Assembly: GCF_002950575.1 (NCBI RefSeq)
Contig: NZ_CP026923.1
Location: 1,674,001-1,738,000 of the forward strand
Direction of reading: 5' to 3'
From: Pontimonas salivibrio
Lineage (GTDB): Bacteria; Actinomycetota; Actinomycetes; Actinomycetales; Microbacteriaceae
Length of the DNA: 64,000 nt
The notes under the pieces are model-generated. The model saw nothing but the letters and a program-made list of their open reading frames with translations. It had not been told where the DNA came from and ran no database searches. Of this stretch, positions 1 to 64,000 are shown one piece after another. A program made the translations under genes and the position numbers. Every line of letters starts with the position of its first letter. The first letter of the stretch is position 1.

Positions 1-558
1 TTTGATCGCTCGGAGCGTTGGCGTATTCGCGAACGCATCGAGAAACTTAACGCCCTCGGTTTCGACATCGAAGAGCTCAGTATGGCCTCCGACGAGTCCG
101 GTACGACCCTGTCCATTCAGCCCAAAGTGGTTGATTCCGGGCACCACCAACGACGCCTGATTCGTTTAACGGGTATCGATGCGGGAGAAAACCAGGCACG
201 GCAGTTACTCAACGACTTGGATTCGTATCGCGCGACGTTTTACCCCGACCAGGTCGTCGACGAAGAAATGGTCGCCCACGAATGGCTCACCCGCGTGTTT
301 GAACCCGTCGTCAGGGCCATACCCAGGGACTTGCGCACCAAACTGGAACCCGCCGAAGTGTTCTACCAGTTACTTCACCACCGGGCGAGACTTTCTAAAG
401 CCCAAGACCGCGATGTGTCCTTGGCGGAAGCACTCTCGGTGTATATCGATGAGGTGTTAAGCCACCGCCGCGATGAAGCCACCGTGATGGGACCCCCCAC
501 TGGGGCCATCACTCAACCCAACCCCACGGTGGAAATTAACTGGCGAGACGTCGTCTAA
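1..558 (+). CDS. DUF4032 domain-containing protein, C-terminal part
   Basis: The reading frame is open from base 1, so this is the 3' end of a gene starting outside the window; 185 residues are visible. The sequence around LTGIDAGENQARQLLNDL, followed by a basic and acidic helical stretch ending in NWRDVV, resembles the C-terminal part of actinobacterial DUF4032 proteins, which carry an N-terminal kinase-like fold. No catalytic motif lies in the visible part. The gene converges on rlmB with an 83-bp gap. Function is unknown; the family assignment is from recognition of the C-terminal sequence only. Confidence 0.7.
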   Translation, partial: FDRSERWRIRERIEKLNALGFDIEELSMASDESGTTLSIQPKVVDSGHHQRRLIRLTGIDAGENQARQLLNDLDSYRATFYPDQVVDEEMVAHEWLTRVFEPVVRAIPRDLRTKLEPAEVFYQLLHHRARLSKAQDRDVSLAEALSVYIDEVLSHRRDEATVMGPPTGAITQPNPTVEINWRDVV

Positions 559-641
559 GGCACAAAACTCACCAGTCACGGATCGGCAGTCGCTGATTGT
601 TAACCGCTGACACCCAGCTACTGGTTCCTAGCGACTGGCTC

Positions 642-1595
642 CTAGCGACTGGCCACTCTTTTTTGTCGGTCAATTTCGTACAGAGCAATACCCGCAGCGA
701 CGCTGGCGTTTAGCGATTCGGTTTTGGGGTCGAGGGGAATCGAGACCACCATGTCGCAGGTTTCACGAACCAACCGGGAAAGCCCCGCACCTTCAGCTCC
801 CACCACCAACACGATGGGCACATCGCCCAATTCGGCCTCCCCAATGGGAGTGGCATTGTCGCCGGCAAGGCCGACCACAAAGTAACCCCGCTCTTGGAGC
901 GCTTTCAGGGTGTGGGTGAGGTTGGAGGCCTGTGCCACAGGAGCATGGGTCAACTGTCCCGCCGAGGTTTTCCAGACCGCCGGGGTGACCCCCACGCTGC
1001 GACGTTTGGGAACAATTACTCCGGATCCACCAAAAGCAGCGGTGGAGCGGACAATGGCGCCCAAGTTTCTGGGGTCAGTCACCCCGTCGGCGGCCACAAG
1101 AAGCGCTTGGCTTCGCCCAGAGAGACGCTCAGCGACACGGTCTAAAGCACGCTCGGCAACGTCCATAGGTTCTTGGTAGCGATAGGCAGGAACGGTGAGG
1201 ATGATGCCTTGGTGGACGGCGTCAGCTCCGGCAAGCCGGTCCATTTCGGGTGTTGTGGCCTCAGAAATGGGAATGTTTTTCTTGGTCGCCATGTCGAGAA
1301 TTTCGGCGACTCTTTGGTCTCTTTGCAGTCGCTGACCCATGGTGATTTGGGTGGCGGGGACACCGGCACGTAGGGCTTCGACGACAGGGTTTTTCCCACA
1401 CACCACATCGGGGCCGACCGGGCCATCTTGGCGCACGGGACGCTTCTGGTTTCTGGTGGTGGGTCGGCCAGGTTTTTTCTTATCCCGATACCAGTGACGT
1501 TCTTCTGCTTTCGGGGTGGGGCCTTTACCTTCGAGGGCTTTTTTACCCCTACCGCCACTGCCGATACGTTTTCCTGCTGGTTTTTTAGCTACCAC
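642..1595 (-). CDS. rlmB: 23S rRNA (guanosine-2'-O)-methyltransferase RlmB
   Basis: SpoU/TrmH-family (SPOUT) methyltransferase expected to 2'-O-methylate a guanosine in 23S rRNA using S-adenosylmethionine. The 317-aa protein has a Lys/Gly-rich basic N-terminus (residues 1-60), a substrate-binding domain starting at VCGKNPVVEALRAG (65-78), and the knotted SPOUT domain with motif 1 DGVTDPRNLGAIVRSTAAFG (170-189), motif 2 VGAEGAGLS (265-273) and motif 3 SLNASVAAGIALYEI (294-308). It starts at GTG and overlaps the end of cysS by 11 bp, so the two are cotranscribed. The same cysS-rlmB pairing occurs in Mycobacterium. The specific guanosine is inferred from family membership. Confidence 0.93.
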   Translation of the reverse strand: MVAKKPAGKRIGSGGRGKKALEGKGPTPKAEERHWYRDKKKPGRPTTRNQKRPVRQDGPVGPDVVCGKNPVVEALRAGVPATQITMGQRLQRDQRVAEILDMATKKNIPISEATTPEMDRLAGADAVHQGIILTVPAYRYQEPMDVAERALDRVAERLSGRSQALLVAADGVTDPRNLGAIVRSTAAFGGSGVIVPKRRSVGVTPAVWKTSAGQLTHAPVAQASNLTHTLKALQERGYFVVGLAGDNATPIGEAELGDVPIVLVVGAEGAGLSRLVRETCDMVVSIPLDPKTESLNASVAAGIALYEIDRQKRVASR

Positions 1596-2988
1596 GAATA
1601 CTCCACTGCGGGCCGTCTGCTGTATCGGTCACATCGATGCCACCGGCCTGGAGGACATCGCGAATCTGATCGGCGAGGCCGAAATCTTTGGACTCTCGGG
1701 CACTCTTCCTGGCATCGAGTAGCGCCTGGACGAGTGTGTCTAGGTGTTCGCTGCCTGAATCAGCACTACCGGACTGGGCAGCCCACTGTGCGGAGTGGGG
1801 GTTCAGGCCTAGAACATCGAGCATGGCCACCACTTCGCTTCGGCACTGTGCGGCCAACGAGGTGTCACCGTCATCGACGGCGTGGTTTCCCCGGCGCACC
1901 GTTTCGTGTAGCACCCCTAATGCTTCGGGGATGCCCAAGTCATCATCCATGGCGTCACTAAACGCCTCCGGCAGTGGCTCGTGAGCTTCTGGCAGGTCGC
2001 GGGTTCGCTCCACGAAACCTTCAATACGGGAGAACGCTTTTTCTGCCTCTTCGAGGGCACCGTCGTGAAGGTCAATGTCGGATCGGTAGTGGGCAGCGCT
2101 CAACGCATAGCGGATCACAATAGGCCGGGCTTTTTCTAACCAGTCGCCGGCGAAAATGCTATTGCCCAACGATTTGGACATTTTTTGCCCATTGACCAAC
2201 ACCAAAGCGCTGTGCACCCAGTGGCGCGCGAAATCGTCACCCGCTGCTGCAGATTGGGCGAGTTCGTTTTCGTGGTGGGGGAAACGCAAATCAAGCCCGC
2301 CACCGTGAATATCAAACGTTGGACCCAGGTAACGAGCCGCCATGGCAGAGCATTCCAGGTGCCAACCGGGGCGACCACGACCCCACGGGGCAGGCCACGC
2401 GGCAGTCTCAGGCTCGTGTTCTTTGTGGCCTTTCCAGAGGGCGAAGTCATGCACGGAGCGCTTCGCACCGGTGCTGGCTTCGCCCGGTTCCATGTCTTCT
2501 GGTTTTTGCCGGGTGAGTTCGCCGTAGCGGGACCAACTGGCCACATCGAAATAGACATCACCGGAGCCGTCATCTGCGACGTAGGCGTGACCGCGGTCAA
2601 TGAGGCGCTCGATCAGTGACAACATCGCAGGGATATCGCCCGTAGCTCTCGGCTCACTGGCGGGGCGTCGAATACCAATGGCGTCGCTCGCTTTGTGAAA
2701 CTCCCGCTCCACACGCGAGGCAAGCTGCCACCACTGTTCGTTCGTGTCACGAGCTTTTTCCAAAATCTTGTCGTCAATGTCGGTGACGTTTCGCACCATA
2801 GTGACGTCTAAGCCCCGGTACTCCATCCACCGCCACCACAGGTCATACACCAGGGCACTTCGAAGGTGACCGATATGAGGCTCGGATTGCACTGTGGGCC
2901 CACAGACATACATCGACACCTGCCCAGGCGTCAGCGGCACGAAGTCGACAACGTCGCGCGCTAAAGAGTCATATAACCGGATGGGCAC
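1585..2988 (-). CDS. cysS: Cysteinyl-tRNA synthetase
   Basis: Class I aminoacyl-tRNA synthetase that charges tRNA-Cys; 467 aa, the usual length. The zinc-ligand Cys29 sits in YVCGPTVQ, the HIGH motif is HIGH at residues 38-41, further metal-site residues lie in HLECSAMA and PHHENELAQS, and the KMSKS loop is GQKMSKSLGN. Start is GTG. It lies between ispDF and rlmB in a minus-strand operon carD-ispDF-cysS-rlmB. A paralogous mycothiol ligase MshC shares the fold, but the length and the tRNA-binding C-terminal extension favour CysS. Confidence 0.95.
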   Translation of the reverse strand: MPIRLYDSLARDVVDFVPLTPGQVSMYVCGPTVQSEPHIGHLRSALVYDLWWRWMEYRGLDVTMVRNVTDIDDKILEKARDTNEQWWQLASRVEREFHKASDAIGIRRPASEPRATGDIPAMLSLIERLIDRGHAYVADDGSGDVYFDVASWSRYGELTRQKPEDMEPGEASTGAKRSVHDFALWKGHKEHEPETAAWPAPWGRGRPGWHLECSAMAARYLGPTFDIHGGGLDLRFPHHENELAQSAAAGDDFARHWVHSALVLVNGQKMSKSLGNSIFAGDWLEKARPIVIRYALSAAHYRSDIDLHDGALEEAEKAFSRIEGFVERTRDLPEAHEPLPEAFSDAMDDDLGIPEALGVLHETVRRGNHAVDDGDTSLAAQCRSEVVAMLDVLGLNPHSAQWAAQSGSADSGSEHLDTLVQALLDARKSARESKDFGLADQIRDVLQAGGIDVTDTADGPQWSIRGS

Positions 2989-3012
2989 GCCTTCATGGTA
3001 GCCGCCAGGTGG

Positions 3013-4200
3013 TTAGGCCAGTTCGTGTGGCACCACGAGTGCTGTGGCGATCGCTGCTGCGCCTTCACCACGCCCGGTAAGACCCAGGCCATCAGTGGTG
3101 GTCCCCGCCACGTGTACGGGTGCCCCGACGAGGACACTCAACGCCTCACACATTTCTTTTCGCACTGGCCCGATTTTTGGGTGGTTGGCAATGTATTGAA
3201 CCGACACCGACGTGGGGGTCACACCCGCATCTCGCAACAGGCCCAGTGCGTGTGTCAACAGCGCGGTACTGGCAACACCCTCATATTCGGGCCGGTTCAC
3301 CCCAAAATGCGTCCCTAAATCGCCCAGACTCGATGCGGCAAGGAGTGCGTCAGTAATCGCGTGAACAATCACGTCACCGTCGCTGTGTCCGGCAAGACCA
3401 GCAACACCGGGAAAATCCATTCCGCCAAGAACCAGCGGTTTGCTGGGGTCAAACTGGTGAACATCTACTCCGGTGCCGACCATGACGCCACCGCCTGGAG
3501 CCCGAACACCACCGACAACGCGCTCAAGGTTTCGCAGGTCTTCGGGGTAGGTCACCTTCACACTTTCGCGGTGACCAGCAACCGCCACGACGTCGTGGCC
3601 TGCCGCGCGCAACACGGCCGCATCGTCTGTGGCATCTCCCCCAAACTGTTCATAGGCCGCCTTCAGCGAAGCGGTGTGAAAACCTTGCGGTGTTTGAACA
3701 GCCCCCAGCTCTTCACGCGGATGCGCTGGTGCGGTGACCGAAGTGTCAGGGTCCACCGGAACAATCGTGTCCACCACGGGCAAAACGGGAATCACCCCCT
3801 GATGTCCGGCCTCAAGCGCATCAATGACCCGCTGGAAGACCTCTGTGGGAGTGAGCGCCCTGGCGGCATCATGAATGAGGACGTAGTCATTCCCGGCGTC
3901 TACAGCCGCGAGGCCGCGGCGCACACTCTCCGTCCGGGTCGCACCACCCGCAACCACCGTGAAAGACATATCGTGGGCAGAAACACCCTTAGTGAGAACA
4001 CTGTCTGCGAGGGTGTGGGCTGGAGTTAACCACCCCTCTGGTGCCACCACGACAACCTGGAGTGGCCGGTCAAGACCAAGCAGGGGTTGCAGGGAATTCT
4101 CGAGAAGGGTTTTCCCCGCGAGGGTCACAAACGCTTTCGGCGACGCCGAACCGAGCCTTTCGCCACTTCCCGCAGCGACCACAATCACCGAAAGGGTCAC
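3013..4200 (-). CDS. ispDF: Bifunctional IspD/IspF (MEP isoprenoid pathway)
   Basis: Fusion of 2-C-methyl-D-erythritol 4-phosphate cytidylyltransferase (IspD, about residues 1-230) and 2-C-methyl-D-erythritol 2,4-cyclodiphosphate synthase (IspF, about 240-395). The IspD nucleotide loop is VIVVAAGSGERLGSASPKAF. IspF shows the metal-binding GTGVDVHQF and GHSDGDVIVHAITDAL motifs. Together they catalyse two non-consecutive steps in isopentenyl diphosphate synthesis. The GTG at 4200 gives the usual IspD start (MTLSVIVVAAG); a TTG at 4212 is also open. Its start follows the carD stop by about 18 bp, so it is probably cotranscribed. In Mycobacterium ispD and ispF are adjacent separate genes at this locus; here they are fused. 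Confidence 0.92.
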   Translation of the reverse strand: MTLSVIVVAAGSGERLGSASPKAFVTLAGKTLLENSLQPLLGLDRPLQVVVVAPEGWLTPAHTLADSVLTKGVSAHDMSFTVVAGGATRTESVRRGLAAVDAGNDYVLIHDAARALTPTEVFQRVIDALEAGHQGVIPVLPVVDTIVPVDPDTSVTAPAHPREELGAVQTPQGFHTASLKAAYEQFGGDATDDAAVLRAAGHDVVAVAGHRESVKVTYPEDLRNLERVVGGVRAPGGGVMVGTGVDVHQFDPSKPLVLGGMDFPGVAGLAGHSDGDVIVHAITDALLAASSLGDLGTHFGVNRPEYEGVASTALLTHALGLLRDAGVTPTSVSVQYIANHPKIGPVRKEMCEALSVLVGAPVHVAGTTTDGLGLTGRGEGAAAIATALVVPHELA

Positions 4201-4218
4201 GGGGTGGCCCAACCTGGC

Positions 4219-4701
4219 TTAAGAGGCGAGGACCTCGTCGAGAGTCTGCGAGGCTTTTTCCTCGTCAGTTTTCTCGGCGAGTGCAAGTTCGGAAATCAGA
4301 ATCTGGCGCGCCTTCGCCAACATGCGCTTTTCTCCGGCAGAAAGACCGCGGTCTTGGTCACGGCGCCACAGGTCACGCACCACTTCAGACACCTTGATCA
4401 CGTCACCGGAGGCCAGCTTTTCGAGGTTGGCCTTGTAACGACGCGACCAGTTGGTGGGTTCTTCAGTGAAAGGCTGACGCAACACGTCGAACACCTGGTT
4501 CACACCTTCACGGCCGATTACGTCGCGCACACCGACCAGGTCAACGTTGTCTGCGGGGACCTCAATGGTCAGATCACCCTGTTTGACGTTCAGTTTGAGG
4601 TAGAGCTTCTTTTCGCCTCTGACGGTCCGTTGCTTCACCTCGGTGATGGTTGCCGCACCGTGGTGTGGGTAGACAACGGTCTCTCCAACTTCAAACTGCA
4701 T
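4219..4701 (-). CDS. carD: CarD-family RNA polymerase-binding transcription regulator
   Basis: Global regulator that binds the RNA polymerase beta subunit and stabilises the open promoter complex. The 160-aa protein has the N-terminal Tudor-like RNAP-interacting domain ([19 protein letters not shown] onward, residues 1-60) and a helical C-terminal DNA-contacting domain. Trp85 in [11 protein letters not shown] matches the tryptophan known to wedge into the melted promoter in mycobacterial CarD. First gene of the minus-strand unit with ispDF, cysS and rlmB; divergent from the LpqE-like gene. The start ATG is preceded by GAAAGGG. Confidence 0.94.
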
Positions 4702-4727
4702 TTAGTAACGCCCTTTCAACAAATCCC

Positions 4728-4760
4728 CAGTTTATCACAGCACTACTGCTACGATTCCGC
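4728..4760 (-). promoter_or_regulatory. Possible carD promoter (extended -10)
   Basis: On the minus strand about 30 bp upstream of the carD start is TGTGATAAAC, close to an extended -10 element. No convincing -35 was recognised. Position and spacing are plausible but the call rests on one short motif. Confidence 0.25.
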
Positions 4761-4904
4761 TCGGTCACCCACGAGTTACGCTGTGCTCGTTCCAGTGGCT
4801 TCCGCAGATGCCCGCGCTGTCGGTTAGGCTAGAGGGGTCGGACCACCTCCCCGCGCCCGACAGAAACTCTGAGCGGGGTAGCACCCTGGAGGACAGCAAC
4901 CACC

Positions 4905-5375
4905 GTGCGCGCTCGCTTTGCACCAACACTTGTGGCGTCTGCTTTGACCGTAACCGCCCTTACCGGCTGTACGTTTACCGCCGAAATCGCGAACCTGCAG
5001 CCCTACGACCCCTCCGATGGGGTGGCGATCACGATGGATGACGTTGCGGTTCGAAACGCTTTGTTGATTACCGGTGACGGTGCAGAAGCAAACCTGGTGA
5101 TGACTGTGGTGAACACCACGGGAGAAAGTGTCGACCTCCGGGTTCAATACGGCCCAAGCGATGCACGCCAAACCGACATCATCGCGTTGCCGGCAGAACC
5201 TGAACTGTTCCAGGTGGGCAGCGACCCGGCTAACCAGTTAGTCATTTCCGATGACGGCATCATCGCCGGTTCGCTCTTTCCCGTTTACTTCCAACACGGC
5301 AATGCCCAAGGCGAAATCATCGAGGTTCCTGTCCTCGATGGAACCCTCGCAGAGTACGAACTCCTCGTTCCGTAA
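4905..5375 (+). CDS. LpqE-like secreted lipoprotein
   Basis: Predicted lipoprotein of 156 aa. A basic start (MRARFAP), a hydrophobic segment and the lipobox LTGC with Cys22 indicate signal peptidase II processing and membrane anchoring. The rest is a beta-rich domain with no recognised catalytic motif. It is divergent from carD, as lpqE is in Mycobacterium, and size and context agree with that family. Start is GTG with GGAGG about 11 bases upstream. Function is unknown; the LpqE label is by synteny and general similarity, not by a search. Confidence 0.72.
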   Translation: MRARFAPTLVASALTVTALTGCTFTAEIANLQPYDPSDGVAITMDDVAVRNALLITGDGAEANLVMTVVNTTGESVDLRVQYGPSDARQTDIIALPAEPELFQVGSDPANQLVISDDGIIAGSLFPVYFQHGNAQGEIIEVPVLDGTLAEYELLVP

Positions 5376-5467
5376 GTCTCCAGCTCGCACCTTCGGTAGT
5401 TCACCGGATGTGAACTATCAGCGGTGAACTAACGGATGTGAACTCGCGGGTGTAAGCGGTGTTCGAC

Positions 5468-6148
5468 CTACGCTTCGAAGCGGTAACCAAGCCCCCGCAC
5501 GGTGACAATCACTGTGGGTTGGGACGGTACGGCTTCGATTTTTGACCGCAGACGTTTGATGTGCACGTCGAGTGTTTTGGTGTCACCGAAATAGTCAGAA
5601 CCCCACACGCGGTCGATAATTTGACCCCTGGTCAGCACACGACCCGCATTGACCATGAGCAGCTCCAGCAGTTCAAACTCTTTGAGGGGAAGCGATACCG
5701 GTTCGCCCTTCAGGGTGACCTGGTGTTTTTCGGTGTCTAAGCGAATGCCGTGGTGCTCCAACACATGATTCGAGCCCGACTGGTCAACGTCTTGGCGGCG
5801 CATGACGGCGCGAATCCTGGCCAACAGTTCCCGACTGGAGTAGGGCTTGGTGATGTAATCATCAGCACCCAGTTCCAACCCCACCACGATGTCTACTTCC
5901 GAATCTTTCGCCGTCAACATAATGATGGGGACGCCCGAGCGGGCACGCACTTCCCGACACACTTCAGTGCCGGACATTCCGGGCAACATCAGGTCTAAGA
6001 GGATCAGGTCTGGGTTGTCACTTTGGGCTACCTTCACCGCTTCCAGGCCATCTTCAACACCAATCACGTCGTAGCCTTCACGGCGCAGCAAATATTCCAA
6101 CGGCTCCCGCAGTGACGCTTCGTCCTCAACAACCAAAATGGTGCTCAC
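5468..6148 (-). CDS. regX3: Response regulator RegX3 (phosphate starvation)
   Basis: OmpR/PhoB-type response regulator, 226 aa. The receiver domain (1-120) has acidic pocket residues VVEDE and the phospho-acceptor Asp52 in LILLDLMLPG; the winged-helix DNA-binding domain occupies about 130-226, with the recognition helix region TKTLDVHIKRLRSKIE. It follows senX3 with a 4-bp overlap (GTGA), so the kinase-regulator pair is translationally coupled. Divergent phoU supports a role in phosphate-responsive control, as for RegX3 in Mycobacterium. Confidence 0.9.
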   Translation of the reverse strand: MSTILVVEDEASLREPLEYLLRREGYDVIGVEDGLEAVKVAQSDNPDLILLDLMLPGMSGTEVCREVRARSGVPIIMLTAKDSEVDIVVGLELGADDYITKPYSSRELLARIRAVMRRQDVDQSGSNHVLEHHGIRLDTEKHQVTLKGEPVSLPLKEFELLELLMVNAGRVLTRGQIIDRVWGSDYFGDTKTLDVHIKRLRSKIEAVPSQPTVIVTVRGLGYRFEA

Positions 6149-7410
6149 GCGCTTTTCCTCTCACGCCCCTTGGTTTGGGTGTTCTGCTCAGTGGGTGTGG
6201 TGGCAACAAATTCAGAAGGCCTCGTGTTGACGGGTGCCGCTTTTTTGGGTTCCATCACGGTGGGACTCTCCCCGGCCGGTGCCTGATTGTGGGCGGGTTC
6301 GGTGGTGTTCAGTTTGATGGTGAACGTGGATCCGCGACCAGGGTGTGACCACACTCGCACTTCACCCCGGTGGTTTTGAACGACGTGTTTGACAATACTG
6401 AGGCCAAGCCCTGTCCCGCCGGTTTGGCGCGACCTCGCGGGGTCACCGCGGTAGAAGCGTTCAAACACGCGGTCTAATTCGTTGGCCAGAATTCCGACCC
6501 CCTGGTCTGTGACAGAGATTTCCACCCGCCCGTCTCGCACGACAACTCCGACACCCACGCGGGCGGGTGTCGTGGAGTAGGCAATGGCGTTTCGCACCAA
6601 GTTGTGCACTGCCGTCACCAGTGAGCCTCGATCGCCCACCACCCAGGCTTTCGATTTGGCGTTCACGACGAGTTCTATTTCTGCCGATTCGGCAAACACC
6701 CTGTTGGCGTCAACAGCAGCGTTGACCACGTCATCGATAGGGAGGGCTTCACCATTTGAGACACCCCCCAAGGATTGGAGCCTGGAGAGTTCAATAATGT
6801 CTCCGGTGAGCTCCGCTAACCGGTGTGCTTCTTTTTCCAAACTGGACGCAAACCGTCGCACCTGGTCGGGGTCATCGGCTGAGAAACTGAGCGCTTCAGC
6901 CAACAGTGAGACGGCCCCGATGGGGGTTTTGAGTTCGTGGGAAATATTGGCAATGAAATCTCGGCGAACATTGTCGATGCGGTAAATATCGGACCGGTCT
7001 TCAGCGACCAACAACACAAACCGCGAACCCAGTGGCGCAACACGCACCAACACTTTCAGTGGGGTGCCGTCTGAGTTGTTGAGTTCAAATTCTTCTTGGA
7101 GTGATGTGCCGGTCTTTCTGGAGCGTTTCACCAACTTGGTGACCGGGTCGATCGCTAGGCGGCGATCTTCCACGAAACCCAAATCGAGGGCAGCCCGGGA
7201 GGCGCGAATCACCCGGTTGTTTTCGTCGAGCACCAGACCGGTGGCGCCAATGACTTCCAGTGCCGTGTCGAGACCGTCTGGCACGACTTCTTTGTCAATA
7301 CCGCCTGGGCTCGACCACGGATGTCTAATCATCCAGACGACACCCACAATGAGTGCGCCTGCGACAAAACCGAGGAGGCCGCTGAAGGGCCAACTCATCC
7401 ACAGGTCCAT
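6145..7410 (-). CDS. senX3: Sensor histidine kinase SenX3
   Basis: Membrane histidine kinase partnering RegX3. From the ATG at 7410 the protein is 421 aa: one N-terminal hydrophobic segment, a PAS-like region, the HisKA dimerisation domain with NISHELKTPIGAVSLLAE (phospho-accepting His), and the ATPase domain with the N box NLVRNAIAY, G1 DQGVGI and G2 TGGTGLGLSIVKHV. The open frame extends to 7479, but the leading 23 residues are not membrane-like and the ATG at 7410 (or 7398) fits better. The C-terminal tail is Pro/Thr-rich. The divergent gene is phoU, the usual arrangement for phosphate sensing. Confidence 0.88.
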   Translation of the reverse strand: MDLWMSWPFSGLLGFVAGALIVGVVWMIRHPWSSPGGIDKEVVPDGLDTALEVIGATGLVLDENNRVIRASRAALDLGFVEDRRLAIDPVTKLVKRSRKTGTSLQEEFELNNSDGTPLKVLVRVAPLGSRFVLLVAEDRSDIYRIDNVRRDFIANISHELKTPIGAVSLLAEALSFSADDPDQVRRFASSLEKEAHRLAELTGDIIELSRLQSLGGVSNGEALPIDDVVNAAVDANRVFAESAEIELVVNAKSKAWVVGDRGSLVTAVHNLVRNAIAYSTTPARVGVGVVVRDGRVEISVTDQGVGILANELDRVFERFYRGDPARSRQTGGTGLGLSIVKHVVQNHRGEVRVWSHPGRGSTFTIKLNTTEPAHNQAPAGESPTVMEPKKAAPVNTRPSEFVATTPTEQNTQTKGRERKSA

Positions 7411-7562
7411 AACCAGAGGGTACGCGCCTGCTCCTAGTAGATGCGAGCTGGCGCGTCTAGAATGGCAACAAAAGTACAAGAGTTCATAAAGTTCTCACCG
7501 GTCGTTTACCCGCATTCGACAGGGTGTAGAACACATCACACGCCTTTGCAGCAGGGAGCGCC
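7411..7562. promoter_or_regulatory. Divergent senX3 / phoU intergenic region
   Basis: A 152-bp gap between divergent senX3-regX3 and phoU that must hold both promoters. AGGGAG lies upstream of the phoU ATG. No PHO-box-like direct repeat could be assigned by eye. Confidence 0.4.
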
Positions 7563-8219
7563 ATGCGCCAGCTATTCCAACAAGAGCTAGCCGACCTTAA
7601 AGATGACCTCGTCGACATCGCACAGAGTGTCGAAGGAGCGATGGACCGCGCGGTGCGCGCGTTCAACCAATCCGACGTGCAACTGGCGGAAGAAGTCATC
7701 GCACAGGACCACCTGATTGATGACGCCGTTCGGGAACTCGACGAACAGGCCATCGCGATTCTTGCCCGCCAGGCACCCGTCGCCGGTGACCTGCGCCAAG
7801 TGATTTCCACCCTACGTATTAGCGCGTCCCTTGAGCGCATGGGTGACCTTGCTTCCCACTTGGCTCAACTGGCCCGCTACCGTTTCCCCGAAAAGGTCGC
7901 CCCGAAAGGAATTCGCCCCACCTTCAAAGAAATGGGTGCCCTCGATTTGAAGATGGCCGGCCTCGTGGTGGGACTGCTGCAAGACCCCAACACAAAAACG
8001 GTGGACGAAATCCGCGACCTCGATGACTCGATCGATGCACTCCACCTGAGTGTTTTCGAAACGGTTCTCAGTGAAGAGTTCGGTTCAGGAACCGCCACCG
8101 TGGTCGATGCGACCCTGGCCTCTCGTTACCTGGAGCGCTTCGCCGACCACGGTGTCTCGATTTCCAAAAAGGTCCTCTACTTGCTGACCGGCGAGTGGGA
8201 TCCAGACAGCTCCGAGTAG
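7563..8219 (+). CDS. phoU: PhoU phosphate-signalling regulator
   Basis: 218-aa protein made of two PhoU three-helix repeats (about 10-100 and 115-205). The first repeat begins LADLKDDLVDIAQSVEGAMDRA and the second carries ARYLERFADHGVSISKKVLY, with the metal-binding type E-R-x-x-D pattern. PhoU proteins inhibit the Pho sensor kinase when phosphate is plentiful. Divergent from senX3-regX3, consistent with that role. The ATG start is preceded by AGGGAG at good spacing. No pst transport genes are in the window. Confidence 0.93.
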   Translation: MRQLFQQELADLKDDLVDIAQSVEGAMDRAVRAFNQSDVQLAEEVIAQDHLIDDAVRELDEQAIAILARQAPVAGDLRQVISTLRISASLERMGDLASHLAQLARYRFPEKVAPKGIRPTFKEMGALDLKMAGLVVGLLQDPNTKTVDEIRDLDDSIDALHLSVFETVLSEEFGSGTATVVDATLASRYLERFADHGVSISKKVLYLLTGEWDPDSSE

Positions 8220-8382
8220 TCCCTGTAGTCAGCTGACGTCGTGTGCACACTCCTCCGAGAGAGTGCATACGAGCGCAGTCTTTACAGCGATATGTGCAGC
8301 GACCTTGACAGCGCTACCGACTCGCTGCGGGTGCAGTGGTGTTGCGCCACCCAGCGCCTCATCAGGTCAGAAGAACTGGGGT

Positions 8383-9126
8383 TTATTTCTTTCCCTGTGC
8401 GGCGACGGCTTGAGCTCCGGCTTCGGCAGCAGCCGGGTCGAGGTAGCGGCCCTTGCCGGTAATGGTGCCATCCTCATTCACGTCATAGACCAGCGGAATA
8501 CCGGTGGGGATGTTTAGTTCAACGACTTCCTCATCGGTTAAACCTTCTAAATGCTTGACTAAGCCACGCAGGCTGTTCCCGTGGGCAACCACCAGCGTGG
8601 TCTTACCCACCAACACATCCGTTTGAATATCGGAGCGCCAATAGGGCAACATCCGATCAATGACCAATTTGAGCGATTCGGTTTTCGGAAGGTGTCCTTC
8701 GAGATCTGCGTAGCGGGGGTCACCGACCTGGGAAAACTCGTTGTCGTCATCGATGGGTGGTGGTGGGGTATCAAAGCTTCGACGCCAGGTCTGAAACTGT
8801 TCCTCACCAAACTCGGCCAGGGTTTGGGCTTTGTCTTTACCCTGCAGGGCTCCGTAGTGGCGTTCGTTCAGTCGCCAAGAGCGCTTGACGGGAATCCACA
8901 GCCGGTCGCATGACTCGAGTGCGAGGTGTGCGGTTTGGATTGCCCGAGAGAGCAGTGACGTGTGCAGCACATCGGGAAGTAACTCTGCTTCGCGCATCAA
9001 CTCACCCGCCCGTGCCGCTTCGGTCCGGCCCTGGTTAGTGAGGCGCACATCAACCCAACCGGTGAAGAGGTTTTTTTGATTCCAGTCAGATTGACCGTGT
9101 CGAAGAAGTATCAGGGTTCCAGGCAT
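8383..9126 (-). CDS. gpmA: 2,3-bisphosphoglycerate-dependent phosphoglycerate mutase
   Basis: Interconverts 3- and 2-phosphoglycerate in glycolysis. The 247-aa length is typical. The catalytic histidine lies in [12 protein letters not shown] (His10), with the second histidine in [17 protein letters not shown] and the acid in [17 protein letters not shown]. Stand-alone between phoU and the YgfZ gene, on the minus strand; a gpmA-phoU-senX3-regX3 neighbourhood is common in Actinobacteria. Cytoplasmic. Confidence 0.94.
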
Positions 9127-9211
9127 GCCCCCAGCTTAATCGGGGTAACGAACACACTTTCGCCCCACCAACTCCCGCCTGGAGGTCAGCCCCTAATGGT
9201 CGGGAGCGTGT

Positions 9212-10282
9212 TTAGCCCCCGGAGCGAATTTGTCGAATGGCTTCGCGCCTGGTGGCCCCTGCGTCTTGTGGCACCAGGACTTCCTGTGTGGCAACAATGG
9301 GACCGTCTGGACCCGCCACGTGCAGTTCGGCTTCAGTGTCCGTGGGTCGCTTCACCAACGCCAAAGCAATGGGGCCCCATTCGAAGTGCCTCACCGCCCG
9401 TGTGATGTGACCCACGGTTTTTTCCCCAAGGCTCACGTCACTGCCAGCTGCTGGCAGTTCCCCACCTGAACCATCAAGGTGCAAAAGCACCACTCGCCGA
9501 GGCGGGTGGCCCAGGTTGTGCACTTTCGCCACCGTTTCTTGACCTCGGTAGCAGCCCTTGTCTAGGTGGATGGCGGTACGAATCCAGTCCACTTCGTGGG
9601 GAAGCAGTTTCTCATCGACTTCACCATGCAGGGTGGGCCTGGCGGCACGCACCAAAAGGGCATCAAGCGCCGCACTGCCCGCCCACTCCGGGTAAGACTC
9701 CGGGGTGAGCTCCTGTCTGGGGTGTAGCCAGTAGGTCAGTCGTAAATGTGCACCGGGGTGTGGTTCTGGGCCATACCCGACCGCACCGGGTTGAATGTTT
9801 GGCCACGGGTCATTCCACACGACAGGCGACGACTCGGTAGTGGACGTGGCGCTCGCGGGCGGGTTCTCCCCCGTTGCCGCGACAACATTCCAGTGCTCGC
9901 TCACCTGGTCAATGTCGACCTGCATACGAAAACGCATTCTCGTCAACCACGCCACTAACGCTTCCGCAGCGCCCGGTTCGACTAATAACCACAGCGTGGT
10001 TCCATCGTCGACGGCCAAAAAGCGGTTTTCGACGTGACCGTTCGGGTCCAAAATCAGCGACTCCACGGTGCGGCCCGGGGGAAGGCCCAAAAAGTCTTGG
10101 GAACTAATGGAGTTCAACCAGATCAGCCGGTCAGGCCCCGAAAGGGTAATGACCTGGTAGTCACCCAGATCAACGACCGCCTGGCCTTCGGCGAGCTTTC
10201 TTTGCTCGCCGAGAGGGTTGCCGTAATGGACAGGGGTGGTCTCGCCGATGGCTCCTGGTATTCCCAGTAGCGAAGAGACCAC
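9212..10282 (-). CDS. ygfZ: Folate-binding protein YgfZ (Fe-S cluster maintenance)
   Basis: 356-aa protein of the GcvT-like YgfZ/GCV_T family, which binds tetrahydrofolate and supports iron-sulfur enzyme integrity. The family signature is GCYRGQETVAKVHN (consensus K-G-C-Y-x-G-Q-E). The N-terminal half has the GcvT-like sequence YQVITLSGPDRLIWLNSISSQ. It starts at GTG 10282, 3 bp after the stop of a 38-codon ORF encoding a membrane peptide, so the two may be cotranscribed. Distinguished from true GcvT by the conserved cysteine motif and lack of neighbouring gcvH/gcvP. Confidence 0.88.
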   Translation of the reverse strand: MVSSLLGIPGAIGETTPVHYGNPLGEQRKLAEGQAVVDLGDYQVITLSGPDRLIWLNSISSQDFLGLPPGRTVESLILDPNGHVENRFLAVDDGTTLWLLVEPGAAEALVAWLTRMRFRMQVDIDQVSEHWNVVAATGENPPASATSTTESSPVVWNDPWPNIQPGAVGYGPEPHPGAHLRLTYWLHPRQELTPESYPEWAGSAALDALLVRAARPTLHGEVDEKLLPHEVDWIRTAIHLDKGCYRGQETVAKVHNLGHPPRRVVLLHLDGSGGELPAAGSDVSLGEKTVGHITRAVRHFEWGPIALALVKRPTDTEAELHVAGPDGPIVATQEVLVPQDAGATRREAIRQIRSGG

Positions 10283-10285
10283 GAT

Positions 10286-10402
10286 TTAGCGCTGTCCCCT
10301 AAAGAGGTTCAGGAGCACCACACCGGACACCCAGCCAATGGCTAAAACAGCGAGGCCCAGTAGACCGAGGAAAAAGATTTCCAAAAATAAGAGGTTGTGC
10401 AC
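10286..10402 (-). CDS. Small 38-aa predicted membrane protein
   Basis: A GTG-started ORF of 38 codons immediately upstream of ygfZ on the same strand, 3 bp apart. It is almost wholly one hydrophobic segment (FLGLLGLAVLAIGWVSGVVL) ending in the basic tail RGQR, as expected of a single-pass membrane peptide with a cytoplasmic C-terminus. Unknown function; supported by tight spacing, composition and lack of another explanation for the gap. No strong ribosome-binding site was seen. Conservation in related genomes would decide it. Confidence 0.5.
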   Translation of the reverse strand: MHNLLFLEIFFLGLLGLAVLAIGWVSGVVLLNLFRGQR

Positions 10403-10493
10403 GCCCCTATTCTATGGCGTCGGCTGAGTATTCCCACAAAAGCCACAGATTATTGGTCGCTTCCGGTCTTTTGCTGACCTGTGAACGACACGT

Positions 10494-10522
10494 TGGGGTG
10501 TCCCCCCTGCGGGACCCCCCAC
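10494..10522. other. GC-rich imperfect hairpin upstream of the GlnR-like gene
   Basis: An imperfect inverted repeat (TGGGGTGTCCC and GGGACCCCCCA around a 6-base centre) sits in the 248-bp gap before the GlnR-type regulator. No T-run follows. It could be a leader structure or a regulator site; no role can be assigned. Confidence 0.3.
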
Positions 10523-10650
10523 ACACTGACCTGGGCAGTAAGGGGCAGCCCGGGTACACTCGAGGTTTAGTGCAAAAATGCCAAATGGCCGGGCTGTGAC
10601 GGTGAGTGTTACTGACAGGGTCCCCCAGGGGGCGAAAGGAGAGTGAGTCG

Positions 10651-11364
10651 ATGGCCAGTATTTTGATGCTGAGCGGTGACGACCACTCTGTGGTGTTGCC
10701 CTCCATTGGCCTGTTGCCCCACCGGGTGAAAACTATTCCCGCCGAACCCGCGTCTCTTGTGCGCGCCCCCAGTGCGGAAGTGGTCATTGTGGATGCCCGC
10801 ACCGATTTGGCCCAGGCCAAAGCGCTGTGTCGTATCTTGCAAACCACCGGAATGTCCTCAGCACTAATGGTCGTGGTCACTGAAGGCGGTATGGCCGCGT
10901 TGAACTCCGAATGGGGTTTTGATGACGTCATTCTCAGCCACGCGGGTCCCGCTGAAGTTGACGCCCGAATCCGTCTTGCGTTGACCCGAGAGGCGGCAAA
11001 GCCCGGTTCGGAGATGATTCAATCGTCAGGGGTCGTCATCGATGAAGTGTCCTATCAGGCCAAAGTCAATGGCCGGGCACTAGACCTCACGTTTAAAGAA
11101 TTCGAATTACTGCGCTTTTTAGTAGCCCACCCGTCCCGGGTGTTCACCCGGGAACAGCTGCTCAGTGAAGTGTGGGGCTATGACTACTTCGGGGGCACCA
11201 GAACAGTCGACGTCCATGTCAGGCGCCTTCGCGCCAAACTGGGCGACATGGAATCCCTCATCGGTACCGTGCGAAACGTCGGTTACCGTTTCGCTGTCAT
11301 CGACGAACACGCCGCCGAATCGAGTGCGCCGGCCACAACAGCCAAACTCGCTGCTGAGAACTAA
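10651..11364 (+). CDS. GlnR-like orphan response regulator
   Basis: 237-aa OmpR-type regulator with an atypical receiver domain (about 1-110) and a well-conserved winged helix (about 135-225: LDLTFKEFELLRFLVAHPSR, GGTRTVDVHVRRLRAKLG). The receiver begins ASILMLSGDD and its central aspartate is in VVIVDARTD, but the acidic pocket and lysine typical of phosphorylated receivers are not evident. That matches GlnR-type orphan regulators of nitrogen and phosphate metabolism. No partner kinase is adjacent. ATG 10651 is chosen because AAGGAG lies about 9 bases upstream. Ppk follows 54 bp downstream on the same strand. Target genes cannot be told from sequence. Confidence 0.75.
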   Translation: MASILMLSGDDHSVVLPSIGLLPHRVKTIPAEPASLVRAPSAEVVIVDARTDLAQAKALCRILQTTGMSSALMVVVTEGGMAALNSEWGFDDVILSHAGPAEVDARIRLALTREAAKPGSEMIQSSGVVIDEVSYQAKVNGRALDLTFKEFELLRFLVAHPSRVFTREQLLSEVWGYDYFGGTRTVDVHVRRLRAKLGDMESLIGTVRNVGYRFAVIDEHAAESSAPATTAKLAAEN

Positions 11365-11418
11365 GGCGACACGAGTGTCGCCCCAATTGTTACCCACCGT
11401 TTACGAAGCAGTGTTTGC

Positions 11419-13632
11419 ATGAATCCTGTGGAGAGTGTGAACGCGAGTGAACGCGACTATGAAGTCACCACCGGAGTCGGTGGCGACTTCATTGACGACT
11501 ACGACGAAGGTGTCCCGGAAGCCGAAGATCTTCCCGCGGAGCGGTTTTTTGATCGCGAACTGAGTTGGTTGGCGTTTAACAAACGTGTCCTCGAGTTAGC
11601 AGAAGACCCGCAGGTCCCCCTGCTGGAGCGGGTCAAGTTTTTAGCGATTTTCGCGAGCAACCTTGATGAGTTTTTTATGGTGCGGGTCGCCGGGCTGAAG
11701 CGTCGCATCGTGACCGGGATTGCCGTTCCCACCAATACGGGCAAGTCCCCCCAGCAGGTGCTGGACGATATTGCCCAGATGGCCCACGAACTCCAACTGC
11801 GCCACGCAGCTGCCCTTCACGAGCTGGTGAAGCCGGCATTAGACGCCGAACACATCCACATAGAATCGTGGTCGGATTTGGCCGAATCTGACCGTGCGGG
11901 CCTCCACGAAGTATTCACCGAACAAATCTTCCCCGTGTTGATGCCCTTAGCTGTTGACCCGGCACACCCGTTCCCCTACATCTCTGGGCTGTCGTTGAAC
12001 CTGTCGGTGCGTATTCGAGACCCCCGCACCGATCGGGTCGAATTTGCCCGAGTGAAAGTTCCACCGATTCTTCCCCGGTTTTACCCACTGGCCGATGACG
12101 GTTCGGGTCGGATGCGTTTTATCGCCATCGAGGACCTGATCTCCCATCACGTGGGTGAGCTGTTTCCCGGTATGGAGGTGTTGGAACACCACGAATTTCG
12201 CATTACCCGGAACGAAGATGTCGAAATTGATGAAGATGAGAGTGAAAACCTCATCCAAGCGCTCGAGCGGGAACTGCTCCGTCGCCGGTTTGGTCCCCCG
12301 ATTCGGTTGGAAATCACCGAAGACATGGACGATGTGACCTTGAAGTTGTTGGTCAACGAATTGGGCATCACCGACCAAGAGGTCTACCGACTCCCCGCCC
12401 CCTTAGGACTAAACGGCCTCTTCCAACTAGCCGATATCGACAGGCCCGATCTTAAATACTCCAAACAGGTGCCCATCACCCCCACTGATCTACTCCCCAG
12501 TGAACCCACCGATGAGCCCAACATTTTCAGGTCAATTGCCGCTAATGACGTCATGGTCCACCACCCTTACGAATCGTTTGCCACCAGTGTTCAGGCGTTT
12601 ATCGAACAGGCCGCCGTGGACCCCTACGTGCTGGCCATTAAACAAACGCTGTATCGCACCAGTGGCGACAGCCCGATCATTGCGGCACTGATTCGTGCGG
12701 CGGAAGCCGGCAAGTCAGTGTTGGCCCTGGTCGAAGTGAAAGCCCGCTTTGATGAAGAAGCAAACATCACCTGGGCAAAAAAGTTGGAAAAAGCCGGTGT
12801 GCACGTCGTCTACGGGTTGGTCGGGCTAAAAACCCACTGCAAACTCGCTCTTGTCATTCGACAAGAGCGAGGCGGTGGCCTTGGCCACTACACCCACATC
12901 GGAACGGGAAACTACAACCCCAAAACGAGTCGAATTTATGAAGACTACGGCTACTTCACCTCCGACCAATCGGTCGGTAAAGAAGTCGCCAGGCTTTTCA
13001 ACGAACTCTCCGGCTACGCCATTGAGAAAAAGTTCACTCGCTTATTGGTCGCCCCCCGCTACCTGCGAAAAGGGCTCTTGAAACACATCGACAATGAAAC
13101 CCAGGCGGCCCTGAAAGGTAAGCCGGCAAAAATCATCCTCAAGTTGAACTCGCTGGTCGATGAAGTGATCATCGACTCGCTCTACCGGGCAAGCCAAGCC
13201 GGTGTGGAAATTGATATTTGGGTGCGAGGTATTTGTGCCCTGGTACCGGGGTTACCCGGCGTGAGCGACACCATCAGGGTGCGAAGCATCCTCGGGCGCT
13301 ACCTGGAGCACTCACGGGTGTTTTCCTTCCACCACGGCGGTGACCCGATTGTCTATATCGGCTCTGCCGACATGATGCATCGCAACTTGGACCGTCGAAT
13401 TGAAGTTCTTCTCAAACTCTCCGACCCCCGACACATCGACCGGGTGCTCACGCATATGGACCGGGGCATGAGCGACGATGTCGCCTCATGGCATTTGACC
13501 AGTTCGGGTGAATGGATTCGACACGCAGTGGCGGATAATGGTGACCGTCTTGTCGATATTCAGAAAGAAACCATGTCCGCGATTACTGCACGTCACAAAG
13601 CCAGTACCAGCCGTTCGGGTAATAACGGGTGA
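11419..13632 (+). CDS. ppk: Polyphosphate kinase PPK1
   Basis: Catalyses reversible polymerisation of the ATP gamma-phosphate into inorganic polyphosphate. The 737-aa length fits PPK1. The N-terminal helical domain begins RFFDRELSWLAFNKRVLELA; the catalytic histidine region is HYTHIGTGNYNPKTSRIYED (His493), and the second phospholipase-D-like motif is HHGGDPIVYIGSADMMHRNL. It overlaps the mutT1-like gene by 4 bp (GTGA), so these are coupled, and it lies behind the GlnR-type regulator. With senX3/regX3/phoU nearby this forms a phosphate-related neighbourhood. Confidence 0.95.
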   Translation: MNPVESVNASERDYEVTTGVGGDFIDDYDEGVPEAEDLPAERFFDRELSWLAFNKRVLELAEDPQVPLLERVKFLAIFASNLDEFFMVRVAGLKRRIVTGIAVPTNTGKSPQQVLDDIAQMAHELQLRHAAALHELVKPALDAEHIHIESWSDLAESDRAGLHEVFTEQIFPVLMPLAVDPAHPFPYISGLSLNLSVRIRDPRTDRVEFARVKVPPILPRFYPLADDGSGRMRFIAIEDLISHHVGELFPGMEVLEHHEFRITRNEDVEIDEDESENLIQALERELLRRRFGPPIRLEITEDMDDVTLKLLVNELGITDQEVYRLPAPLGLNGLFQLADIDRPDLKYSKQVPITPTDLLPSEPTDEPNIFRSIAANDVMVHHPYESFATSVQAFIEQAAVDPYVLAIKQTLYRTSGDSPIIAALIRAAEAGKSVLALVEVKARFDEEANITWAKKLEKAGVHVVYGLVGLKTHCKLALVIRQERGGGLGHYTHIGTGNYNPKTSRIYEDYGYFTSDQSVGKEVARLFNELSGYAIEKKFTRLLVAPRYLRKGLLKHIDNETQAALKGKPAKIILKLNSLVDEVIIDSLYRASQAGVEIDIWVRGICALVPGLPGVSDTIRVRSILGRYLEHSRVFSFHHGGDPIVYIGSADMMHRNLDRRIEVLLKLSDPRHIDRVLTHMDRGMSDDVASWHLTSSGEWIRHAVADNGDRLVDIQKETMSAITARHKASTSRSGNNG

Positions 13633-14576
13633 GTAAGAAGGAAAAACCGGTCGTCGCTGGTGGCGCGGTCTGTTGGAAACGCGTCGACGGTGACATCAAG
13701 GTTCTCCTGGTTCACCGCACACAACATAAAGACGTCTCCATCCCTAAAGGCAAACGGGACCCCGGTGAGAGCATCCCGGAGTGTGCCAAACGGGAAATTT
13801 TGGAAGAAACCGGGCTCCACGTCACCCTCGGCGCCTACCTGGGCCGAGTGGATTACACCATCCCCAGCGGTCGAGATAAAGAAGTGTTTTATTGGGCGAC
13901 TGAAGTGGACCCGGGCGAGGCTGAGCGTGCACCGTTTGAATCAAACAACGAAATTTTTGCGCTGGAGTGGGTCTCCCTGGCCAAAGCGTCAAAGAAGCTC
14001 AGCTACCCCCACGACGCGGATATTTTGGAGAACTTCCAACACTTGGTCGACTCCGGGTTGGAGCGGACCTTTCCGCTGATTTTGCTTCGACACGGCAAAG
14101 CCATGCCCAGAGAAAACTGGGACGGCCCCGACCACACCCGACCACTGCTTCAACGCGGTCTCAACCAAGCCAAATATCAAGCAGGCGGAATCGCAGCCTT
14201 TGCACCGGAGCGACTGGTCTCCAGCCCCGCCACACGGTGCCTCGCCACCATTGAACCCATCGCCAGGAAGACCGGTCTCGATGTGGTGACCAGAAAACGC
14301 ATCAGTCAGGACGCCTGGGAACCAAGCGCTGAAGGCCCGATCAGCATTGTCACCAAAACGGTGTCGAAAAAACGCCCCACCGTGCTGTGCTCACACGGCC
14401 CCGTATTACCCCAAATTCTTAAAGCGGCCAGCGATATCAGCGCCCAAGGCTCAGGTCGACTGGTCGAGCAACACCTCGGGATGAGCACCGGGGAATTTGT
14501 TGTCCTCCATTTTTCGCTGGAGACCGACGTTCCTCGGATTGTGGCGGTGGAAGCACACCGAGCTCCCGAGGACTAA
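13629..14576 (+). CDS. MutT1-type Nudix hydrolase / histidine phosphatase fusion
   Basis: 315-aa protein with an N-terminal Nudix domain (about 1-140) and a C-terminal histidine phosphatase domain (about 150-315). The Nudix box reads GKRDPGES...REILEETGL. The phosphatase has LILLRHGKAMPREN and a second histidine in VLCSHGPVLPQILKA. This is the arrangement of mycobacterial MutT1, which sanitises 8-oxo-dGTP and also cleaves dinucleoside polyphosphates. It starts at GTG overlapping the ppk stop. Substrate is inferred from architecture. A terminator follows about 160 bp downstream. Confidence 0.88.
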   Translation: MSKKEKPVVAGGAVCWKRVDGDIKVLLVHRTQHKDVSIPKGKRDPGESIPECAKREILEETGLHVTLGAYLGRVDYTIPSGRDKEVFYWATEVDPGEAERAPFESNNEIFALEWVSLAKASKKLSYPHDADILENFQHLVDSGLERTFPLILLRHGKAMPRENWDGPDHTRPLLQRGLNQAKYQAGGIAAFAPERLVSSPATRCLATIEPIARKTGLDVVTRKRISQDAWEPSAEGPISIVTKTVSKKRPTVLCSHGPVLPQILKAASDISAQGSGRLVEQHLGMSTGEFVVLHFSLETDVPRIVAVEAHRAPED

Positions 14577-14739
14577 CCCCCAGAAACAGTCAGCCTCACC
14601 TACCCGGGGTGAACCAAAGAGAGCAATCACTGAACAGTTCGGGGGTGAAAGCCTGGCCGCAGAACGCCTCTCGGCGCGAGGCCGCTCGCAGCGGCAAATA
14701 ATGGAGCCCGGGGTTACTGCGACCAGGCTCCCCCAGACT

Positions 14740-14775
14740 AACGGCCAGCACGCTAGCGAAGCTGGCCGTTTTTTT
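14740..14775 (+). terminator. Intrinsic terminator of the GlnR-like/ppk/mutT1 unit
   Basis: A perfect 10-bp stem (AACGGCCAGC and GCTGGCCGTT) with an 11-base loop followed by seven T residues. It ends the plus-strand unit and overlaps the last codons of the convergent gene at 14753. Confidence 0.85.
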
Positions 14776-15388
14776 CGCGCTTGGCGCAATCAGCAAGCTC
14801 TGTTGCCACCACGCCCCAAGAGAGGCTCCTGAGAGCCACTTCGTGTTCGCTGTGCTCGTCGGCTGATGGCCAATGCAACAGGCCCGCGGCAATGACGCGC
14901 GCTAATGCGGAAGCCCGCTCGAGGGCCGGAGCAAGGTTCCCACTAAAGCCACCGCGTAACACCTGGTCGATGATTTCTCCCACCCCAGAAGCTGTCACAG
15001 GCTCCTCGGCACCCACAACAACCGGGTCAATCGTGTCCAATGCATCGAGTCCGCGTTGCACCACTTCACCGATCACGTCCGGCCTGGAGCGAACCTGTTC
15101 TCGGATACGAAAAAGTCGCCACAGTGCGCCCGGCAGACTCACTGAATCAGCACCTGCCCACAATTCCGCCAAAGTATCCACACCTTCACGGTCCACAAAA
15201 GTGTTTAAGCGCTCCAGGGTGTCGGAAGAGTTTCCGCCATCCACACCTCGCACAAGCAGTTGGGCCGTGTCGTGGGCAATGGCAAGGCGCCGCTCAGGGT
15301 GAAGGCGCCAGATGGCGTCCTCCTCACTTCCTGAGGCTTCTAAACGCCACGGCGCCATCGACACAGGCTTGTGGGGGCGATCCGTCAT
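14753..15388 (-). CDS. Conserved actinobacterial protein of unknown function
   Basis: 211-aa helical, soluble, acidic protein from ATG 15388 (GGGGGC just upstream); the frame extends to 15475 but the extra residues look non-coding. Recognisable stretches include SLPGALWRLFRIREQVRSRP and a C-terminal SLSWGVVATELADCAKRE. Similar actinobacterial proteins are sometimes labelled as an RNA polymerase beta subunit, which the sequence does not support: it lacks polymerase domains. No membrane segment or signal peptide. Convergent with the mutT1-like gene. Function not assigned. Confidence 0.65.
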   Translation of the reverse strand: MTDRPHKPVSMAPWRLEASGSEEDAIWRLHPERRLAIAHDTAQLLVRGVDGGNSSDTLERLNTFVDREGVDTLAELWAGADSVSLPGALWRLFRIREQVRSRPDVIGEVVQRGLDALDTIDPVVVGAEEPVTASGVGEIIDQVLRGGFSGNLAPALERASALARVIAAGLLHWPSADEHSEHEVALRSLSWGVVATELADCAKREKNGQLR

Positions 15389-15504
15389 GCCCCCAGCGTA
15401 GGAGGAACTGCTGAAGAGTCTCCATCGAATCGACCAAGCAATGCCAACCAGGTGATGGCAATCAGGTGACGACACTGTTCAGCTGGCGGCCCTACCGTGT
15501 GGGC

Positions 15505-15894
15505 ATGACAATGACACGTGCACAGCGTTCTCGCTTCTGGTTTTACCTATTCGTCGCCATCGCGGGTTTGATTACCGCATGGGTGTTTAACGGCCTTGCC
15601 GTCATGGGTGGTGCGACCAGCAGTGACTATGTGGAGGCGTGGTTTACCAGCTCGCTCGACTGGGTCCTTTCCCTCGATTTGTTAGTTGTCGCCGTCGCCG
15701 GTTCGGCTTTTATTTTGCTGGAGGGCAAGAGGCTAGGGATGCGCTACCTCTGGGCTTACATCTTAGTTTCCGGGGTTACCGCCTTCGCGTTCACCTTCCC
15801 ACTCTTTCTCGCCATGCGAGAAAGAGCACTATCCAAGCGTCCCGCAGACTCCAGCCAAGAGGCGAGCCCACTAGGCAGCTCAGGAGTGAACTGA
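15505..15894 (+). CDS. DUF2834-type small membrane protein
   Basis: 129-aa protein with three hydrophobic segments: about residues 10-32 (FWFYLFVAIAGLITAWVF), 50-70 and 80-105. The pattern, with SSLDWVLSLDLLVVAVAGS and a polar C-terminal tail, resembles the DUF2834 family of small integral membrane proteins of unknown function. ATG at 15505 is the first sensible start; the frame opens earlier at 15466. Divergent from the preceding gene, convergent with the DUF3048 gene. Confidence 0.65.
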   Translation: MTMTRAQRSRFWFYLFVAIAGLITAWVFNGLAVMGGATSSDYVEAWFTSSLDWVLSLDLLVVAVAGSAFILLEGKRLGMRYLWAYILVSGVTAFAFTFPLFLAMRERALSKRPADSSQEASPLGSSGVN

Positions 15895-15917
15895 GTCGTC
15901 AGCTAGTGAAGCGCGTC

Positions 15918-17006
15918 CTATTCGTAGGACACGCTTCCCGGGCCACCCCACGCTGCGGTGCGAGCAGTGGAGGCATCGCCGGGGAAAATCATGAACCAGG
16001 TTTTACCCGGCGCAAGCTTCACTGGTTCGCCCCCGGAAGTGAGTGTGATGGGTTCGGTGAGCGCGCCACCTTCCCAGTCTGCTTCGATGACTTTTCCACC
16101 CGTTGCCACCCACGCTGATCCACCGCCGTTGAGCATCCGAGCTGTAGGCTGACCCACAAAGTCATCGTGTTCGACGCTGATGGCGACCAGGTTGGTCACT
16201 GCTAGCTGTTCACCGGATTCGACCGAGACAGGGTCTCCGTTGATGAAGTTCTTTTCAAAAAACCCAGTTGTGGCATTCCATTCCCACACCGAAGTCACGT
16301 AGTCGTTAGTGGCCGACTCGCTGAAGTAGGTCGTGAAGTTTGACACCGGTGTTCCCGCCGCAGCGGAGGCTTCCGCCGGGTCCGAGACATATTCGAAGTA
16401 CTGCTGGGGCGGTGCCAGTGTGGCGTTTGCTGCCTGAGCATCTGCAGCCGCAAAGAGCACGCTGGAGGCCATCGCATAGTTCTTATCCACCGTCGACCAC
16501 AGGTCACGGTCCTCGGCGGTGCGGTAATCCCAGACATACTGTCTGACACCGGCTGCTTCCGTGTCTTCCCAGAAGGGCACGACGAGGGCAAACATTCCCG
16601 AGGAGGCCAACAGGCCTTGGAAGGGCGAGGCCATGTAGAGGTCGTGTGGCCTAAATGAGCGGACGTAACCAATTTGGTCAGGAACGTCAGAGTGGAAAAT
16701 GGCGATGAAGCGCGTGCCGTTTTGCGGAATGAGCTGCTGAATGACGATGTCCGCGCGGTGCAAGTTCACGTAGGGGCGGTTCTCGTGATCGATTTTCGCC
16801 ATGACGGCCGGCCCAGTGACGGAGCCTTCCACCACTTCTTCGCCGGTTAGGGGATGCCGGGGTGGTTCAATAACTTCCTCGACTTGTTCTTCAGCGGGAG
16901 CTGACTCCTCGACCTCTACCGGCTCGTCTGGCCGCGCACAACCCACCAGGGTCAAAGCAGCAACAACACTCAGAGCGACAAAACGACGCAGCGCGACGCG
17001 GTTCAT
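15918..17006 (-). CDS. DUF3048 (YerB-type) lipoprotein
   Basis: 362-aa predicted lipoprotein. From ATG 17006 (GGAAGGGG upstream) there is a basic N-terminus (MNRVALRRFV), a hydrophobic segment and lipobox LVGC, then a Pro/Glu-rich linker (about 25-50) and the DUF3048 domain starting LTGEEVVEGSVTGPAVMAKI. Conserved tracts include IAIFHSDVPDQIGYVRSFRP. It ends in GKTWFMIFPGDA, typical of the C-terminal DUF3048 part. Anchored outside the membrane; biochemical role unknown. Convergent with the DUF2834 gene. Confidence 0.82.
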   Translation of the reverse strand: MNRVALRRFVALSVVAALTLVGCARPDEPVEVEESAPAEEQVEEVIEPPRHPLTGEEVVEGSVTGPAVMAKIDHENRPYVNLHRADIVIQQLIPQNGTRFIAIFHSDVPDQIGYVRSFRPHDLYMASPFQGLLASSGMFALVVPFWEDTEAAGVRQYVWDYRTAEDRDLWSTVDKNYAMASSVLFAAADAQAANATLAPPQQYFEYVSDPAEASAAAGTPVSNFTTYFSESATNDYVTSVWEWNATTGFFEKNFINGDPVSVESGEQLAVTNLVAISVEHDDFVGQPTARMLNGGGSAWVATGGKVIEADWEGGALTEPITLTSGGEPVKLAPGKTWFMIFPGDASTARTAAWGGPGSVSYE

Positions 17007-17118
17007 AGGGGCCCCTTCCAGGCACGAATCGACCGTGTAAGTATGCCACGCGATTGTGTCCAAGCTGTTTCACGGCTCGGGGTGCACAACCTTTGCTGGG
17101 CACTACTACACTATTGGC

Positions 17119-17191
17119 GGGCCTCTAGCTCAGTTGGTAGAGCATCGGACTTTTAATCCGTGGGTCGTGGGTTCGAGTCCCACGGGGCCCA
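17119..17191 (+). tRNA. tRNA-Lys (TTT)
   Basis: 73-nt cloverleaf: acceptor GGGCCTC with GGGGCCC, D-arm GCTCAGTTGGTAGAGC, anticodon loop CTTTTAA giving anticodon TTT, and T-arm GTGGGTTCGAGTCCCAC, discriminator A. The 3' CCA is not encoded. It lies alone between the DUF3048 gene and the acyltransferase. Confidence 0.95.
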
Positions 17192-17192
17192 C

Positions 17193-17219
17193 CTTTGTGG
17201 TTTTTTCGCCTCCACAAAG
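17193..17219. other. Short hairpin after tRNA-Lys
   Basis: CTTTGTGG and CCACAAAG form a perfect 8-bp stem around an 11-base loop rich in T, directly after tRNA-Lys. There is no T-run after the stem, so it is not a standard terminator, though it may help end the tRNA transcript or define processing. Confidence 0.35.
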
Positions 17220-17273
17220 CGGAGGAACGCGGGATTTTCCTCCCAATCGGCAGCACGAGAAGGCGAGAAACTG

Positions 17274-17390
17274 ATGAGGGTTAGTCCACAGGCGGCTCAA
17301 GCATTCGCCTCTCAACGCTTTCATTTTTCCCAGAATTTTCAAACACGTTTGGGTGAGTTAGCCGAAACGGCGGAGGGTGAGGCGTCGTGA
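17274..17390 (+). CDS. Possible 38-aa ORF before the acyltransferase gene
   Basis: ATG-started 38-codon ORF (MRVSPQAAQAFASQRFHFSQ...) whose stop overlaps the GTG start of the acyltransferase gene by 4 bp. No membrane segment and no recognised family. The overlap suggests translational coupling, but the frame could equally be a chance reading of leader sequence. Confidence 0.22.
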   Translation: MRVSPQAAQAFASQRFHFSQNFQTRLGELAETAEGEAS

Positions 17391-19570
17391 ATACTTCCGT
17401 CCCCACCAACTTCGCCGTGGCGAGGCGCATCGATATTCAGCTGCTTCGGGGGGTGGCTGTCCTCGGGGTCATGCTGGCCCACTTCGGCGCGCTGGTTCCA
17501 GGGGGCTTCTTAGGCGTTGACGTGTTCTTCGTCATTTCCGGCTTCGTCATTACCCTCAGCATGTGGTCATTGCGCGATAAGCACCCGTCACACAGGGCTT
17601 TTTTGGCGGAGTTTTGGAAGCGCAGGTTCTTTCGCCTTGTTCCCGTCCTCGTTGTTGTCCTGACCGCTACCCTGATCGGCGCTGCGGTCACGTTAGCCCC
17701 GAGGGGTTTTGCCGACCAGGTGGAAATGTCGGTGTGGTCATTATTTTTTGCCGGAAACATTGGTGTGGAGGTCGTCACACGAGGTGACTATTTTGACCCG
17801 GGCGTTGAAGAAAACTGGCTCCTCCACCTCTGGTCTTTGGGGGTTGAGGAACAGTTTTATCTTCTTTTTCCCCTGATTTTTCTTGCGGCCATTGCCAGCC
17901 CTTGGGCCCGCGCGCGGGCTAAACGCTCCACCCTTGTGGTCTCAGCCCTCTTGGTCACGTCGTTCGCGTTTGCCCTCCTCAATGACTGGGACGATCAGCT
18001 GGGCTGGGGAGGCATCTTCACCGAATCCACTGGACTCTCCGCTGCTTTTGGGTATTACTCACCGCTCACTCGGGCATGGCAGTTCCTTTTCGGGGTTCTT
18101 GCCGCCCTGTTCGTTCCGCAAAGCGGCACTAAGAAGAGTCAGAGCATCTCGCTGGGAAGCCTCGCAGTACTTCTCGGATCTTTTGCGCTGGTCCCTGAGT
18201 CGAACTTACTGCCGGGCTGGCCGACAGTGTTTCCCATGGTGGCAGTCACCGGGCTATTAATTTTTCCGCTCAGCAAATCTCTCGTGCAGTCACCGGCACT
18301 TCGCCCACTGCGATGGTTGGGTGATCGCTCCTACAGTGCCTATCTGTGGCATTGGCCCGTGTGGTTGTTCGTGACCAGCCGGCTGGGCGACGGAGTGATT
18401 TCCATTGGCCTGTCGTTTGCCGTCACGATTGGCTTTTCCGCCCTGTCCTTTCGTTTCATCGAGCAGCCCTTCATGAAGCGACACCGGGGCATCCAACCCG
18501 TCAACGCTCACTCTCCCCAAAGTGCCAAAGAAAGCGCTGGAGAAAACCCTGCTGACGGCGATCCGCCATCAGCAGTGCCCTCAGGTGGGCAGTCATCTTC
18601 TTCGAAGAGGGCCGGCACTGGCGCTTTGGTGGCCCTAATCGCACTTCCCCTCGTCGTGGGAGGGGGAACTTTGGGTATTTACGGGGTGTTCCAAGAAACC
18701 GGCGTGCTGCGCTCAGCCCCTCCGGTGCCGCAGCTGGAGGAATCCAGGGACTGCATGAAGACCTCCTGTGATGACACAGCGATTGATGTGCTCTTGGTCG
18801 GTGATTCCCATGCGGGGAGTGTGGGTGATGCGCTTACCGAGGCACTTGAAGTGGAAGGGGTTGAAATGTACGGGGCTGTGGTGGCTCGTACTTTTGGATG
18901 CCTGCACTTGCCCAGCACTACGGTGACGAGCGTCCACGAAGAATGCCAGGAGCTTTCCCAACAGGTCAGAAGCTTGGTGCAGGAGAAGACCCCGCGGGTC
19001 GTCATCATCCACGGGTACACGGCCGGGCGATTTACGACCGTCAACTCTGGTGGTGATTCAGAAATCCAATTGATTGACCAGGGGTCTGGTATCGCCGTGA
19101 ACGAGAGCACTGCTGTTGACGCTTACCGCAGCGCCCTTCAAGACACTCTCGACATTTTTGGTGCCTCGGGAGCGCAAATAATCGTCGTTTCTGGGGTTCC
19201 AGATTTTGCCTTCCGCCCAGAAGAGGTGGGTCGTGCGGGCAAGCCTGCTTCGCAGGCCGAACTGCTTTTTGCTCCGTGGTTTGATTTTGAATTCGGTGAC
19301 ACGGTCTCCAAACAGGACTACCTTGCCCGACACGGTGAGTTCATCGCCGTGGAACAAGATCTTGCGCAAAATCGCGATTTCGTTCATCTGATTGAACCGT
19401 GGGAATTTCTGTGCGAAGAACAATCGTGTTCGCAATCAACCCCGGGCGGCGATTACCTCTACTCCGATCAAGATCACGTGAGCGAGTTGGGAGCAACACA
19501 GCTCGCTCGGGGGATTGTCGACAACATGGCGAGCACCGGCTTGCTCGATCTGGCGCGAAGCGCCAGGTAG
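17387..19570 (+). CDS. Acyltransferase-3 / SGNH O-acetyltransferase (OafA-like)
   Basis: 727-aa integral membrane protein that likely O-acetylates a surface polysaccharide. Residues 1-365 form the acyltransferase-3 domain with about 10 membrane segments, starting DIQLLRGVAVLGVMLAHFGA and GFLGVDVFFVISGFVIT, with the conserved LWSLGVEEQFYLLFPL. A linker and one more segment (about 408-430) lead to an extracytoplasmic SGNH domain with the nucleophile Ser in VLLVGDSHAGS and the catalytic Asp/His in SDQDHVSELG. GTG start. It precedes a glycosyltransferase on the same strand, supporting a role in surface glycan modification. A second protein of the same architecture is at 45332. Confidence 0.9.
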   Translation: MNTSVPTNFAVARRIDIQLLRGVAVLGVMLAHFGALVPGGFLGVDVFFVISGFVITLSMWSLRDKHPSHRAFLAEFWKRRFFRLVPVLVVVLTATLIGAAVTLAPRGFADQVEMSVWSLFFAGNIGVEVVTRGDYFDPGVEENWLLHLWSLGVEEQFYLLFPLIFLAAIASPWARARAKRSTLVVSALLVTSFAFALLNDWDDQLGWGGIFTESTGLSAAFGYYSPLTRAWQFLFGVLAALFVPQSGTKKSQSISLGSLAVLLGSFALVPESNLLPGWPTVFPMVAVTGLLIFPLSKSLVQSPALRPLRWLGDRSYSAYLWHWPVWLFVTSRLGDGVISIGLSFAVTIGFSALSFRFIEQPFMKRHRGIQPVNAHSPQSAKESAGENPADGDPPSAVPSGGQSSSSKRAGTGALVALIALPLVVGGGTLGIYGVFQETGVLRSAPPVPQLEESRDCMKTSCDDTAIDVLLVGDSHAGSVGDALTEALEVEGVEMYGAVVARTFGCLHLPSTTVTSVHEECQELSQQVRSLVQEKTPRVVIIHGYTAGRFTTVNSGGDSEIQLIDQGSGIAVNESTAVDAYRSALQDTLDIFGASGAQIIVVSGVPDFAFRPEEVGRAGKPASQAELLFAPWFDFEFGDTVSKQDYLARHGEFIAVEQDLAQNRDFVHLIEPWEFLCEEQSCSQSTPGGDYLYSDQDHVSELGATQLARGIVDNMASTGLLDLARSAR

Positions 19571-19644
19571 CGTGGGGCTACATTCGCTGCCTCTTCCCCG
19601 TTCAGCGGGTAGCCAAGGATTGTGAGTAGGGACATCCGCACACC

Positions 19645-20955
19645 GTGACGCCAACACCCGACACCACTGACAGACGACCCCTCAAGGTCGTCTTTGTTGC
19701 CGCCCATGACAGTTTGGGCGGTGCGGCACGAGCCGCTTACCGGGTGTTTGATGCGATCAGGACCCATTTCCCTGACCGCATCGACATTACGTTTAGGGTG
19801 ATCCATAAAACCCGCGACGACGAACAGATTGTGGGAGGAAAAGCTTCCAGAAGTCGGCTGGAATACGCACAATATTTTCTTCGCACCAGGTTTCGAAAAT
19901 ACCTCCCCAGGAAACCTTTTATCTCACCAAACACCCTGTTGCACTCTCAAGCCCTTTACCCAACGGGTTTGGGGCGAGAAATTAACAGGATGACACCCGA
20001 TGTCATCCTGTTGGGCTGGCTGGGTAATGCGACCCTGTCAATTGCCGAGGTGGGTCGACTTCGCGCACCCGTGGTTTGGCGGCTATCCGATATGTGGATG
20101 TTTTCTGGCGCTGAGCACTACACCGACACGGGACGCTACCGGGTGGGGTATTCGAAAGCATCCAGGCCCCCCGGCGAATCAGGACCCGACATTGATCGGG
20201 AAACATTTCGTCGAAAGCGTCGGCAGTGGAAAAAGCCTTCTCACGTGGTCGCATTGACCCGCTGGTTAGAGCGGGAGGCGAAGTCGAGTGTGCTGAGCGC
20301 CACGCGGCCCACTCACGTCATACCTGTTCCGATGGATACCGGGTTTTGGGCACCCACTGACCAAAAAAAGGCGAGAAACAGCTTCGGCATCGAACAAGAC
20401 GCCGTGGTCGTCATGTTCGGAGCCGGCAATGGGACCAGCCAACCCCACAAAGGCGCCGGTCTACTCTTTGACGCACTTCCCCTCCTGAAGAGCCTGCACG
20501 CCGCCTCGGGAGACACAAGGCCGCTTCGGGCAATCGTGTTCGGTGAAGACGGGCCCACCCGGGAGGTAGGCGGCGTTCCCGTCCAGTTCTTAGGGCGACT
20601 GGATGACGAGGGGCTGCGCAGGGCGTATTCCGCTGCAGATGTCTTCGTAGTGCCCTCCCGACTAGAAGCCTTCGGCCAGGTTGCTGCGGAAGCGCAATGC
20701 TGTGGCACACCCGTTGTGGCATTCGATAATTCCGGCTTGGCAGACGTTGTGGAAGACCGCGTCACGGGAGCCCTTGCGCAGGCTTTTGACCCTCAGTCTC
20801 TGGCTGACGCCATCCACTGGGTAATCGAAGATTCAGAGCGCACCTCAACCCTGGGAGCGGCCGCGACCGAACGCGCCCGCCGGTTGTGGGACCCGAAAAC
20901 TGTGGCCGAGTCCTATGTGGCGGTCCTGGAGCAGGCCGCGGCCGAAAAGAACTAG
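19645..20955 (+). CDS. GT4-type glycosyltransferase
   Basis: 436-aa GT-B fold glycosyltransferase. The N-terminal domain opens KVVFVAAHDSLGGAARAAYR, a glycine-rich acceptor-side motif; the C-terminal half has the phosphate-binding loop (AGNGTSQPHKGAGLL) and the donor-binding E-x7-E motif in PSRLEAFGQVAAEAQCCG. Such enzymes transfer sugars from nucleotide donors onto lipid or polysaccharide acceptors at the cytoplasmic face. Donor and acceptor cannot be predicted. GTG start; follows the acyltransferase by 74 bp. Confidence 0.87.
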   Translation: MTPTPDTTDRRPLKVVFVAAHDSLGGAARAAYRVFDAIRTHFPDRIDITFRVIHKTRDDEQIVGGKASRSRLEYAQYFLRTRFRKYLPRKPFISPNTLLHSQALYPTGLGREINRMTPDVILLGWLGNATLSIAEVGRLRAPVVWRLSDMWMFSGAEHYTDTGRYRVGYSKASRPPGESGPDIDRETFRRKRRQWKKPSHVVALTRWLEREAKSSVLSATRPTHVIPVPMDTGFWAPTDQKKARNSFGIEQDAVVVMFGAGNGTSQPHKGAGLLFDALPLLKSLHAASGDTRPLRAIVFGEDGPTREVGGVPVQFLGRLDDEGLRRAYSAADVFVVPSRLEAFGQVAAEAQCCGTPVVAFDNSGLADVVEDRVTGALAQAFDPQSLADAIHWVIEDSERTSTLGAAATERARRLWDPKTVAESYVAVLEQAAAEKN

Positions 20956-20976
20956 ACCGGCATTAGCATCTGCTGG

Positions 20977-21531
20977 TTATGCAGGGGTGCCGACGAGGCG
21001 AAAATCGCTGGCGCCATCAACCCGCCAACCCTCTTCGGTATCGAGTAACACGTAGCGCAATCCCAAGGCTTCGCCCTGCGTTGTTCGCACAACCACATCT
21101 AGAGCCACTCTCGTGGCGGATTGGTCAATGAGGCAGTTGCCAAACTCAAGGTCGGCACTGCCCAAGAGGGGCTGGTAGCTGGCAGCAATCAACCCGGCAA
21201 ATTGCTCGAGGGACACCGCTGACTGAAAACCAGGAGTCGCATAAGAATAAGCGAGCTCGAAATCACCGCCACCCAGTGCGCCCGTTTGAGCTTGAACGAT
21301 GGTTTGTGTCTGCCCTCGCTCGCTACTTTCACACGCACTCAAGACTTCTTGTGGCTCTGCGTCAGTGGGTCGCTCCTCACCATCTGGCTCGTCCTGTTCG
21401 AGGCGCTCAGGTTCCACCTGGGCGGGTGTGTCGAGGGGCTGATCGCCCTCCACTGAGGCTTGCGGAGTGCAACCCACAAGCGCTACGAGAAGGCCTAGGG
21501 CGGCGAAAGACAACAGGTGTGTCGAAGGCAT
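20977..21531 (-). CDS. Hypothetical lipoprotein with DUF4864-like tail
   Basis: 184-aa predicted lipoprotein from ATG 21531. The signal peptide (MPSTHLLSFAALGLLVALVG) ends in lipobox LVGC. A low-complexity Glu/Pro/Asp linker (about 25-60) is followed by a compact domain with YSYATPGFQSAVSLEQFAGL and ALGLRYVLLDTEEGWRVDG. That combination resembles small secreted cystatin/NTF2-like domains of the DUF4864 type; this is a tentative family guess. Convergent with the glycosyltransferase and divergent from the GT10 gene. Confidence 0.6.
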   Translation of the reverse strand: MPSTHLLSFAALGLLVALVGCTPQASVEGDQPLDTPAQVEPERLEQDEPDGEERPTDAEPQEVLSACESSERGQTQTIVQAQTGALGGGDFELAYSYATPGFQSAVSLEQFAGLIAASYQPLLGSADLEFGNCLIDQSATRVALDVVVRTTQGEALGLRYVLLDTEEGWRVDGASDFRLVGTPA

Positions 21532-21623
21532 AGCTTCACTGTGGCCGTCAGAGCTCCAAAAACGCTGACTTTCAGAAAATAGCAGGAGCAAGGGTGTGCC
21601 CCGGGTCCGCTTAGGCTTAAAGG

Positions 21624-22652
21624 GTGCCCGAGGTGAATGTGCCCCCCAAGGAAGTCGAACCTATTCGTATTCGGATGATGTCCCAACGTGGGCCTTTCGA
21701 CGAAGAGGCTCTTCGACGCAGAATGCCGGGAGGCGCACTGGACCACTGCGATGTCATTTTTGACCTGGTAGGCGATGAACCCGCTGATGTGGTCTTCATT
21801 CAAAACTATTTGCGCTACGACCAAAAGGTCACTGCCCGCGAGGGCTACATCTGGAAGTGGGACAACGAACCACTCGTGGCTCGCCCTGTTGCTCCCGGGT
21901 ATGACCGGGTGTACACACACCTTCACCTTCCGCGCGAAAGCGTTGTTCACACTGCGCCACCAGTTTTGGACTGGTGGGTGGGAAAAACCTTTGACGAACT
22001 AGTCCAACTGAAGCCACCCGCAAAACCTCGAACGTTATCGGCTATTGCCAGCACGAAAACCGACATTCCCGGTCACCGCGCTCGCCACGCGTTCATTGAA
22101 CGCGTAGCGAGCGAATTTCCGGAAATTGACCTTTTTGGGCATGGCCGTGAGCACACTCTTGATGACAAATGGGACGGGATTGCTCCCTACCAATACTCGA
22201 TTGCCATTGAGAACACGTCCAAGGATGACTATTGGACTGAGAAGATTGCGGATTGCTTCTTGAGCTACACGGTTCCGCTGTATTTCGGTGCCACAAACAT
22301 TGCCGACTATTTCCCGGAAGGCAGTTTCATTTGGTTGCCAATCGATGACCCGGACCGGGCAATCGGCGTTATTCGAGACACGTTAGCTGCCGATAACTGG
22401 TCGTCCCACTTGGAGGCCCTCACTGAGGCACGCCAACGGCTGCTGCATCGTTATTCTCTCTACGCCCAACTGTCTTCGCGGGTGCGCGCCGAAGCCGATC
22501 AGATTAGGCACGCGCCGTTAACTGAGCGTGTGGTCCACGGCCGGCGCAATAAACCAGGCGGTTGGCTTCGCGGCAAAGGTCTCATGGGCAACATCAAGGC
22601 TCGCCAGGAGCGCCGCCGGCAACGTCTACTGAGACGCCAACACTCGTCCTAA
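21624..22652 (+). CDS. GT10 fucosyltransferase-like glycosyltransferase
   Basis: 342-aa protein carrying the GT10 C-terminal signature: YQYSIAIENTSKDDYWTEKI, then ADCFLSYTVPLYFGATNIAD. This block binds the GDP-sugar in alpha-1,3/1,4-fucosyltransferases. The N-terminal part is less conserved (VVFIQNYLRYDQKV, WKWDNEPLVA). The C-terminal tail is Arg-rich, suggesting association with the membrane surface. GTG start at 21624; a second GTG lies 9 bases later. It likely adds fucose or another GDP-linked sugar to a surface glycan. No GDP-fucose synthesis genes are in the window. Confidence 0.78.
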   Translation: MPEVNVPPKEVEPIRIRMMSQRGPFDEEALRRRMPGGALDHCDVIFDLVGDEPADVVFIQNYLRYDQKVTAREGYIWKWDNEPLVARPVAPGYDRVYTHLHLPRESVVHTAPPVLDWWVGKTFDELVQLKPPAKPRTLSAIASTKTDIPGHRARHAFIERVASEFPEIDLFGHGREHTLDDKWDGIAPYQYSIAIENTSKDDYWTEKIADCFLSYTVPLYFGATNIADYFPEGSFIWLPIDDPDRAIGVIRDTLAADNWSSHLEALTEARQRLLHRYSLYAQLSSRVRAEADQIRHAPLTERVVHGRRNKPGGWLRGKGLMGNIKARQERRRQRLLRRQHSS

Positions 22653-22683
22653 ACCCCTAGAGGGCAACACTGTCAGGCTGTCG

Positions 22684-23760
22684 CTATTTGCTCTGAGTCG
22701 CTGCCGGTTGGGGGAACAGGGCACCCGCCCGCCACTGGGAAATCGTTTTGGAGGCAAGGACGGTGACAATGACCAGCAGTGCCACCCAGAACACGATGGC
22801 AATCACACCCAGTCCCGCAAACTCATGGTGGCGGCCCACTTCCAAACTCAGCGAAGCGAAAGCGGCGGTGGGAAAGCCAAAGCCCCAGTAGCCCAGGTGG
22901 AAGCGTGCTTCTTTGCGCTTACCCCACATCACAATCAGAGCAAAGATTGCCCACCAGGCTGAAAAGCCCCACATAACAGCAGCCAACCAGTAGGCCACGC
23001 TGATGAGCACTTCATCGCCCAGCATCCGCGTGCTGGTCACAATTCCTAAACCTCCCGCGCCCAGGGGCGCTAACCATGCCCACCAACTGGGCAGGGCATG
23101 GGCTGCGGGTGGCTCCAGCATCAACAGTCGCCCACCGATGATGGCGGCCAGGAGAAGAAATAACCCAAATCCCACACCCCAGGCCGAAACTGCCAACCAC
23201 ACCGTCCAGCTCGCCGGTTCACCGCCGGCTATCGACGTGAGTCGCAGGGTGATGCTGGGGACCAGTACGAGGGGCACGACAGGGACGAACCACCCTGCTG
23301 TGATGGTCTGTGCGGGAATATCTGGCTGGCCAATTACGTGGCTAAAGAACGCAAAGCCACTGAGCGCTGTACCCAAAAACCCCAGACCCCCGACAACGAC
23401 ACCCACAGTCAATGCAATATCGCCGGGAATGTAACCGGCGAAGCCGGCTTGGGATGTGGCTAGTGCGGAGATGAGTAGAGAGGCCGGCCACGCGGCAGTC
23501 TGAGCGCCCTGGCCGGGGTTGAACAAATCAGCGAGAAAGTTTTCGCGGTAGCGAATCATTTTGGTGAGGAATAGCACGGTCAGGGTAATCACGATGATCC
23601 AGGACAGTGCCAAGAACACCAGCCCCGCCCCGGTATCAATGTCCGACCCGGGCAGTGGGCCAAGCAGTGACACCATCGCGAGACCGCTCACGGTCATCGC
23701 CATGGCGCCCCATGCGGGCGAGAGTGTTTGGATTCGACTGGGTGCGGTATTTTTCGTCAC
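22684..23760 (-). CDS. TDT/SLAC1-family membrane transporter
   Basis: 358-aa polytopic membrane protein with about ten hydrophobic segments, beginning LSPAWGAMAMTVSGLAMVSL and including AAWPASLLISALATSQAGFA and WWAIFALIVMWGKRK. This is the pattern of the tellurite-resistance/dicarboxylate (TDT, SLAC1-like) family, which exports anions such as sulfite, tellurite or C4-dicarboxylates. Substrate unknown. The minus-strand CPBP protease gene lies just upstream, 47 bp from its start. Confidence 0.72.
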   Translation of the reverse strand: MTKNTAPSRIQTLSPAWGAMAMTVSGLAMVSLLGPLPGSDIDTGAGLVFLALSWIIVITLTVLFLTKMIRYRENFLADLFNPGQGAQTAAWPASLLISALATSQAGFAGYIPGDIALTVGVVVGGLGFLGTALSGFAFFSHVIGQPDIPAQTITAGWFVPVVPLVLVPSITLRLTSIAGGEPASWTVWLAVSAWGVGFGLFLLLAAIIGGRLLMLEPPAAHALPSWWAWLAPLGAGGLGIVTSTRMLGDEVLISVAYWLAAVMWGFSAWWAIFALIVMWGKRKEARFHLGYWGFGFPTAAFASLSLEVGRHHEFAGLGVIAIVFWVALLVIVTVLASKTISQWRAGALFPQPAATQSK

Positions 23761-23807
23761 ACCGCTAGCCTAATACCCCCTGGGGTATTTTTCCAGCGGG
23801 CTCTTCA

Positions 23808-24725
23808 CTACTGCGACGCGTTGAGCGCCTTCGGCGCTTGCCGCTTTGTGTAACCCCAACGACTCAGAACAATAAAAAGTGGGATCAGGAGAATCGAAAG
23901 CAAGTTGTCAATGGCCCAGTCCACTTCACCACTAGAGACCAAGGGTGCTTCTGCCGGAAGCGCTCCACCTTCATAACCCACCACTAGGGCCGCGAAAAGA
24001 TTATTTGCCGCGTGGGCACCAATCGCGATTTCTAAGGAGCGATCCCGCACGGTTACCCAGGCAAGAGCGAACCCCACCATCCCGTAACCCACCATTGCCG
24101 GCAATAGCGCCCCCGCTGCTTCCGGATTCGCCAGGTGCGGAAGGGCAAAAAGCAATCCGCTTGCGAGAGACAGCAACCAAATGTTGCTGTAGCGCTGACT
24201 GAGGCCCTGAATAAGCCAACCGCGGAAGAACACTTCTTCCGCGGTGGTTTGTATCGGAAGCAACAGCAACGCGATGACGGCGTAGGGCAAGAACGCCTGC
24301 CAATCAAAGTTCGTTTGGAACTGCTCTGGTGAGAGCACAACGGCAACAATTGCCGGACCCGCCATGATTGCAATCCACACCAGTGCGCCCCAGCCCACTC
24401 GCCACATCCTGAAAGGAACACCAGAGGCAAAGAGTCGACGAAGCTTTACGCCCAAAATGAGGCGATAGGACACCAGAACACCCAGTAGGAGGGGGATAAA
24501 ACTCACCAGCGCAAAAAGTAAGAAACCCCAGGAAGGAAATGAGGTGAACATGTCACCTTCAACGAAGAAACCCTCGAGGTCCACCCCCGTCCAGGGCAGA
24601 ACCACCAAGCTCAGTATTGTCCCGCCCACGAACCAAAACGCAAGAATCACCAGAGTGCCCACCCACCACCGCCAACGGGGTCGACGATTCGGTGTCGTAA
24701 AGCGGTCTTTCAGAGGAAGGGGCAC
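23808..24725 (-). CDS. CPBP-family intramembrane metalloprotease
   Basis: Integral membrane protein of about 305 aa with the Abi/CPBP motifs: the glutamate pair in TTAEEVFFRGWLIQGLSQR, HLANPEAAG, and the second histidine in AIGAHAANNLFAALVVG. These residues coordinate the metal in CAAX-prenyl-protease-like enzymes; bacterial members act in bacteriocin immunity or membrane protein processing. The start is uncertain. The frame runs to 24866, inside the divergent galactokinase gene, and GTG 24725 (MPLPLKDRF) is the best start outside that gene. Confidence 0.82.
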   Translation of the reverse strand: MPLPLKDRFTTPNRRPRWRWWVGTLVILAFWFVGGTILSLVVLPWTGVDLEGFFVEGDMFTSFPSWGFLLFALVSFIPLLLGVLVSYRLILGVKLRRLFASGVPFRMWRVGWGALVWIAIMAGPAIVAVVLSPEQFQTNFDWQAFLPYAVIALLLLPIQTTAEEVFFRGWLIQGLSQRYSNIWLLSLASGLLFALPHLANPEAAGALLPAMVGYGMVGFALAWVTVRDRSLEIAIGAHAANNLFAALVVGYEGGALPAEAPLVSSGEVDWAIDNLLSILLIPLFIVLSRWGYTKRQAPKALNASQ

Positions 24726-24834
24726 GGGGATATTCTGCCTGGTCGGTCTGACAAATCCGCGGGAATAAGCGGTGTAACCCGCTTGCCATAAAGATGGGAC
24801 AGAATAGGGCAGTTCCCGACACACGAAAGAGGAT

Positions 24835-26004
24835 GTGGACACTCTGGGCGATATCCGAGATGACACCCGAGCTGGGTTCCGCGCAATTTACGGAAAAGAC
24901 CCGCACGGTCTGTGGTCGGCACCTGGCGTCATGCGCCTCATTGGCGATCACACCGAATATGCCGACGGTCACACCCTGTGCCTGGCACTGGATGTGCGCA
25001 CGGTGGTGGCCCTCGGAGTTCGAGAGGACCGCACAATCCGTGTCGCCAGTGTCGACCAAGACGAAATTGCCGAAATTTCTTTGGACGACTTGGACTCTGA
25101 GTCTCTAGAAGGTTGGCCACAGTACCCCCTGGGTACCGCGTGGGCCATGGGGCAATTCGGTGCGGACCTTCAGGCCGTACCCGGGGTGGACCTTTACATC
25201 GATTCTGATGTTCCCACCCGCGTGCGGATGGGTTCCTCTGTGGCACTCACAGTGGCCGTTGCTCTTGCGTTGCGGGACGCCTGGCAAATCGATGCTGACC
25301 TGGGCCAGCTGGCCCGGATCTGCAACCTTTCCGAATCTCTTGCGGCAGGCGAAGATGTCGGCCTTGGCCCCATCCTCGCCTCCCTGGCCGGCAACGCCGA
25401 CCAGGGAGTCCTTGTCGATGGGCGCAGTAAAGATTTCGAAAACGTGCCACTTGGTTTACAAACCCATGACCACACCCTGATGTTGGTCCACACCCACGCT
25501 GAACCTCGGCCGCTCCCACCGCTCGCCGAACGACTACAAGCCATCGAACATGTCGCCGATGCCCTGAGCGTTCCCTCACTTCGAGAAGCGCAGGCAGTCG
25601 ACATGAAGCAGCTTGTCAGTAACAAGAGTGTGGACTCCCAGGAATTGGCATTAGCCACACACGCGGTGAAAGAAAATGTCCGGGTGTTAGAAGTGGTGCG
25701 CACACTTCGTGAAGACGGCCCTGAAGCAATCGGCCAAATTTTTGCCGACTCACACCAGTCTCTAGCGGACGCATTTGGGGCACACACGCTCGATGTTGAC
25801 CTTGCCGTCAGTATCGCCTTGGATAACGGCGCCAGTGCCGCGCGGTTGCTTGGCCACCGCACCTCCGGCTCGGTAGTTGCCCTCGTGCCGAACGACGCAC
25901 TGAGCCGGATCTCTCAAGCCCTTGATACGGGCTTTAGTGAACACGGCCTTGCGACACCCGATGTGGTGATTGTGAACCCCAGCGATCACGCGACCCGTCA
26001 CTAA
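24835..26004 (+). CDS. Divergent galactokinase-like GHMP kinase
   Basis: 389-aa GHMP-superfamily protein. The N-terminal substrate motif is APGVMRLIGDHTEYADG, close to the galactokinase signature but with Met-Arg in place of Val-Asn. The phosphate-binding loop is shortened (TRVRMGSSVALTVAVALAL). The third motif, normally Gly-rich, reads LLGHRTSGSVVALV, without the usual G-G-F-G-G. It is galactokinase-like by overall order and length, but the altered motifs make activity or substrate uncertain. GTG start; divergent from the CPBP gene. No galT or galE nearby. Confidence 0.68.
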   Translation: MDTLGDIRDDTRAGFRAIYGKDPHGLWSAPGVMRLIGDHTEYADGHTLCLALDVRTVVALGVREDRTIRVASVDQDEIAEISLDDLDSESLEGWPQYPLGTAWAMGQFGADLQAVPGVDLYIDSDVPTRVRMGSSVALTVAVALALRDAWQIDADLGQLARICNLSESLAAGEDVGLGPILASLAGNADQGVLVDGRSKDFENVPLGLQTHDHTLMLVHTHAEPRPLPPLAERLQAIEHVADALSVPSLREAQAVDMKQLVSNKSVDSQELALATHAVKENVRVLEVVRTLREDGPEAIGQIFADSHQSLADAFGAHTLDVDLAVSIALDNGASAARLLGHRTSGSVVALVPNDALSRISQALDTGFSEHGLATPDVVIVNPSDHATRH

Positions 26005-26073
26005 GAGGACTCCGCAAACAACGGCCAGGGTTCTCCGGGCACAGTGGTGTTCTCGCGCGCCGCGAGCGTTTCT

Positions 26074-27543
26074 CTAGAGCTTCAGCACCTTCGCAGTACG
26101 AGACATGTCCGACGCCAAGGCGCTAGTAACCCCGGAGGATGAATCTTCACCGAAAGCCGGAATCATGTTTTTTATCTGAGGCGTCCACTTGTCGATGCGG
26201 TCCGGGAAGCAGGTGGTCAACACATCGAGCATGATTGCCGTTGCCGTTGACGCCCCCGGTGAGGCCCCCAGTAGTCCAGCAATAGAACCGTCAGCGCTGG
26301 AGACCACCTCGGTGCCAAACTGCAGCACCCCACCCTTTTTCTTATCGGGTTTGATGATCTGAACACGCTGTCCGGCGACTTCTGGAACCCAATCTTCTGG
26401 GTTGGCGTCGGGGTAAAAGCGATACAGCGCCTCAAGGCGCTGTTGCCTCGAGGCAAACACTTCGCCGATGAGGTATTTCAGGAGACCAAAGTTTCCCAGC
26501 CCCACAGCCAACATGGGGATTATGTTGTGCCAGCGCAGTGAACCGAAAAGATCCAACCAGGAGCCGTTTTTGAGAAATTTGGGAGTAAAGCCCGCGTAGG
26601 GACCAAAGAGCAAACTCTTCTGGCCTTCCACAACGCGCACATCGAGATGAGGCACTGACATGGGGGGCGCCCCCACCTCAGCCAAGCCATAAACCTTGGC
26701 GTTGTGCTGTGACACCACTTCCGGGTTGTCACACTTCAACCATTCACCACTGACGGGGAAGCCACCGTAACCCCGAATTTCGGGAATACCTGAGCGTTGC
26801 AGAAGCGGCAATGCCGCTCCACCCGCCCCCACGAAGACAAAATCAGCTTCGATAAACCGCGGAGTGTGGCCCAATTCATCGCGAAGGGTCAACTCCCACC
26901 CTCCGATGGATGTCTTCTTGATGTCACTGACTCGAGTGTTAAACATGAATTCGGCACCGCTGGCCGCCAAATCGCTGGCAAGCCGGTCGGAGAGCCCACC
27001 AAAGTCCACATCTGACCCGCTGACAACCCGCGTGGCGGCCAAACGCTCACCTTTCATGCGACCATCAATCACCAAAGGGGCCCAAGTGGCGATTTCGTAG
27101 GGGTCTTCGCTATATTCCATCCCGGCGAACAGGGGGTGGTTTTTTAGGGCCTCAAACCGGGTTTTCAAAAACGCAATGTTGTCTTCGCCAAAGACCACAG
27201 ACATGTGGGGGCTTTGGCGAATGAACATCGAGGGGTCTGGAATCCGACCTGATTCGATCAACCAGGACCAAAATTGGCGCGAGAGTTGGAACTGTTCATT
27301 AATCACGACCGCTTTATCGATGGTGACTGAACCGTCAGGCTGCTGCGGGGTGTAGTTCAGTTCGCACAGTGCCGAGTGCCCAGTGCCAGCGTTGTTCCAC
27401 CCGTGACTGGATTCCATTGCCACGTCCGGCATCTTTTCCACAATGACGATGCGCCAGGAGGGCTCCAACTGATTAATCAGTGTGGCTAGCGTGGTCGACA
27501 TGATGCCGGCACCCACCAACACCACGTCTGCTTTGTTCTCCAC
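26074..27543 (-). CDS. mqo: Malate:quinone oxidoreductase
   Basis: 489-aa FAD-dependent peripheral membrane enzyme that oxidises malate to oxaloacetate and passes electrons to quinone. The Rossmann motif is [19 protein letters not shown] at the N-terminus; conserved MQO tracts are [40 protein letters not shown] and [22 protein letters not shown] start with GGAGG-type ribosome-binding site. Divergent from the TauE/SafE gene, with starts only 26 bp apart. Confidence 0.95.
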
Positions 27544-27569
27544 GCCTCCATTCTAGGAGGCACTACCTG

Positions 27570-28376
27570 GTGCCCCACTACGCTGTGGTTGTGACTGAAC
27601 CCCTCAACAAACCCCCTGTAGTGGCCCTGTTGAGTGTGGGAATTATTGGTGGCCTACTGGCCGGTTTTTTCGGTGTCGGTGGCGGCATCGTGATGGTGCC
27701 CCTGCTGTTGGTCTGGGCCAAAATGGACCAGCGCAGGGCGCAAGCTTCTTCACTGCTCGCGATCGCACCAGCTGCCCTGGTCGGTACCGCCAGCTACGCC
27801 GTGGGCGGTGTGTTCCCCATCCTTCCGGCCCTTCTCGTCGCACTGGGAGCCCTTGCCGGGGCCCAAGTGGGTGCCTGGTTACTTCGCAAACTGAGCCTTG
27901 GCTGGCTGGAGTGGACATTTATTGTCTTTGTGGCGGCAATCGCGACCGTTGTCGTGTTCACTGTTCCAAACCGCGGGGTGAGCCTGGAGCTTGATCTCGT
28001 CACAGCCGCCGGCTTAGCCGGAATTGGCGTGGTCATGGGCATTGCGGCGGGACTTTTTGGCATCGGGGGCGGCATTATTGCTATTCCCGCCCTCATGATC
28101 TTTTTTGGCGTGGGGGATTTGGAAGCGAAAGGTGTTTCGCTCATTGCGATGGCCCCGGCAGCACTATCGGGCAGTGTGTCTCACCTGCGACACAAAGTGG
28201 CCACCTTGCGCGATGGCCTCTGGGTGGCACTTGCCGCACTGATTGCTACACCGCTGGGCTCTTTGGGCGCTTTCATTATTCCGGAACAACTTGCCAACAT
28301 CATCTTTGGTGGCTTTGGTCTACTCATTGCCACCACCCTGCTCATTCGAGCCATTCGCCGGCGACGAAACCCCTAA
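27570..28376 (+). CDS. TauE/SafE-family permease
   Basis: 268-aa membrane protein with the twofold repeat typical of the TauE/SafE (DUF81) family: GGLLAGFFGVGGGIVMVPLL near residue 30 and GIAAGLFGIGGGIIAIPALM near 165, about eight membrane segments in all. Members move small organic or inorganic sulfur anions such as sulfite or sulfoacetate, or related acids. GTG 27570 has AGGAGG at 9 bases spacing. In a region with sulfotransferases elsewhere, sulfur transport is conceivable but unproven. Its stop directly abuts the asd stop. Confidence 0.85.
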   Translation: MPHYAVVVTEPLNKPPVVALLSVGIIGGLLAGFFGVGGGIVMVPLLLVWAKMDQRRAQASSLLAIAPAALVGTASYAVGGVFPILPALLVALGALAGAQVGAWLLRKLSLGWLEWTFIVFVAAIATVVVFTVPNRGVSLELDLVTAAGLAGIGVVMGIAAGLFGIGGGIIAIPALMIFFGVGDLEAKGVSLIAMAPAALSGSVSHLRHKVATLRDGLWVALAALIATPLGSLGAFIIPEQLANIIFGGFGLLIATTLLIRAIRRRRNP

Positions 28377-30682
<2,306 letters not shown>

Positions 30683-30780
30683 TGACACATGCTCCAAGGG
30701 TGGAGGAGAACGACAAGACTGCGCTGACTAGTTCCATTTTAGGCGCAATACCCGTTCGACGCAGACCGATTAGTGAGCAC

Positions 30781-31722
30781 CTAGTCCAGATGGTGGACCA
30801 TAAAGCGTCGCCGTTTAGGAATACGAAGGCTCACCAGCTTGTTGAGTTCCTGGACCGGAGTGGGAATTCGTATGCCCTGGGTGCGCACAAGTTCGCCTAC
30901 TCGGAGCCCTCCGTACTTGTTACCTTTTTTCATCGCATAGTTATTGGGTAGGTGGTGAATCCGCGCCGCGCCTGGAATCCCCCCATCGGCACCAACTCTT
31001 ATAAACGCCCGGGAAAAACATCCCTTCGGAACATTCGAATAAATCAGACCTTGTGTTGCTTTTTCTCGAATAGGCCAGGTTCCAGAGTCCGGACTTTGGG
31101 TGGGTGACTGCAAGAACTCCGCCATGAGCTCTTGGTCCATCAGGTAGGAGGCCTGGTAGGGGTACCTGAGGTTTACCCAGTACCCCTCACTATCAATCAG
31201 CCTCGGCAAATTACCGATGTGCGCGCTGCGGTACACGTCTGAGCTGTAGAGATGGCCATCTGGCCCTTCTTCGACACGCAAAAAGGACGGAATGAGTGAA
31301 AAAGGTCGGAGAACTTCGCGAGCCTCGAGCCAGTAACGAACGTTTTCGGGCGTCACCTCAAGGTCATCTTCCACGTAGAGGAAATGTGACACCTCAGGTC
31401 GCGTGCGATAGAGCTCCGCAAAAATATCCCGGTGGAACCACGGCAAGAGCAACGGGTGGCCCAAATGGCTGGGCACGACAATGTGGAGCTCAACACCGTT
31501 AAAGACTTGGTGAATCTTTTGGTGCGCCGCCTCGTCTCGGGTATTGGTGACCACCCAGACGCTTGTCTGGGTGGCAAGGTGCGGATAGTGCTGTGCAATC
31601 TGTTCTAAGTAGCCAAAACGTGACTCGTCGTAAAAAAAAGTCACGGCAACTGCAAGATGGCCATTTAAGGGGGCTGCACGAATCTCATGTGTTGAAGTCT
31701 GCGGTTCTTCGGGATTAGACAC
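30781..31722 (-). CDS. Putative GT-A glycosyltransferase-like protein
   Basis: 313 aa from GTG 31722, overlapping the recR stop by 8 bp; the frame is open further but inside recR. The N-terminal domain has [20 protein letters not shown], a conserved acidic motif [10 protein letters not shown] that resembles the metal-binding DxD of GT-A enzymes, then [20 protein letters not shown] and [20 protein letters not shown]. These look like a nucleotide-sugar transferase, but no named family was recognised with confidence. No signal peptide. Confidence 0.55.
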
Positions 31723-32308
31723 TGCGCCTCCCCGCAAACGCCCGCCCCAGCGTGACTTCGTCGGCGTATTCCAGGTCGCCACCGACCGGCAGACCGCTGG
31801 CCAGGCGCGAGACGGTGAGACCGGGCTGTTCCAACATTCGGGAGAGGTAACTGGCGGTTGCTTCACCTTCCAAGTTGGGGTCAGTAGCGATAATCACTTC
31901 GGTGATGGCGCTGTTTCCTAAACGCGCCATCAATTCGCGAATACGCAACTGGTCCGGACCAATTCCATCTATGGGACTAAGCGCTCCGCCCAGCACGTGG
32001 TAGCGACCGCGGTATTCCCTGGTGCGCTCAATAGCCCACACATCTTTGGCTTCTTCCACCACACACAACACCGTTTCGTCTCGCCTAACGTCTTGGCAGA
32101 TGTCACATTCGGTGTCAGTGGCTAACATCCCGCAGGTGTCACAAAAGCGCACCCGTTCTCGGATACTCGCCAGCACATCAGCGAGATCCCTGGGGTCATA
32201 GTTCGGATTTTGTAGCACGAAGAACGCGATGCGCTGTGCGGACTTAGGTCCGACACCGGGTAGCCGACCGAGTTGCTCAATCAGCTCACCAATGGTGCCA
32301 TCAAACAT
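31715..32308 (-). CDS. recR: Recombination mediator RecR
   Basis: 197 aa. Helix-hairpin-helix region [20 protein letters not shown], zinc finger [18 protein letters not shown], and Toprim domain with [18 protein letters not shown]. Acts with RecO/RecF to load RecA on gapped DNA. Overlaps dnaX by 8 bp and the downstream GT-like gene by 8 bp, a tight unit dnaX-recR-(GT-like). The dnaX-recR pairing is widely conserved. Confidence 0.96.
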
Positions 32309-34385
32309 CGGCTTCGCCCTGGCCAGACATTTCGCTGAGGATTTCTTCCCCGATTAGTTCGCCGCCCAAGACTTGACGCAAGACCGGTTCACCGCGGGTC
32401 GCCAGAGGTGGCCCGGAGGATCCCTTCGCATTTTGTGACGTGGCCGACGCGGATGCTGTGGGGTCTGACTTCGAATCAGCCTCGGCGCTCTCCGCGCCGG
32501 GCTCCTCAGGGGATTCCTCCACTAAGCTCGCGGGTTCTGTATTTTCCGGCGCAGATCCAGCGCCCTCGGTGGTCGCCATCGAATCCTCTTCGGAAACAGC
32601 AGGAGAGGCATGTGCGGATGTTTCAGATTCAGAAGCAGCAACACCGGCCGTCTCATCACTATTGCCGCCGGAATCACCCGAACCACTGGAATCACTACCT
32701 GGCTTGGACACCACTGGCCATTGGGATGTGGCATTAGCACCGGGAGTGGGAACCTGGTGTGGCTCTAACTCAGCAATCGTGAAACGCACACGGTGTCCCG
32801 TGTGCTGGTAAATGGCATCTCTTAGAAGGTCTGCATTAGGCAGCGGACTGCCTGGCCCTTGGGGTTTTTTGAGAATTTCCGCATCAGATCGTTTGGCAAA
32901 ACCAACAGTCAAGACATCAGCATTGAGGGCAACCGGGGTTGTTTCAGACAGCACGACCCACAACGAGCGTTTTTGTTCACCCACGGTTTCGACAATGCCG
33001 GACCACCGCTCGACCACTGCCTCCAAGGTCCACTCGGCAAGCGGTTCAACGGGGGTGGCGAAGACCTCCTCCGAAGCTACGTCTGAAGTCGGAGGTTCGA
33101 TTGAGGCTTCTGGCACCGAAGGGGCTGTTGAACTGTGTTCGGGTCCAGGCCCGCTACCTGGGCCAGCTTCCGGAGCCGCTGTGGAGGCTTTCTGGTCTGC
33201 TGGCTGGTTGGTGGCAGAAGCTGGGCGATCAGCCGGTGTGGCGGCAGGCACATCAACCGACCTGCCAGCCGACCCATTAACCGAAGCATCAGCCCGCACG
33301 AGAAGTTTGGCCACCATCAGCTCCAATTGGAGCCGTGGGGCGGTCACCCCCGACATGTGCTGCAGGGTGTCACTAATCTCTCTGCCCATTGAGGCGAGTT
33401 GGGCTGGTGAGAACCATGAGGCTTGCTCCTGCCAAATCCCCAAATCTCCCTGGCTCACGCCAGGGAACAACTCGTGGGCTTCAGTGCCTGTTGCTTGGAT
33501 GACGATGATGTCCCTGATGTGGGCAAGGAGGTCTTCCACGAAGCGCCTCGGGTCTTGACCCGACTGCATCACCGAATCGAGTGATTGAAACGCTACCGGG
33601 GCGTCTTTGCTCGCAAACGCCGCCACGACCTCGTCAAGGAGAACACGGGGTGTGTAACCAAGGAGGGCTTGCGCACCCTCCAAGGTTATGGCCTGATCGC
33701 TGGAGCCGGCGATGAGTTGATCCAGTAGTGAGAGTGAATCCCGTACCGAGCCACCCCCAGAGCGCACCACGAGAGCTAAAACACCCTCTTCGATGGTGAC
33801 CCCTTCAGATTCCGAAACCTGTTGGAGGTAAGCCAAAAGTTCTGCAGGGACGACCAGTCGAAAGGGGTAGTGGTGTGTGCGGGAGCGAATTGTCGGAAGA
33901 ACTTTGTCCGGATCGGTTGTCGCGAAAATGAACTTCACGTGTTCTGGTGGTTCTTCCACAATTTTCAACAGCGCATTGAAGCCCTGCTGGGTAACCATGT
34001 GGGCTTCATCGAGGATGTAAATCTTGTATCGATCACGAGCCGGCGCGAACACGGCCCGCTCGCGCAGTTCTCTGGCGTCATCGACACCGTTGTGACTGGC
34101 GGCGTCGATTTCCACCACGTCGAGCGAGCCACCGCCATCCCGTGAGAGCTCCACACAGCTTGGACACTCCCCACACGGAGTGTCCGTCGGGCCTTTGGCG
34201 CAGTTCAGACAGCGCGCCAAAATGCGCGCTGACGTGGTCTTCCCACAGCCTCTCGGGCCGGAGAAAAGGTAGGCGTGGTGGCTGCGATCTGAGGTGAGGG
34301 CGTGACGGAGTGGACCAGTGACGTGAATCTGGCCGATGACCTCCTGGAAGGTCTCCGGCCGGTACCTGCGATAGAGCGCTGCCAC
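32301..34385 (-). CDS. dnaX: DNA polymerase III subunits gamma/tau
   Basis: 694-aa clamp-loader ATPase. N-terminal AAA+ domain: Walker [21 protein letters not shown], zinc ligands [23 protein letters not shown]-type Walker [12 protein letters not shown] and arginine sensor [11 protein letters not shown]. Domain III runs to about residue 370. The long Ala/Ser/Glu/Pro-rich region 370-690 corresponds to the tau tail; it contains a short folded part near 440-540 ([20 protein letters not shown]). GTG start. No SRP RNA gene was found upstream. Confidence 0.95.
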
Positions 34386-34581
34386 AGCGTTGAGCCTATC
34401 GTCAACAGGAGTGAGCCTTAATTAATTACCCCAGTGACCTAATGGAAGCCCTCAGTGAACTTCGATTTCCGGCTATCGACGGCTGGTTACCAATGTCAAC
34501 TAACGGGGAACGTGCGGGGAATTAGCGAGGATAAATCGCTCTGGGTGTCGTTTCGTTTTGGCCAATGAAACGGAAGAAGAG

Positions 34582-35412
34582 TTAGAGAGGTGGTTCATAC
34601 CCCAAGAATTCAAAATCAGCGCTGTAGATGCTCGCGATTAGTTCTTTCGCCCGCGTAGATGGGGATGGTTTGTCTCCAGTTGACCTATTAAGAAAAGGAA
34701 TTTGAATTTTTTTTTCAAGCTTCTCGGAAAGTTCACTAATGGAATTAGAAAGATTTTCAATGCGGTACACCTGTGACGGCCCCGACCACTCTGACTGTTG
34801 GAGCCAGGCGACTTGCGGAGCAGCATGAGTCATTCGAGATTCCATAAAGCCCCCAATTTGCGGTCTTTCTCTCTTTACGCACAAAAGGAAGTCCTCAAAC
34901 TTCCAAAAAGCCGGGATGCGTTTAGTGGCCAGCGCATAGCGATAACTCGAAATCGCTCGGTCAACCGGATCGCGAACAAGGACAAAGCTGAAGGCGTCCG
35001 CCAACTCATCTGCATTCAACAAACCCTTTTTTATGAGCCAATCTGGATTGTGGTGTGGTATCACAACCCGGGTCGACCTGATTCCACGACCTGGTTGGAC
35101 TGCCTCGAATCCTGCATCCGAAGTAAGAGCGGCCCGCAAAGAGGTCCCCCCGGTTTTCGGGATATGAATAAACACAGCCGCCATGGAATCGGCAGAAGCG
35201 AGCTTTATCGGTCGCCACGCCTGCAAATTCTTTTTCTCAAGTACGGCAGAGCTGATTCGCTGGCGGCAGGGAATACAAAAACGAGTCCTGGGTGGCTTGA
35301 AAAGCCAGCAATTTCTAACTTTTCTAAACTTCCGCAATATGCGTCGTCTGACTACCTTCAAAGCCGCGCTGATCCCAATTTGGGCTTCTTGAACAAAATT
35401 CCAAAATCCCAC
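34582..35412 (-). CDS. Sulfotransferase-family 2-like protein
   Basis: 276 aa. The PAPS 5'-phosphosulfate-binding loop is FIHIPKTGGTSLRAAL (about residues 81-96) and the 3'-phosphate region is FVLVRDPVDRAISSYRYAL. Both are typical of carbohydrate sulfotransferases of the family 2 type. Residues 1-75 are basic and Arg-rich with no clear membrane segment. GTG start with AAGGAG about 9 bases upstream. First of several sulfotransferases in this island; likely sulfates a surface sugar. No PAPS-synthesis genes are in the window. Confidence 0.82.
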   Translation of the reverse strand: MGFWNFVQEAQIGISAALKVVRRRILRKFRKVRNCWLFKPPRTRFCIPCRQRISSAVLEKKNLQAWRPIKLASADSMAAVFIHIPKTGGTSLRAALTSDAGFEAVQPGRGIRSTRVVIPHHNPDWLIKKGLLNADELADAFSFVLVRDPVDRAISSYRYALATKRIPAFWKFEDFLLCVKRERPQIGGFMESRMTHAAPQVAWLQQSEWSGPSQVYRIENLSNSISELSEKLEKKIQIPFLNRSTGDKPSPSTRAKELIASIYSADFEFLGYEPPL

Positions 35413-35674
35413 GAAAGATTCTCCTTTTAAGCGCTCCGTGGCAGGCCGACGAGCGACTATTGAATCTTACTTGCCCGGCCGGTGCTGCAAACTTTAGTGC
35501 CTCCTAAATATGGGGTGCGAAGCCCTTTCAATTAGGGTCTGCCTACACGGCTTTCATGATTGATGACTCATCTCTCGGCTGCAAGTTCGGAATGGTGCAG
35601 GTTTGGTTGGCCCCCGTGGCCTGACGCTATGGTTTGATTTCCACTTTGGCTAATCCGGAGCTTCGGGTGGACGC
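35413..35674. other. Gene-free stretch beside the sulfotransferase
   Basis: No coding frame, RNA or repeat was recognised. Base composition is lower in GC than the core genes. It probably holds the promoter of the minus-strand sulfotransferase. Confidence 0.4.
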
Positions 35675-36186
35675 ATGAAGACCAAACTCAATAACTACTG
35701 GATGGAGTTTCGCCGGGGCACGATCCAGTTTCCTCTAAGTCGCGGGCCGGAGGTTGCCCGCGAGAAGTTGCCGGCTGCATGCATTAATTTACTTTATGCG
35801 ATTCGATTACTTTGTCGGCTTGGTCGAAACCCAGCGATTTCGACGACCAGGTCAAACCGAGAATCACGCCAACGCGGATCGGTGAATTTTTTGAATGCAA
35901 TAGGCGTGTCCGGCTGTTGGCAGAAGAAGTGGAAGTGTCGAAGCCTGATCTGGCGTATCTCTCCGAAGGGGCTCTGCCGGGGAAAGGAATTCCCCACGCC
36001 AAAGCAAGCCCTCTGCTCATGGGATTCCCCTCGCGATGTCCTTTCGGGTATTAACGCTTGCCCATGCACCGCGTTACCTCTTGTTTCGGGAACCAGTCGG
36101 CAAAGTGGAGAGACTTCGAGAACAGCGAATTGTCACTCTCCGTGAATCTGATGGGGAGACGCCGGATTTGGATGTCTGCCCCTAGT
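35675..36186 (+). pseudogene. Decayed gene in shifting frames, family not recognised
   Basis: Protein-like segments occur in succession but in different frames: RGPEVAREKL (first frame, from 35675), then VKPRITPTRIGEFFECNRRV and LLAEEVEVSKPDLAYLSEGA (frame beginning near 35812), then VLTLAHAPRYLLFREPVGKV up to the stop at 36184-36186. The order and spacing suggest one former gene broken by at least two frameshifts. The parent family was not identified. Confidence 0.4.
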
Positions 36187-36787
36187 CGCCCTAGCTCGCC
36201 AGATCGAGCCTCCAACGTTGGATCGGGCCGCATGGCGGTTCTGGCAACGAGTCCACCATCATGACTGCCATCGTCAATCAGCGCAAAAAATTGGGAACTA
36301 GCACGGCAGGTTCGTGCGCAACGATCTGGTGCAATCAGCAGTCACACAAACTGCCCCAAACGATATGTGGCCCGCGGACGTTACGGAGCATCGGACAAAA
36401 AGAACGGCTTTACCCCGACACCATCCAGGACACTTTATCCAGGCCCGCGGTCGGGTATTCCGTCGCGGCGCAAATTAGGCCCACCTTCGGGTCAATGCGC
36501 CGAATAACGTGGTTACCAGACCCCGCCACGACTCTGAACGGGTGGTCCACCCGGATTGAGGCAGTCGGCTCCACAGCAAGAACTGCCTTCAGGCTCTGAG
36601 GTATCGCGGACTTGTTGGGTCATTAGAGCGAGCAGATCCGGCAGTAGAAACGCCGTCAGGGAATCATTCCTCGCCGGTTGCAGCAAAACGTCGTTGGCCG
36701 CTGCCAGCGGACAACTCGCCGGCAGCGCGGGTTAGAAATCGTGTTCTGGATAGAGCGCGCCTACCCTGGCAAACGCTCCCAAGCAAC
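36187..36787. other. Non-coding, decayed island sequence
   Basis: No intact gene. The longest open frames have unlikely amino-acid content and are probably fortuitous. Immediately to the right begins a decayed copy of the IS3-type element. Confidence 0.35.
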
Positions 36788-37362
36788 TGACTTGAACCCA
36801 TTCCTCGGTCCAAAACCATGAGAGTTTTCTTGCTGTCGACTTTTGCTGGCAAGAAGACCTTGAGCATCGTGACCAAAAAGAAAAGCGGCACTCGCCGGAG
36901 CAAATCGCTCGCAAAATCCAGGACGCTGATCAGTTTTCCGCCGAGGGCGGTGACGTTGCCGCAGTGTTGAAGGAGCTGAAAGTTACTCAGGCGAGGTGTT
37001 ACTGTTGGCGGAGCCATTACACCGGCCTGAAAGCTGAAGATGCCAAGAATTGACTCAGCTGGAGAAGTAGAATCAGAAGTTGAAGAAACTGCTTGCTGAA
37101 GCAGAACTCGATAAAGCTTTGTTGGACTGGTTGGCTGAGCGGGTCGCCTAAGCCCGACGAGCAAACTTCGGGCCGTGATTCACGTCATCAACACGTTTGA
37201 TGCCGGCCACCCACTCGCGTGTCGACTAGCCGCGCTGTCCCGGCCCGCTCTCTGCCGCCTCTTGAAAGGTGGGCGCCTTGATGACCCAGATCCCCCCTTA
37301 GCAGGATTTCGGCGGAAACATGACGGTCGGACCACTTGGACCGAAATTAAGTGACCGGTCCA
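36788..37362 (+). mobile_element. Decayed, internally deleted IS3-family element
   Basis: Strong nucleotide similarity to the intact element at 48156-49398. The left end (TGACTTGAACCC) aligns with TGACGTGACCCC, and the orfA region (RKIQDAD, EGGDVAAVLKEL on the plus strand) and the start of orfB follow in register. The orfA frame is broken by substitutions and early stops, and the slippery GGGAAAC is lost. Alignment ends at about 37300; most of orfB is missing. The sequence near 37340-37362 resembles the right end. Length is about 575 bp against 1243 bp. Boundaries are approximate. Confidence 0.72.
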
Positions 37363-37370
37363 CTTGCTTT

Positions 37371-37563
37371 TCATTCAAACCCATACCCAAAAGTGTCCAA
37401 CCAGTCTGAGTATAAAGATGCCACAATTGCGCGCTCGCGCCGCGAATAAAAAGACCTAAAATCCGAGGCGGCGCGCGGGCGGGTGTTCATTTTAAAGGTT
37501 GGCACCGTCTGGACTGGTAGGCCTAACTTCAGCGACAGAGAACTCAAATCCTGGGCCTGGTGC
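37371..37563 (-). pseudogene. C-terminal fragment of the IS-split sulfotransferase
   Basis: About 63 codons reading QAQDLSSLSLKLGLP ... SDWLDTFGYGFE, stopping at 37371. The ending (IVASLYSDWLDTFGYGFE) is the usual C-terminus of sulfotransferase-2-like proteins. It sits directly against the left end of the IS3-family element, and the matching N-terminal part is on the other side at 38813-39334, on the same strand. Joined, ...RYETLRE and DLSSLSLKLG make a plausible continuous domain. Confidence 0.72.
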
Positions 37564-37585
37564 ACGTTTTGGTGACATGTAGGGT

Positions 37586-38461
37586 TTAGGCTGCGTGGCC
37601 TGTTTCAGTGGTCATTTTTGCTTCGTATTCGATGGGTGTCAATCGCCCTAACCGGTCTTGTCGCCGGCGGCGGTGGTATTTCGTTTCTATCCAGGTGACG
37701 ATTGCTTGCCGCAGTTGGTCACGGGTGTCCCAGGTTCGCCGGTCGAGGACGTTTCCTTGGAGGAGGGAATGGAATGATTCCATCGCGGCGTTATCCGCCG
37801 CGGATGCGACTCGACCCATGGACAAGATCAGTCCATGCCGGGTGAGGACCTCCTGGAATGCCCTCGAGCGAAACTGGGATCCTCGGTCGGCGTGAACAAC
37901 ACACCCGGTGACATCACGACGTCTGGCGACCGCGTTGGTGATGGCAGAGGTGACGAGTGTTGCTGTCATCCTCTCGGAGATGGAATAGCCCACAATGCGG
38001 TTCGAGAACACGTCTTTCACCCCGCAGGCATACAGCGTTCCCTCGCGCGTTTTATGTTCAGTGATATCGGTGAGCCATAACTGGTTGGGCCCATCAGCGG
38101 TGAAGTCACGTTTCACCAGGTCGTCAGCAACAGCAGGGCCAGGCGTCTTGCCCGACCCACGCTGTTTCCTGCCGATTACTGAACGAATGCGTTGCCAGGA
38201 GGCCAACTGCCACGCTGTTCGACGACTCATCGACCAGCCACCCTGTTCTGCTTCATCACGCAGCAGCCGATACCCGTATTCAGGGTCAGCCCGGTTGGCA
38301 TCCACCAAAGCGTTGAGCTGATGCGCTTGCGCCCACGCCCGATCAGACACTGGAGTGTCTAACCACTGGTAATAGGGTTGCCTGGCCATTTTCAACACCC
38401 GACACGTCACCGTCACAGGGACACCCTCCACGGCTAGCTCACGAACGAGCGGGTACATCAT
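37586..38461 (-). CDS. IS3-family transposase OrfB
   Basis: 291-aa integrase-like transposase with the DDE triad in a rve core: WLTDITEH (first Asp), VHADRGSQFRSRAFQE (second Asp), and AAMESFHSLLQGNVL (Glu). An N-terminal HTH_21-like region precedes it (YYQWLDTPVSDRAW). The start ATG overlaps the orfA stop (ATGA). The preceding CCCAAAA at the end of orfA can act as a -1 slippery heptamer, so the active enzyme is probably an OrfAB fusion. All catalytic residues are present. Confidence 0.88.
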   Translation of the reverse strand: MMYPLVRELAVEGVPVTVTCRVLKMARQPYYQWLDTPVSDRAWAQAHQLNALVDANRADPEYGYRLLRDEAEQGGWSMSRRTAWQLASWQRIRSVIGRKQRGSGKTPGPAVADDLVKRDFTADGPNQLWLTDITEHKTREGTLYACGVKDVFSNRIVGYSISERMTATLVTSAITNAVARRRDVTGCVVHADRGSQFRSRAFQEVLTRHGLILSMGRVASAADNAAMESFHSLLQGNVLDRRTWDTRDQLRQAIVTWIETKYHRRRRQDRLGRLTPIEYEAKMTTETGHAA

Positions 38462-38754
38462 TTTGGGGAACCACCCAATTTCAGATTCGCTTGCGACAAA
38501 TACGCTGCCGCGCGACGCAACACCTCGTTTTCCTGCTCCAACAGGCGAGTGCGGCGACGCAACTGCCGCAACTCCTCCACCTGGTCCTTGGTCACACCAT
38601 CACGGGACCCGTTTTCCACCTCGTCAGCCTTCAACCAGTTCGATAACGTCGCCGGGGAAATACCGAAATCCTCAGCGATTTTCTTCCTCGGCTCACGACT
38701 ACTACGCGCAATTTCCACCACGTCACGGCGGAACTCTTCAGGGAACGCTTTCAT
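38458..38754 (-). CDS. IS3-family transposase OrfA
   Basis: 98-aa helix-turn-helix protein starting MKAFPEEFRRDVVEIARSS and containing KKIAEDFGISPATLSNWLK, the HTH that binds the element ends. A leucine-zipper-like helix follows (LRQLRRRTRLLEQENEVLRR). The frame extends upstream to 38790, but ATG 38754 gives the usual start. It ends ...SPK in CCA AAA TGA, the likely frameshift site. Confidence 0.86.
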   Translation of the reverse strand: MKAFPEEFRRDVVEIARSSREPRKKIAEDFGISPATLSNWLKADEVENGSRDGVTKDQVEELRQLRRRTRLLEQENEVLRRAAAYLSQANLKLGGSPK

Positions 38755-38812
38755 AGCAACATCCTTCCAGGAACACCCCACGGTGTTCACATGTCAGATG
38801 TCACCAAAACGT

Positions 38813-39334
38813 TCACCACCCCCCCTCTCTCAACGTCTCATATCGGAGTAGCTCCCAAGTTGAATCGATCTCGGTGGCAAGTGCGGCATTGTTTGGGAGG
38901 CGCCGATAGTCCCGAACAAAGTCACCAAAAGTCCTACGGGTTGTCGCCCTTCGGGATCTCCAAAAAAATTCCGAGACGACCAAGTCAAAAGGGTTCCGTA
39001 TGTTCACTACTTTCAGAGAGCGATTCCAGAAATTGGGCCCCACACACGCTCTGATTTCCTGAGGAGTACTGTGATTTCTGGTTCCTCGGATTCGAACCGA
39101 TCGGGTCGGCATGAGCTTGTTCCGCAGGCACAAGAGCGTCGTTTTGTAAAGTGGGGCGACATCTCGCTGAAGGCGACTAGTGCACCAGCCATCTCGATAA
39201 AGCACAAATCCCTGTTGCTCTTGAACAGGAGGCTGTGTGGGCCACAAAGCAGCCTGTAGGTAGGCCTCTGTGGACGAACCGGCGGTTTTGTGAGTCTTAA
39301 CGAAAACGACGCCATAGCTAAAATTGACTAACAT
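38813..39334 (-). pseudogene. N-terminal part of a sulfotransferase split by IS3
   Basis: From ATG 39334 (MLVNFSYGVVFVKTHKTAGS). The PAPS loop KTHKTAGSSTEAYLQAAL and the 3'-phosphate region VVNIRNPFDLVVSEFFW are intact, and a late ...WELLRYETLRE leads straight into a run of seven G and the IS right end. The rest of the gene is at 37371-37563. A homopolymer length change may add a frameshift near the junction. The gene is therefore non-functional. Confidence 0.78.
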
Positions 39335-39524
39335 CGTGACAACGTTATCGAACAGTATGTCTCTGGTGTGATTGACCTGCCTCTCAGGCGGGCGACGATT
39401 TTTAGCTTGGCCTGCCAACATACCTCAAGAAGAAAAATGCAAATTCGTCACCTCAAACACTTTCCGGTCCCAGGACATAGGAAGACCCTGTCGTGCTACT
39501 TAGGAATAATTCATTGGCCGACTT

Positions 39525-39780
39525 GAGCCATGCACAACACCCGACTAATCATCACCGCGACCTATATTAGGAACCTGACACAACAACAAACAGTCGTCAA
39601 ATACGGCGCCTTACAAAGCTCAGTCTCCGCACTCACCACACGCTAGAAAGAAGAAGGTGAAGCGGCTTTCGCGCACTCTGCGGGGACAAAAACCCAACCA
39701 ACCCTGCTTAGGCGGCAAAAAGGCACCCGCTAACTCTACGACACCGGTGTCCATACTGGTTCTTGGAAACCCGCCTGACC
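39525..39780 (+). pseudogene. Remnant of an IS481-type transposase N-terminus
   Basis: One plus-strand frame, interrupted by stops, reads TRLIITATYIRNLTQ then VVKYGALQSSVSALTTR and KEEGEAAFAHSAGTK. This matches the order in the intact IS481-type transposase at 43880: ARKYGVSWQWVHELVTRYEREGDAG. It is an old, unrelated-in-detail copy, not a fragment of that element. The identification rests on this short alignment. Confidence 0.5.
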
Positions 39781-39894
39781 GGAGGACAAGCCAAAAAGAC
39801 CGGCCGCAGAAATAAGAAGAGACCCAAGACCGTAAGTTCAGATTATTCCAATGCTTTGCGACATCACACACCACCTAAAAGCCACGTCCAACCC
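39781..39894. other. Gap downstream of ackA
   Basis: No gene or terminator hairpin was recognised before the convergent end of ackA. Part of the decayed transposase may continue here. Confidence 0.3.
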
Positions 39895-41049
39895 TCAAGG
39901 GCGTAAATCGGTTTTCTTTCTTGCGCTCTCGCAGTGGCGTGTAGCAATTCGGGCAATATGGAGCTCTTCATTGGTGGGTATTACCCACAGCGACACCGAG
40001 GAACCATCAGCAGAAATAAGCCGGGGTTCACCTGACTCAGCCTTATTTCTGCTCTCGTCTATATGGATTCCGAGACCCTCTAGGTCAGAAACTGCACTTA
40101 AGCGAAGTTCTGGGCTGTTTTCGCCAATACCGCCGGTGAACACGATGGCGTCTAGACCACCCAACTGGGCGAGGTAGGCCCCCAGGTAGTGCTTGGCCCT
40201 CCACGTCCACACGTCAAGGGCGTGTAAAGCATCGGGGTCGCCGTGTTCTGCGTGTTCGTAGAGGTCTCGCATATCGGAATGACCGGACAACCCCAGCAGG
40301 CCGCTGTTGCGGTTCAGCACCTCATCAACCTGCTCTGGACTTAATCCCGCTTCCCTTTGCAAATACAGGACCACCGAGGGGTCAATGTCCCCAGAGCGTG
40401 TGCCCATGACTAGGCCTGCCAGTGGGGTAAGCCCCATCGATGTATCCACGGCAACACCGCCACGGACAGCAGCCACCGAGGAGCCATTGCCCAGGTGAAA
40501 CGACACCACCCGCACGGGCTTTTCAGACGGTGGCATGAGCCTCGACAATTCACCCGTCACGTAGTCGTGACTGGTGCCATGGAATCCGTATTTACGGATT
40601 CCATATTTCTCCACCAGGTCGCGAGGAAGCGCGTAGTCATATGCGGCAGGAGACAGCGTGGAAAAAAACGCGGTATCAAAGACGGCCACCTGGGGTAACT
40701 GCGGCATCACTTCGGTGACGGCATGAATCCCTTCCAGATTTGCCGGATTGTGAAGGGGCGCCAGGGCTCTGACTTTTTCAATTCCTGAAATCACGTCCTG
40801 GTCGATTAATACAGGTCTCGTGAAGCGGGCCCCACCGTGGACGACCCGGTGACCCACAAGATCAAGTGACACGTTGGCTGGCAGGGAGGCCACGATGTCC
40901 GCAATCGCTTCCTTGTGGGTAGCAAAGTCGCCCCCATCGATTCCGACACGGTCCCTTTGGCCCTTGTCGACGACCTGCTCTGAGGGCAGGTCAATGACTT
41001 GGTATTTCACGGACGAGGAACCAGAGTTCACGACCAGGACTTGGGTCAT
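39895..41049 (-). CDS. ackA: Acetate kinase
   Basis: 384 aa; interconverts acetyl phosphate and acetate with ATP. N-terminal phosphate loop VLVVNSGSSSVKYQVIDLP, ASKHA-fold motifs YGFHGTSHDYVTGELSRL, HLGNGSSVAAVRGGVAVDTS and FTGGIGENSPELR. The start ATG overlaps the pta stop by 4 bp (ATGA), so it is coupled to phosphotransacetylase. Together they run acetyl-CoA/acetate overflow or acetate use. Confidence 0.96.
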   Translation of the reverse strand: MTQVLVVNSGSSSVKYQVIDLPSEQVVDKGQRDRVGIDGGDFATHKEAIADIVASLPANVSLDLVGHRVVHGGARFTRPVLIDQDVISGIEKVRALAPLHNPANLEGIHAVTEVMPQLPQVAVFDTAFFSTLSPAAYDYALPRDLVEKYGIRKYGFHGTSHDYVTGELSRLMPPSEKPVRVVSFHLGNGSSVAAVRGGVAVDTSMGLTPLAGLVMGTRSGDIDPSVVLYLQREAGLSPEQVDEVLNRNSGLLGLSGHSDMRDLYEHAEHGDPDALHALDVWTWRAKHYLGAYLAQLGGLDAIVFTGGIGENSPELRLSAVSDLEGLGIHIDESRNKAESGEPRLISADGSSVSLWVIPTNEELHIARIATRHCESARKKTDLRP

Positions 41050-43169
41050 GAGGCCACCGCCTCATGACCTTGGGCTTGAATTGCGGTGATGGCGACCGTG
41101 TTCACAATGTCTCTAACGGTGGCGCCGCGGGAAAGATCGTTGACGGGTTTATTGAGCCCTTGGAGTACTGGACCAATCGCGATGGCCCCGGCACTGCGCT
41201 GGACCGCCTTGTAGGTGTTGTTTCCGGTGTTCAGGTCGGGAAAAACAAAGACTGTGGCACGGCCGGCCACATCAGAGTCTGGCATCTTTGTCCGGGCCAC
41301 CGTGGGCTCGGCTGCGGCATCGTATTGGATGGGACCCTCGATGGGCAGATCGGGCCGCAGCTTTCGCAAGAGCGCTGTTGCTGTGCGAACCTTTTCTACT
41401 TCAGTGCCTCGACCGGACTCACCGGTCGAGTAAGAAAGCATCGCCACCCTGGGTTCAATACCGAACTGTGCGGCGGTTTGCGCCGCACCAGCGGCAATAT
41501 CGGCTAGTTCTTCTGCCGTGGGCTCTGGCACCACGGCACAGTCGCCGTAGACCAACACCCGATCGGCTAAACACATGAAAAAGACGCTGGATACGACAGA
41601 AACTCCGGGAGTGGTTTTGATGATCTGAAAACTGGGTGTAATCGTGTGGGCGGTGGTGTTTACCGCACCAGAGACCATGCCATCTGCCAACGCCAGGTGG
41701 ACCATCATCGTGCCAAAAAACGACACATCCACCACAATGTCCCGCGCCTGCTCCACGGTCATCCCTTTGTGTTCGCGCAAACGGAAATACTCGGCCGCGA
41801 AGCGCTCGCGCAAACCCTCATCAAAAGGCGAGAGCACATTTGCGCCCTCCAAACTCACACCCAATTCGCTCGCCCGCGAGCGAATTTCCTGCTCATCACC
41901 CAGCAGGGTGAGGCGAACGACGCCCCTCGCTAAGAGGGTGGCGGCCGCCCGAATGATCCGATCGTCACTGCCCTCCGGCAACACAATGTGTTTCAGATCC
42001 GACTTCGCGCGCTCGAGTAAGTCATATTCGAACATGAGGGGTGTGACCACATCTGATTTCGCCACGTTGAAGCTCTCCAGCAGCGACTCCGCATCCACGT
42101 TGTCTCGAAAGAGAGCCAACGCAGTGTCGTATTTCCCCTGCGAATCTGCTGCCATTCGCCCCCTCGCGCCGGTCACCTGAAGCACAGTCTCATACGTATC
42201 CGATTGGGTCTGAATAATCGGCAACCGGGAGTGCAGACCAGATAACAGCGACGAGACCACCTCGGGGATCTTCACACCGCCATAAAGCACCACCCCGGCG
42301 AGGCCCGGGAAGTTTTCACTCTGGTGGGCCAATACGACCGCCATCAACACTTCGTAACGATCGGCGGGGACCAACACGAGATAACCCTCTCGAAGACGGG
42401 TCAACACGGTTTCCAGCTCCATGGCGGCTACCATCACGCCGAGCGCCTCCCGCCCCAGTGCTTCCTGGTCGCCCTGAACCAGCTGGCCATCGACGGCCGC
42501 AATGACACTGGCGACAGTGGGCGATACCAACACACGGTTTTCCGGAACGGTGGCAACAAGAAGACCTGAAGCCACTGCGCGTAACGCTTCTAGGATGGCC
42601 TCCTTATCGGAGGGCTCTGCCCGGTTCACAATGACCGCAACGGGGCGCGCATGGGCTTCGCGAATTTCTGCCAACGCAGAAGATGCAACCCTTGCAACAT
42701 CTTCGGCGCTTCTCGCCGGTGCGGAGGCAAGACCTCTGTGCGCCTGTTCCGCAGGGTCCCTTCCGGTTACCACCAAGACCACAGGGATGCCCAGATTGGT
42801 CGCAATCTGGGCATTGAACTCGAACTCGGTGGGATTACCCACATCGGTGTAGTCGGAGCCTAAAACCACCACAGAATCGCAGCGCGCTTCCAGCGCGCGA
42901 TATTTCCGAACTATCTCGGACATGGCGGCGTCTGGATCTGTGTGGACCTGGTCGTAGCTCACCCCCACGCAGGCGTCGTAATCCAGATCGACAGCCTCGT
43001 GGGAGAGCAATAGCTCTAAGACGTAATCCCTATCGTCACCGGAGCGGGCGACGGGACGAAAAACCCCCACTGTGGAAACCGTGCCGGCGAGCGCGTCGAT
43101 AAGTCCCAGGGCTACTGTGGATTTTCCCGAGAAGCCCTCGGCCGCTGTGATGCACACACCGGAAGCCAT
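41046..43169 (-). CDS. pta: Phosphate acetyltransferase (long form)
   Basis: Transfers acetyl between CoA and phosphate. About 707 aa from ATG 43169 (MASGVCITAAEGFSGKSTVA); the frame runs open to 43301 but the extra residues do not fit the family. N-terminal BioD-like P-loop domain (GFSGKSTVALGL), a DRTGG middle domain (VLVPADRYEVLMAVVLAHQ), and a catalytic C-terminal domain from about residue 385 (KHIVLPEGSDDRIIRAAATL; VMLSYSTGESGRGTEVEKV; PDLNTGNNTYKAVQRSAGA). The three-domain form suggests allosteric control. First gene of pta-ackA. Confidence 0.95.
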   Translation of the reverse strand: MASGVCITAAEGFSGKSTVALGLIDALAGTVSTVGVFRPVARSGDDRDYVLELLLSHEAVDLDYDACVGVSYDQVHTDPDAAMSEIVRKYRALEARCDSVVVLGSDYTDVGNPTEFEFNAQIATNLGIPVVLVVTGRDPAEQAHRGLASAPARSAEDVARVASSALAEIREAHARPVAVIVNRAEPSDKEAILEALRAVASGLLVATVPENRVLVSPTVASVIAAVDGQLVQGDQEALGREALGVMVAAMELETVLTRLREGYLVLVPADRYEVLMAVVLAHQSENFPGLAGVVLYGGVKIPEVVSSLLSGLHSRLPIIQTQSDTYETVLQVTGARGRMAADSQGKYDTALALFRDNVDAESLLESFNVAKSDVVTPLMFEYDLLERAKSDLKHIVLPEGSDDRIIRAAATLLARGVVRLTLLGDEQEIRSRASELGVSLEGANVLSPFDEGLRERFAAEYFRLREHKGMTVEQARDIVVDVSFFGTMMVHLALADGMVSGAVNTTAHTITPSFQIIKTTPGVSVVSSVFFMCLADRVLVYGDCAVVPEPTAEELADIAAGAAQTAAQFGIEPRVAMLSYSTGESGRGTEVEKVRTATALLRKLRPDLPIEGPIQYDAAAEPTVARTKMPDSDVAGRATVFVFPDLNTGNNTYKAVQRSAGAIAIGPVLQGLNKPVNDLSRGATVRDIVNTVAITAIQAQGHEAVAS

Positions 43170-43341
43170 AGCTACAGAGTACGCGCCACTGGTGACCTCA
43201 AAAAACGACTCCCCGCGCACCCACCAGAGCCCAGCGACCCTTGCTACGTTTCCGTCCTGGGGGATTGACCGAGATGGCGCCACGCGAGGAGCCAACCTCA
43301 AGTCTACCGTTAGGATTGGGAGGGCCCTTCGGGGCAGAGCC

Positions 43342-43429
43342 GGAGGATTCGCCTAGTGGCCTATGGCGCACGCTTGGAAAGCGTGTTGGGTTAACGCCCT
43401 CGGGGGTTCGAATCCCCCATCCTCCGCCA
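43342..43429 (+). tRNA. tRNA-Ser (GGA) with encoded CCA
   Basis: Class II cloverleaf: acceptor GGAGGAT with ATCCTCC, anticodon loop containing CTTGGAAAG (anticodon GGA), an extra arm, T-arm GGGGGTTCGAATCCCCC, discriminator G and encoded CCA (43427-43429). The last 15 bases of the gene plus one more are repeated twice downstream, each time before an IS481-type unit; the tRNA itself is complete. Confidence 0.95.
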
Positions 43430-43430
43430 A
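43415..43430 (+). repeat. 16-bp tRNA-Ser 3' repeat, copy A
   Basis: CCCCATCCTCCGCCAA: end of the T-arm, the acceptor 3' strand, discriminator, CCA and one A. This original copy is part of the tRNA gene. Perfect further copies are at 43814-43829 and 45197-45212. The IS481-type unit begins right after it with TGT. Confidence 0.9.
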
Positions 43431-43813
43431 TGTGGTGTCTCACGACATCGTTGATAGATGTCTCGCGACATAGTTGAGAGTTGTGAATTTCCGCGGGATC
43501 CCTCTTACGCCGGCTTCTCGCGTGGCGATCGCCTCTTCTCAGGGCTGGTAGGCGCAAGCTTGCCTGCCCTTTTGAATACGGGCAGGCAAGTTTGAAAAAG
43601 GGTGAGAACGGCTGCTTAAAGGGACATGGCGCTGCGGAAAAGGAACGCTCGGCAGTAGCCCGTTATGAACCTCAGAGATGGATTCCTGCTACCTCGAGAT
43701 AGGAACTATGTCGTGACACATCAAAAAGTGAACCCCCATTCCTCAGGAACCCCCGCGTGCGCAATATCAACGATGTGGTGAGACAGATATCAACGATGTC
43801 CTGAACCTGGACA
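43431..43813 (-). mobile_element. Internally deleted IS481-type unit (383 bp)
   Basis: Begins TGTGGTGTCTCACGACATCG directly after the tRNA and ends ...GGACA before repeat copy B. Its first 47 bases match the left end of the intact unit at 43830 with two differences; its last 49 bases are identical to that unit's right end. Bases near 43708-43735 match the promoter side of the intact unit (GTCGTGACACATCAAAAA). The transposase gene is gone; the centre (about 43478-43705) is unrelated. It is therefore a non-autonomous, deleted relative. Confidence 0.75.
43559..43590. other. Strong hairpin in the deleted IS481-type unit
   Basis: CTTGCCTGCCC and GGGCAGGCAAG form a perfect 11-bp stem with a 10-base loop, followed by TTTG. 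It may be the former terminator of tRNA-Ser displaced by insertion, or a hairpin carried by the unit. Confidence 0.45.
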
Positions 43814-43829
43814 CCCCATCCTCCGCCAA
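43814..43829 (+). repeat. 16-bp tRNA-Ser 3' repeat, copy B
   Basis: Exact copy of the 16-bp tRNA-Ser end CCCCATCCTCCGCCAA between the deleted and the intact IS481-type units. With copy C it directly flanks the intact unit, as a target duplication would. Confidence 0.9.
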
Positions 43830-45196
43830 TGTGATGTCTCAGGACATCGTTGATAGATGTCTCGCGACATAGTTGATATTCAAGGGTTCGCTGCGTCGCG
43901 ATTCGGCCAGCGTCCTGCGGGTTTGAGTGTGTTGGGCCAGTAGTTCTTTTCAGGGTTGATGTGGTGTTGGCTGAGGACTTCGCCGGTGGTGAGTTCTGTG
44001 ATGGTGACCGTGGTGTCGTCGATGAGCATGAGGACTCTTTTTCGTGCGTTTTCGACTCGGCAGCCAAGGTGGTGCATTTTTCCGGCGCGCCTTAGTGAGC
44101 CTTTGCCTTTGGGGTCGAGTCGGTCGATGCGAATTCGGTAGTGGGTGGCGTCTGCTGGGGTGCGTGGGGTGGCTTTGGGTGTGGAGTGGTAAGCGTGGTC
44201 GGGTGTCTGGCCTTCTAGGGACCTGTGGGGTCTTTTGGTGTTGTAGGCGTGTTGGAACTCGTCTAGTTGGTGTTGTAGTTCGTGGAGGTTTTCCGCGGGG
44301 GGCCTGGCGGCGAGCCAACGTTTCTGGGTTTGGTGGAAGCGTTCGATTTTGCCTTGGGTTTGGGGGTGGTTGGGGGAGCCGTTTTTCTGTCGAATACCGA
44401 GGGCTGCGGGGAGGTATTCGAAACCGTTTCGTCCTCCGGTGAAGCGGGAGGTGTAAACACTTCCGTTATCGGTCAGGGTGGGCTCTGGCAGGCCGTAGTA
44501 GTCAGTGTTTTGGGTGAAAGTATCGATCACGATGTCTCCGGTGATGCGCGGGTGGGCGTGGAGGGAGAGTAAGAATCGGGAGTGGTCGTCCAACCAGTTG
44601 ATGATTTCAATGTCGGTGCCGTCCGCGAGTCGCCAGTGGGTGAAATCAGATTGCCAACACTCGTTGGGTTGGTCGGCTTGGAAGCGAATGTAGGAAGACT
44701 TGGGGCGTTTTTTGGGTTCGGGAATGATCAGGCCAGCCCGTTTCAGAATGCGACTAATTGTTGAGCGAGACGGTGCGGGGAGGCCCTCATGGATCAGGCG
44801 GTCTCTGATGGAATGGGGGCCTGCATCGAAACCCTCGTGAGTGAGTTGACGGCGTAATTCAAGGACGCGATTAGCGGCCTCGGGCGCAGTGTGGTTTTTG
44901 TTGCTTCGGGGTTTTCGGGAGCGGGGTTCTAACCCGGCGTCGCCCTCGCGTTCGTAGCGGGTGACGAGCTCGTGGACCCATTGCCACGAGACACCATATT
45001 TTCGTGCGACCTCAGCTTTCGTGAGGCCTTGCTGGACGACAGACAGAACAATTACCCGTGACTTTGACATTCCTCATTCTGCTGTGAACGGTGTCGTGAC
45101 ACATCAAAAAACGAACCCCCGAGGGTTTCGATAACCTAAGAAGCGACTATCAACGATGTGGTGAGACAGATATCAACGATGTCCTGAACCTGGACA
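43830..45196 (-). mobile_element. Intact IS481-type insertion sequence
   Basis: 1367 bp with TGT...ACA ends. Inverted termini are TGTGATGTCTCAGGACATCG at the left and, on the opposite strand, TGTCCAGGTTCAGGACATCG at the right. Each end holds two copies of a related motif (ACATCGTTGATA then ACAT-x-GTTGATA: 43839-43878 and 45148-45187), likely the transposase binding sites. One transposase gene on the minus strand fills the interior. Direct repeats of 16 bp from tRNA-Ser flank it on both sides. Confidence 0.88.
43880..45070 (-). CDS. IS481-family transposase
   Basis: 396 aa. N-terminal HTH (LTKAEVARKYGVSWQWVHEL), a basic linker (EPRSRKPRSNKNHTAPE), second HTH region (STISRILKRAGLIIPEPKKR), and an rve core with catalytic residues in ECWQSDFTHWRLADGTDIEI (Asp), PEPTLTDNGSVYTSRF (Asp) and TQGKIERFHQTQKRWL (Glu). 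A C-terminal beta domain follows (VLMLIDDTTVTITEL). All catalytic positions are present, so it may be active. Start ATG; about 125 bp separate it from the right end of the element. Confidence 0.92.
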   Translation of the reverse strand: MSKSRVIVLSVVQQGLTKAEVARKYGVSWQWVHELVTRYEREGDAGLEPRSRKPRSNKNHTAPEAANRVLELRRQLTHEGFDAGPHSIRDRLIHEGLPAPSRSTISRILKRAGLIIPEPKKRPKSSYIRFQADQPNECWQSDFTHWRLADGTDIEIINWLDDHSRFLLSLHAHPRITGDIVIDTFTQNTDYYGLPEPTLTDNGSVYTSRFTGGRNGFEYLPAALGIRQKNGSPNHPQTQGKIERFHQTQKRWLAARPPAENLHELQHQLDEFQHAYNTKRPHRSLEGQTPDHAYHSTPKATPRTPADATHYRIRIDRLDPKGKGSLRRAGKMHHLGCRVENARKRVLMLIDDTTVTITELTTGEVLSQHHINPEKNYWPNTLKPAGRWPNRDAANP

Positions 45197-45212
45197 CCCC
45201 ATCCTCCGCCAA
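45197..45212 (+). repeat. 16-bp tRNA-Ser 3' repeat, copy C
   Basis: Third exact copy of CCCCATCCTCCGCCAA. It borders the right end of the intact IS481-type unit and is followed at once by another truncated IS left end (45213-45234). Confidence 0.9.
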
Positions 45213-45234
45213 TGTGGTGTCTCAGGACATCGTT
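45213..45234 (-). mobile_element. Truncated left end of a third IS481-type unit
   Basis: TGTGGTGTCTCAGGACATCG plus TT, matching the left ends at 43431 and 43830, then diverging into unrelated sequence. It shows that at least three units once lay in tandem here, or that the array ended by deletion. Confidence 0.65.
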
Positions 45235-45331
45235 CACATTCGGAGCTTGTACAGGCGAAAAATCCTGCGGCCAATTGGGAAGATTGCGCGAGGAGTGCGC
45301 CTTGGGGTTTCATGACTTCGCACCCTGAGAT

Positions 45332-47281
45332 CTACCGAATGGAATGCCCTATTTTTTCCGCTATTTGGGTTGCGACAAGCTCCGAGCCTAAGAGATTCAA
45401 GTGATCATTGTCTCGATACACGACACCGTAATCGGGAACGTCCATTGTGCAGAAGTCTCCTTCGCAGAATAGGCCGTAGGTGTCCATCAAGTAGGCCGAT
45501 TGGGATGATTCGACGACGGCCTCTAAGTCTTTTTGCACTTCTTCGCGGCTGAATTCGATGGCTTTCACCGGAAAGTCACACTCTCGTGGGGCAAAAATGT
45601 AGGCGCTGGTCTTGCAGTTGTCAGGATTGAATGGGGCGGTCGGAATGTCGTTGGTAATGATGACCCGTTTGCCGGCGTCCTCCAGTGTGGCCACTGTGGT
45701 GGCAAGTTCGTCAACAGGCACCCCAAACAACATCCACCAGTTGGAAATCACCACCGTGTGAATACTCCCTGACTCAGCAACGGTGTGGAGGATGTTCCGC
45801 ATTTGCGCTGAACTGCCCGCGACGGCAAGTTCACCTGAGCGGATGTAATACCCGACATTTTCTTCTGGCAGGGCTGTGGCAAGACCGGCAAATAGGTGCT
45901 CAGCGTGACTGTCTCCCACCAATGCCACGCTGAGGCCTTCGGTTTCTTTCGATTGTTGGCATCGCAGGAAGCCCTTCCATCTGTCTGCTTCGTCTCGAAT
46001 CGCTAGGGGAAGACAAGGAAAAAAACGTTCTTCGACCGTCTCATGAAAAAGGTCGTGCCCGACATCACCAGGCACGGTATCGATCACCCCTTGCCGTTCG
46101 AGGGCGTCTCGATAGGTATCGCCCGCAACGGACCACAGCCCTGCCACAAGAAACGGCGTCACCCCCAAGGCCACCGCGCGAACGCTTACCCGGCTACTGA
46201 CCGGCCATTGTCTGCTTCGAAATTTGGTTTCTACCCAGTAGTAGGAAATCACGCTCGCAAGCAAAGAGAGTCCGACGACCGCAACCATCCGTTGAGGGTT
46301 GTTGGGAAAACCAAACTCCTTCGCGAAATATAAGACGGGCCAGTGCCAGAGATAAAGCGAGTAGGACAAATCACCCAACCAACGCAACGGCTTAATTGAC
46401 AACGCCCCGTTGAGTGATTTTTCGCCTTCAACCATTCGAGATCCAGCGACGATGAGAAGCGCTGTCCCCACAGTGGGTATCAGGGTGGTGAGCCCCGGTG
46501 TCGAATTGTCTTCGCTCACAAAAAACAACCCGAAGGCAATTGCCAGCAGGCCCACGGTTGCAAGGGTGGCACCCATAGCCCGAGGGAGGGCACCGAGCCT
46601 CCGAACCACCAGTAGTGCGAGGATGCCTAAACCAAACTCCCAAATCCGCGGGAGTGGCGAATAAAAACCCAACACGTCCATCTCCCCAAGACCCGGCACT
46701 CTCACTTCCCCGAAAGACAGAGCAAAGGAGAGCACCGAGATGAGCAGTACGGTCACAAACAGGAGCACGTCTCGAGGAGGCTTGCTCTTACGAGTCCCCG
46801 CGCCGAGTGCGAGGAGCAGTAGCGGGAAGATGAGGTAGAACTGCCACTCCACACTCAGAGACCAAGTGTGGATGAGCGGATTCATTGCGGGCGCAAACCC
46901 AAAATAGCCACCGGAGAGATCAGCGATCACAAAGTTGGACGTCCCGAGTAACGCCGAAGCGCCCGTCAGAACAGCATTTTCTTGAATGGCCGGCGATGTG
47001 AAAACGAATACGGCCAATGCCATGGTGACCAACACGACAATTGCAAGAGCAGGAATCAGGCGAAAAAAACGCCTGGCAAAAAACTTTGCCCACCGAATAT
47101 GCCCATCGCTCTCCCACTCATGAAGCAAAATTTGTCCGATAACAAACCCTGAGATGACGAAGAAAATGTCGACGCCCAAAAAACCGCCCGGAAAGAAAAT
47201 TCCAAGGTGGTACGCAACGACCGCAACAACAGCAATCCCACGGAGTCCCTGGAGGTCGGGCCTAAAAGTTCTTTTACTCAT
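45332..47281 (-). CDS. Acyltransferase-3 / SGNH O-acetyltransferase (OafA-like)
   Basis: 649 aa from ATG 47281 (MSKRTFRPDLQGLRGIAVVA); GTG 47287 is also possible. Residues 1-370 form the membrane acyltransferase domain with about ten segments (FPGGFLGVDIFFVISGFVIG; THTWSLSVEWQFYLIFPLLL-like tract). The SGNH domain carries nucleophile Ser in VALVGDSHAEHLFAGL and catalytic Asp/His in YRDNDHLNLLGSELVA. Same architecture as the protein at 17387. Likely acetylates the surface glycan made by this island. Confidence 0.9.
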   Translation of the reverse strand: MSKRTFRPDLQGLRGIAVVAVVAYHLGIFFPGGFLGVDIFFVISGFVIGQILLHEWESDGHIRWAKFFARRFFRLIPALAIVVLVTMALAVFVFTSPAIQENAVLTGASALLGTSNFVIADLSGGYFGFAPAMNPLIHTWSLSVEWQFYLIFPLLLLALGAGTRKSKPPRDVLLFVTVLLISVLSFALSFGEVRVPGLGEMDVLGFYSPLPRIWEFGLGILALLVVRRLGALPRAMGATLATVGLLAIAFGLFFVSEDNSTPGLTTLIPTVGTALLIVAGSRMVEGEKSLNGALSIKPLRWLGDLSYSLYLWHWPVLYFAKEFGFPNNPQRMVAVVGLSLLASVISYYWVETKFRSRQWPVSSRVSVRAVALGVTPFLVAGLWSVAGDTYRDALERQGVIDTVPGDVGHDLFHETVEERFFPCLPLAIRDEADRWKGFLRCQQSKETEGLSVALVGDSHAEHLFAGLATALPEENVGYYIRSGELAVAGSSAQMRNILHTVAESGSIHTVVISNWWMLFGVPVDELATTVATLEDAGKRVIITNDIPTAPFNPDNCKTSAYIFAPRECDFPVKAIEFSREEVQKDLEAVVESSQSAYLMDTYGLFCEGDFCTMDVPDYGVVYRDNDHLNLLGSELVATQIAEKIGHSIR

Positions 47282-47381
47282 TACCACTCACTATTTGTGT
47301 GTATCGCCATTGACGCTCGGCCTCACGCGGCCGTTGATATATAGGCCTTTTCAGCGTAGTAGGTCGGCTCATTTCCGCCTG

Positions 47382-47621
47382 GTGACACTCCTCGGATTGG
47401 TCAGTGCGGCCGTTTGGTGTTGTAACACCAACCTCTACTCGAGACTCGAGGATTCTACCTACCCGAAAGTTCTCGAAGAAGGCCATTTCTTGGTCAGTTC
47501 GGACCTCGACATTGCAAACTGGGACTCGGTGATGGCATCCTCACAAAGCTTGCTTTTAGGGCTGATAGTCGTTTTCATTCCCAGTTCAAGGATTCGGTCC
47601 GCATACGCAAAAGAATGCTAG
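47382..47621 (+). CDS. Possible small membrane protein or gene fragment
   Basis: A 79-codon frame from GTG 47382: an N-terminal hydrophobic segment (TLLGLVSAAVWC), a polar middle (NTNLYSRLEDSTYPKVLEEG), and a second hydrophobic segment (SSQSLLLGLIVVFIPSS) with basic end RIRSAYAKEC. The composition is protein-like, unlike the neighbouring DNA. No ribosome-binding site or family was recognised. It is divergent from the acyltransferase and could be a remnant of a larger membrane gene. Confidence 0.35.
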   Translation: MTLLGLVSAAVWCCNTNLYSRLEDSTYPKVLEEGHFLVSSDLDIANWDSVMASSQSLLLGLIVVFIPSSRIRSAYAKEC

Positions 47622-47928
47622 TTTGAGCCACAGGTGAAATGATGAATCCGCCATGCGAGGCGCTCAATGAAGCTCCAAACCTCCAGATTGAGTGGCTTGC
47701 CGGTCAACTCTTCAATTGTCGACAGGGTCGACGCGGACCAGCCAACACTCTTCCGTAAGAACACGTCGGTGAGTAACGCCACAACAGCGAACACTGTCCG
47801 GATTGCCTCACAGGCGATGCCCGCCCTTCACCGCTGGTCTTGAAAATTTGGTTGGAACTTATGGTTAACCTTGTGAGCGGGACACAAATCAGGAAGTTTG
47901 TTTTTTTCCTAGAAGTCTTTTGTGCCAT
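47622..47928 (-). pseudogene. Possible decayed minus-strand gene
   Basis: An ATG at 47928 opens MAQKTSRKKTNFLICVPLTR and runs to about 47840; from there a different minus-strand frame continues for about 70 codons (IRTVFAVVALLTDVFLRKSV ... SFIERLAWRIHHFTCGSN) to a stop at 47622. The two could be one short gene broken by a frameshift. No family was recognised. Confidence 0.28.
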
Positions 47929-48155
47929 TTAACCCCATTGAATCACCGGATTTTCGTGGTCCAGGGCACCTTGTCCCATCCGATCAGCCAGCGTTCGCGC
48001 TTGAGCATGTAATTGATTCTCCTAAATCCAAAAAACCCTCATCGTTTTCTGCCTGACCCCTCGGAGGCTCACCTCCCAGTGGCGGGTCGTGCAAGGCACA
48101 ATCCCACAACGGCCGGCTCCTCTCAGCCGGATGACCGCATCTGGGCATCAGCCTG
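47929..48155. other. Left flank of the IS407-like element
   Basis: No gene was recognised. If the IS is removed with one copy of its 4-bp duplication, a plus-strand frame reads across the junction (QPDDRIWASA then WLPDFFPAGR and stop), but there is no supported start, so this is not called as a gene. Confidence 0.3.
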
Positions 48156-48238
48156 TGACGTGACCCCATTTTTTAGGTCCGAAAGTTATGAGAGTCGTCT
48201 TGCGGCCAGCGTCAGCTGGCAGAAAGACTGTGAACATC

Positions 48239-48523
48239 ATGACGAAAAGGAAGAAGCGGCATTCGCCGGAGCAAATCGTTCGGAAAATCCAGGACGCTGA
48301 TCGCATCCTCGCCCAGGGCGGTGACGTTGCTGCCGTGTTGAAAGAGCTGAATGTCACGGAGGCGACGTATTACCGGTGGCGAAACCATTACGGCGGTTTG
48401 AAAGCAGAAGACGCGAAGAAGCTCAAAGCGTTGGAGAAGCAGAATTTGCAGTTGAAGAAACTGCTCGCTGAAGCAGAACTCGAAAAAGCAGTCCTCAAGG
48501 AGTTGGCTGAGGGAAACTTCTAA
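48239..48523 (+). CDS. IS3-family transposase OrfA (HTH)
   Basis: 94 aa from ATG 48239 (MTKRKKRHSPEQIVRKIQDA). HTH_Tnp_1 domain with VLKELNVTEATYYRWRNHYG and a C-terminal coiled coil (KLKALEKQNLQLKKLLAEAE) for dimerisation. The end GAG GGA AAC TTC TAA holds the slippery heptamer. The frame is open further upstream to 48188, which lies within the terminal repeat region. Confidence 0.9.
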   Translation: MTKRKKRHSPEQIVRKIQDADRILAQGGDVAAVLKELNVTEATYYRWRNHYGGLKAEDAKKLKALEKQNLQLKKLLAEAELEKAVLKELAEGNF

Positions 48524-48544
48524 GCCCGACCAGTCGACGTCGGG
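48511..48544 (+). promoter_or_regulatory. Programmed -1 frameshift signal of the IS3-family element
   Basis: Slippery heptamer GGGAAAC (48511-48517) in the orfA frame as G GGA AAC, 7 bases before a perfect 6-bp hairpin CCCGAC/GTCGGG (48525-48530 with 48539-48544). The -1 frame is open from 48511 into orfB. Together these allow an OrfAB fusion transposase. Confidence 0.8.
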
Positions 48545-48546
48545 CC

Positions 48547-49347
48547 GTGATTCATGTGATGTCAGTCTTTGACATCAGTGAGCGGCTCGCCTGTCGACTA
48601 GTCGGGCTATCCCGGTCTGCATTCCGCCGACGCTTGCAACGTGAGCGCCCTGATGATCCAGATCGGGCCCTTCGGGCGTGGTTGCGTGACTATGCGCGCC
48701 GTCATGCCCGGTGGGGGTATCGGCGGGCGTATGTTGACGCCCGCCGTGACGGTTGGCAGGTGAACCATAAGAAAATTCAACGCCTCTGGGCTGAAGAAGG
48801 ACTCCGCGTGGTGGTGAAACGCCGCCGGAAACGAATCGGTGTGTCAACCGTCCCAGCAGTGGTCGCTGAGAAAGCCAATGATGTGTGGTCTGTCGACTTC
48901 CAGTTCGACTCAACCATCACAGGCAAACCGATCAAGATTCTCTCCATCGTTGATGAACACACCAGAGAATGCTTGGGCGGCCTCGTCGACTACTCCATCA
49001 CTGGGCTGGATCTAGCGGAACAACTCGACGTGTTGGCGTTGGAGCGGGGCATGCCAAAAGCACTGCGGATGGATAACGGGCCAGAGCTGGTCAGTAAAGC
49101 CTTGGCCGAGTGGGCTAGTGAAACAGACCGGGTATTCATCCCGCCAGGGCAACCCTGGCGAAACGGATACGTCGAGTCATTCAACGGCAAAATCCGAGAC
49201 GAATGCCTCGGGGTCAACCAGTTTTACTCACTCAACCACGCCAAAGGCATCATCGGGCTCTGGAAGGAGGAATACAACACCATCCGGCCGCACTCATCGC
49301 TCGGCTATTCAACCCCGAGCATTTATGCTGGCCAATGCACCCACTAA
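48547..49347 (+). CDS. IS3-family transposase OrfB (DDE)
   Basis: 266 aa from GTG 48547, most likely made as an OrfAB fusion by the -1 frameshift just upstream. HTH_21 region (ARRHARWGYRRAYVDARRDG; KKIQRLWAEEGLRVVVKRRR) and the rve core with catalytic Asp in DVWSVDFQFDSTITGKPIKI, Asp in LRMDNGPELVSKALAEWASE and Glu in GYVESFNGKIRDECLGVNQF. C-terminal EEYNTIRPHSSLGYSTP is typical. All catalytic residues are present. Confidence 0.93.
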   Translation: MIHVMSVFDISERLACRLVGLSRSAFRRRLQRERPDDPDRALRAWLRDYARRHARWGYRRAYVDARRDGWQVNHKKIQRLWAEEGLRVVVKRRRKRIGVSTVPAVVAEKANDVWSVDFQFDSTITGKPIKILSIVDEHTRECLGGLVDYSITGLDLAEQLDVLALERGMPKALRMDNGPELVSKALAEWASETDRVFIPPGQPWRNGYVESFNGKIRDECLGVNQFYSLNHAKGIIGLWKEEYNTIRPHSSLGYSTPSIYAGQCTH

Positions 49348-49402
49348 AAACCAGTGACGACTCTCGAAGCGACTGGACCTAAAACAGGGGGCAGGTCACC
49401 TG

Positions 49403-50049
49403 GCTACCTGATTTCTTCCCAGCCGGCCGATAGACTCGGCGAAGAGGTTGCCTCGAGTCCCATCCACGTATCGGAATATCTAGAGATGGGTAGCCATGAT
49501 TCCGTCGCGACGCCAGGTAACACTGTTAAACAGACTGATTCGTCCACCTAACTAATTTCGGTAACTTTGTTCTCGACAAGTGCACCTCCATGCTCTCCTT
49601 CTCCGTCGCGCCTGGCGCAACCCAACGTTAATCTCAGCATGACGAACCCACATCCAACCAGTTTCTGCAGTAAACCCAACCGAGACACCACCCGCTAGAT
49701 CCTTAACCGCTCTGTGACCGAGCCATGCTTAGAATAAATCGCCAGGCGAAAAGCTCTCGCTCCCACATCCTGCGGATTCTGTATCGGCAGCCTCGCATCA
49801 GGCTATAAAGTCCAGGACGACACCCCGAACTATTCAAGTTCGCGACTCCCCCGCACTTTCCACATTGGAAGATCTTGATAACTTGCGTGGCTAACGGGAA
49901 GATGCCAACATCACGCAGAGCCTCTTAGAAGAGCCGCCCCCGCAAACCTTGCATGGGGACTTTCTTATCGTGAAGCCGGCACTCGGTTCCAGGTTCAGAG
50001 TGAGGCCACAACCTAGCCGAAGGGATCTCTCAACCCGTATAAATCCGAA
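49403..50049. other. Gene-free stretch of about 650 bp
   Basis: Between the IS right end and the GT61 gene. Only short, unlikely open frames were seen, and no tRNA, IS end or hairpin terminator was recognised. Probably decayed accessory DNA. Confidence 0.4.
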
Positions 50050-51177
50050 TTACTGCGATTTGATGGACCAAATTCTTCGAATAACGCTAAGAAGTTCTCC
50101 GGGTTCAACGAACAGCTGTCCGTTGAACCCTTCCCTCAGGAACACCCGTTGGTACCCGAACCCCAGGATAGAAGCTAGCCTTTCGAAGTGCCAACGAACA
50201 TTCGAGTGGTGCACCAACTCGATTACTTCGGGCGGTTCTGGTTGAAAGTGCAAAGCCATATTACCGAGCCCCGCGCCGTGAGGACCGCACAAAACATCCG
50301 CCCAGTTAATTAGGTGAATTTGTTCCCGAAAAGGCATCGTTCCGAGATCCGCAACCTTAAGGTGCACGTGAGCTCTGAGTACCGACTCGAGCTCCACGAG
50401 GTTACCGAGCAATCGTTCCTTATGTAGAGACGTGGCTTCGGTGCGATTGATGATGAGTACGCGGGGGCGGTCATCTTGCTTGACGTCTTGGTGGGAGCGC
50501 AAGAAGGAACTGCCCCCTCGTGCATTTCGCAGCTGGTTTCTCAAGGCGTTAACTGCAATTGTTGCCGGATAGAGTCCCGGACTCCGCACCAAATCCCAGT
50601 TTACTACTTCTACACTCGAAGCGGGGCGTAGGGGGATATTGAGGTGCGCACAGACTGATTTGTGCCAATTCTTCAAGCCGCGTAGCTGAATCAATAAAGA
50701 AGCTCCCCGCCCCAGAGTCAAGTAAACCGGTACGGCCTGCAGTAAAAAATGGAAGTAATTGTGGGCCCTCAGCCTGGTCCCGTCAATTAGATTCTTGTCT
50801 CCTCCGAGGACCCAAAAATCTCCTTTCGATATTTCTCGAGGGACAACGGCGGAAAGGTACCAGGACTCATCCTTAACAGAGCCGTTGAGGAGGCTAGACA
50901 GGATGAACGGCTGTTTTTGGTAGTCGCTATGTAGGCTTGAATCAGAACCCCGTGTGGTCGAACGCTCCTTCAAGGATGTCTTGCCGAATCTTCCTCTGAA
51001 CCAAAAGAACGGCCCTACTGAGATAAACGATGAATTCTCAAATCGCGTTAGAACCGTGCACCAGGGTCTACCTCTCAGCGAAACTTCAGAGGGACGTTTG
51101 AAGAAACCGACTCCGGTCCGAGTCAATAAATCTTTCGCCAAGCGATTAAACCTGAAACTTTTAGACACTGTTTCCAT
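50050..51177 (-). CDS. GT61-family glycosyltransferase
   Basis: 375 aa. C-terminal GT61 (DUF563) core: VLIINRTEATSLHKERLLGN, then the donor-site motif LCGPHGAGLGNMALHFQPEP followed by EVIELVHHSNVRWHFERLAS. The N-terminal third is Arg-rich and variable (FRFNRLAKDLLTRTGVGFFK). GT61 enzymes include plant xylan arabinosyl/xylosyltransferases and bacterial capsule transferases. Donor unknown. A second GT61-type protein is at 54069. Codon use is more AT-rich than in the core genes. Confidence 0.78.
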   Translation of the reverse strand: METVSKSFRFNRLAKDLLTRTGVGFFKRPSEVSLRGRPWCTVLTRFENSSFISVGPFFWFRGRFGKTSLKERSTTRGSDSSLHSDYQKQPFILSSLLNGSVKDESWYLSAVVPREISKGDFWVLGGDKNLIDGTRLRAHNYFHFLLQAVPVYLTLGRGASLLIQLRGLKNWHKSVCAHLNIPLRPASSVEVVNWDLVRSPGLYPATIAVNALRNQLRNARGGSSFLRSHQDVKQDDRPRVLIINRTEATSLHKERLLGNLVELESVLRAHVHLKVADLGTMPFREQIHLINWADVLCGPHGAGLGNMALHFQPEPPEVIELVHHSNVRWHFERLASILGFGYQRVFLREGFNGQLFVEPGELLSVIRRIWSIKSQ

Positions 51178-51616
51178 TCCTCATAAACACGTTTGAAACG
51201 TTTTAGCTTGGTGAGGGGGTGGCGAGACTGCTTGCTTGTCAGCCATTGCGCATTTCCAGCATAGCGATGCTACAAATGCTTCACTGGATGGTCTCAGACC
51301 TCCTTTTCGTTCACCAAATAGGCCCCGGGGGGGTGGTTTCGCTTCTTTCCGAGGATCCCCGGACAACCCATGGCCCCACGGATATACATCCTGCGCGTGT
51401 GAAGGAGGCTTCGAAGGCGTCCTTCACACGTAAAGAGTGAATCAAATTGAGATAAGGTGAGGACCGTGGTGGGGCAAAAAAAAGAGCACCGACTAGAAGT
51501 AGCTTCCCAAGGGGGGTTCCTGTTCGTTGATGCGTGGCGAATGCGGCCGAGGGCGCAATGCGGAGCTGTGACGATCGTCTAGTGATTTACAAATTCGACG
51601 CCAGGCACCTAAATCC
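51178..51616. other. Divergent intergenic region between GT61 and FkbM genes
   Basis: 439 bp with no gene. It contains a perfect 11-bp inverted repeat CGTGTGAAGGA / TCCTTCACACG (51396-51406 with 51420-51430) without a T-run on either side. As the flanking genes are divergent, both promoters should lie here and the repeat may be a regulator site. Confidence 0.45.
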
Positions 51617-52453
51617 ATGAGGCTCATTATTGACCTGGGGGCCCACGCTGGAAACGATCTGCCTTATTACCTTGAAAAAGCCCAGCAGGTGGTGGCTGTC
51701 GAAGCAAACCCCTCACGGTGCCGAGAGATCCGCTCTCGCTTCTCCGCAGAACTTCGGGAGGGGAGACTGTTTCTGGAAGAGGCAGCAATTACCGAGTTCC
51801 CAATACATGGGAAGGTGCGGTTTTGGGTAAGCAAAGAACACGATGTTCAGTCAAGTCTTGTCGAATCAGGGAAGGATCCAGAACAGTTTGATCCTGTCGA
51901 AGTAGCCACCACGACTCTGGACAAATTGTTGGACCGTTTCGGCGTGCCGGATTATCTAAAAATTGATTTAGAACACTACGATCTCGCTATTTTGCGTTCC
52001 TTGAAACGCTTCGGAAGCTTCCCGGCAGCCCTCTCAGTTGAGGTGCACAGCATGAAAATTCTGCAACAGCTAAGTCAAATTGGCCATTACAACAGTTACA
52101 AAATCATCCGCGGCAAGTCTGTCGCGAGACATTATCAGGATTTTCCTTTTGAAGGTGTTGATGGAGAAACACACTATTTTTCTTTCCCCCACCACTCCTC
52201 GGGGCCCATTGGGTCAGACATTGAGAGTCATTGGTTCAGCTTCGCAGATGTTCGAGCGATTTTGAGATTGGCTGGGACCGGGTGGTTGGACATCCACGCG
52301 TCAACCCTGAGACCTACAGCCTCTCTCAAAGCGCTTAGCCCTCTTCACCCCCTTGCGCTACGCCTTCTGTCTACTCCAATGGCGAAATCAAAGCTTGCTC
52401 CTAAGCACCAAGCCAGGGTGCGCAAACGGTTAATGAGAACGTTTCTAAACTAA
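51617..52453 (+). CDS. FkbM-family methyltransferase
   Basis: 278 aa. SAM-binding motif LIIDLGAHAGNDLPYYLEK then VVAVEANPSRCREIRSRF, and the FkbM core VATTTLDKLLDRFGVPDYLK IDLE-type acidic motif followed by FPAALSVEV. FkbM proteins O-methylate sugars or polyketides, and many lie in surface polysaccharide clusters. The C-terminal 90 residues form an accessory tail, with SHWFSFADVRAILRLAGTG. ATG start. Divergent from GT61, consistent with glycan methylation. Confidence 0.82.
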   Translation: MRLIIDLGAHAGNDLPYYLEKAQQVVAVEANPSRCREIRSRFSAELREGRLFLEEAAITEFPIHGKVRFWVSKEHDVQSSLVESGKDPEQFDPVEVATTTLDKLLDRFGVPDYLKIDLEHYDLAILRSLKRFGSFPAALSVEVHSMKILQQLSQIGHYNSYKIIRGKSVARHYQDFPFEGVDGETHYFSFPHHSSGPIGSDIESHWFSFADVRAILRLAGTGWLDIHASTLRPTASLKALSPLHPLALRLLSTPMAKSKLAPKHQARVRKRLMRTFLN

Positions 52454-52606
52454 GGTATAACCTCGGTTACACCAAGTCGTGGGAAGAGAGCCATAATCGG
52501 CGACGATTTGGGGTTGACTGAAAGCGATTACTGATTAAAGTCACTCCGATTTGAATTAGTTGGTTGCGTTCACCCCCTCCTAGCAGACTGAAGAGTAGAC
52601 ATTAAT

Positions 52607-53677
52607 CTAGTCATATCTCGGGTACTTGACCAGACGATCTCGAAGGGACTTGATTAACGCATTGAGTGCGCTGTCGTCCAGGAACACTCCGTTTCGCTGC
52701 TCTTCCTCAAATGCTTGGGACCAAGCTGGGTCGTATGGCCCCAGCTCTAATCGCTCAGACTCGGCAACCACATCATTTAGGGCGTCAATTAATGGCGTCG
52801 CCCTTCGGACAAATTGTTCGTACGCTTCTTCTGTCAGTGCCGGAATCCCTCTCGGCGCATCGGTATTTCGCGCAAGAAAACCATTTGCGAATATCTCCTC
52901 CGGTTCCCATCCCTCCAGGCTGTTCGCAATGCGTTGGATTCTAAGCTCGCCCGCGGTCAGCGAGCGATTAACCATACGAATTGGGGGTTCGACCCACTCT
53001 CCAACATTTGGGATCGAAAGAGCTTTCAAAGAGCTCGCCCACAGCGTGTTTTTATGCCGGGAGTAATTCAAAATTCGCACGTCGACGCCGTTGTTTCGAA
53101 GCCAGGCAACGGATTCGGCAAGACCTTCCTGAAACAGGGCAGCATCTGACGATAGCCAGTCGTTGAGCGAAGCAGTCACCCGATCGTGTTTCACGCTTTG
53201 TTGATATTTCGAAAAAGCCCACTCGAGAGGGTCTCTTATAACGATGAAAAATACGACCCGCAAAGGGCGTCCTTTGAATTCGAGCATTTCTTTGAACGCA
53301 GCTCGCCCGTTCGAACTGCTCAACAGCTGAACGACTTCCTCCGAGAGCTGCTCGCGTGAATACAGAATTCTTTCTAGCGGTGTGTCAACCTTTCGCGCTG
53401 CTCTAAGGACTTTATGAATGCGTCGGCTTGGCGCGTTTCCACTAGAAGTAAGCCCCGCCTCGGCGTGCGCTGCACTGGCAGGTCTCGGGTAGTCCACGCC
53501 CAGCTGTGCAAGCGCCTCACGATTAAGCGCAAACATCGACTGCAAATAGGAACTGCCGGTTTTTCGAAGCCCGATATGGAGCATCAATTCCGAGGAAGAG
53601 GCGCTAGGCGGGGCAGGAGTCGGCTCCCGCCGAAAAAACACAACAAATAGTGCCTTAGGCCAGCGTGAGGCTTTCAC
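52607..53677 (-). CDS. Sulfotransferase-like protein
   Basis: 356 aa. PAPS-binding loop LMLHIGLRKTGSSYLQSMFA (about residues 31-50) and 3'-phosphate region VVFFIVIRDPLEWAFSKYQQ are those of sulfotransferases. The C-terminal part carries a Glu/Arg-rich helical region (EEAYEQFVRRATPLIDALND). No signal peptide. GTG start. It lies divergent from the GT61-like gene at 54069. Substrate not predicted; the acceptor is probably a sugar residue of the island's glycan. Confidence 0.78.
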   Translation of the reverse strand: MKASRWPKALFVVFFRREPTPAPPSASSSELMLHIGLRKTGSSYLQSMFALNREALAQLGVDYPRPASAAHAEAGLTSSGNAPSRRIHKVLRAARKVDTPLERILYSREQLSEEVVQLLSSSNGRAAFKEMLEFKGRPLRVVFFIVIRDPLEWAFSKYQQSVKHDRVTASLNDWLSSDAALFQEGLAESVAWLRNNGVDVRILNYSRHKNTLWASSLKALSIPNVGEWVEPPIRMVNRSLTAGELRIQRIANSLEGWEPEEIFANGFLARNTDAPRGIPALTEEAYEQFVRRATPLIDALNDVVAESERLELGPYDPAWSQAFEEEQRNGVFLDDSALNALIKSLRDRLVKYPRYD

Positions 53678-54068
53678 TCTTTAGCCCCTCTTTTAGGTGT
53701 GCAATCGAGAATTTCCCGGCGGGGAGTCATAGGTAAAGGGTTTCACTCCGAACCACGTTAGTCGCCGAGACCTTAAACAGTTGGAAGCAGACCCCTCATC
53801 TAATCGCGCGCCCGGGACGGTGGTTTTCGGAGTAGTGCTCGCGAGTACGATAACGGATATGACGTTAGAGAGTACCTCGGGGTCGTTCTATCGAGGAAAT
53901 GAAGCTCCCCGCACGCGCGATCACCTCAGTGAACGTCATGGCATTTCGAGGCAGGTACAAGGCCCAGGCAAACCAGCTGGTGAGAGACACTGCCTAGTTG
54001 AAGGTAAAACCCCAGGGAAAAATAATGATTGAGCTGCGAAATTTGAGCCGGCGAGAAAGGGTGTTGAA
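53678..54068. other. Divergent intergenic region, 391 bp
   Basis: Between the sulfotransferase (minus) and the GT61-like gene (plus). No gene, repeat or RNA was recognised; it presumably carries both promoters. Confidence 0.4.
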
Positions 54069-54929
54069 TTGAAAAGCGTCTTTCGTCGGATTCGGCGGGT
54101 AAAAAACCGAGACTCGTACCCCAAAATGTTGGTCCCAATTACACGGGGGCCTCTACTTGGCTACTACCACTTCCTTTTGGGCTATTTCGTTCCGGCTTAC
54201 TGGCACATGCTGCAGAACCCAAATACCGAACACGTGCTGCTCCAGTGCGGCCCGATGGACAAGTGGTTTGAATGGCTCCCTCAAAAGCCAGCGCAGACCA
54301 TGGATGCGGTAGAGGGTCTCCAGACTGCTTACCGGGCGAGAAAAAGGGGTTTTGCAAGGGGATTTGTCATCGAGACTTTTACCGACTGGGACCTCTACCG
54401 AAACTTTTCCCAACGTCCACTTTCTGAAGTATCGGAACATATTCGTGGACGATTTGTGCCGCCCCATGAACCAAAGCCAGGGGACAAACCAAAGGCGGTC
54501 GTTCTGATTCGTGACCACGTCCCGGATGCGCTCACACAACACCCCACTAGAGAATTCGGGCCGGCTAAACGAAACATCCCCAATCTGAAGACTGTCGCAA
54601 AAAGCCTTGAGAAACACTTCTCGGTGGAATTACTCGATGGCTCAGCCAAAACCCCTGAAGAAACCGTTGCCGCCTGCTCCAACGCGGATCTCCTCATCGG
54701 ACAACACGGCGCAGGGCTTGCTAATGCATTGTTTCTTCCGCCCGGAGCGCAGGTAATCGAAATTGGATGGAATCCGGTTGGGTCCAATCCTCTCGGCCAT
54801 TTCGAAGCACTCAGCGCCGAACTGGGCCTCGGTTGGAAATACCTGGCCCTGCAGGAGGACCAATTCGCTCCCATTTCCGCGGAGGACTTGGAGCGGGAAC
54901 TTTTGGCCTATACAGACTCACCTCGCTGA
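54069..54929 (+). CDS. GT61-like glycosyltransferase
   Basis: 286 aa. N-terminal YPKMLVPITRGPLLGYYHFL with LLGYYHFLLGYFVPA; GT61-type C-terminal core PEETVAACSNADLLIGQHGA, GLANALFLPPGAQVIEIGWN. The histidine-containing GQHGAGLANALF motif is shared with the protein at 50050. Start TTG 54069 with GAAAGGG upstream; no ATG start lies nearby in frame. Followed after 77 bp by the KpsC-like gene on the same strand, suggesting a two-gene unit. Confidence 0.75.
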   Translation: MKSVFRRIRRVKNRDSYPKMLVPITRGPLLGYYHFLLGYFVPAYWHMLQNPNTEHVLLQCGPMDKWFEWLPQKPAQTMDAVEGLQTAYRARKRGFARGFVIETFTDWDLYRNFSQRPLSEVSEHIRGRFVPPHEPKPGDKPKAVVLIRDHVPDALTQHPTREFGPAKRNIPNLKTVAKSLEKHFSVELLDGSAKTPEETVAACSNADLLIGQHGAGLANALFLPPGAQVIEIGWNPVGSNPLGHFEALSAELGLGWKYLALQEDQFAPISAEDLERELLAYTDSPR

Positions 54930-55006
54930 GGCCGGCAACTGCGTTGGTAGTGTCTTTTTGTTAGTGATCGATATTAGACGTTTGTGGTGACGAAAGAGGA
55001 AATGGT

Positions 55007-56530
55007 GTGAGTGTTAATCGGGTGGCTTTCGTCGCGTATGAACCATGGGAAACACGGGTGGCAAGTCGCTTCCTCACACGGTTGAAGGAAGAAGACCCTT
55101 CCCTTGAGACACTCCTAATTGTTGCCGATCCTTTCCAGATTAGGAATAACAGGGGATCCAGACGTCTTCGAAAGCTCGCCGAGAGTGCATCACACCGCAC
55201 CGCGGTGATCTTTGAAGATCTCCTGGAATGGCACAAAACCATCCCTAGCGTCGATCAACGCGATGCCCTCACTCGGGTTGAGACCATCGCCAAGAGTGAA
55301 GGTATTGACTACTTAGATGCGGTGATGAGCTCTGACCCTCACCTGATGCCGCGCGAGAGGGCTCCGTTTTATCACCCACTAACCCAAGCGGAGAAAAACG
55401 CAGCGAGCGTCTTAGTATTCGAAAAAGTCTTAGACACTCTGGACGCTTTTGCACCAGATGTGGTGGTGATGATGTGGGACCAGTATCTGGTCAAGAACTT
55501 TGTCGGCGCGGTCTGTCGGGCTCGAAACATTCCTGTACGCGTTTTTCGACGGGTGCGCTACAAGGACTACCTCAAACTCGATTACTTCTTTCTCCCCATC
55601 AGCCAAGAGCCCGGTGAATCCCTCACAGCACCGAACACGAAAGAGAACCTGAGGGCAGAAATCGAGGCATTCGGAAACAGCCTGTATCCGAACAACCTTG
55701 CCGTCACCGAGGCTGGCTTTGTCGAACAGTGCCACAACGCCCCGTTAAAAGCGATAGGCCAGGTACTCGCACGGGGCTGGAAAGCCCAAGTGCGGAAGCT
55801 CCAAACTGGGCCCTTTAGCAGGCCCCGAAAGTTCCGCTGGCTGCGCTATTGGGTGAGCATTAACCGCCGGGTCCACCTTTACCTCCTGATGAAGGTCTTC
55901 AGAAGTTTTCGATACATCTTTGACCGAAAAACTCTCACCGGTGAGGGCGCCCTACCAGAGCGCTTTGTGGTGGTACCACTCCACTTTCGCCCAGAATCGG
56001 CTATTCTCACCCAAGGTTTGGGCACCGAAGATGACGACGTCGTTGAACAGGTCGCTCGCACGCTCAAGGGCATTGATCCCGAAGTCGCCTGCGTAGTGTT
56101 GGAACACCCCTCAATGATTGAAGACCGCCGCTACGCCTTCTACCGAAAACTCAAAAGCTGGGGCAATGTGGTTATTGCCGACCCGGTCATCCCCACACAG
56201 GAGCTAATTCAACGCTCGTTAGGAGTGATCACCATCTCTGGAACGGTGGGTCTGGAAGCATCAATCGCCGGAATACCTGTCCATGTCGCCGGTTACCCCG
56301 AATACCTAGGTGCAATCCAATCCCACGGCAGCGAAGCCCTACAGGCTTTTCTCACTGCCTGCGCCAACGATGAAGGTCCAGTCTCCGGGGAGGGTGCCCT
56401 GTCCTACCTGGAAAAGCACTGCCACGAGGGCTGGCAGGGCGACCTTGGCTGGGCTGCCATCAAGTCAGAAGAAGCGCTAGAAGAAACAGTCACTACCCTG
56501 CGGGAGATGTTTCACGCCTCGACTAAGTAA
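55007..56530 (+). CDS. Capsule biosynthesis/export-type protein (KpsC/LpsZ-like)
   Basis: 507 aa. N-terminal half has VAFVAYEPWETRVASRFLTR and DVVVMMWDQYLVKNFVGAVC; the C-terminal half reads RFVVVPLHFRPESAILTQGL, VACVVLEHPSMIEDRRYAFY and ITISGTVGLEASIAGIPVHV AGYPEY-type ending. The last block is typical of GT-B-like capsule polysaccharide biosynthesis proteins such as KpsC/LpsZ and surface glycan Kdo transferases. Exact activity unclear. GTG start with GAGGAA upstream. Last gene before the terminator at 56656. Confidence 0.65.
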   Translation: MSVNRVAFVAYEPWETRVASRFLTRLKEEDPSLETLLIVADPFQIRNNRGSRRLRKLAESASHRTAVIFEDLLEWHKTIPSVDQRDALTRVETIAKSEGIDYLDAVMSSDPHLMPRERAPFYHPLTQAEKNAASVLVFEKVLDTLDAFAPDVVVMMWDQYLVKNFVGAVCRARNIPVRVFRRVRYKDYLKLDYFFLPISQEPGESLTAPNTKENLRAEIEAFGNSLYPNNLAVTEAGFVEQCHNAPLKAIGQVLARGWKAQVRKLQTGPFSRPRKFRWLRYWVSINRRVHLYLLMKVFRSFRYIFDRKTLTGEGALPERFVVVPLHFRPESAILTQGLGTEDDDVVEQVARTLKGIDPEVACVVLEHPSMIEDRRYAFYRKLKSWGNVVIADPVIPTQELIQRSLGVITISGTVGLEASIAGIPVHVAGYPEYLGAIQSHGSEALQAFLTACANDEGPVSGEGALSYLEKHCHEGWQGDLGWAAIKSEEALEETVTTLREMFHASTK

Positions 56531-56655
56531 GCCAAGCACGCTCGGACGGGAAGCAACGAGGAATCCCGCCCAACAACACGCCTATTTCCCCGCCGAAACA
56601 CGCATCAGCTCAAACAGTAGGGTCGCCGTGCCCGATCATTGTGTTCGGTTAATAG

Positions 56656-56702
56656 AAAACGCCCGGCCAGATTTCCCGAGGGAAATCTGGCCGGGCGTTT
56701 TT
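56656..56702. terminator. Bidirectional intrinsic terminator between island and ribosomal operon
   Basis: Long stem of about 20 bp (AACGCCCGGCCAGATTTCC pairing with GGAAATCTGGCCGGGCGTT) with a tiny loop, flanked by A-run on the left and T-run on the right. It can end the plus-strand glycan genes and the minus-strand rplL operon. Confidence 0.9.
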
Positions 56703-56735
56703 CAACCCATTGGGTTGTGCCTCTGATGGGCCTAA

Positions 56736-57125
56736 CTACTTGAGCGTGACGGTTCCGCCAGCAGCTTCGATCTGCTCTTTGGCTTTCTCAGCGGTCTCTT
56801 TGTTAGCACCTTCCAGAACTGCACTGGGGGCTCCATCAACGAGGGCTTTGGCTTCACCGAGGCCGAGGCTGGTGAGAGCACGCACCTCTTTGATGACCTG
56901 GATTTTCTTGTCGCCAGCGGCTTCGAGAATGACGTCAAAAGAGTCCTTCTCTTCAACCTCGGCGCCACCGTCACCGGCGGCAGGTGCACCGGCAGCTGCG
57001 ACAGCAACCGGAGCGGCTGCGGTAACTTCGAAGACCTCTTCGAACTTCTTGACGAATTCGCTCAGTTCAATGAGCGAGAGTTCCTTGAACGCCTCAATGA
57101 GGTCGTCGGTAGACATTTTAGCCAT
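56736..57125 (-). CDS. rplL: 50S ribosomal protein L7/L12
   Basis: 129 aa; forms the stalk that recruits translation factors. N-terminal dimerisation part ([20 protein letters not shown]), Ala/Gly hinge ([17 protein letters not shown]) and C-terminal domain ([20 protein letters not shown]). Last gene of the rplK-rplA-rplJ-rplL run, 36 bp after rplJ. rpoB does not follow. Confidence 0.97.
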
Positions 57126-57161
57126 GATTTCTCCTTGTGTTGTAGGTAGGGGTTCGGGTGC

Positions 57162-57680
57162 TTACGCGCCCTGAGATTCTTTTTTCTGACGCAACTGGTC
57201 GATTGCCCGAACGGCAGATGCCTGCGGAGCAGTAAACAGATACGCGGCAGCAAACAGCGAAGCCTTGACGGCACCGGCGAGTTTGCCAAGCAGCACCTCG
57301 CGGGATTCGAGCTTCGCGAATGCGTCAACTTCTTCAGCACTCAGTGGTGCACCTTCGAAGTAGCCGCCCTTAATGACCAGGGCGGGGTGGTCTTTAGCGA
57401 AGTTGCGCAGAGCTTTGGCAGCGTTCACGGGATCCCCGTAAACGAAAGTCAAAGCGGAAGGGCCAACGAGGAGGTCATCGAGAACGTCGATGCCCGCTTC
57501 TTTGGCTGCAATCTTTGTCAGCGTGTTCTTCACCACGGCATAGCTGGCATCGGCACGCAGAGCACTGCGGAGTTCTTTCAACTCCGAGACACTCAGTCCC
57601 CGATAGTCAGTCAGCCACACCGCAGCAGATTCACGAAAATTCGTCGTGAGCTCTGCGACCGTTGCTTCCTTTGTCGCCAT
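57162..57680 (-). CDS. rplJ: 50S ribosomal protein L10
   Basis: 172 aa; anchors L7/L12 dimers to the ribosome. N-terminal rRNA-binding domain with VAELTTNFRESAAVWLTDYR GLSVSEL-type start, and a C-terminal helix for L12 binding. Preceded by an L10-leader-type structured RNA and an attenuator hairpin at 57723-57756, so synthesis is probably autoregulated. Confidence 0.96.
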   Translation of the reverse strand: MATKEATVAELTTNFRESAAVWLTDYRGLSVSELKELRSALRADASYAVVKNTLTKIAAKEAGIDVLDDLLVGPSALTFVYGDPVNAAKALRNFAKDHPALVIKGGYFEGAPLSAEEVDAFAKLESREVLLGKLAGAVKASLFAAAYLFTAPQASAVRAIDQLRQKKESQGA

Positions 57681-57722
57681 GGTTCTCCTTGGTTGTTGTT
57701 GTCACCGCAGACCACCAGGCAT

Positions 57723-57756
57723 AAAAAATGCTCCGGGCGCATGCGCACGGAGCATT
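57723..57756 (-). terminator. Attenuator hairpin in the rplJ leader
   Basis: On the minus strand, AATGCTCCG and CGGAGCATT form a 9-bp stem with a 12-base loop followed by a run of U residues, about 40 bp before the rplJ start. Located inside the leader, it can lower readthrough into rplJL. Confidence 0.8.
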
Positions 57757-57862
57757 AAATGTTCTCGTTACGCCTACGCGGGCCGAGGGCTTTCACCCTG
57801 TGCTTCGGTGGTTTGTGATTTCTCACGCCCCACGACCGGCGGTCTTTGGCTGAAAAGAATCT
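57757..57862 (-). ncRNA. L10 leader (ribosomal protein autoregulatory RNA)
   Basis: The minus-strand leader contains CCAAAGACCGCCGGTCGTGG and later GCCCGCGTAGGCG, matching my memory of the conserved L10-leader kink-turn and stem sequences. L10(L12) binding here is known to repress rplJL in many bacteria. Recognition is by motif; fold was not computed. Confidence 0.65.
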
Positions 57863-58096
57863 ATCGGTAGTGGGAACACAACACCAAATCGCGCCAAATA
57901 TGGCAAAACCCTTTCCCATTTGCTGGCCTGCAGGCAGGGCCAGGCCACGTTGAACCAGAACCATGGACTAAAAGCCCTAAGGAACGGCCTAGGGAAGGCT
58001 GCCAGGGCGAGGCGGGTGGCCATGCTCCTGAAGCGACCCCTACCGTGGCACCCGGGCCTGACGAACCACCCCGAGAGCCACGATTACATCAGCAGG
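57863..58096. other. Remainder of rplA-rplJ gap
   Basis: About 235 bp between rplA and the L10 leader with no open gene. It probably holds a separate promoter for rplJL or transcript processing sites. Confidence 0.4.
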
Positions 58097-58783
58097 TTAG
58101 ACCTGGCTGACATCCAAAGGAATACCGGGACCAAAGGTGGTCGACATGGCGGCCTTCTGGATGTAGCGGCCCTTCGAGCTTGCCGGCTTCACACGATTGA
58201 TTTCTTCTAAAGCAGTGGTGAAGTTTTCCAACAGCTGCTCTTCGGTGAAGCTTGCTTTACCGATTACGAAGTGCATGTTGGCGTGCTTGTCAATGCGGAA
58301 CTCGATACGTCCACCCTTGATGTCATTGACCGCTTTTGCGACATCTGGTGTCACGGTGCCGGTCTTGGGGTTCGGCATAAGGCCACGGGGCCCGAGTACC
58401 TTACCGAGCTTTCCGACCTGACCCATGAGCTCCGGGGTAGACACGGCGGAATCAAACGACGTGTAGCCTCCGGCAACTTTCTCGATCAGTTCAGTGCCAC
58501 CCACTTCGTCAGCACCGGCCTCTTTTGCTGCTTCCGCAGCAGCGCCGGTGGCAAACACGATGACGCGGGCAGTCTTTCCGGTGCCGTTCGGCAGCGAGAC
58601 TGTACCGCGGACCATTTGGTCGGCTTTTCTGGAGTCAAGACCCATTTTGAGGGCCACCTCAACGGTGGAGTCGGTTTTCGCTGAACCGGACTGTTTGGCC
58701 AGAGCCACTGCCTCTTTGGGCGAGTAGAAGTGGCCGGGAGTGAGAAGCTCTTTAGCCTTCTGGTATTGCTTGGAGTGTGCCAT
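58097..58783 (-). CDS. rplA: 50S ribosomal protein L1
   Basis: 228 aa, usual length. Begins [20 protein letters not shown] and has the conserved blocks [20 protein letters not shown] and [20 protein letters not shown]. Binds 23S rRNA at the stalk base and, in many bacteria, represses its own mRNA. Downstream of rplK by about 90 bp. Confidence 0.97.
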
Positions 58784-58873
58784 TTGTGCGTCTTCCTTTA
58801 CTTCGACGTGCGGTGTCGCGAGCCTGGCTGGCTCTCCCGCGAAAAAAAATGGTGGGATTGTTGGTGAGCCGAC

Positions 58874-59299
58874 TTAGCCGACGGTGATGCCCATACTGCG
58901 GGCAGTACCTTCGATGATCTTGGCGGCAGCCTCGATGTCGTTGGCGTTTAGATCCTGCTGTTTCATTTCGGCGATCTCTCGCACCTGAGCAGGAGTGATG
59001 TTGGCCACTTTGTCAGTGTGGGGGACTCCAGAGCCCTTCTTCACACCAGCAGCTTTCTTAATCAACTCCGCCGCAGGCGGAGTTTTGGTAATAAAGCTGA
59101 ACGAGCGGTCCTCGTAGACGGTGATTTCCACCGGAATGACGTTTCCCCGCTGGGATTCTGTTGCGTCGTTGTAGGCCTTGCAAAACTCCATGATGTTGAC
59201 GCCGTGTTGACCAAGGGCCGGACCCACGGGTGGGGCAGGGTTGGCTTGACCAGCCTGGATCTGGAGCTTAATGAGCCCAGCAACTTTCTTCTGTGCCAT
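58874..59299 (-). CDS. rplK: 50S ribosomal protein L11
   Basis: 141 aa. N-terminal proline-rich [20 protein letters not shown], then [18 protein letters not shown], and the rRNA-binding C-terminal [20 protein letters not shown]. Part of the GTPase-associated centre. Follows nusG in the order secE-nusG-rplK-rplA. Confidence 0.97.
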
Positions 59300-59436
59300 C
59301 TGTTTCCTCTTCTTGTTCGTGTGTGAGTTTCCTCACACGCTCCCGACAGTAAAGCGTGTCTTTACTGCGGTGGTCTGTGGTGTTTCATCACACGCGGTGT
59401 GACACCGCGCGTGATGCCTTGCGTGATTCTACGTGT

Positions 59437-60438
59437 CTAAAGCTTGGCGACCTGGTCGAAGCCAAGCTCGACCGGAGTTTCACGCTCAAACAGCGACACC
59501 AAAGCTGTGAGTTTACCGCTCTCAGGCTTGATTTCGCTAATGGTGCCAGGAAGGCCCGCAAACGACCCTTCCTTGATGGTAATCGTTTCACCAATTTCGA
59601 AGTCCACTTCAGCGGGCAGCATCCGGGACACCGGACCACCGGCAGTGTGAACGGCGCCCTTGGCTGCAGGGGCTTCTGCCACCTGAACGGTGGATTTCAA
59701 CATCTCGAACGCCTCTTCGAAGCGAAGAGGCGTGGGGTTGTGAGCATTACCCACAAAGCCCGTCACACCGGGGGTGTGGCGAACCGCCGACCACGAGTCT
59801 TCATTGAGGTCCATACGCACAAGGACGTAGCTGGGGATTCGCACGCGAGTCACCAGTTTGCGCTGACCGTTTTTGATCTCCACCACGTCTTCCATGGGAA
59901 CTTGGACTTCAAACAGGAAGTCTTCAATACCCAGAGAAGTACGACGGTTTTCGAGGTTTTGCTTCACCCGCTTTTCAAAACCTGCATAGGAGTGCACCAC
60001 ATACCATTTGCCGGGTTGGCGGCGAAGCTCCTTACGGAAGTCCGCGTAAGGATCCTCGTCGTCCGAGGTCACCATCGACGCACCCTCTGTTTCAGCAGCC
60101 GCTCCAGCGACTGTTCCATCGTCTTGGTGTTCTTCGTCCCACGATTCTGACTCATCAGACGTTGCCGCCACAGAAGCATCCGCTTCTTGTATGGAGTCAA
60201 TATCCAACGCGTCTTCAACAACAGCATCCGCCTCGACGTCGTTAGCCGCATCCAGCGATGCCGTCGATTCGTCATAGTTGGTGGCGTCGTCATCGACGAC
60301 GTGCATCGCTGTGCTCTCGGCAGCATCCGAGCCGTGTAGCTCCTCGTTCAAGATGTTGCCCTCCTGGGCTTCATCTTCTTCCGAGGACTGCTCGGCAGCT
60401 GTTGCCGAATCAATGTCTTTCAAGTGGTCTTCACTCAC
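59437..60438 (-). CDS. nusG: Transcription factor NusG
   Basis: 333 aa, with an acidic N-terminal extension of about 140 residues rich in Asp/Glu/Ala, common in Actinobacteria. The NGN domain begins GKWYVVHSYAGFEKRVKQNL and the KOW domain carries ITIKEGSFAGLPGTISEIKP. It binds RNA polymerase and links it to Rho or the ribosome. GTG start; follows secE. Confidence 0.96.
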   Translation of the reverse strand: MSEDHLKDIDSATAAEQSSEEDEAQEGNILNEELHGSDAAESTAMHVVDDDATNYDESTASLDAANDVEADAVVEDALDIDSIQEADASVAATSDESESWDEEHQDDGTVAGAAAETEGASMVTSDDEDPYADFRKELRRQPGKWYVVHSYAGFEKRVKQNLENRRTSLGIEDFLFEVQVPMEDVVEIKNGQRKLVTRVRIPSYVLVRMDLNEDSWSAVRHTPGVTGFVGNAHNPTPLRFEEAFEMLKSTVQVAEAPAAKGAVHTAGGPVSRMLPAEVDFEIGETITIKEGSFAGLPGTISEIKPESGKLTALVSLFERETPVELGFDQVAKL

Positions 60439-60603
60439 GACTTATCCACTTACCTTCCTTGTACTTCCTAAAGTCTCTACCTATCGGCCACAAATTGCCT
60501 GTGATGTGCGATTTTGGTGATTCCCGGACCGGTGCTTAGTTGCCGGCCATTGCACACCAGGCGTTTTATTAAGTTTCTACGCTCACTCCTAGAACACTCG
60601 CCC

Positions 60604-60885
60604 CTAGAAGAGCGAGGACCCGTCACCAAACACCCACGAGATCGCCCACCCGAAGATCAAGTCAAAGGCGACGATGATTCCCATCATGATCAGCACGAAC
60701 ACCAACACCACCAAGGTGTAGTTGACCAGTTCACTCCTGGTAGGGGTGACCACTTTCCGGAGTTCGTCAATGACCTGCCGGATAAACAACACCAGGCGCG
60801 CAAAAACACCGGAGCGGTTTTCCCGCTCCGCTTTATCTTTTGCGACCGGATTGTCCGGCGTTGGGTCAGGCAAATTTGTTGCCAC
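60604..60885 (-). CDS. secE: Preprotein translocase subunit SecE
   Basis: 93 aa. Amphipathic helix FARLVLFIRQVIDELRKVVT followed by a single membrane segment (TLVVLVFVLIMMGIIVAFDL), the minimal SecE pattern. N-terminal region is polar (DPTPDNPVAKDKAERENRSG). Upstream of nusG; tRNA-Trp lies just before it, a common actinobacterial order. Confidence 0.95.
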   Translation of the reverse strand: MATNLPDPTPDNPVAKDKAERENRSGVFARLVLFIRQVIDELRKVVTPTRSELVNYTLVVLVFVLIMMGIIVAFDLIFGWAISWVFGDGSSLF

Positions 60886-60934
60886 TACTCACACACTTTC
60901 GTTTGATTGATACTTCACCAGCACACTGGCTTCG

Positions 60935-61007
60935 CAGGGCGGACAGGACTCGAACCTGCAACCTGCGGTTTTGGAGACCGCTGCTCTACCAATTGAGCCA
61001 CCGCCCT
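60935..61007 (-). tRNA. tRNA-Trp (CCA)
   Basis: 73-nt cloverleaf on the minus strand: acceptor AGGGCGG with CCGCCCT, D-arm GCTCAATTGGTAGAGC, anticodon loop TCTCCAAAA with anticodon CCA, T-arm GCAGGTTCGAGTCCTGT. Immediately upstream of secE, typical of this operon. Confidence 0.95.
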
Positions 61008-61371
61008 AGAGCTTCTCAGTCTATGACGGTCTCGGCCACCAAAGCGAACCGCGGAAGTTAGGGTTGCCCGATCCTCTCAGTTGTAGAGTTCGAAATCCCC
61101 CCCCCCTGTCAGACCTGGAGGCCACTGATTTACATCCCGAACAGGGTGTGTGGGGCTGAGGGACCATTGAGGAAGGTCTGTTGAGCAATGCTTGTTTGGT
61201 TGAGCGCTTTCACTGAGAGTTATTGTTTTAGCCAGATGAGCTTTCCCGTTTCTCTCCTGGCACTGAATTGCTGAGAAGCTAGCAACATGGCGCCAGCCTC
61301 CAAAAGAGGAGACCGTCACCCTCCAGCGAAAGGCCAGACATCTACTCGCACCATTTCGAAGGCCGCATCCC
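61008..61371. other. Gene-poor gap with a C10 homopolymer
   Basis: 364 bp between tRNA-Trp and the fusion gene. No supported gene; it includes a run of ten C (61097-61106). The longest frame has no recognisable content. Confidence 0.4.
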
Positions 61372-62757
61372 TCAGATTCTAAATTCTGGAAATTCCTCAA
61401 TAAATGCGGGATCGTTTTGCCCTAGAAATTCAGCAAGTTCAGAGGCTTGGTTAAAGCATTCTGGGTAGCGGAGGTGAAAAATGGTTGCATCACGAAGCTT
61501 GCCGAAGAGTTGTTCCTGCAGTCGAAGTTCGTTCAGAGTTGCGCTTCTGAGATTTTCTTTCGGCACAAACAGGCCCCGTGCCCCAATGAACTTAATTAAC
61601 TGAATTCGCATAATTCCGCGCCGCTCAAGACTCTTGAGTTGGTCATCATGATTTCGACTGACGTAGAGGATTTTGCTCTGCTGCAGCAACCTTCCAAACG
61701 GTTTCGACAGATGCTTCAGTCCGTCCCTGTCCGAAGGGGAGTTTGTGAGAGCAAACCGCGACACATGGCGCAGCAGGGTGGTCGTTGCAACCCCACCGCC
61801 GGAAATCACCGTAATTGCCGGGACAGGGAAAACTCCAAGGTTCATCAAGAAACGAACAAGCCTGCCTCGGACGACCCAAAATATTGCCCTTATCCTCTTA
61901 AACACATTTCTTAGATGGTCACCTGCGAGCCCCAGTAGGAGCCTTTTCACCCCCGAAAGGGCGCTCCCGTTCCCAAATTCCGCCAGCCCACGCAGACCCG
62001 CACGCAGCCCCGAAGTAACGAATATTCGCCTAAACACAAGGAGAACGTTCCAATAATTCCTGCGTCGGAAAGAGGAGTACGCCGGAGACGCCCAACGCCT
62101 CTGGTCCTCAAGGTGGAATGTAATGAAACGGTCGGTCACTTTTTCAAAACGCGATGAACTGGAGGCTATGAGGGCCAAAAAAGCACCACCGACAGGATTT
62201 ATTCCAAAACATAGGTCATCACCAACATGCTTCTGGATACGCCGAAAAACCGCCTCTTCCAGAACAAAAAAGTCAGAACCCGGGTGGCTTAAGGAGTGTT
62301 CTTGAAGAAAAGTGGAGGTAACAGGACTCTCTTCCCCAACATGAACCGTTCTGCGGTGAATTGATAGAGAAGCCCGCTTCTGTTCCCAAAGTTCGATGAT
62401 TTGTTGATAACCGTCATCCACCAAACCGATATCGGAATTACTTAGAATGACCAAGTCAAACTCCCCGGAATCAATCCGTGATACGTAGTCGAAGACAGGC
62501 GGAAATTTCTTTCCTATCCAGTGAGACCGATCGGCCAACTCTGGAGCAATGAAGTCCTGTATCCCGTCCAGGGCGTTGTTTTTCCATTCAGAAGATCGTA
62601 CGAGTCTGACGTGAACGTCCCACGACGTTAAAGAAAAGCTGCGTACCGCATGGGCAATAGAGGAAATTGCCAGCGCATGCTCACGGGCAAGACTACGTGG
62701 CGCGTCGTCATTGATACCCGGAACCACATGGAGGAGGCGCTTCTTCCGCAAGGCCAT
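61372..62757 (-). CDS. Glycosyltransferase-like / sulfotransferase-like fusion
   Basis: 461 aa from ATG 62757, which shares a base with the stop of the upstream sulfotransferase gene (TAATG), so the two are coupled. Residues 1-240 include FDLVILSNSDIGLVDDGYQQ, with an acidic motif as in GT-A-type transferases, then FFVLEEAVFRRIQKHVGDDL. The linker has a basic segment. From about residue 310, VPAITVISGGGVATTTLLRH resembles a P-loop-like PAPS site and KILYVSRNHDDQLKSLERRG a 3'-phosphate region, followed by the sulfotransferase-like end. The composite suggests sugar addition plus sulfation in one chain. Both domain calls are tentative. Confidence 0.5.
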   Translation of the reverse strand: MALRKKRLLHVVPGINDDAPRSLAREHALAISSIAHAVRSFSLTSWDVHVRLVRSSEWKNNALDGIQDFIAPELADRSHWIGKKFPPVFDYVSRIDSGEFDLVILSNSDIGLVDDGYQQIIELWEQKRASLSIHRRTVHVGEESPVTSTFLQEHSLSHPGSDFFVLEEAVFRRIQKHVGDDLCFGINPVGGAFLALIASSSSRFEKVTDRFITFHLEDQRRWASPAYSSFRRRNYWNVLLVFRRIFVTSGLRAGLRGLAEFGNGSALSGVKRLLLGLAGDHLRNVFKRIRAIFWVVRGRLVRFLMNLGVFPVPAITVISGGGVATTTLLRHVSRFALTNSPSDRDGLKHLSKPFGRLLQQSKILYVSRNHDDQLKSLERRGIMRIQLIKFIGARGLFVPKENLRSATLNELRLQEQLFGKLRDATIFHLRYPECFNQASELAEFLGQNDPAFIEEFPEFRI

Positions 62758-63488
62758 TACCGTAGGTACCCGAATGTATCGAATTCCCAACCAAGAACGT
62801 CTTGTGCCTTCTTCCGGGATTGCTTCCAGAGATATCCCCTAGCGTCCTCCTTCCGGGAGGGATTGAGGCCTGTCTTCAATTGGAAAACTCCGGTTTGATT
62901 TTCAACCCCTAACCGCTCAAGTATCCTCGCCACATCATTTCCCAAATTCTCGTATCGGATCACTTCCGGCGGCGAAGTTGGGTTACTGAGCAGCTCGAGG
63001 ATTGGAAAATATTTAGGGCTGGGCCCAAAGAGGATGAAGAAGTTCACAGAAATTCGCTGGATTAGACGGGGGCTTTTTGAGAGTGTCCGGTACCACCGGG
63101 GAAACTTTTTCAATTTCCACCAAAAAAAGGATACAAACCGTTCGTAAGGATTTCGAATGCAGACAATGACGTCGAAGTCTCGAATTATTGGGAACTTCTC
63201 GCGAGCTTCAGCCAGCGAGCAGTGGGGCTTTAGGAGAAAACCCTCGGCGAGCTTTCCCCGGGTCCTCCTCTCCGAGCAATAAAGTTTATCCGAGAAAAAC
63301 TCGGGGCTAGTTTCTCCCATGGGGGAGTTCGGCGCCAAGGCCTTCATGAAAGTTGCCTCAACCGAAGTGCCTGCCGTCTTGATGCTTTTCAAAAGAATGA
63401 AGCGATGCTCGAATGAGATTAGAACCACCACATAATCATAGTTCCGTTCGAATGCGGATTCGGATTCGGATTCGGATTCGGATTGCAA
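62757..63488 (-). CDS. Sulfotransferase-like protein with Ser-Glu repeat N-terminus
   Basis: 243 aa from TTG 63488, with AAAGG 5 bases upstream; a later GTG at 63431 is an alternative start. PAPS loop ILLKSIKTAGTSVEATFMKA and 3'-phosphate region DVIVCIRNPYERFVSFFWWK place it among sulfotransferases; the C-terminus ends WEFDTFGYLR. The N-terminal Ser-Glu tract comes from a CGGATT hexamer repeat. Stop codon shares a base with the next gene's ATG. Codon use is AT-rich relative to core genes. Confidence 0.78.
   Translation of the reverse strand: MQSESESESESAFERNYDYVVVLISFEHRFILLKSIKTAGTSVEATFMKALAPNSPMGETSPEFFSDKLYCSERRTRGKLAEGFLLKPHCSLAEAREKFPIIRDFDVIVCIRNPYERFVSFFWWKLKKFPRWYRTLSKSPRLIQRISVNFFILFGPSPKYFPILELLSNPTSPPEVIRYENLGNDVARILERLGVENQTGVFQLKTGLNPSRKEDARGYLWKQSRKKAQDVLGWEFDTFGYLR
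63455..63484 (+). repeat. Hexanucleotide tandem repeat (CGGATT)5
   Basis: Five perfect tandem copies of CGGATT at the 5' end of the sulfotransferase gene, encoding Ser-Glu units on the minus strand. Copy-number change would keep the frame. Confidence 0.9.
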
Positions 63489-63696
63489 CTTGCCTTTACC
63501 CTTGATTAGCTACTCGCCAGATCGGCATGGCTATGTGCTGGCGAGGTGAAGATTTCCGCCGAAGTTGGGATTGATACGATCACGTCGTTAAATTCCTCGA
63601 TGCCAAGCCCGAGATGGTCGGGAACTGAGAGCGCCGCCAGCAGAAACCATCGAGACTAGCCCGACCGGCAAAACCATTTGGCTACTTAGGCGCAGT
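63489..63696. other. Gap upstream of the sulfotransferase
   Basis: About 210 bp with no supported gene. Carries the promoter side of the minus-strand sulfotransferase. Confidence 0.35.
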
Positions 63697-64000
63697 ATGG
63701 GAGCGTTGAACGACGCACTAGCCCGTGTCTCTGAATGCGATCTGCCGGGAAAATCGTTACTCACTCATCAGCAAGGACGAGGCTCACGGAAGTCCGATCG
63801 CGACCCTCTTATCGGGAACCGAACAAGACTGTCACCACATTTTTCCGACCGCTGCGCGCACCAATCACGAACACCAAGCGATTTCAAAACGAAGATCTTG
63901 GTGGCCTTCCGGAGTTTCATTACCTCGGTGCCGGGCCTGACTGCCCACCTAACTATCCCGAAAGACTCGGTCGTCGACCAAAGACTCACCAAAAATCTGT
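63697..64000 (+). CDS. Possible gene running off the window end
   Basis: An ATG at 63697 opens a plus-strand frame of about 101 codons that remains open at base 64000 (MGALNDALARVSECDLPGKS ... ILVAFRSFITSVPGLTAHLT). No family was recognised, and no clear ribosome-binding site was seen. It could be a real gene start or a chance frame. Confidence 0.25.
   Translation, partial: MGALNDALARVSECDLPGKSLLTHQQGRGSRKSDRDPLIGNRTRLSPHFSDRCAHQSRTPSDFKTKILVAFRSFITSVPGLTAHLTIPKDSVVDQRLTKNL

What the first reader, a model, noticed from the sequence alone, without database searches (positions are those of the whole stretch)
43342..45234. Tandem IS481-type array seeded at the 3' end of tRNA-Ser with 16-bp repeats
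Three exact copies of CCCCATCCTCCGCCAA (43415, 43814, 45197), equal to the tRNA-Ser end plus one base, each stand directly before a TGT-type IS481 end. Unit 1 (383 bp, deleted) and unit 2 (1367 bp, intact transposase) end in ACA against the next copy; a third truncated end follows copy C. The layout suggests repeated, orientation-specific insertion at the tRNA end with a 16-bp duplication, leaving the tRNA whole. Such strict tRNA targeting is usual for tyrosine integrases; IS481 elements usually show short duplications and loose target choice. Direct repeats are seen; the mechanism is inferred.
Basis: partly seen in the sequence, partly recalled or inferred. Interest (0 to 1): 0.78.

Follow-up and report, generated by a model that had tools for sequence, protein, structure and literature searches.

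The report
Insertion sequences that target tRNA genes
The small jumping element next to this tRNA gene belongs to a large, apparently undescribed group of bacterial insertion sequences that jump almost only to the 3' end of tRNA genes, always at the same base and in the same direction, and leave the tRNA gene whole.

Summary
The window has tRNA-Ser(GGA), a 383-bp partial unit, an intact 1367-bp IS481-family element and a truncated end, each preceded by an exact 16-bp copy of the tRNA 3' end. The units are not tandem duplicates of each other. In the same genome two more diverged elements sit behind tRNA-Ala(CGC) and tRNA-Ser(CGA) with matching repeats. I scored 174 relatives, fetched by transposase similarity, not by tRNA: 129 lie at an intact tRNA 3' end, 24 at a tRNA 3' fragment and 9 are tandem units behind such a site. 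Three more hit non-tRNA DNA that keeps the T-arm core G-N-R-GGTTCR; nine are elsewhere (Bifidobacterium or decayed). None of 21 more distant IS481 copies does this. The duplication runs from tRNA position 62 to about 76 (15-16 bp) and the transposase gene always faces the tRNA. Identical copies in one genome occupy different tRNAs. Tree support for one clade is 99; hosts are mostly Actinomycetota. About half the elements carry a terminator reading in the tRNA's direction. Best explanation: one TnsB/IstA-like transposase reads the T-arm as DNA sequence. Nothing was found in the open literature held here.

The parts
43342..43429 (+). tRNA-Ser (GGA), intact target gene with encoded CCA
   Evidence: ARAGORN; Rfam RF00005
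43402..43410 (+). Proposed recognition core G-N-R-GGTTCR (here GGGGGTTCG: T-stem 5' strand and start of T-loop)
   Evidence: Shared by the tRNA targets and by three non-tRNA target sites; role inferred
43415..43430 (+). Target-site repeat copy A (tRNA positions 62-76 plus one base)
43431..43813 (+). Unit 1: 383-bp non-autonomous unit with both ends; first 47 bp and last 111 bp homologous to unit 2, middle unrelated
43814..43829 (+). Target-site repeat copy B
43830..45196 (+). Unit 2: intact IS481-family element, TGT...ACA
43830..43881 (+). Left end with two subterminal repeats (TCAGGACATCGTTGATA / TCTCGCGACATAGTTGATA)
   Evidence: aligned left ends
45145..45196 (-). Right end with two subterminal repeats; tip TGTCCAGGTTCAGGACAT holds GGTTCA
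43880..45070 (-). 396-aa transposase: HTH, HTH, DDE core, beta barrel; reads towards the tRNA
45114..45127 (-). Terminator-like hairpin between right end and transposase start (the - strand here holds the tRNA T-arm 14-mer CCCTCGGGGGTTCG)
   Evidence: within the number expected from shuffles
45197..45212 (+). Target-site repeat copy C
45213..45234 (+). Truncated left end of a third, presumably oldest element

Best explanation
The element is one member of a large clade of IS481-family insertion sequences whose target is the tRNA gene. A single transposase, built like TnsB and IstA, brings the two TGT/ACA ends to a tRNA gene and recognises the T-arm as a DNA sequence (core about G-N-R-GGTTCR). 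It joins the right end between positions 61 and 62, at the T-loop/T-stem border, and the left end just after position 76 or 77. Repair duplicates the 15-16 bp between. The tRNA keeps its full sequence and its recognition core, so the same site can be hit again. New copies land between the tRNA and the older copy, which builds tandem arrays; a 16-bp repeat copy alone lacks the core and is not a new target. About half of the elements carry an intrinsic terminator inside the left end, reading in the tRNA's direction, which probably replaces the displaced tRNA terminator. Shown: site, base precision, orientation, duplication, clade, terminators. Inferred: direct reading by the transposase, the core motif, the order of insertions, the terminator's role.
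For: 174 scorable copies fetched by transposase similarity (sorted by hand from its table): 129 at an intact tRNA 3' end (127 by script, 2 missed by the pattern), 24 at a T-arm without an intact tRNA, 9 tandem units, 3 at non-tRNA DNA with the core, 9 other. 0 of 21 more distant IS481 copies have their end at a T-arm. Duplication 15 or 16 bp in 93 of 101 measured. Transposase faces the tRNA in every case. Copies with identical transposases in one genome sit at different tRNAs: G127 at Phe, Ala(CGC), Ala(GGC) and a 3' fragment; G316 and G444 have four each, likewise. Own genome: three lineages behind three of 46 tRNAs. Tree: one clade, SH-aLRT 99. Off-targets GTGGGTTCAGTTC|, GTGGGTTCAAGT|, CAGGTTCGTCGG| with 15-16 bp repeats cannot form a T-stem, so sequence rather than a hairpin seems to be read. 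T-stems GCGGG are under-used, 4/129 against 9/46 (Fisher p 9e-4). Terminators in the tRNA's direction 73/156, opposite direction 5, shuffled 21, internal 15. Fold: IstA E 6.5e-17, TnsB 1.5e-15.
Against: No transposition was seen; everything is read from settled insertions. A Bifidobacterium sublineage inside the clade (L152, L155, L189, L276) uses other sites, and L237 is a clean 15-bp insertion without the core. Preference among tRNAs is uneven (none at Glu, Gln, Ile, His, Cys, Asn, Trp), which the core alone does not explain; selection against insertion inside tRNA operons may add to it, and the baseline is one genome. Tip mimicry is partial: GTTCR in 35/101 right ends, 0/101 left ends. Several of the 24 fragment sites may have been intact tRNAs when hit and been split later by an integrative element.
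Confidence: 0.88

Rival explanations
1. Insertion is loose; the tRNA 3' end is merely a safe place where copies survive selection.
For: tRNA genes are common integration sites of many mobile elements (PMC11406308). Use of tRNA kinds is uneven.
Against: Survival cannot give one exact base, one orientation and a repeat that always starts at tRNA position 62. Related IS481 elements in the same family of hosts show no such bias. Copies with identical transposases, hence recent, are all at T-arms.
Confidence: 0.03
2. An RNA or DNA guide inside the element pairs with the tRNA gene, as seekRNA does in IS110/IS1111 or CRISPR RNA in type V-K CASTs.
For: A 14-nt stretch at 45112-45125 is complementary to the tRNA-Ser T-arm; right tips and left hairpins are rich in GGTTCA.
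Against: Copies with identical transposases sit at different tRNAs, which share only the T-arm core. The 14-mer falls in a terminator-like hairpin. No Rfam family other than tRNA and SRP RNA passes its gathering score here. The non-coding stretches are short (about 50 and 126 bp in unit 2).
Confidence: 0.06
3. A host factor bound at tRNA genes recruits the transposase, in the way that RNA polymerase III factors recruit Ty elements.
For: Works for eukaryotic tRNA-targeting retrotransposons (PMC5911963, listed; established knowledge).
Against: I know of no bacterial factor dedicated to tRNA genes. Three non-tRNA sites with the core, spaced as in tRNA, were also hit.
Confidence: 0.06
4. The window array arose by tandem duplication of one insertion through recombination.
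For: The two right-end/repeat/left-end junctions are 99% identical over 87 bp.
Against: Unit 1 and unit 2 differ by 19% in the right end and have unrelated middles; single insertions with the same repeat logic occur at more than 120 other tRNA genes.
Confidence: 0.04

Closest known systems
IS481 family (IS481, ISLxc2; NCBIfam NF033577)
   Same: Transposase passes the IS481 model; TGT/ACA ends; single ORF; part of the family makes duplications near 15 bp (PMC10045372).
   Different: Most described members duplicate about 6 bp, e.g. NCTAGN for ISLxc2 (PMC2516522); tRNA targeting is not described in the papers read here.
ISAjo2 group of the IS1202 family (dif-site hunters; PMC10132070)
   Same: Single transposase, two HTH domains, DDE core, beta barrel, TGT/ACA, extra inner binding sites, one fixed orientation next to a short conserved target.
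   Different: Target is dif/pdif, 5-bp duplication, 441-457 aa; here the tRNA T-arm, 15-16 bp, about 396 aa.
Tn7-like transposons and CASTs with tRNA attachment sites (PMC11406308)
   Same: tRNA genes as safe sites, TGT/ACA ends, TnsB-like transposase.
   Different: They need TniQ/TnsD or a CRISPR guide plus an ATPase; here only one ORF.
Dada DNA transposons of eukaryotes (PMC3706591, PMC8869645)
   Same: DNA transposons that target multicopy small-RNA genes, tRNA included (abstracts).
   Different: Eukaryotic superfamily; not shown here to be related.
Tyrosine-integrase islands and phages in tRNA genes
   Same: Repeat of the tRNA 3' end, tRNA left functional (established knowledge).
   Different: DDE transposase, no integrase gene in the element; the repeat is read as a filled-in staggered cut.

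Membership tests
IS481 family | Transposase scores above the curated IS481 model | tested here: met
   NF033577 258.2 bits, cut-off 224
IS481 family | TGT...ACA inverted-repeat ends | tested here: met
   (a few relatives end TG...CA)
IS481 family | DDE catalytic residues, one ORF | tested here: met
   D142, D201, E243 invariant in 54 sequences; RNase H fold
IS481 family | IS481 leucine-zipper domain PF13011 | tested here: inconclusive
   21.4 bits, just under the 22.2 cut-off
IS481 family | Target duplication: mostly 6 bp, up to about 15 bp | tested here: met
   15-16 bp in 93 of 101, at the long end of the range given in PMC10045372
IS1202 family / ISAjo2 group | dif-type target and 5-bp duplication | tested here: not met
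   tRNA T-arm, 15-16 bp; definition
Tn7-like transposons | TnsC ATPase and TniQ/TnsD or guide RNA in the element | tested here: not met
   Only the transposase gene lies between the ends; the other ORFs listed there overlap it or are short
IS110/IS1111 (seekRNA) | DEDD transposase | tested here: not met
   DDE/rve core
Tyrosine-integrase element | Tyrosine recombinase gene | tested here: not met
   The only gene between the repeats has rve and HTH domains

The most novel reading that the evidence does not exclude
A phylum-wide clade of minimal, single-protein DDE transposons has evolved the universal T-arm of tRNA genes as its landing site, reads it directly as DNA, and brings its own terminator for the tRNA. 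It is a bacterial counterpart of eukaryotic tRNA-targeting transposons, without TniQ, ATPase or guide RNA.
Probability: 0.7. Interest if true: 0.85.

Novelty: new variant of a known kind. Interest (0 to 1): 0.78.

Why it matters
Strict tRNA targeting in bacteria is normally credited to tyrosine integrases or to Tn7-like elements with a dedicated target selector. Here one transposase of about 395 aa seems enough, with up to about 46 safe sites in this genome. That makes target choice by a DDE transposase directly testable, offers a possible compact tool for insertion without damage to genes, and explains many 'IS481 family transposase' annotations beside tRNA genes, as well as tRNA 3' repeats that could be mistaken for island attachment sites.

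Tried and rejected
Guide complementarity (14-mer at 45112-45125): rejected as a guide because copies with identical transposases sit at different tRNAs and the 14-mer lies in a terminator-like hairpin. Tip mimicry of the target: kept only as a lead. Viral contigs: no relative. Phage records: none. Plasmids: one of 72,556 records, an Arthrobacter 754-kb plasmid, also at a T-arm. Permissive ARAGORN on the exceptions gave only noise. The sX4 match is below its gathering score and overlaps the tRNA. The first pooled table held pattern artefacts and was redone. Literature: nine completed searches and nine papers read in part; none reports IS481 elements at tRNA genes. ISfinder itself and subscription journals could not be checked.

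Full report
Observation. The repeat is the last 15 bases of tRNA-Ser(GGA), positions 62-76 with the encoded CCA, plus one base. The intact element (43830-45196) encodes one protein, which passes the IS481 model, and its gene faces the tRNA. Unit 1 shares only its ends with unit 2, at 96% and 81%; its middle is unrelated. Its right end is as far from unit 2 (81%) as from the copy in a sister species (81%). It is therefore not a tandem duplicate of unit 2.

Same genome. The genome has 1.76 Mb and 46 tRNA genes. A second element, 68% identical in DNA, lies behind tRNA-Ala(CGC) with the repeat CCCTCAGGTCCACGT. A third, decayed and more distant element lies behind tRNA-Ser(CGA) with CCACCGGTACCGCTG/CCACCGGTACCGCCG. 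I found no copy of these lineages away from a tRNA gene.

Relatives. Copies were fetched by transposase or element similarity, never by tRNA neighbourhood: Microbacteriaceae, the order, the phylum and named genomes. In the pooled table with identical flanks removed, 20 copies were truncated or cut off at the tRNA side, 21 were distant IS481 controls and 174 could be scored. By script 127 lie at an intact tRNA; two more (L135, L190) were missed by the pattern but plainly sit at tRNA-Ala and tRNA-Pro, which makes 129. A further 24 lie at a T-arm with 3' tRNA sequence but no intact tRNA. Nine are tandem units whose left neighbour is another element's right end plus the tRNA repeat (the window, L068, L075, L077, L089, L120, L138, L179, L203). 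Three lie at non-tRNA DNA that keeps the core (L140, L288, L292). Nine remain: three Bifidobacterium-type copies (L152, L189, L276) and six mostly decayed or unclear ones (L084, L098, L154, L235 second copy, L237, L281). The sorting into tandem, core-only and other is mine, by eye, from the flanks. None of the 21 controls has its end at a T-arm; the three pattern hits among them are chance or lie away from the element's end.

Precision. In every on-target case the repeat begins right after tRNA position 61, that is after GTTCRANNC. The distance to the TGT of the left end is 15 or 16 bp in 93 of 101 insertions. The transposase gene is always convergent with the tRNA. Thirteen isotypes are hit: Ser 27, Ala 25, Pro 20, Leu 18, Arg 18, Tyr 8, others fewer. 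Copies with identical transposases in one genome, which must be recent, sit at different tRNA genes or fragments in G127, G316 and G444, four each, with near-identical ones in G089.

Phylogeny. A tree of 95 transposases puts the tRNA-associated ones in one clade (78 rows, SH-aLRT 99) apart from the controls; the Bifidobacterium-type rows nest inside as a probable change of target. This is a quick tree without bootstrap. Named hosts span Micrococcales, Mycobacteriales, Propionibacteriales, Acidimicrobiales, Streptosporangiales and others, with a few Chloroflexota metagenome bins and one Tissierella assembly that may be contamination. Among 72,556 plasmid records only one holds a relative, a 754-kb Arthrobacter replicon, again at a T-arm; no phage record does. 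That fits a need for tRNA genes.

What is recognised. The three off-target insertions (GTGGGTTCAGTTC|, GTGGGTTCAAGT|, CAGGTTCGTCGG|) carry 15-16 bp repeats and share G-N-R-GGTTCR at about the same distance, but their 3' side cannot pair as a T-stem. So the sequence of the 5' T-stem and T-loop, read as DNA, is the likely determinant, not a hairpin or a tRNA product. T-stems GCGGG are avoided (4/129 against 9/46 tRNAs of the window's genome, p 9e-4), while the off-target sites carry the favoured GTGGG and GCAGG. The baseline comes from one genome only. Fragment sites are weaker evidence, since an integrative element could have split the tRNA after the IS came in.

Protein. The model (mean pLDDT 88.8) shows two helical HTH domains (3-47, 63-111), the DDE core (126-300) and a six-strand beta barrel (312-370). 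The best full-length fold matches are IstA of IS21 and TnsB; the core alone matches retroviral integrases at Z about 21 over 162 residues, rmsd 2.1. The ends carry paired subterminal repeats, as in ISAjo2. No second gene lies between the ends. Which domain reads the target is not known.

Fit to the site. 73 of 156 left ends hold a strong hairpin followed by a T-run in the tRNA's direction within 130 bp; 5 do in the opposite direction, 21 after shuffling and 15 in an internal stretch. The shuffle kept base composition only. The simplest reading is a replacement terminator for the tRNA. The window's unit 2 shows no such hairpin at its left end by the scan; unit 1 has a weak one (43547-43568), not above the number expected from shuffles.

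Array. Because the tRNA keeps its core while a repeat copy (positions 62-76) lacks it, new insertions should land next to the tRNA and push older ones away. The window fits: the stub farthest from the tRNA is the most decayed. This order is an inference.

Known or new. IS481 elements with about 15-bp duplications are on record, and a related IS group hunts dif sites. tRNA targeting is known for Tn7-like elements with TniQ or guides and for eukaryotic elements. I found no report of tRNA targeting by IS481-family elements in the open library. ISfinder and closed journals could not be searched, so novelty is provisional.

Noticed in passing
L347 (G000:C1:22500-26000), tRNA-Ser(CGA) at 25733-25819 (-): A third, decayed tRNA-associated IS481-type element of about 410 bp in the window's genome, with a 15-bp repeat differing at one base.
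   Followed up: yes
L209, L217, L219 (one genome, G1153): A more distant IS481 lineage inserted three times into one conserved palindromic repeat (GATTTCGGTGCGC...GCGCACCGAAATC) with 12-15 bp repeats; perhaps another target-specific IS481 group. Its right tip TGTCCTGTTTCGGGACAT shares TTTCGG with the target.
   Followed up: partly
L211: IS481 relative whose 16-bp target repeat CAACCGGCGGTTGGAA is itself nearly palindromic.
   Followed up: no
L152, L155, L189, L276: Bifidobacterium-type sublineage nested in the tRNA clade that uses other targets (L276: 15-bp repeat TGGAAGATTTTCTCC): a natural switch of specificity, good for mapping the selector.
   Followed up: partly
window 43201-43296 (-): Small SRP RNA (RF00169, 58.7 bits) just upstream of tRNA-Ser on the other strand.
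   Followed up: no
window 48188-49347 (+): Two consecutive ORFs that look like an IS3-type transposase pair about 3 kb from the array.
   Followed up: no
right ends of the clade, e.g. window 45179-45196 (-): GTTCR near the tip in 35 of 101 right ends and in no left end, and GGTTCR enriched in left-end hairpins: possible mimicry of the T-arm target.
   Followed up: partly
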